Notes under the pieces: model-generated
Seen by the model: the letters and a program-made list of their open reading frames with translations, nothing else
Database searches by the model: none
Told to the model about the DNA's origin: nothing
Part shown: piece after piece, positions 1 to 13,997 of the stretch
Layout: the number at the start of each line of letters is the position of its first letter
Numbering within the stretch: position 1 is the first letter of the stretch
Program-made: the position numbers and the translations under genes
DNA from: Gemmatimonadota bacterium
Lineage (GTDB): Bacteria > JBHIER01 > G020348925
Length of the DNA stretch: 13,997 nt
Direction: 5' to 3'
Assembly: GCA_020348925.1 (NCBI GenBank)
Contig: CP070758.1
Location: 874,279-888,275 of the forward strand

Positions 1-3000
1 AAATTTCAAACTCAGTGGGTGTCTCCAGATGATTTTTCAAGTAAAAATGGATCTCCTCCGAAACTCCGGAATCGCCTCTGACTGTCCAGAAATTTTGGCA
101 GGCCACGTTGTTGTCATCCTCCGGCCAGCCCGTGGTGATGGAATCGTCGTCGGATTCCACTGTCACAAGATAGCTCCAATGCGGTTGTCCGAAGGTGTTC
201 ATCCCAGGCGGCGCGAACGGAAGCGGCCCGACGAGGACGGAATCGCCCGGCACAAGCACGTCCACGGTTTCGGAACCGATGTGTTGAAGGAAATCGTCCG
301 GAACATGGGCCACCGCGCACGGCGTCTGGTAGTAAAAATTTACGAGTACATTTGTGGCAACAGCTTCACCAATATTCTTAATTGATGCTCGTAACTCACC
401 AGCCCCCAATATAATGTGTGATCCCATCCAGTAGCGTACCGGCCGCGGCCAGTGGCAAATTTCGGGGTCAGGGGTACCCATGGAAAAGGCGATCGAGTAT
501 TGGCCGAAGCGGACCCGGTTGTGGCACTGAGAATAGGCGATCCGAAAATAGCCGCTCTCCCCCCAGGTAGTGTTCCAGCTGTTCTTGGCAATGAAGCACT
601 TTTTATTGTCGTCGTACCCGACAAGGGCGATGGCGTGGTTGCCCACCCAGGGTCCGAGAGTGTGACGGTAGATCCCGCTCTTGTAAAAGTAGAAATCAAA
701 AAATACCCGCATGGTGGTGAAGAGGGGCCCCTTGAGCAGGGCCGACTTCAGAGCCGTGACGCTTACGGGCACTTGTTGGGCCTGGTAGCTCCAGCCGCGG
801 ACCCTCTTGACCCTGCTGCCCCAGTCGGTGCACCGGTTGTTGCAGGGTGTGTCGCAGGCGCAGTACCTGAAACAGGGTTCGTCCGGAGTGCCGGTCGTCT
901 TCAGAAAGTCCGCCGTCTCGTCCGGATAGCCGCCGTCGCAGCCGTAGTTCGAATCGCTGCAGGAGACCATGAACTGTTCCGAGAGATCGAGCACACCTGA
1001 CGTTGAACCCGAGATTTTGAGCATCGACTCCAGCGCGGCCACCCCGGCAAAGGCCCAACAACTCCCGCACTGGCCCTGATCTTTGATGGGGCTGACGTAG
1101 TTCGTCCCTCTCACATTGCGCCAGTCCCAGGTGGTGGGCAGGTCCTCCGTCCACTGCGGCTTGAATTGTCCTCCTTCATCCTCGGGCGGAAAGAGCAGGC
1201 CGCACAGCTCGCACTTCTGGGAGGAGGATAGGTTTGCCGTGGGGTTGGTCCCGGCTGTCCAGCTGTCCGTCCAGCCGGAGTCGGAGATGGCCGACTGAAT
1301 CTCCGAGAGGCCGGGCTCGTCAAGGTGAAACCGGAAGGCGACACCACCGGTCGTCCGCTCGGACCCACCCCCATAAGAAATGTGTTCCCTGACGTGGAGC
1401 ACTCCCCCTAAGGTGCATCTCCCCCCGAGCGTGACGGTGACCCTCACCGGAGCACTCGCGTGAGGATCAAGAGGAATCGATGTCCCCTCAGGTGGGTCCA
1501 TGGTCACCTCCCACTCTTCGGGCAGTTGGGAGCGATCGACGATCAGTACGGCCTCAGCAGGGGTGTCCTCCGGGTTCTTCGCCAAAAAGTGGAGGGTCGG
1601 TGCCGGGTCGCTCTCCACAGATACATCCCAATGGCTCTTGCCGGCGACATTATTATCGTCCTCAGGCCAACCGTTGTCGACAGGATCTTCAGGACTTTCA
1701 ACGGCGGCCACAATCGTCCAGTACGGCTGCCCGAAACCGTTCGAGTAAGGCGGTGTCCAGGCGACGGGTCCGATCTCGACCGAATCGCCGGGGGCCAGGG
1801 TCGGAACAGGAGCCGAGCCGATGAACCGGAGGTCCGGGTCGAAGAAATATTGAGAGGCAGTCGGATCGGTGTAATAGAAATTGACCACCGCACTCTCGGT
1901 CGGCACTGTGCCCCTGTTGTTCACCTGACAATAGAGACCGTCCTCACCCTGCCAAATATGGTCGCCAATCCACCATTCATCGTAACGCGGCCAGTGACAG
2001 ATACTTGGGTCGACGATCAAGAGTGGCGAAAAACGGACCGAGACCGTGGCCATCCAATGGCCCCAGGGAATGACCACGTGTTTCTCCGTGCCGGGCCAGT
2101 TGTCGTGCACGATGGCCCAGTTCGTAAGGGGCAGAGGACCGCCATCGTCGGGGTCGTAGTTTCTGCAATAACCGACACCAGTGACGGCGTGGCCAACATC
2201 CTGGAGAGGATCCCACGTCTCCTCAGGATCGGTTGATCCGCCGGTTGAATCGCCCCACTCATAGAAATGAAGCGTATCGCCCAAGACGGAGTCGTACACG
2301 GCGATGCCGCTGTATATCGGGTTCCAGAAATTAAAACAGGCAATGACAGGATAACCGGAATCGATCTCCGCAGCATAGTAGCACCAGCCGAAGACGACCT
2401 CAGTGCTGTCGTCACACTCCCACTCGGTTTTATTGGAGTTTGGAGCGAAGGGGACAGGGTAGGTGTCGAAGATCGATCCACCCCATTCGGCGAAGTCCAC
2501 AAGGCCGGATCCGATATCCGGTGTCATCGTTCCGGAAATGCCGCTGTTGGACCGGGCCGGGCTGCCGGTATTGTTTGTGTCCATGAACCACCCTAATGAA
2601 TCGGAGGCCACATTCCGAGCCCAGTTGTTCTGCAGCCCGGGTACCGAGCCCCGGACATTGGCCCAGTAATCGACGATATTGACGGCCGCCGTCGGAGCAC
2701 ACCAGTTGCTCCTGCCGGAGGCTGGCGGCTGATGTTCATCAGGGACATTCGGTATGAGCTTACACACGGCCGCCGATGCTGTCGGATGAACCGAGACGAC
2801 GGTGTTCCAGTTGGGCCGGGGAATAGCAAGGTTTGTGCCTGTTGTGCTCCGGTTGTCGATGGCTGTGGGATCATAATTGTCACGCATCTGCTGATCGGAG
2901 CCCGGTGTATTCTGGGACACTATACCGCGGCTATACTGGCTTGAAGTCTCCCAGCGGCTGTTTCCCTGCAAATTTGAATGGGATAGGGACAGATGTTGGA

Positions 3001-3073
3001 GACCAAGAGCAAGTATGATGAAGATAGAGACATTGGTAATGATTGAGAAAATTCTGTCCTTCTTCACATCCAT
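1..3073 (-). CDS. Secreted protein with two cysteine peptidase domains, each followed by a CARDB-like module (C-terminus cut by window edge)
   Basis: The minus strand reads without a stop from 3073 to base 1, giving 1024 complete codons, so the 3' end lies outside the window. Domains seen: a Sec-type signal peptide (about residues 1-32, hydrophobic core IFIILALGL). A first C39/papain-like peptidase domain (about 100-345) with NWCAPTAA (Cys125), GHAVTGVGY (His295) and WAIVHDNW (Asp324 or Asn325). A CARDB-like beta module (358-482). A further beta-rich stretch (about 485-560). A propeptide-like segment (593-650, AISDSGWTDSW and LCGLLFPPED). A second, clear C1A papain domain (about 655-855) with QGQCGSCWAF (Gln666, Cys672), GNHAIALVGYDD (His813) and AKNSWNTTWG (Asn831). 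Then a second CARDB-like module (872-996). Both heads appear catalytically intact. It probably acts outside the cell in protein breakdown or maturation of surface proteins; the substrate is unknown. The start is ATG 3073, or GTG 3067, which sits 8 nt after GGAGG and is better spaced. A sorting domain beyond the left edge is expected but not seen. Confidence 0.9.
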   Translation of the reverse strand, partial: MDVKKDRIFSIITNVSIFIILALGLQHLSLSHSNLQGNSRWETSSQYSRGIVSQNTPGSDQQMRDNYDPTAIDNRSTTGTNLAIPRPNWNTVVSVHPTASAAVCKLIPNVPDEHQPPASGRSNWCAPTAAVNIVDYWANVRGSVPGLQNNWARNVASDSLGWFMDTNNTGSPARSNSGISGTMTPDIGSGLVDFAEWGGSIFDTYPVPFAPNSNKTEWECDDSTEVVFGWCYYAAEIDSGYPVIACFNFWNPIYSGIAVYDSVLGDTLHFYEWGDSTGGSTDPEETWDPLQDVGHAVTGVGYCRNYDPDDGGPLPLTNWAIVHDNWPGTEKHVVIPWGHWMATVSVRFSPLLIVDPSICHWPRYDEWWIGDHIWQGEDGLYCQVNNRGTVPTESAVVNFYYTDPTASQYFFDPDLRFIGSAPVPTLAPGDSVEIGPVAWTPPYSNGFGQPYWTIVAAVESPEDPVDNGWPEDDNNVAGKSHWDVSVESDPAPTLHFLAKNPEDTPAEAVLIVDRSQLPEEWEVTMDPPEGTSIPLDPHASAPVRVTVTLGGRCTLGGVLHVREHISYGGGSERTTGGVAFRFHLDEPGLSEIQSAISDSGWTDSWTAGTNPTANLSSSQKCELCGLLFPPEDEGGQFKPQWTEDLPTTWDWRNVRGTNYVSPIKDQGQCGSCWAFAGVAALESMLKISGSTSGVLDLSEQFMVSCSDSNYGCDGGYPDETADFLKTTGTPDEPCFRYCACDTPCNNRCTDWGSRVKRVRGWSYQAQQVPVSVTALKSALLKGPLFTTMRVFFDFYFYKSGIYRHTLGPWVGNHAIALVGYDDNKKCFIAKNSWNTTWGESGYFRIAYSQCHNRVRFGQYSIAFSMGTPDPEICHWPRPVRYWMGSHIILGAGELRASIKNIGEAVATNVLVNFYYQTPCAVAHVPDDFLQHIGSETVDVLVPGDSVLVGPLPFAPPGMNTFGQPHWSYLVTVESDDDSITTGWPEDDNNVACQNFWTVRGDSGVSEEIHFYLKNHLETPTEFEI
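86..460 (-). repeat. CARDB-like module, copy 2 (within the two-headed peptidase)
   Basis: Protein-level repeat covering residues 872-996, running from ICHWPR to GWPEDDNNVACQNFW, with VLVNFYYQTP and LVPGDSVLVGPLPF between. It follows the papain C1A domain and lies 514 residues after copy 1. Matched landmarks at identical spacing point to internal duplication or shared origin. Similarity continues past it (IHFYLKNHLETP against LHFLAKNPEDTP), so the next beta stretch of copy 1 probably also recurs beyond the left edge. Confidence 0.7.
1628..2002 (-). repeat. CARDB-like module, copy 1 (within the two-headed peptidase)
   Basis: Protein-level repeat covering residues 358-482, running from ICHWPR to GWPEDDNNVAGKSHW, with VVNFYYTDP and LAPGDSVEIGP between. 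It directly follows the first peptidase domain. The landmarks ICHWPR and GWPEDDNNVA are 110 residues apart, exactly as in copy 2. CARDB-type domains are beta-sandwich adhesion or spacer modules common in secreted bacterial proteins; that assignment is from sequence pattern only. Confidence 0.7.
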
Positions 3074-3080
3074 CACCTCC
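3065..3080 (-). promoter_or_regulatory. Ribosome binding site that bears on the start of the two-headed peptidase
   Basis: AGGGAGG lies just upstream. An ATG at 3073 is only 2 nt from GGAGG, while an in-frame GTG at 3067 is 8 nt away and begins a typical signal peptide (V/M-KKDRIF). The two starts differ by only two residues. The GTG fits usual spacing better, but both are kept open. Confidence 0.5.
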
Positions 3081-3161
3081 CTTATGGTTTATGAAGAAGA
3101 GAAAATTTCGACCTCGGAACTGGATGATGCAATGAAGACGTGGAGGAATTTGTACGGTCAC

Positions 3162-3190
3162 AATATATACAGGTTCCGGTCGAACTGCAA
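3162..3190 (-). promoter_or_regulatory. Possible sigma70-like promoter for the two-headed peptidase
   Basis: TTGCAG (3190-3185) and TATATT (3167-3162) are separated by 17 nt, about 90 nt upstream of the start codon. The -10 box matches the consensus at 5 of 6 positions but the -35 box at only 3 of 6. The surrounding gap (3074-3273) holds no gene and no convincing terminator for the DUF72 gene; only a short GTTTC/GAAAC hairpin is present. Promoter rules in this lineage may differ from E. coli. Confidence 0.3.
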
Positions 3191-3273
3191 GTGTTTCGTT
3201 GGAAACGGAAATGACTGAGCGTGTCGTCTAAAAAAATGTGATACAGTTGTCGCAGCACCTTCTGTTTCAGGAT

Positions 3274-4191
3274 TTAGAAGAGCTCTGCATGCCCGTAACC
3301 GGTTGGTTCGGCGATCCCCTCGAGTTGCGGGAAATGAGGAAGCATCGTCTCGGGGATTTTCATTTTTTTCTCGCCGAGCTTCGCCCTGAGCTGAAAGGCG
3401 TTGCAGACGGCCTGGCCTCTGGGATGATTGTTTTGCATGACGTACGTCTCCTGGGCATCCGCGGCGATTGTTCGGATTTTATCGACCCACTCTTCGAGCT
3501 CCTGTTCCGTGTAGAGGTAATCGTAGCGAGCAAACTTGTCCGCTTCAGTCAGATCCTTCACCTCTTTCTTGGGGAACCAGGCGTCGTAGTTGCGGCCGTG
3601 CATCCTGATATATCCTATCTTTCCGGTCTGGACGGTCTTCGGCTCGATGGATTTTCCGATGACGGGCTGATCGATGGCGGCGAAGCCGACCCCGTGGTTG
3701 TCCAGGAATTCGTAGACAGCGGGTGTATCCCAGCTTGCATGTCGCACTTCGACGACCAGGGGATATTGCTTAAAGGTCATGATGATGTTGACGAGCCATT
3801 CTTTTCCGGCTTCGTCGTTCTTGAAACTCCAGGGGAACTGACACAGAACGGCACCCAACTTGCCCGCTGCTGCAAGAGGGTCGATGCCCTCAGTGAATTG
3901 GTCCACCTCGGCGGAACCGAATCGCCTTCTGTCATGGGTGAACCGTTGCCACAGTTTTGCCGTAAATTTAAATCTGGGGTTGCGGGTCACCTTCTTCACC
4001 CAGGCGTAGGCCATGTGTTTGGATGGTGGCCTGTAGAAGGAAGAGTTGATTTCAACCGTATCAAAAAAGGTCGCCAGAAAATCGAGCTCCTTGAATTCTT
4101 TTCCGGCCCCTTTGGGATAGAAGACGCCATTCCAGTCCTTGTAATGCCACCCCGCCGTCCCGATGCGTATGTTCTCAACCTGACCTTGCAT
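3274..4191 (-). CDS. DUF72 (YecE-like) TIM-barrel family protein
   Basis: The 305-residue protein carries the marks of the DUF72 family: RIGTAGWHYKDWNGVFYP (9-26), VEINSSFYRPP (46-56), VVEVRHASW (146-154) and YIRMHGRNYDAW (194-205). Family members are cytosolic TIM-barrel proteins of about 240-300 residues whose biochemical role is not established, and no signal peptide is seen here. The start at 4191 has AAGGA 6 nt upstream and falls inside the last codons of the metallo-beta-lactamase-fold gene (17-bp overlap), so the two are very likely cotranscribed and perhaps translationally coupled. The coupling suggests a shared cellular task, but nothing in the sequence says which. Family assignment is firm; function is open. 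Confidence 0.9.
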   Translation of the reverse strand: MQGQVENIRIGTAGWHYKDWNGVFYPKGAGKEFKELDFLATFFDTVEINSSFYRPPSKHMAYAWVKKVTRNPRFKFTAKLWQRFTHDRRRFGSAEVDQFTEGIDPLAAAGKLGAVLCQFPWSFKNDEAGKEWLVNIIMTFKQYPLVVEVRHASWDTPAVYEFLDNHGVGFAAIDQPVIGKSIEPKTVQTGKIGYIRMHGRNYDAWFPKKEVKDLTEADKFARYDYLYTEQELEEWVDKIRTIAADAQETYVMQNNHPRGQAVCNAFQLRAKLGEKKMKIPETMLPHFPQLEGIAEPTGYGHAELF

Positions 4192-5035
4192 GGAGTTCCT
4201 TTCTCCGTGCTTCGAGCAAATCGGTTTTCAAACCTCCAAACTCGGCTGCAGTCGAGAGTATGACCCCTCGCTCTTTGGCCGCGTCGAAGACAGGAGCGAT
4301 CCTGTCCTGCCACTCGAGCTCCCTGAGGAGATGATGCTCCAACATCAATTTGTGCACGCGTGTTCGTTCGATGATCGTGATCAAATTTTTCATGCAGTCG
4401 TCCAAGTAACGTGTGTCATATTTTGAGCCAACCATATAGGAGACTGGGCCATCACACAAGAGGATCTCAGGATCTTGCTTCAGGATGAATTCGAGCTGTT
4501 CGGGGCGAATCGGACCTGTCACATCCGACGTGTGCAGAAAGGTTGTTTCGTTTCGAATTGAGACCTCAACGACGTAACCTGATCTGTCATTTATTCCGTG
4601 GCACACCGCCCTTGAAAATGTGATCCTAACATCGCCGAACGTGAAGTGCCTGCCATCTACATAATGAATCTCTCTGGAGATATTTTCAATACGGGAGAGG
4701 AGCGCTTTTGCCCTCTTTTTCTGGTTGAAATTGATCTGTTTCTCAGGATGTTTCAGCAAGACGTGTTTGTCTCTGAAAAGTTCGAATTCATCCTCGTGAA
4801 AATGGTCGTGATGATAATGTGTGACAATGAGGATCCGGGCTTTTTGGGCATACGCTCGAATTCTGTTCCAGTGCTGGGCTTTTCGCTCGATCTCAAGCCT
4901 ATGGGGTGGCAGGCGAAACCTCACAGGGGCGAGATCGACACCGGGATCGATCAGAATTCCGAGATCACCGGTGGAGACATATGCGGCCATCCCTCTCGTA
5001 CCGAGACTCTCACATGCCAGTGGGACGATATTCAC
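4175..5035 (-). CDS. UPF0282-type metallo-beta-lactamase-fold hydrolase
   Basis: The protein of 286 residues begins VNIVPLACESLGTRGMAAYV, the conserved opening of the archaeal UPF0282 family, followed by ILIDPGVDLAP (27-37). Metal-binding motif THYHHDH (72-78, giving His73, His75, Asp77, His78) is intact, and candidate further ligands are His146 (AVCHG), Asp171 (HTSD) and His234/His235 (LEHH). Other family-like stretches are LKHPEKQINFNQKKRAK and the C-terminal EFGGLKTDLLEARRKEL. It is probably a cytosolic metal-dependent hydrolase of unknown substrate. The GTG start at 5035 is chosen because the family begins here, GGAG lies just upstream, and the frame upstream (to an ATG at 5164) would run through a promoter-like site and a perfect terminator hairpin. 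It is the first gene of an operon with the DUF72 gene. Resemblance to mainly archaeal proteins, recalled rather than searched, hints at transfer. Confidence 0.85.
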   Translation of the reverse strand: MNIVPLACESLGTRGMAAYVSTGDLGILIDPGVDLAPVRFRLPPHRLEIERKAQHWNRIRAYAQKARILIVTHYHHDHFHEDEFELFRDKHVLLKHPEKQINFNQKKRAKALLSRIENISREIHYVDGRHFTFGDVRITFSRAVCHGINDRSGYVVEVSIRNETTFLHTSDVTGPIRPEQLEFILKQDPEILLCDGPVSYMVGSKYDTRYLDDCMKNLITIIERTRVHKLMLEHHLLRELEWQDRIAPVFDAAKERGVILSTAAEFGGLKTDLLEARRKELHARSG

Positions 5036-5080
5036 GTTCTCTCTCCATTCATATTTCACACAGGCTTCGCATGTTACATA

Positions 5081-5109
5081 AAGATAAATTTTCTGGATGC
5101 TCCTTTCAA
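5081..5109 (-). promoter_or_regulatory. Probable promoter of the UPF0282-DUF72 operon
   Basis: TTGAAA (5109-5104) and TATCTT (5086-5081) are 17 nt apart, matching the sigma70 consensus at 5 of 6 and 4 of 6 positions. The site lies directly after the terminator of the preceding gene and about 45-75 nt before the GTG start at 5035. Its position makes sense of the operon layout; activity is inferred. Confidence 0.45.
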
Positions 5110-5118
5110 CAGGGAACC

Positions 5119-5155
5119 ACAAAAAAGCCATCCTATCAAATACAGGATGGCTTTT
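5119..5155 (-). terminator. Intrinsic terminator after the SBBP/VCBS propeller protein gene
   Basis: A perfect 12-bp inverted repeat, AAAAGCCATCCT and AGGATGGCTTTT, encloses a 9-nt loop (stem arms 5144-5155 and 5123-5134). On the minus strand the second arm runs into a tract of six T. It starts 20 nt beyond the stop codon at 5175. The symmetric A tract could also allow some termination from the plus strand, but no plus-strand gene faces it. Confidence 0.9.
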
Positions 5156-5174
5156 CAGGATCAAACGCTCGCGC

Positions 5175-6047
5175 TCACTTCAGCAGCAGCATCTTCTTTG
5201 TATCTGTAAAATGTTTCACCGTCAACCTGTAATAATAGATGCCGCTGGCCATATCTGAGGCATCCCAGGTCACCCTGTAGGAGCCCGCTTCCTTCACTTC
5301 ATCGACCAATGTGTCCACCTCCTGGCCAATCAGATTATAAATTTTCAGGGTGGTATGGACAGGGGATCTGCCGTCGGCTACCTGATACCTGATATCTGTG
5401 GTCGGATTGAAAGGATTGGGATAGTTCTGGGAAAGGGAGTACTCGGACGGAATGTGGATCTGTCTTAGAAGTGACATGAATTTTTCATAATCCTCCCTCG
5501 AAAGGAGGGATTGAAGCGACGTGCAGAAGGTCATCACGTCCGGCGACAGGGCTGGTCTGCAGCCGTTGTCCGGGCACTCGGGCAAAATACCCAGGATGAC
5601 GTTGACGATGGACAGGGCATCCAGAACATCGACATCTCCATCGCCGTTGCAGTCGGCGCGTCCGAGCGGCTCTCCGATCAATGGGACGGTGCCCAGAATG
5701 TGATTCACGGCGGCCAGGACATCCAGCACGTCCACCCCTCCCAGACAGTCGATATTGCCCCGTTCGACCGCTGTTTGATCCGGATTAAAAAAGTTGGGAC
5801 AGTTGTCCTCGGAGCACGTGTTGGCGTCATATCCAGGATTCCCAAAACCATCATCATCTGTGTCCGTACACGCGTCACAAACGTCTCCGGTGCTGTCGCC
5901 GTCCGTATCCGATTGATCGGGATTGGCATCTCCCGGACAATTGTCGCAGACATCGCCGACGCCGTCGGCATCAACATCCTCCTGTCCGGGATTGGAATCA
6001 TCCGGGCAGTTGTCGTTGATGTCGGCTACGCCATCTCCGTCCAGATC
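5175..6047 (-). repeat. Shared C-terminal cassette (TSP3, dockerin-like, linker, sorting domain), copy in the 1482-residue protein
   Basis: Residues 1193-1482 (290 residues) correspond module by module to residues 902-1191 (also 290) of the neighbouring protein, with only small compensating indels: two extra residues after the dockerin and two fewer near the C-terminus. Shared landmarks are NPGQEDVD, GDVCDACTDTD, GNIDC.GGVDVLDVLA, LGRADCNGDG, CTSLQ.LLS and SQNYPNPFNPTTDIRYQ. The N-terminal parts of the two proteins are unrelated. Confidence 0.85.
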
Positions 6048-9000
6048 GCCGTATGCCCCCTCCGTGATGGTCAGGAATTGGTTCACTGCCACATCGGTCA
6101 GAATATCGATCATGCCGCTGGGCCATTCGACTTTGAGGGTGTCGATGGTTGCCGCATCGCCCAGACCAAAATGGGCGGTGAGACTGTTCTGGGCCGTGAA
6201 GCCCGTCTTTGCCGATATCTCCCGAAGCTGCCACGTATCGGCCTCACCAATATCAGCCTTGACCCTGACTTTGGCCCCTATGCCGGACCGGTTGGATGTG
6301 ATACCGATACATTTAACCTGGATCCAGTTGTTCGGATTTCCGTTGTTTTCGTACAGGGTGTTGTTGACCTCGTTGACATTGACCACGAAAAGATCCAGAT
6401 CCCCGTCGCGGTCATGGTCCGTCCAGGCGGCCGCTACCGATGGTTCGCTGTCGGATGAAATCGCTCCGCTTTCAATTCTTGTGAAGGTACCATCTCCGTT
6501 GTTGCGGTAGAGTCGATTGGCGTAGTCCTCATAGTAGTACATGCCGATGATGAAGAGATCGATATACCCGTCGTTGTTGTAATCGCCCCAGTATCCTCCG
6601 ACCCAGTAGCCGACATCGGTTGTGAGTCCCGGTCCGAATACCCGGACGAAATTTCCGTCACCGCTGTTGTTGTACAGGCGGACGGCATCGGGGTACCCTC
6701 CACCCGTGCAGAGATCGAGGTCACCGTCGTTGTCGTAATCGGCCCAGCTTCCGGCGTGGGTGTTCTCCGTAACGATGACGCTGTTGGTGACCTGGGTGAA
6801 CGTCCCGTCGCCATTATTTTCAAAGAAGAGGCTGTTCTGATCATTGCGCGTCCAGAACAGGTCGGCGTCGCCGTCGTTGTCATAGTCCGCCCAGGCGGCG
6901 GAATTGCCCTCGTCCCGGATGAGACCCACGGATACATTATCCACGATTCTGAAGCTGTCGACTTCATTCCGGTATAATCTGCTGTGGATTGTGGACGGCT
7001 CTCCCGGCGGCCGGTGATTGACGACGAACAGGTCCAGCAGGCCATCATTGTCATAGTCGACCCAGACAGGATCGGTGGACCATTCCACTCTGTCTCCGAG
7101 AGGTCCGGATGATGCTTTCGTAAAGGTGCCGTCGCCGTTGTTCGAGTAAAAGAGGTTCGTATCTTCAGGGCACGTCACATAGGCATCCAGATCGCCATCG
7201 TTGTCGAAATCTCCCCAGGTGGCGCCGGTTGCGCTGCCGTCGGTTGCAATATCTCCTTCGCTGACCCGGGTGTAGGTGCCGTCGCCGTTGTTTCTATAGA
7301 GCGCGTTGACCTCTCCGGTGCTGCCGAACAGATCGTTGGTGACGTACAGGTCCGGATAGCCGTCATCATCATAGTCGATCCAACAGATCCCGTGGGACCA
7401 GCCGCCGTCGGTGACGTGAGGACCTTCGGTGATCCGGGTGAACTGTTCCAAAGTCATTCTGGCCACAAAGCAGTCTTTCCCCTCACCGTTGTGTGATGTG
7501 TCATAGCTTCCCTGTACAGTCGGAAAATTCTCCGATTCCGTGTATCCGGTTATATAGACGTCGCCGTTTTCAGCAATCGTAATGCCCGGATCGCCGTCAT
7601 AGTTGGAGCCGCCGAGAAAGGTGGAATAGTCCAGCTCCGTAAGATCACTGTTGAACTTTCGGAGAATGACATCACTCCAGCCGCCGTTGTAACTTTCGTC
7701 ATAAGGATCTCCAGTGGTGGTGACATTTTGATCGAAAGCCGTACCGGCTAAGTAGACATTGTTCTCACTGTCGAAAGCTATGTCAGTCATGTAACTGAAG
7801 CTCTCGTCATCGGCCGTCAGGTAGGTCGAAGCCAACAGTGCCGACAAATCATTATTTAGCTTTGTGATAAAATACTCGTTCTCGCCGTTGTGGTCTTCAT
7901 CGTACACGTTTGGCGTCGTCGGGTATGCGACGGATTCAGTGTGACCGCCGACATAGATATTCCCGTCGTTGTCTACCCCCAGCAGTCCTCCGCCGTCAAA
8001 ATCCTCGGTGCCGATGAAGGTCGAACTGAGCAGTGTGGTGAGATCGTTGTCCAGCTTTGATACGCAGAAATCGAAATTGAGATAATCATACTGATGCGGC
8101 CCGTTAAAATCATTATCGTAGGCACCAGCGGTTGTGGGATAATTGTGAGATCCCGTGCTCCCTGCCAGAATCACATTTCCCATGGCGTCGATCCCGACAG
8201 CGGACCACTGTTCGTGGTAAACACCTCCCAGGAACGTCGATGCCATAAGAGAGGACAGATCGCTATTGAATTTCGAGACGAAAAAGTCGGTGTCACCTCC
8301 GTTGTAGTCCACATCGTACGCGTTTTGTGTTGTGGGGAAATTGTGAAAATCGGTGTATCCGGTTACAAAAACGTGACCGGCTCCGTCCAGTGCCATCGAG
8401 ACCATTCTTTCGGAGCCGTCACCGCCCAAAAGTGTCGAGGCGAGCAGCGCGGTAAGAGAATTATCGAATTTTGAAATGAACACGTCCCATTGACCGTTTC
8501 TGATTCTGTCGTAGGCGTTGTCCTGCGTCGGGAAATCCGGTGAATTCGTACAACCTATGAGATAGACATTGTTATGATCATCGAGTACCATTTTCGGCTC
8601 TTCCTCAGCGTAGCTCCCGCCAAAAAATGTCGCGGCCAGAAGGGTCGTGAGGTCGCTGTTCATCTTTGCCACGAATATATCGGTTTGACCGCAGGTCTGA
8701 CATTCACACGATCCAACGGTTGAGGGGAACTCCGCGGAGGTGGTCATTCCTGCGACAAAAACATTGCCGGAGGTATCGAGGCATATGTCAACAGCACCAC
8801 TGTACTCCCAGCCCTCAGTACCACTCCCCCCCAGAAATGTCGAGGCCAGAAGTGGATCAATGGTGAGAGGATACCTCCGGTCATAATCACCGACGCGAAA
8901 ACCGTATTCATGATCAGTCACCGTGTAGACCACATCGACAGAGATTCGTTCGCCGTCTCTTTCCTGAAAGGCCACCGGCACGGATAAGGCAACACGGCCT

Positions 9001-9623
9001 GCCTCGGTCATGACCTCGAGCTCCTCGGCCCGGTTTACTCTCAAGGCAATGGCACCGTCAACCCTGACTCGAATATCCTCAGGTTCGGCTCCAGGATTTA
9101 CGATGAAGAGCTTTTCGACGTTCCTACCGTGGGCTTTGAGTTTCAGCGCGATCCCCTCATACACTTCGCCGAGAGATACATGATCGTATGTCGCAATATC
9201 GCTTCTCCACCATGTAGGGTCCGTCCCTTTGAACACGTTGACTCTGCAGTCGGTATGTCCCTCTCCAACTATTTCACCCACTGTTCCCCCGAGGAACTTT
9301 TCTTTCAGAACGAACATCCCTGTCGGAGCATCGTCATCATGGACAGGAAGAGCATAGATGATCTCTCCGGATTTCGTCACAGATGCCGTTCCTCCAAAAG
9401 TTCGAGCGTAATACCTTACGTTCTCATCAACCTGTCCTTCGTTGGCGATGAAGGGTATGGCCGGATGCGCTATCCGGGCTGCACCATGCGATGCGCAAGT
9501 CATTGTCTTGTTGTCACGTGAGAGCTGCCCGTTGATAGCCATCGGCAGCAAAGAGAGTATGACCAGCAATACTCCTGTTTTCTTCAGATTGGTCCCGAAA
9601 AAATTTGATCCCATTGTCGTCAT
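5175..9623 (-). CDS. Giant exported double beta-propeller protein (DUF7948, SBBP, VCBS, UnbV, TSP3, dockerin-like, sorting domain)
   Basis: 1482 residues. Signal peptide (about 1-33, hydrophobic VLLVILSLLPMAI). DUF7948-like domain (about 50-256, opening PFIANEGQVDENVRYYART). Seven SBBP repeats (258-725), each of the type LLASTFLGG...GNVYVTGYT...FPTT.NAYD...NGG.D.FVSKFNSDL. Seven VCBS/FG-GAP calcium-binding repeats (about 728-1090), each with D-Y-D-N-D-G-D-L-D-L-F-V and LYRNNGDGTFT. An ASPIC/UnbV domain (1100-1188). TSP3 repeats (1193-1285). A dockerin-like pair (1289-1345). A Cys-bearing helical linker (1364-1395). A sorting domain (1396-1482, NYPNPFNP). Two seven-repeat stretches fit two tandem propellers. 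It is probably a calcium-rich cell-surface or extracellular adhesion or scaffold protein; no catalytic motif was seen. The ATG at 9623 has GGGAG 8 nt upstream. A terminator follows, so the gene is likely monocistronic. Confidence 0.92.
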   Translation of the reverse strand: MTTMGSNFFGTNLKKTGVLLVILSLLPMAINGQLSRDNKTMTCASHGAARIAHPAIPFIANEGQVDENVRYYARTFGGTASVTKSGEIIYALPVHDDDAPTGMFVLKEKFLGGTVGEIVGEGHTDCRVNVFKGTDPTWWRSDIATYDHVSLGEVYEGIALKLKAHGRNVEKLFIVNPGAEPEDIRVRVDGAIALRVNRAEELEVMTEAGRVALSVPVAFQERDGERISVDVVYTVTDHEYGFRVGDYDRRYPLTIDPLLASTFLGGSGTEGWEYSGAVDICLDTSGNVFVAGMTTSAEFPSTVGSCECQTCGQTDIFVAKMNSDLTTLLAATFFGGSYAEEEPKMVLDDHNNVYLIGCTNSPDFPTQDNAYDRIRNGQWDVFISKFDNSLTALLASTLLGGDGSERMVSMALDGAGHVFVTGYTDFHNFPTTQNAYDVDYNGGDTDFFVSKFNSDLSSLMASTFLGGVYHEQWSAVGIDAMGNVILAGSTGSHNYPTTAGAYDNDFNGPHQYDYLNFDFCVSKLDNDLTTLLSSTFIGTEDFDGGGLLGVDNDGNIYVGGHTESVAYPTTPNVYDEDHNGENEYFITKLNNDLSALLASTYLTADDESFSYMTDIAFDSENNVYLAGTAFDQNVTTTGDPYDESYNGGWSDVILRKFNSDLTELDYSTFLGGSNYDGDPGITIAENGDVYITGYTESENFPTVQGSYDTSHNGEGKDCFVARMTLEQFTRITEGPHVTDGGWSHGICWIDYDDDGYPDLYVTNDLFGSTGEVNALYRNNGDGTYTRVSEGDIATDGSATGATWGDFDNDGDLDAYVTCPEDTNLFYSNNGDGTFTKASSGPLGDRVEWSTDPVWVDYDNDGLLDLFVVNHRPPGEPSTIHSRLYRNEVDSFRIVDNVSVGLIRDEGNSAAWADYDNDGDADLFWTRNDQNSLFFENNGDGTFTQVTNSVIVTENTHAGSWADYDNDGDLDLCTGGGYPDAVRLYNNSGDGNFVRVFGPGLTTDVGYWVGGYWGDYNNDGYIDLFIIGMYYYEDYANRLYRNNGDGTFTRIESGAISSDSEPSVAAAWTDHDRDGDLDLFVVNVNEVNNTLYENNGNPNNWIQVKCIGITSNRSGIGAKVRVKADIGEADTWQLREISAKTGFTAQNSLTAHFGLGDAATIDTLKVEWPSGMIDILTDVAVNQFLTITEGAYGDLDGDGVADINDNCPDDSNPGQEDVDADGVGDVCDNCPGDANPDQSDTDGDSTGDVCDACTDTDDDGFGNPGYDANTCSEDNCPNFFNPDQTAVERGNIDCLGGVDVLDVLAAVNHILGTVPLIGEPLGRADCNGDGDVDVLDALSIVNVILGILPECPDNGCRPALSPDVMTFCTSLQSLLSREDYEKFMSLLRQIHIPSEYSLSQNYPNPFNPTTDIRYQVADGRSPVHTTLKIYNLIGQEVDTLVDEVKEAGSYRVTWDASDMASGIYYYRLTVKHFTDTKKMLLLK

Positions 9624-9663
9624 TTCGTGTCTCCCTTGTGCGGTCTCCTCAAGGTCTGTTCGG

Positions 9664-9702
9664 TTCTTGTTAATATTCTTTATTGTAAATATTTTGACTA
9701 TA
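9664..9702 (-). promoter_or_regulatory. AT-rich putative promoter zone of the 1482-residue protein gene
   Basis: The only non-coding stretch between the terminator of the upstream gene and the ribosome binding site is strongly AT-rich, unlike the surrounding coding DNA. It contains two AATATT palindromes (9672-9677 and 9688-9693) 16 bp apart. No clear -35/-10 pair was found, so this is a location inferred from context rather than a motif match. A paired-palindrome operator is equally possible. Confidence 0.3.
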
Positions 9703-9740
9703 AAAACGCCGCTGAATTCTTGCGAACTTCAGCGGCGTTT
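9702..9740 (-). terminator. Intrinsic terminator after the PfpI-propeller protein gene
   Basis: A perfect 13-bp inverted repeat, AAACGCCGCTGAA and TTCAGCGGCGTTT (9728-9740 and 9704-9716), has an 11-nt loop that can pair three further bases. On the minus strand it runs into five T. It begins 20 nt after the stop codon at 9760 and separates this transcription unit from the next gene. Confidence 0.9.
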
Positions 9741-9754
9741 CGGATAGTCGTGGG
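9739..9754. repeat. 16-bp repeat beyond the stop codon, copy 1
   Basis: TTCGGATAGTCGTGGG lies just 3' of the stop of the PfpI-propeller gene and is identical to 13663-13678, at the same place after the other gene. It shows that the similarity between the two gene ends reaches past the coding region. Confidence 0.85.
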
Positions 9755-9759
9755 AGGGA

Positions 9760-10632
9760 TTATTTCAGAAGCACTAGTGATCTGGTTTGAGACCATTGGC
9801 CGTAGTTCACCGTCATCTGGTAAAAATAGATACCGCTCGTACTATCAGAGGCGTCCCAGGTTACGGTATAATATCCCGGCTCCTGTACCTCATCGACCAG
9901 TGTTTGCACCTCCTGCCCGAGTAAATTGTAAATTTTCAAAGTGGTGTGAACGGGCGATGTACCGCCTGCTATCTGATATCGAATATCTGTTGTTGGGTTG
10001 AAGGGGTTGGGGTAGTTCTGGGAGAGCTGGTACTCGGCCGGGACCTGAGCCCCTTTGATGAGCTCCATGAACCGCGCAAAGTTCTCCGACGAAAGGAGGG
10101 GCTGCAGCGACGTGCAGTAGCGAACCACCTCAGGGTTCACGACCGGTCTGAAGTCAGGGCTGCACTCGCCGATACCCAAGATGACGTTTATGATACCCAG
10201 GGCGTCCAGGATATCGACGCCGCCGTCTCCGTTGCAGTCGGCTCTGCCCAGGGATCCGCCGACAAGAGTGCTCGTGCCCAATATATGATTGATGACGGCC
10301 AGAACATCCAGCACGTCGACACCGCCGGCGCAGTCGATATTGCCTTTTTCGACGGGATCTTGGTCCGGATTGGAGACGTTGGGGCAGTTATCCTCCTGGC
10401 AGGTGTTGGCCGGATACCCCGGGTTGCCGTAGCCGTCACCGTCCGTGTCCGTGCACGCATCGCAGACGTCACCGGTGCCGTCGCCGTCAGTGTCGATTTG
10501 ATCCGGATTGACATGGTCAGGACAGTTGTCGCAGGCATCGCCGAGACCGTCACCATCGACATCCTCCTGGCCGGGATTGTAATTGTTGGGGCAGTTGTCC
10601 TCGGCATCGAGGATGCCGTCCTCGTCCCGGTC
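9760..10632 (-). repeat. Shared C-terminal cassette, copy in the PfpI-propeller protein
   Basis: Residues 902-1191 match the C-terminal 290 residues of the neighbouring 1482-residue protein in order and content (TSP3, dockerin-like pair, helical linker, sorting domain). Within the sorting domain this copy is mosaic. Its TTDIRYQ...SPVHTTLKIYNL.GQEV.TLVDEV part resembles the 1482-residue protein, while its NFARFMELIKG...NPFNP part and its GQWSQTRS.VLLK end resemble the gene at the right edge. Confidence 0.85.
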
Positions 10633-13335
10633 CACCGAGGCCTGATTCAGATGAATGCCCTCCCGCCAGGCGGCGTTGACGAGGGTCCCATCGTTCTCAT
10701 TGCCGGAATTATCGAGTATCGCCCCGCCGTTGCCTTCGTTCATCTTCCAGTAGCCCACGAGCCCGGGCTCGTCTCCCAGCAGGTAGTACTCCATATTGTC
10801 GGCAATTTCTTGATCGGTCCGGACAACGTTCCACATGCGGACTTCGTCGATGAGGCCGTCGAAGGTCCAGCCGAGGTCAGGTGAGTTGCCGATGAGCAGG
10901 TCGTAGTCGCTGTGGTCCCTGATGCCCCCTGAGGGTGGGACGGTGTGGCTGACGGTCTGTTCAACGCCGTTGATGTATACGGTGACATCGTCCTGGCCGT
11001 TGTACGTGACGGCAATATGCTGCCACTCGTCCAGTGCCATGGAGTTTTCCGGGGTGTTGGAATAGCTTGCTGTTCCGTTGGAGTGGATACACTGTAAAAG
11101 GAAACTGTGCGGGTTATAGGAGAGATAGGAATCGATCAGATAGAGGGAGATATTTCTCTTGTCGACGATGCGGCCGAGCCCGAATTGGGGGAATCCCCAG
11201 CCGTAGGGATTGATCCAGGCTTCGATGGTAAATTCCCCGGTGAGATGCAACTCCGGCGTGGCGGCACAGGTGGCGTGACTGCCCGGTGCCTCGAACAGAA
11301 GGGCGCTCTCGCCGGCAAAGACGTGGACGTAATCGTCGAGGATGCGCGTCTCCGGATCGCCGCCTCTGGACACGAGGAGTCTCACAGAGTAAATCCCCGG
11401 TTCGTCGTAGGTCCACGTTGGATGTTGTTCCTCGGAATCGATGACACCGTCGTTGTCGAAATCCCATTGCCAGGACGTGGCGTTTCCAGTGGATTGGTCT
11501 GTGAAGTGGACTTGGAGCGGGGCGTGGCCGGTAGGGGGGTCGGCCGCGAACTGGGCGTAGAGGCTCGAGACTTTGAGGAGCCAGAGATCGTACCGACCGG
11601 CACCGTAAGAGTCGGTGTGGCCGGTTATGACGTAGTTCCCATCGCTTGTTTTACAGACTGCGCTCGGCCAGTCGGAACCGGAACCGCCGAACTCTTTCGT
11701 CCAAATTTCATTTCCGTCGGCGTCCAATCTGATCAACCGGGCATCATTTCTCCAGGTGTCAAAGTTTTTTATCGATCCGCAGGCAAGGTACCCGCCGTCG
11801 TCCGTCTCGCAGAGTGATGTCCCGCGATCGTGCAATGCCTCGCCGAAATTACTCCGCCACACCTCGTTTCCCTGAGCGTCGGTTTTTATGACCAGCCAGT
11901 TCAGCGGGGTGAAAACGTTGCTCTCCCCATTGAGCAGATAGCCGCCGTCCCCTGTCTGGCAGACTGAAAGACCCCAGTCGAAGGGAAACGCGCCCCCACC
12001 CCCAAATGTACTCCACCATGCCTCGTTTCCCTCAGCGTCGGTTTTGATGAGATAGTAGTCCTGATTCGTTGAAGTTGAGAGGGTCGCTCCGACAATAATA
12101 AGCCCCCCGTCGTCGGTCGTACGGACCAGTCTTCCCGCGTCCGAGCGATTCCCACCGAATACTCTTGTCCACAGCGTATCACCGTCGGAATTCGTTTTGA
12201 TGAGCCAGACATCGCTTTCACCTGCCCCGAAAGATTCGGTATATCCGCAGATGATGTACGTGCCATCGCTCATCTCACAGGCGGATCGTCCGATGTCTTC
12301 TTCCGGGCCCCCGAAGGTCTTCGTCCACAGCTCGTCTCCGTTCGAGTCGGTCTTGATGAGGTACACATCATTCAGGCCTTGTCCGAAGGATGTGGTGGAG
12401 CCTGTCAGGAGATAACCGCCGTCGCTCGTCTGGCACGCCGAATATCCGTACTCCCAGCCGGGGCCGCCGAAGCTGCGCGACCATTGCTCGTCTCCCTGGG
12501 AGTCCGTCTTTACGAGATATATGTCGGAGGCACCTGCACCGAACGAATAGGTATAGCCGCATATGATGAAGCCCCCGTCGTCGGTCTCCTGGACGGACCT
12601 GCCTCCCTCGGAATCAGGGCCGCCGAATGTTTTGGCCCAGATGGCTGTATCTTCATTGATGATTCGGGAAATTTTGGATGAGGAGATATCCGTTTTCGTT
12701 TTGGTTCCTCCGCCACTGTTCCGTGTCGTGGCCAGAGCAGTGGCTATGGCCTGACTGTTGTGATAGTGGTACGTTTGACCTCGTACACCGGTCACGATAT
12801 TTCCGTCAATGACCGGCGGGTGATCACTTCCCACATAATTCGCCCCTGCATTCTGATATTGGTTCGCGTATTGCCCTGTGCCGACGATGTCCACATCATT
12901 CAAACGATCGGCAGCAGCCAACACGAGAGGTCCTGAACACATCGTGTAGACGACCAGGCCCGAATCAACGGCCGCTGTCACGAGGTCCATGGCCTCCTGA
13001 CTTCCCAAGACATCGGCCCACGGGTTGCCGGCCCGCCAGCTTATGGGTGGTAATAACAATATATCGTACTCTGTGATATCCGTGATCTCTGAAATAAGCC
13101 TGTCGATAGAGATGGTTGGAAGCCCTCCAAAGAGGGGACAGGGCGGTATGGTTTCTGAAATCCCTGTCAGAGTGATATTCCAGCCGTATGCTTCGAGATC
13201 ATCCCATATGAAAAGAACGTTCGGTCCATAGTTGTTCGCCATGAACACCAAAACATTGATGTCTTCGGCCATTCCAGTGCGGACTCCGGCGAGCGCGAAA
13301 ACGAAACAGACGATGACTATGAGCACCTTCTTCAT
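9760..13335 (-). CDS. Exported DJ-1/PfpI-like domain fused to propeller, PKD, LamG, TSP3, dockerin-like and sorting domains
   Basis: 1191 residues. Signal peptide MKKVLIVIVCFVFALAG (about 1-25, cleavage near GMA-ED). DJ-1/PfpI-like domain (about 27-190) with the nucleophile-elbow motif VYTMCSGPLVLAAADRL (Cys133) and GNIVTGVRG. A linker. Seven propeller repeats (233-592) of the type DGGY..TG.T.SFGAG..D.YLIKTDS.GDELWTKTFGG. A PKD domain (593-672, WQWDFDNDGVIDSEEQHPTWTY). A LamG/concanavalin-like jelly roll (about 677-896, FTIEAWINPYGWG, DEWQHIAVTYNG, IDEVRMWNVVRT, GYWKMNEGNGG). TSP3 repeats (901-993). A dockerin-like pair (998-1055). A helical linker (1071-1102). A sorting domain (1104-1191). 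It is probably surface-attached or secreted; the reaction of the PfpI-like head is unknown. The start at 13335 is preferred over in-frame ATGs at 13416 and 13395 because AAAGGAGGAG lies 7 nt upstream and the signal peptide starts there. A terminator follows the gene. Confidence 0.92.
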   Translation of the reverse strand: MKKVLIVIVCFVFALAGVRTGMAEDINVLVFMANNYGPNVLFIWDDLEAYGWNITLTGISETIPPCPLFGGLPTISIDRLISEITDITEYDILLLPPISWRAGNPWADVLGSQEAMDLVTAAVDSGLVVYTMCSGPLVLAAADRLNDVDIVGTGQYANQYQNAGANYVGSDHPPVIDGNIVTGVRGQTYHYHNSQAIATALATTRNSGGGTKTKTDISSSKISRIINEDTAIWAKTFGGPDSEGGRSVQETDDGGFIICGYTYSFGAGASDIYLVKTDSQGDEQWSRSFGGPGWEYGYSACQTSDGGYLLTGSTTSFGQGLNDVYLIKTDSNGDELWTKTFGGPEEDIGRSACEMSDGTYIICGYTESFGAGESDVWLIKTNSDGDTLWTRVFGGNRSDAGRLVRTTDDGGLIIVGATLSTSTNQDYYLIKTDAEGNEAWWSTFGGGGAFPFDWGLSVCQTGDGGYLLNGESNVFTPLNWLVIKTDAQGNEVWRSNFGEALHDRGTSLCETDDGGYLACGSIKNFDTWRNDARLIRLDADGNEIWTKEFGGSGSDWPSAVCKTSDGNYVITGHTDSYGAGRYDLWLLKVSSLYAQFAADPPTGHAPLQVHFTDQSTGNATSWQWDFDNDGVIDSEEQHPTWTYDEPGIYSVRLLVSRGGDPETRILDDYVHVFAGESALLFEAPGSHATCAATPELHLTGEFTIEAWINPYGWGFPQFGLGRIVDKRNISLYLIDSYLSYNPHSFLLQCIHSNGTASYSNTPENSMALDEWQHIAVTYNGQDDVTVYINGVEQTVSHTVPPSGGIRDHSDYDLLIGNSPDLGWTFDGLIDEVRMWNVVRTDQEIADNMEYYLLGDEPGLVGYWKMNEGNGGAILDNSGNENDGTLVNAAWREGIHLNQASVDRDEDGILDAEDNCPNNYNPGQEDVDGDGLGDACDNCPDHVNPDQIDTDGDGTGDVCDACTDTDGDGYGNPGYPANTCQEDNCPNVSNPDQDPVEKGNIDCAGGVDVLDVLAVINHILGTSTLVGGSLGRADCNGDGGVDILDALGIINVILGIGECSPDFRPVVNPEVVRYCTSLQPLLSSENFARFMELIKGAQVPAEYQLSQNYPNPFNPTTDIRYQIAGGTSPVHTTLKIYNLLGQEVQTLVDEVQEPGYYTVTWDASDSTSGIYFYQMTVNYGQWSQTRSLVLLK
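9995..10083. repeat. Exact 89-bp direct repeat, copy 1
   Basis: Bases 9995-10083 are identical to 13909-13997. They encode residues 1085-1114 of the PfpI-propeller protein, from NFARFMELIKG through SQNYPNPFNP. Base 9994 already differs from 13908. At the other end the match is cut by the window edge, so the true repeat may be longer. Confidence 0.95.
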
Positions 13336-13350
13336 TGGAACTCCTCCTTT
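13328..13350 (-). promoter_or_regulatory. Strong ribosome binding site fixing the start of the PfpI-propeller gene
   Basis: AAAGGAGGAG is followed 7 nt after GGAGG by the ATG at 13335. This is the best Shine-Dalgarno match in the window. It rules against the longer in-frame start at 13416, which would put a charged 27-residue extension before the signal peptide. Confidence 0.8.
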
Positions 13351-13532
13351 TGTTGATGAATGTTTCAGGCACAATCGTTTTGGGGTGTTGTTCATTTTGA
13401 GTCCCGATTCTCCCAATCGTTGTTCATTAGATCATGGTTCTATGATTTTTGTTTCACTCGTGGCGGACGGTTGTGGCATTCGTTCGACGCGTGCCGCAAA
13501 CTTCCTCCCTTGCGGTGCACTTGATATTGACT

Positions 13533-13557
13533 AAAACTCTTTGATTAAAATAGAGTT
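13533..13557 (-). terminator. Weak candidate terminator of the right-edge gene
   Basis: AACTCT (13535-13540) and AGAGTT (13552-13557) can pair around an 11-nt loop, and the minus-strand read continues into TTTTAG. The stem is short and AT-rich and lies about 125 nt beyond the stop codon, so it is far less convincing than the two other terminators here. Confidence 0.25.
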
Positions 13558-13662
13558 ACGGAATATATGCTGTTGCAGAATGCTGCCTTTTGAATCCGTT
13601 TCTCTTCTCCCTCTTTCATCATCCTTGAGAGGCCTTGGGCCCATCGAGGAACTCCGTTCCGC

Positions 13663-13678
13663 TTCGGATAGTCGTGGG
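13663..13678. repeat. 16-bp repeat beyond the stop codon, copy 2
   Basis: Same 16 bases as 9739-9754, just 3' of the stop codon at 13683. Between this block and the coding region the copies differ by a substitution and a 1-bp indel. Confidence 0.85.
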
Positions 13679-13682
13679 CGGG

Positions 13683-13997
13683 TTATTTCAGAAGCACCAT
13701 TGATCTGGTTTGTGACCATTGGCCGTTATTCGCCGTCAATTGATAATAGTAGATTCCGCTGGCCATATCGGAAGCATCCCATGTGACCGTATGGTGTCCG
13801 GCCTTCAAAGGACCATCGACCAGCACGTCCACCACCTGTCCCAATAAATTGTACACTGTCAGAGTGACTTTTTCTGCTTGAGGAAGCCCAAAAGTAATGT
13901 CAGTCTCAGGGTTGAAGGGGTTGGGGTAGTTCTGGGAGAGCTGGTACTCGGCCGGGACCTGAGCCCCTTTGATGAGCTCCATGAACCGCGCAAAGTT
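13683..13997 (-). CDS. C-terminal sorting domain of a secreted protein (5' part beyond the right edge)
   Basis: The frame is open to the window edge. The visible 104 residues begin in the helical linker (NFARFMELIKGAQVPAEY) and continue into a sorting domain with SQNYPNPFNPETDI, VYNLLGQVVDVLVDG, TVTWDASDMASGIYYYQL and a terminal GQWSQTRSMVLLK. The domain resembles T9SS or FlgD-like C-terminal modules, which are recognised for export and surface attachment. The ATG at 13982 is internal, because the reading frame and the homologous linker extend upstream of it. The N-terminal function cannot be seen. The first 30 residues are encoded by DNA identical to the neighbouring PfpI-propeller gene, suggesting that an upstream dockerin-like and TSP3 part may also be shared. 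Confidence 0.85.
   Translation of the reverse strand, partial: NFARFMELIKGAQVPAEYQLSQNYPNPFNPETDITFGLPQAEKVTLTVYNLLGQVVDVLVDGPLKAGHHTVTWDASDMASGIYYYQLTANNGQWSQTRSMVLLK
13909..13997. repeat. Exact 89-bp direct repeat, copy 2
   Basis: This copy lies in the partial gene at the right edge and encodes the same residues as 9995-10083, with no synonymous change. It runs to the last base of the window. The perfect nucleotide match contrasts with the diverged sequence just downstream in the same gene. Confidence 0.95.

Follow-up and report, generated by a model that had tools for sequence, protein, structure and literature searches.

Two papain-fold heads of different subfamilies in one predicted exported protein of a Gemmatimonadota bacterium

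Introduction

Gingipains are surface proteases exported by the type IX system, and combine one C25 head with Ig-like modules and a C-terminal sorting domain. Chains that carry several protease domains are described in humans, where polyserase-1 is processed into individual domains, polyserase-2 and -3 remain undivided, and not every domain is active (PMC1435904). For the papain fold, a survey of papain evolution mentions numerous multidomain C1A proteins in prokaryotes and leaves them unanalysed (PMC10380794), and the Peptidase_C39_2 family is described as single-domain (PMC10318531). Among open-licence papers we found no literature on bacterial chains with two papain-like heads.

A sequence-only reading of a 13,997-nucleotide stretch of a Gemmatimonadota genome (the window) had claimed that one exported chain carries two different cysteine peptidase heads. 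Our analysis supports two different papain-fold heads, for the C1A head by profile and for head 1 by profile and structure model. The two-headed layout is real and probably rare; it puts known kinds of parts together in a new way and does not amount to a new kind of machine.

Results

The features of the locus, in the order in which they occur along the chain, are as follows (residues are numbered from M1 at 3073).

2..3073, minus strand: open frame of the two-headed protein, 1,024 codons, interrupted at base 2, where the window ends next to an assembly gap
2996..3052, minus strand: N-terminal hydrophobic segment (residues 8-26), hydropathy 2.1, after K4, K5 and R7
2039..2764, minus strand: head 1, C39_2-like papain fold (residues 104-345), from PF13529, fold model and conserved residues
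1553..2011, minus strand: CARDB-like module A (residues 355-507), from its identity to module B; CARDB 15.2 bits, under the cut-off
1433..1597, minus strand: NEW3/NPCBM_assoc-like stretch (residues 493-547), PF10633 at 16-18.8 bits, under the cut-off of 24.4
1142..1309, minus strand: putative internal C1A propeptide with linker (residues 589-644), motif W.AG......L......CG
527..1141, minus strand: head 2, C1A papain (residues 645-849), from PF00112 with Gln666, Cys672, His813 and Asn831
11..469, minus strand: CARDB-like module B (residues 869-1021), from its identity to module A

The chain thus runs from the hydrophobic segment through head 1, module A with the NEW3-like stretch, the putative propeptide and the C1A head to module B, after which a putative type IX-type sorting domain follows across the assembly gap.

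Direct reading of the minus strand confirmed that the frame is open, with no stop codon from 3073 to base 2. The gene lacks a stop inside the window because an assembly gap of 100 N lies just outside it, at its left edge. Beyond the gap, on the same strand, is the type IX-type sorting domain, which ends in a stop codon; the two-headed gene is therefore incomplete in this assembly. On the sequence remaining beyond the gap the Por_Secre_tail profile scored 25.9 bits, under its cut-off of 27, and the host genome encodes a match to SprA_N of the type IX translocon (1e-44). The sorting domain probably belongs to the two-headed chain, the join falling in the gap. At the other end, translation may start at a GTG at residue 3 (3067) instead of the ATG at 3073, since a GGAGG is better spaced for the former, and residues 8-26 are predicted to form a signal peptide or anchor. 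Two further proteins are encoded on the same strand of the window, one (5175-9623) with DUF7948, SBBP, FG-GAP, ASPIC/UnbV, dockerin and sorting domains, the other (9760-13416) large and of exported type, in which a DJ-1/PfpI domain is followed by PKD, LamG-like, TSP3, dockerin and sorting domains.

The host genome consists of one 5.04 Mb scaffold from a lineage that is barely sampled, and it could be argued that the two heads were joined merely through assembly or binning error. The contig is scaffolded with N gaps, and third-position GC is 0.80 in the propeptide-C1A part (window 494-1309, minus strand), higher than the 0.60-0.67 measured elsewhere in the gene. However, the part of the frame within the window contains no N and stays open over all its 1,024 codons, and the modules that flank the C1A head are homologous to each other. 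We regard such an error as very improbable. The propeptide-C1A part might have arrived as a separate cassette.

Head 2 is, by sequence, a clear C1A papain. Peptidase_C1 (PF00112) matched it at 3e-50 (171.7 bits, cut-off 20.7), and its closest relative by sequence among solved structures is dipeptidyl peptidase I (2.5e-41). The residues named for it beforehand were all found in place and within C1A family motifs, namely the oxyanion Gln666 and catalytic Cys672 (QGQCGSCWAF), His813 (NHAIALVGY) and Asn831 (FIAKNSW). Immediately before this head, residues 589-644 could be aligned with the region preceding the catalytic domain of 15 other C1A proteins from bacteria, of which three are encoded in the host genome itself; the motif shared with them reads roughly L..I..AI...GA.W.AG......L..EE...L.G. 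In most of the 15 the aligned segment directly follows the signal peptide; in one (L020) it lies deeper in the chain. No Pfam propeptide model, the cathepsin B-type included, matched the region, and the best PDB match of a profile built from it was Crammer, a cathepsin-propeptide-like inhibitor, at a marginal E of 0.025. We infer that residues 589-644 are a C1A propeptide carried into mid-chain.

Head 1 is weak by sequence. Peptidase_C39_2 (PF13529) matched the whole chain at 2e-6 with 28.6 bits (cut-off 24), a score that in part reflects weak similarity elsewhere in the chain; on head 1 alone it was 22.3 bits, just below the cut-off. A search of PDB sequences with head 1 alone returned only chance antibody matches, and an NCBIfam search gave no match. 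The residues named beforehand for this head were likewise in place, with Cys125 in NWCAPT, His295 in GHAVTG and Asp324/Asn325 in IVHDNW; together with Gln115, the key residues occur in the order Gln115, Cys125, His295, Asp324.

An AlphaFold model of head 1 built from eight sequences reached a mean pLDDT of 69 and a pTM of 0.77, and replaced an earlier model from four sequences (pLDDT 48). In it Cys125 stands at the start of the first long helix and His295 at the start of a strand, and Asp324 comes after the next strand. Foldseek matched the model to cathepsins with E down to 1e-4, and VIA-align superposed it on cathepsin H with a Z of 13.2 (3.5 angstrom, 178 residues). No C39 entry was among the 50 fold matches listed for this second model, which excludes nothing. 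At the level of fold and topology, the model gives neither a non-peptidase fold nor a wide separation of Cys125 and His295; Cys, His and Asp occupy the helix and strand positions that are canonical for papain. From profile and model, head 1 is best described as a papain-fold domain, divergent and C39_2-like.

The family to which head 1 belongs is small, with ten distinct members found, this one included. Searches of genome contigs returned relatives in a TA06 bacterium, an Uhrbacteria bacterium and a Calditrichaeota bacterium; among 386 compared genomes the TA06 relative was found again together with two others (G136 and G100), and phylum-wide searches for head 1 covered only 1, 4, 1 and 8 genomes, the host's own phylum being represented by the host genome alone. 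No C1A head shares a frame with any of the five bacterial relatives, judging from translations and, for two of them, also from Pfam. More distant members are located on viral contigs. Phage records gave no match, and plasmid records gave partial matches only, none with both heads. Serine replaces cysteine, with Gln, His and Asp kept, in L066 (frame from about base 196), L016:2744-3511 and L050:3427-4203. The first of these, on a viral contig, has an M43 metallopeptidase domain in the same frame, and head 1 is therefore joined to a second peptidase elsewhere too.

In all ten members Gln, His and Asp are kept, and it is Asp324, not Asn325, that represents the invariant third residue. The catalytic position is Cys in seven (this chain and three viral sequences among them) and Ser in three, and because of this replacement the peptidase activity of head 1 is uncertain. 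The earlier description of both heads as apparently active accordingly stands as a suggestion from their sequences. Head 1 could instead be a papain-fold domain that is no longer, or never was, a protease; its role would then be ligand binding or guidance of the C1A head, leaving only one head that cuts. Such a role would fit the three Ser-type members, a GWFM(D/N)TN motif whose conservation is about equal to that of the catalytic residues, and the existence of papain-fold proteins without a catalytic Cys, one of which (2b1n) matches the head-1 model. A dead domain would, however, be expected to lose its residues, whereas Gln, His and Asp are retained throughout the family and Cys in most of it. 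We therefore consider a non-protease head 1 a serious alternative, but a somewhat unlikely one.

The two CARDB-like modules are 45% identical over 153 residues without gaps, and one copy stands behind each head, which gives the chain the look of a repeated "head + module" unit. CARDB-like modules were also seen behind other heads, in G272 (L051:2230-5238) with a C39_2-like domain and a CBM, and in G237 (L052:2982-5198), where the head has HGG and Cys motifs and no profile match.

The genomes compared contained no second chain with both heads, although this was a limited test. Across 51 genomes, 49 of which have C1A proteins, no other frame combined a C1A with a separate C39_2 domain; the C1A and C39_2 lists were compared by eye, and the sole shared frames were C1A domains matching both profiles. 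This result should be interpreted with some caution since the C39_2 profile misses the present head 1 at the threshold used, which makes it weak evidence. The layout had been called unusual from the sequence. Within the genomes searched that description is upheld, as is the two-head layout itself, but it does not extend to multi-protease chains in general, which are known.

Discussion

We hypothesize, with a probability of roughly 0.55, that the gene encodes a protease located outside the cell or on its surface, whose two papain-fold heads come from different subfamilies. According to this hypothesis the chain would leave the cell by Sec and then by the type IX system, for which the genome has an SprA translocon gene. 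The internal propeptide would keep the C1A head in zymogen form until this head cuts the chain near residues 625-644 and so becomes active. Head 1 would thereby come free together with module A, while the C1A head and module B would stay joined to the sorting domain. The two heads would then degrade different extracellular substrates, with the CARDB-like modules acting as stalks or binding parts. The chain would most likely have arisen when two "head + CARDB module" units were joined and the second brought its propeptide along.

Several observations support this hypothesis: the profiles of both heads, the fold of head 1, the duplicated module and the CARDB-like region found with other heads, as well as the propeptide alignment, the marginal Crammer match, the sorting domain after the gap and SprA_N. 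It is weakened by the Ser that replaces the head-1 Cys in part of the family, by a propeptide that matches no Pfam propeptide model, and by the gap, in which the C-terminal join would fall.

Since the putative propeptide lies inside the chain and such segments are usually removed, self-activation of the C1A head would probably separate the two heads. It had been suggested that one head could process the other. This is possible, but with an internal C1A propeptide self-activation is the simpler route to cleavage. Alternatively, both heads could be active and remain joined as one two-site enzyme, the propeptide being displaced, or cut without separation. Polyserase-2 and -3 do keep their protease domains on one chain (PMC1435904), and the propeptide cut proposed here is read from sequence. 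On the other hand, papain-family zymogens normally lose the propeptide by cutting (PMC10380794), and here the chain would break; we find a permanently joined enzyme quite improbable. A bolder proposal, unlikely in our view, is that head 1 defines a papain-fold family not described before, whose nucleophile has changed several times between Cys and Ser against a constant set of Gln, His and Asp; the present chain would combine it with a C1A head that activates itself, giving a polyprotein of two specificities.

If the preferred reading of a self-activating, two-headed surface protease is true, bacteria can put together surface proteases from "peptidase head + accessory module" units that are interchangeable, and a single gene can supply two specificities and possibly a built-in separation step. 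The repeated Cys-to-Ser change in the head-1 family offers a direct test of whether the papain fold works with serine or is reused for binding.

In conclusion, the protein can be set beside several known systems. It resembles multidomain bacterial C1A proteins (PF00112) in the catalytic domain, the Gln, Cys, His and Asn motifs, and also in a putative propeptide just before the domain and in predicted export, but here propeptide and C1A domain stand mid-chain, behind another papain-fold head. Head 1 shares with Peptidase_C39_2 (PF13529) and the C39-like peptidase structure 3erv a borderline profile match, the papain fold and the Gln-Cys-His-Asp order; it is larger, however, with a long conserved insertion that contains GWFM(D/N)TN, and some of its relatives have Ser for Cys. 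As in human polyserases 1-3, several protease domains occupy one secreted or membrane chain, yet those are serine proteases of one family, whereas here two papain-fold subfamilies are joined in a bacterium. With gingipains the protein has in common a protease head, Ig-like modules and, probably, a C-terminal sorting domain, but it carries two papain-fold heads in place of one C25 head.
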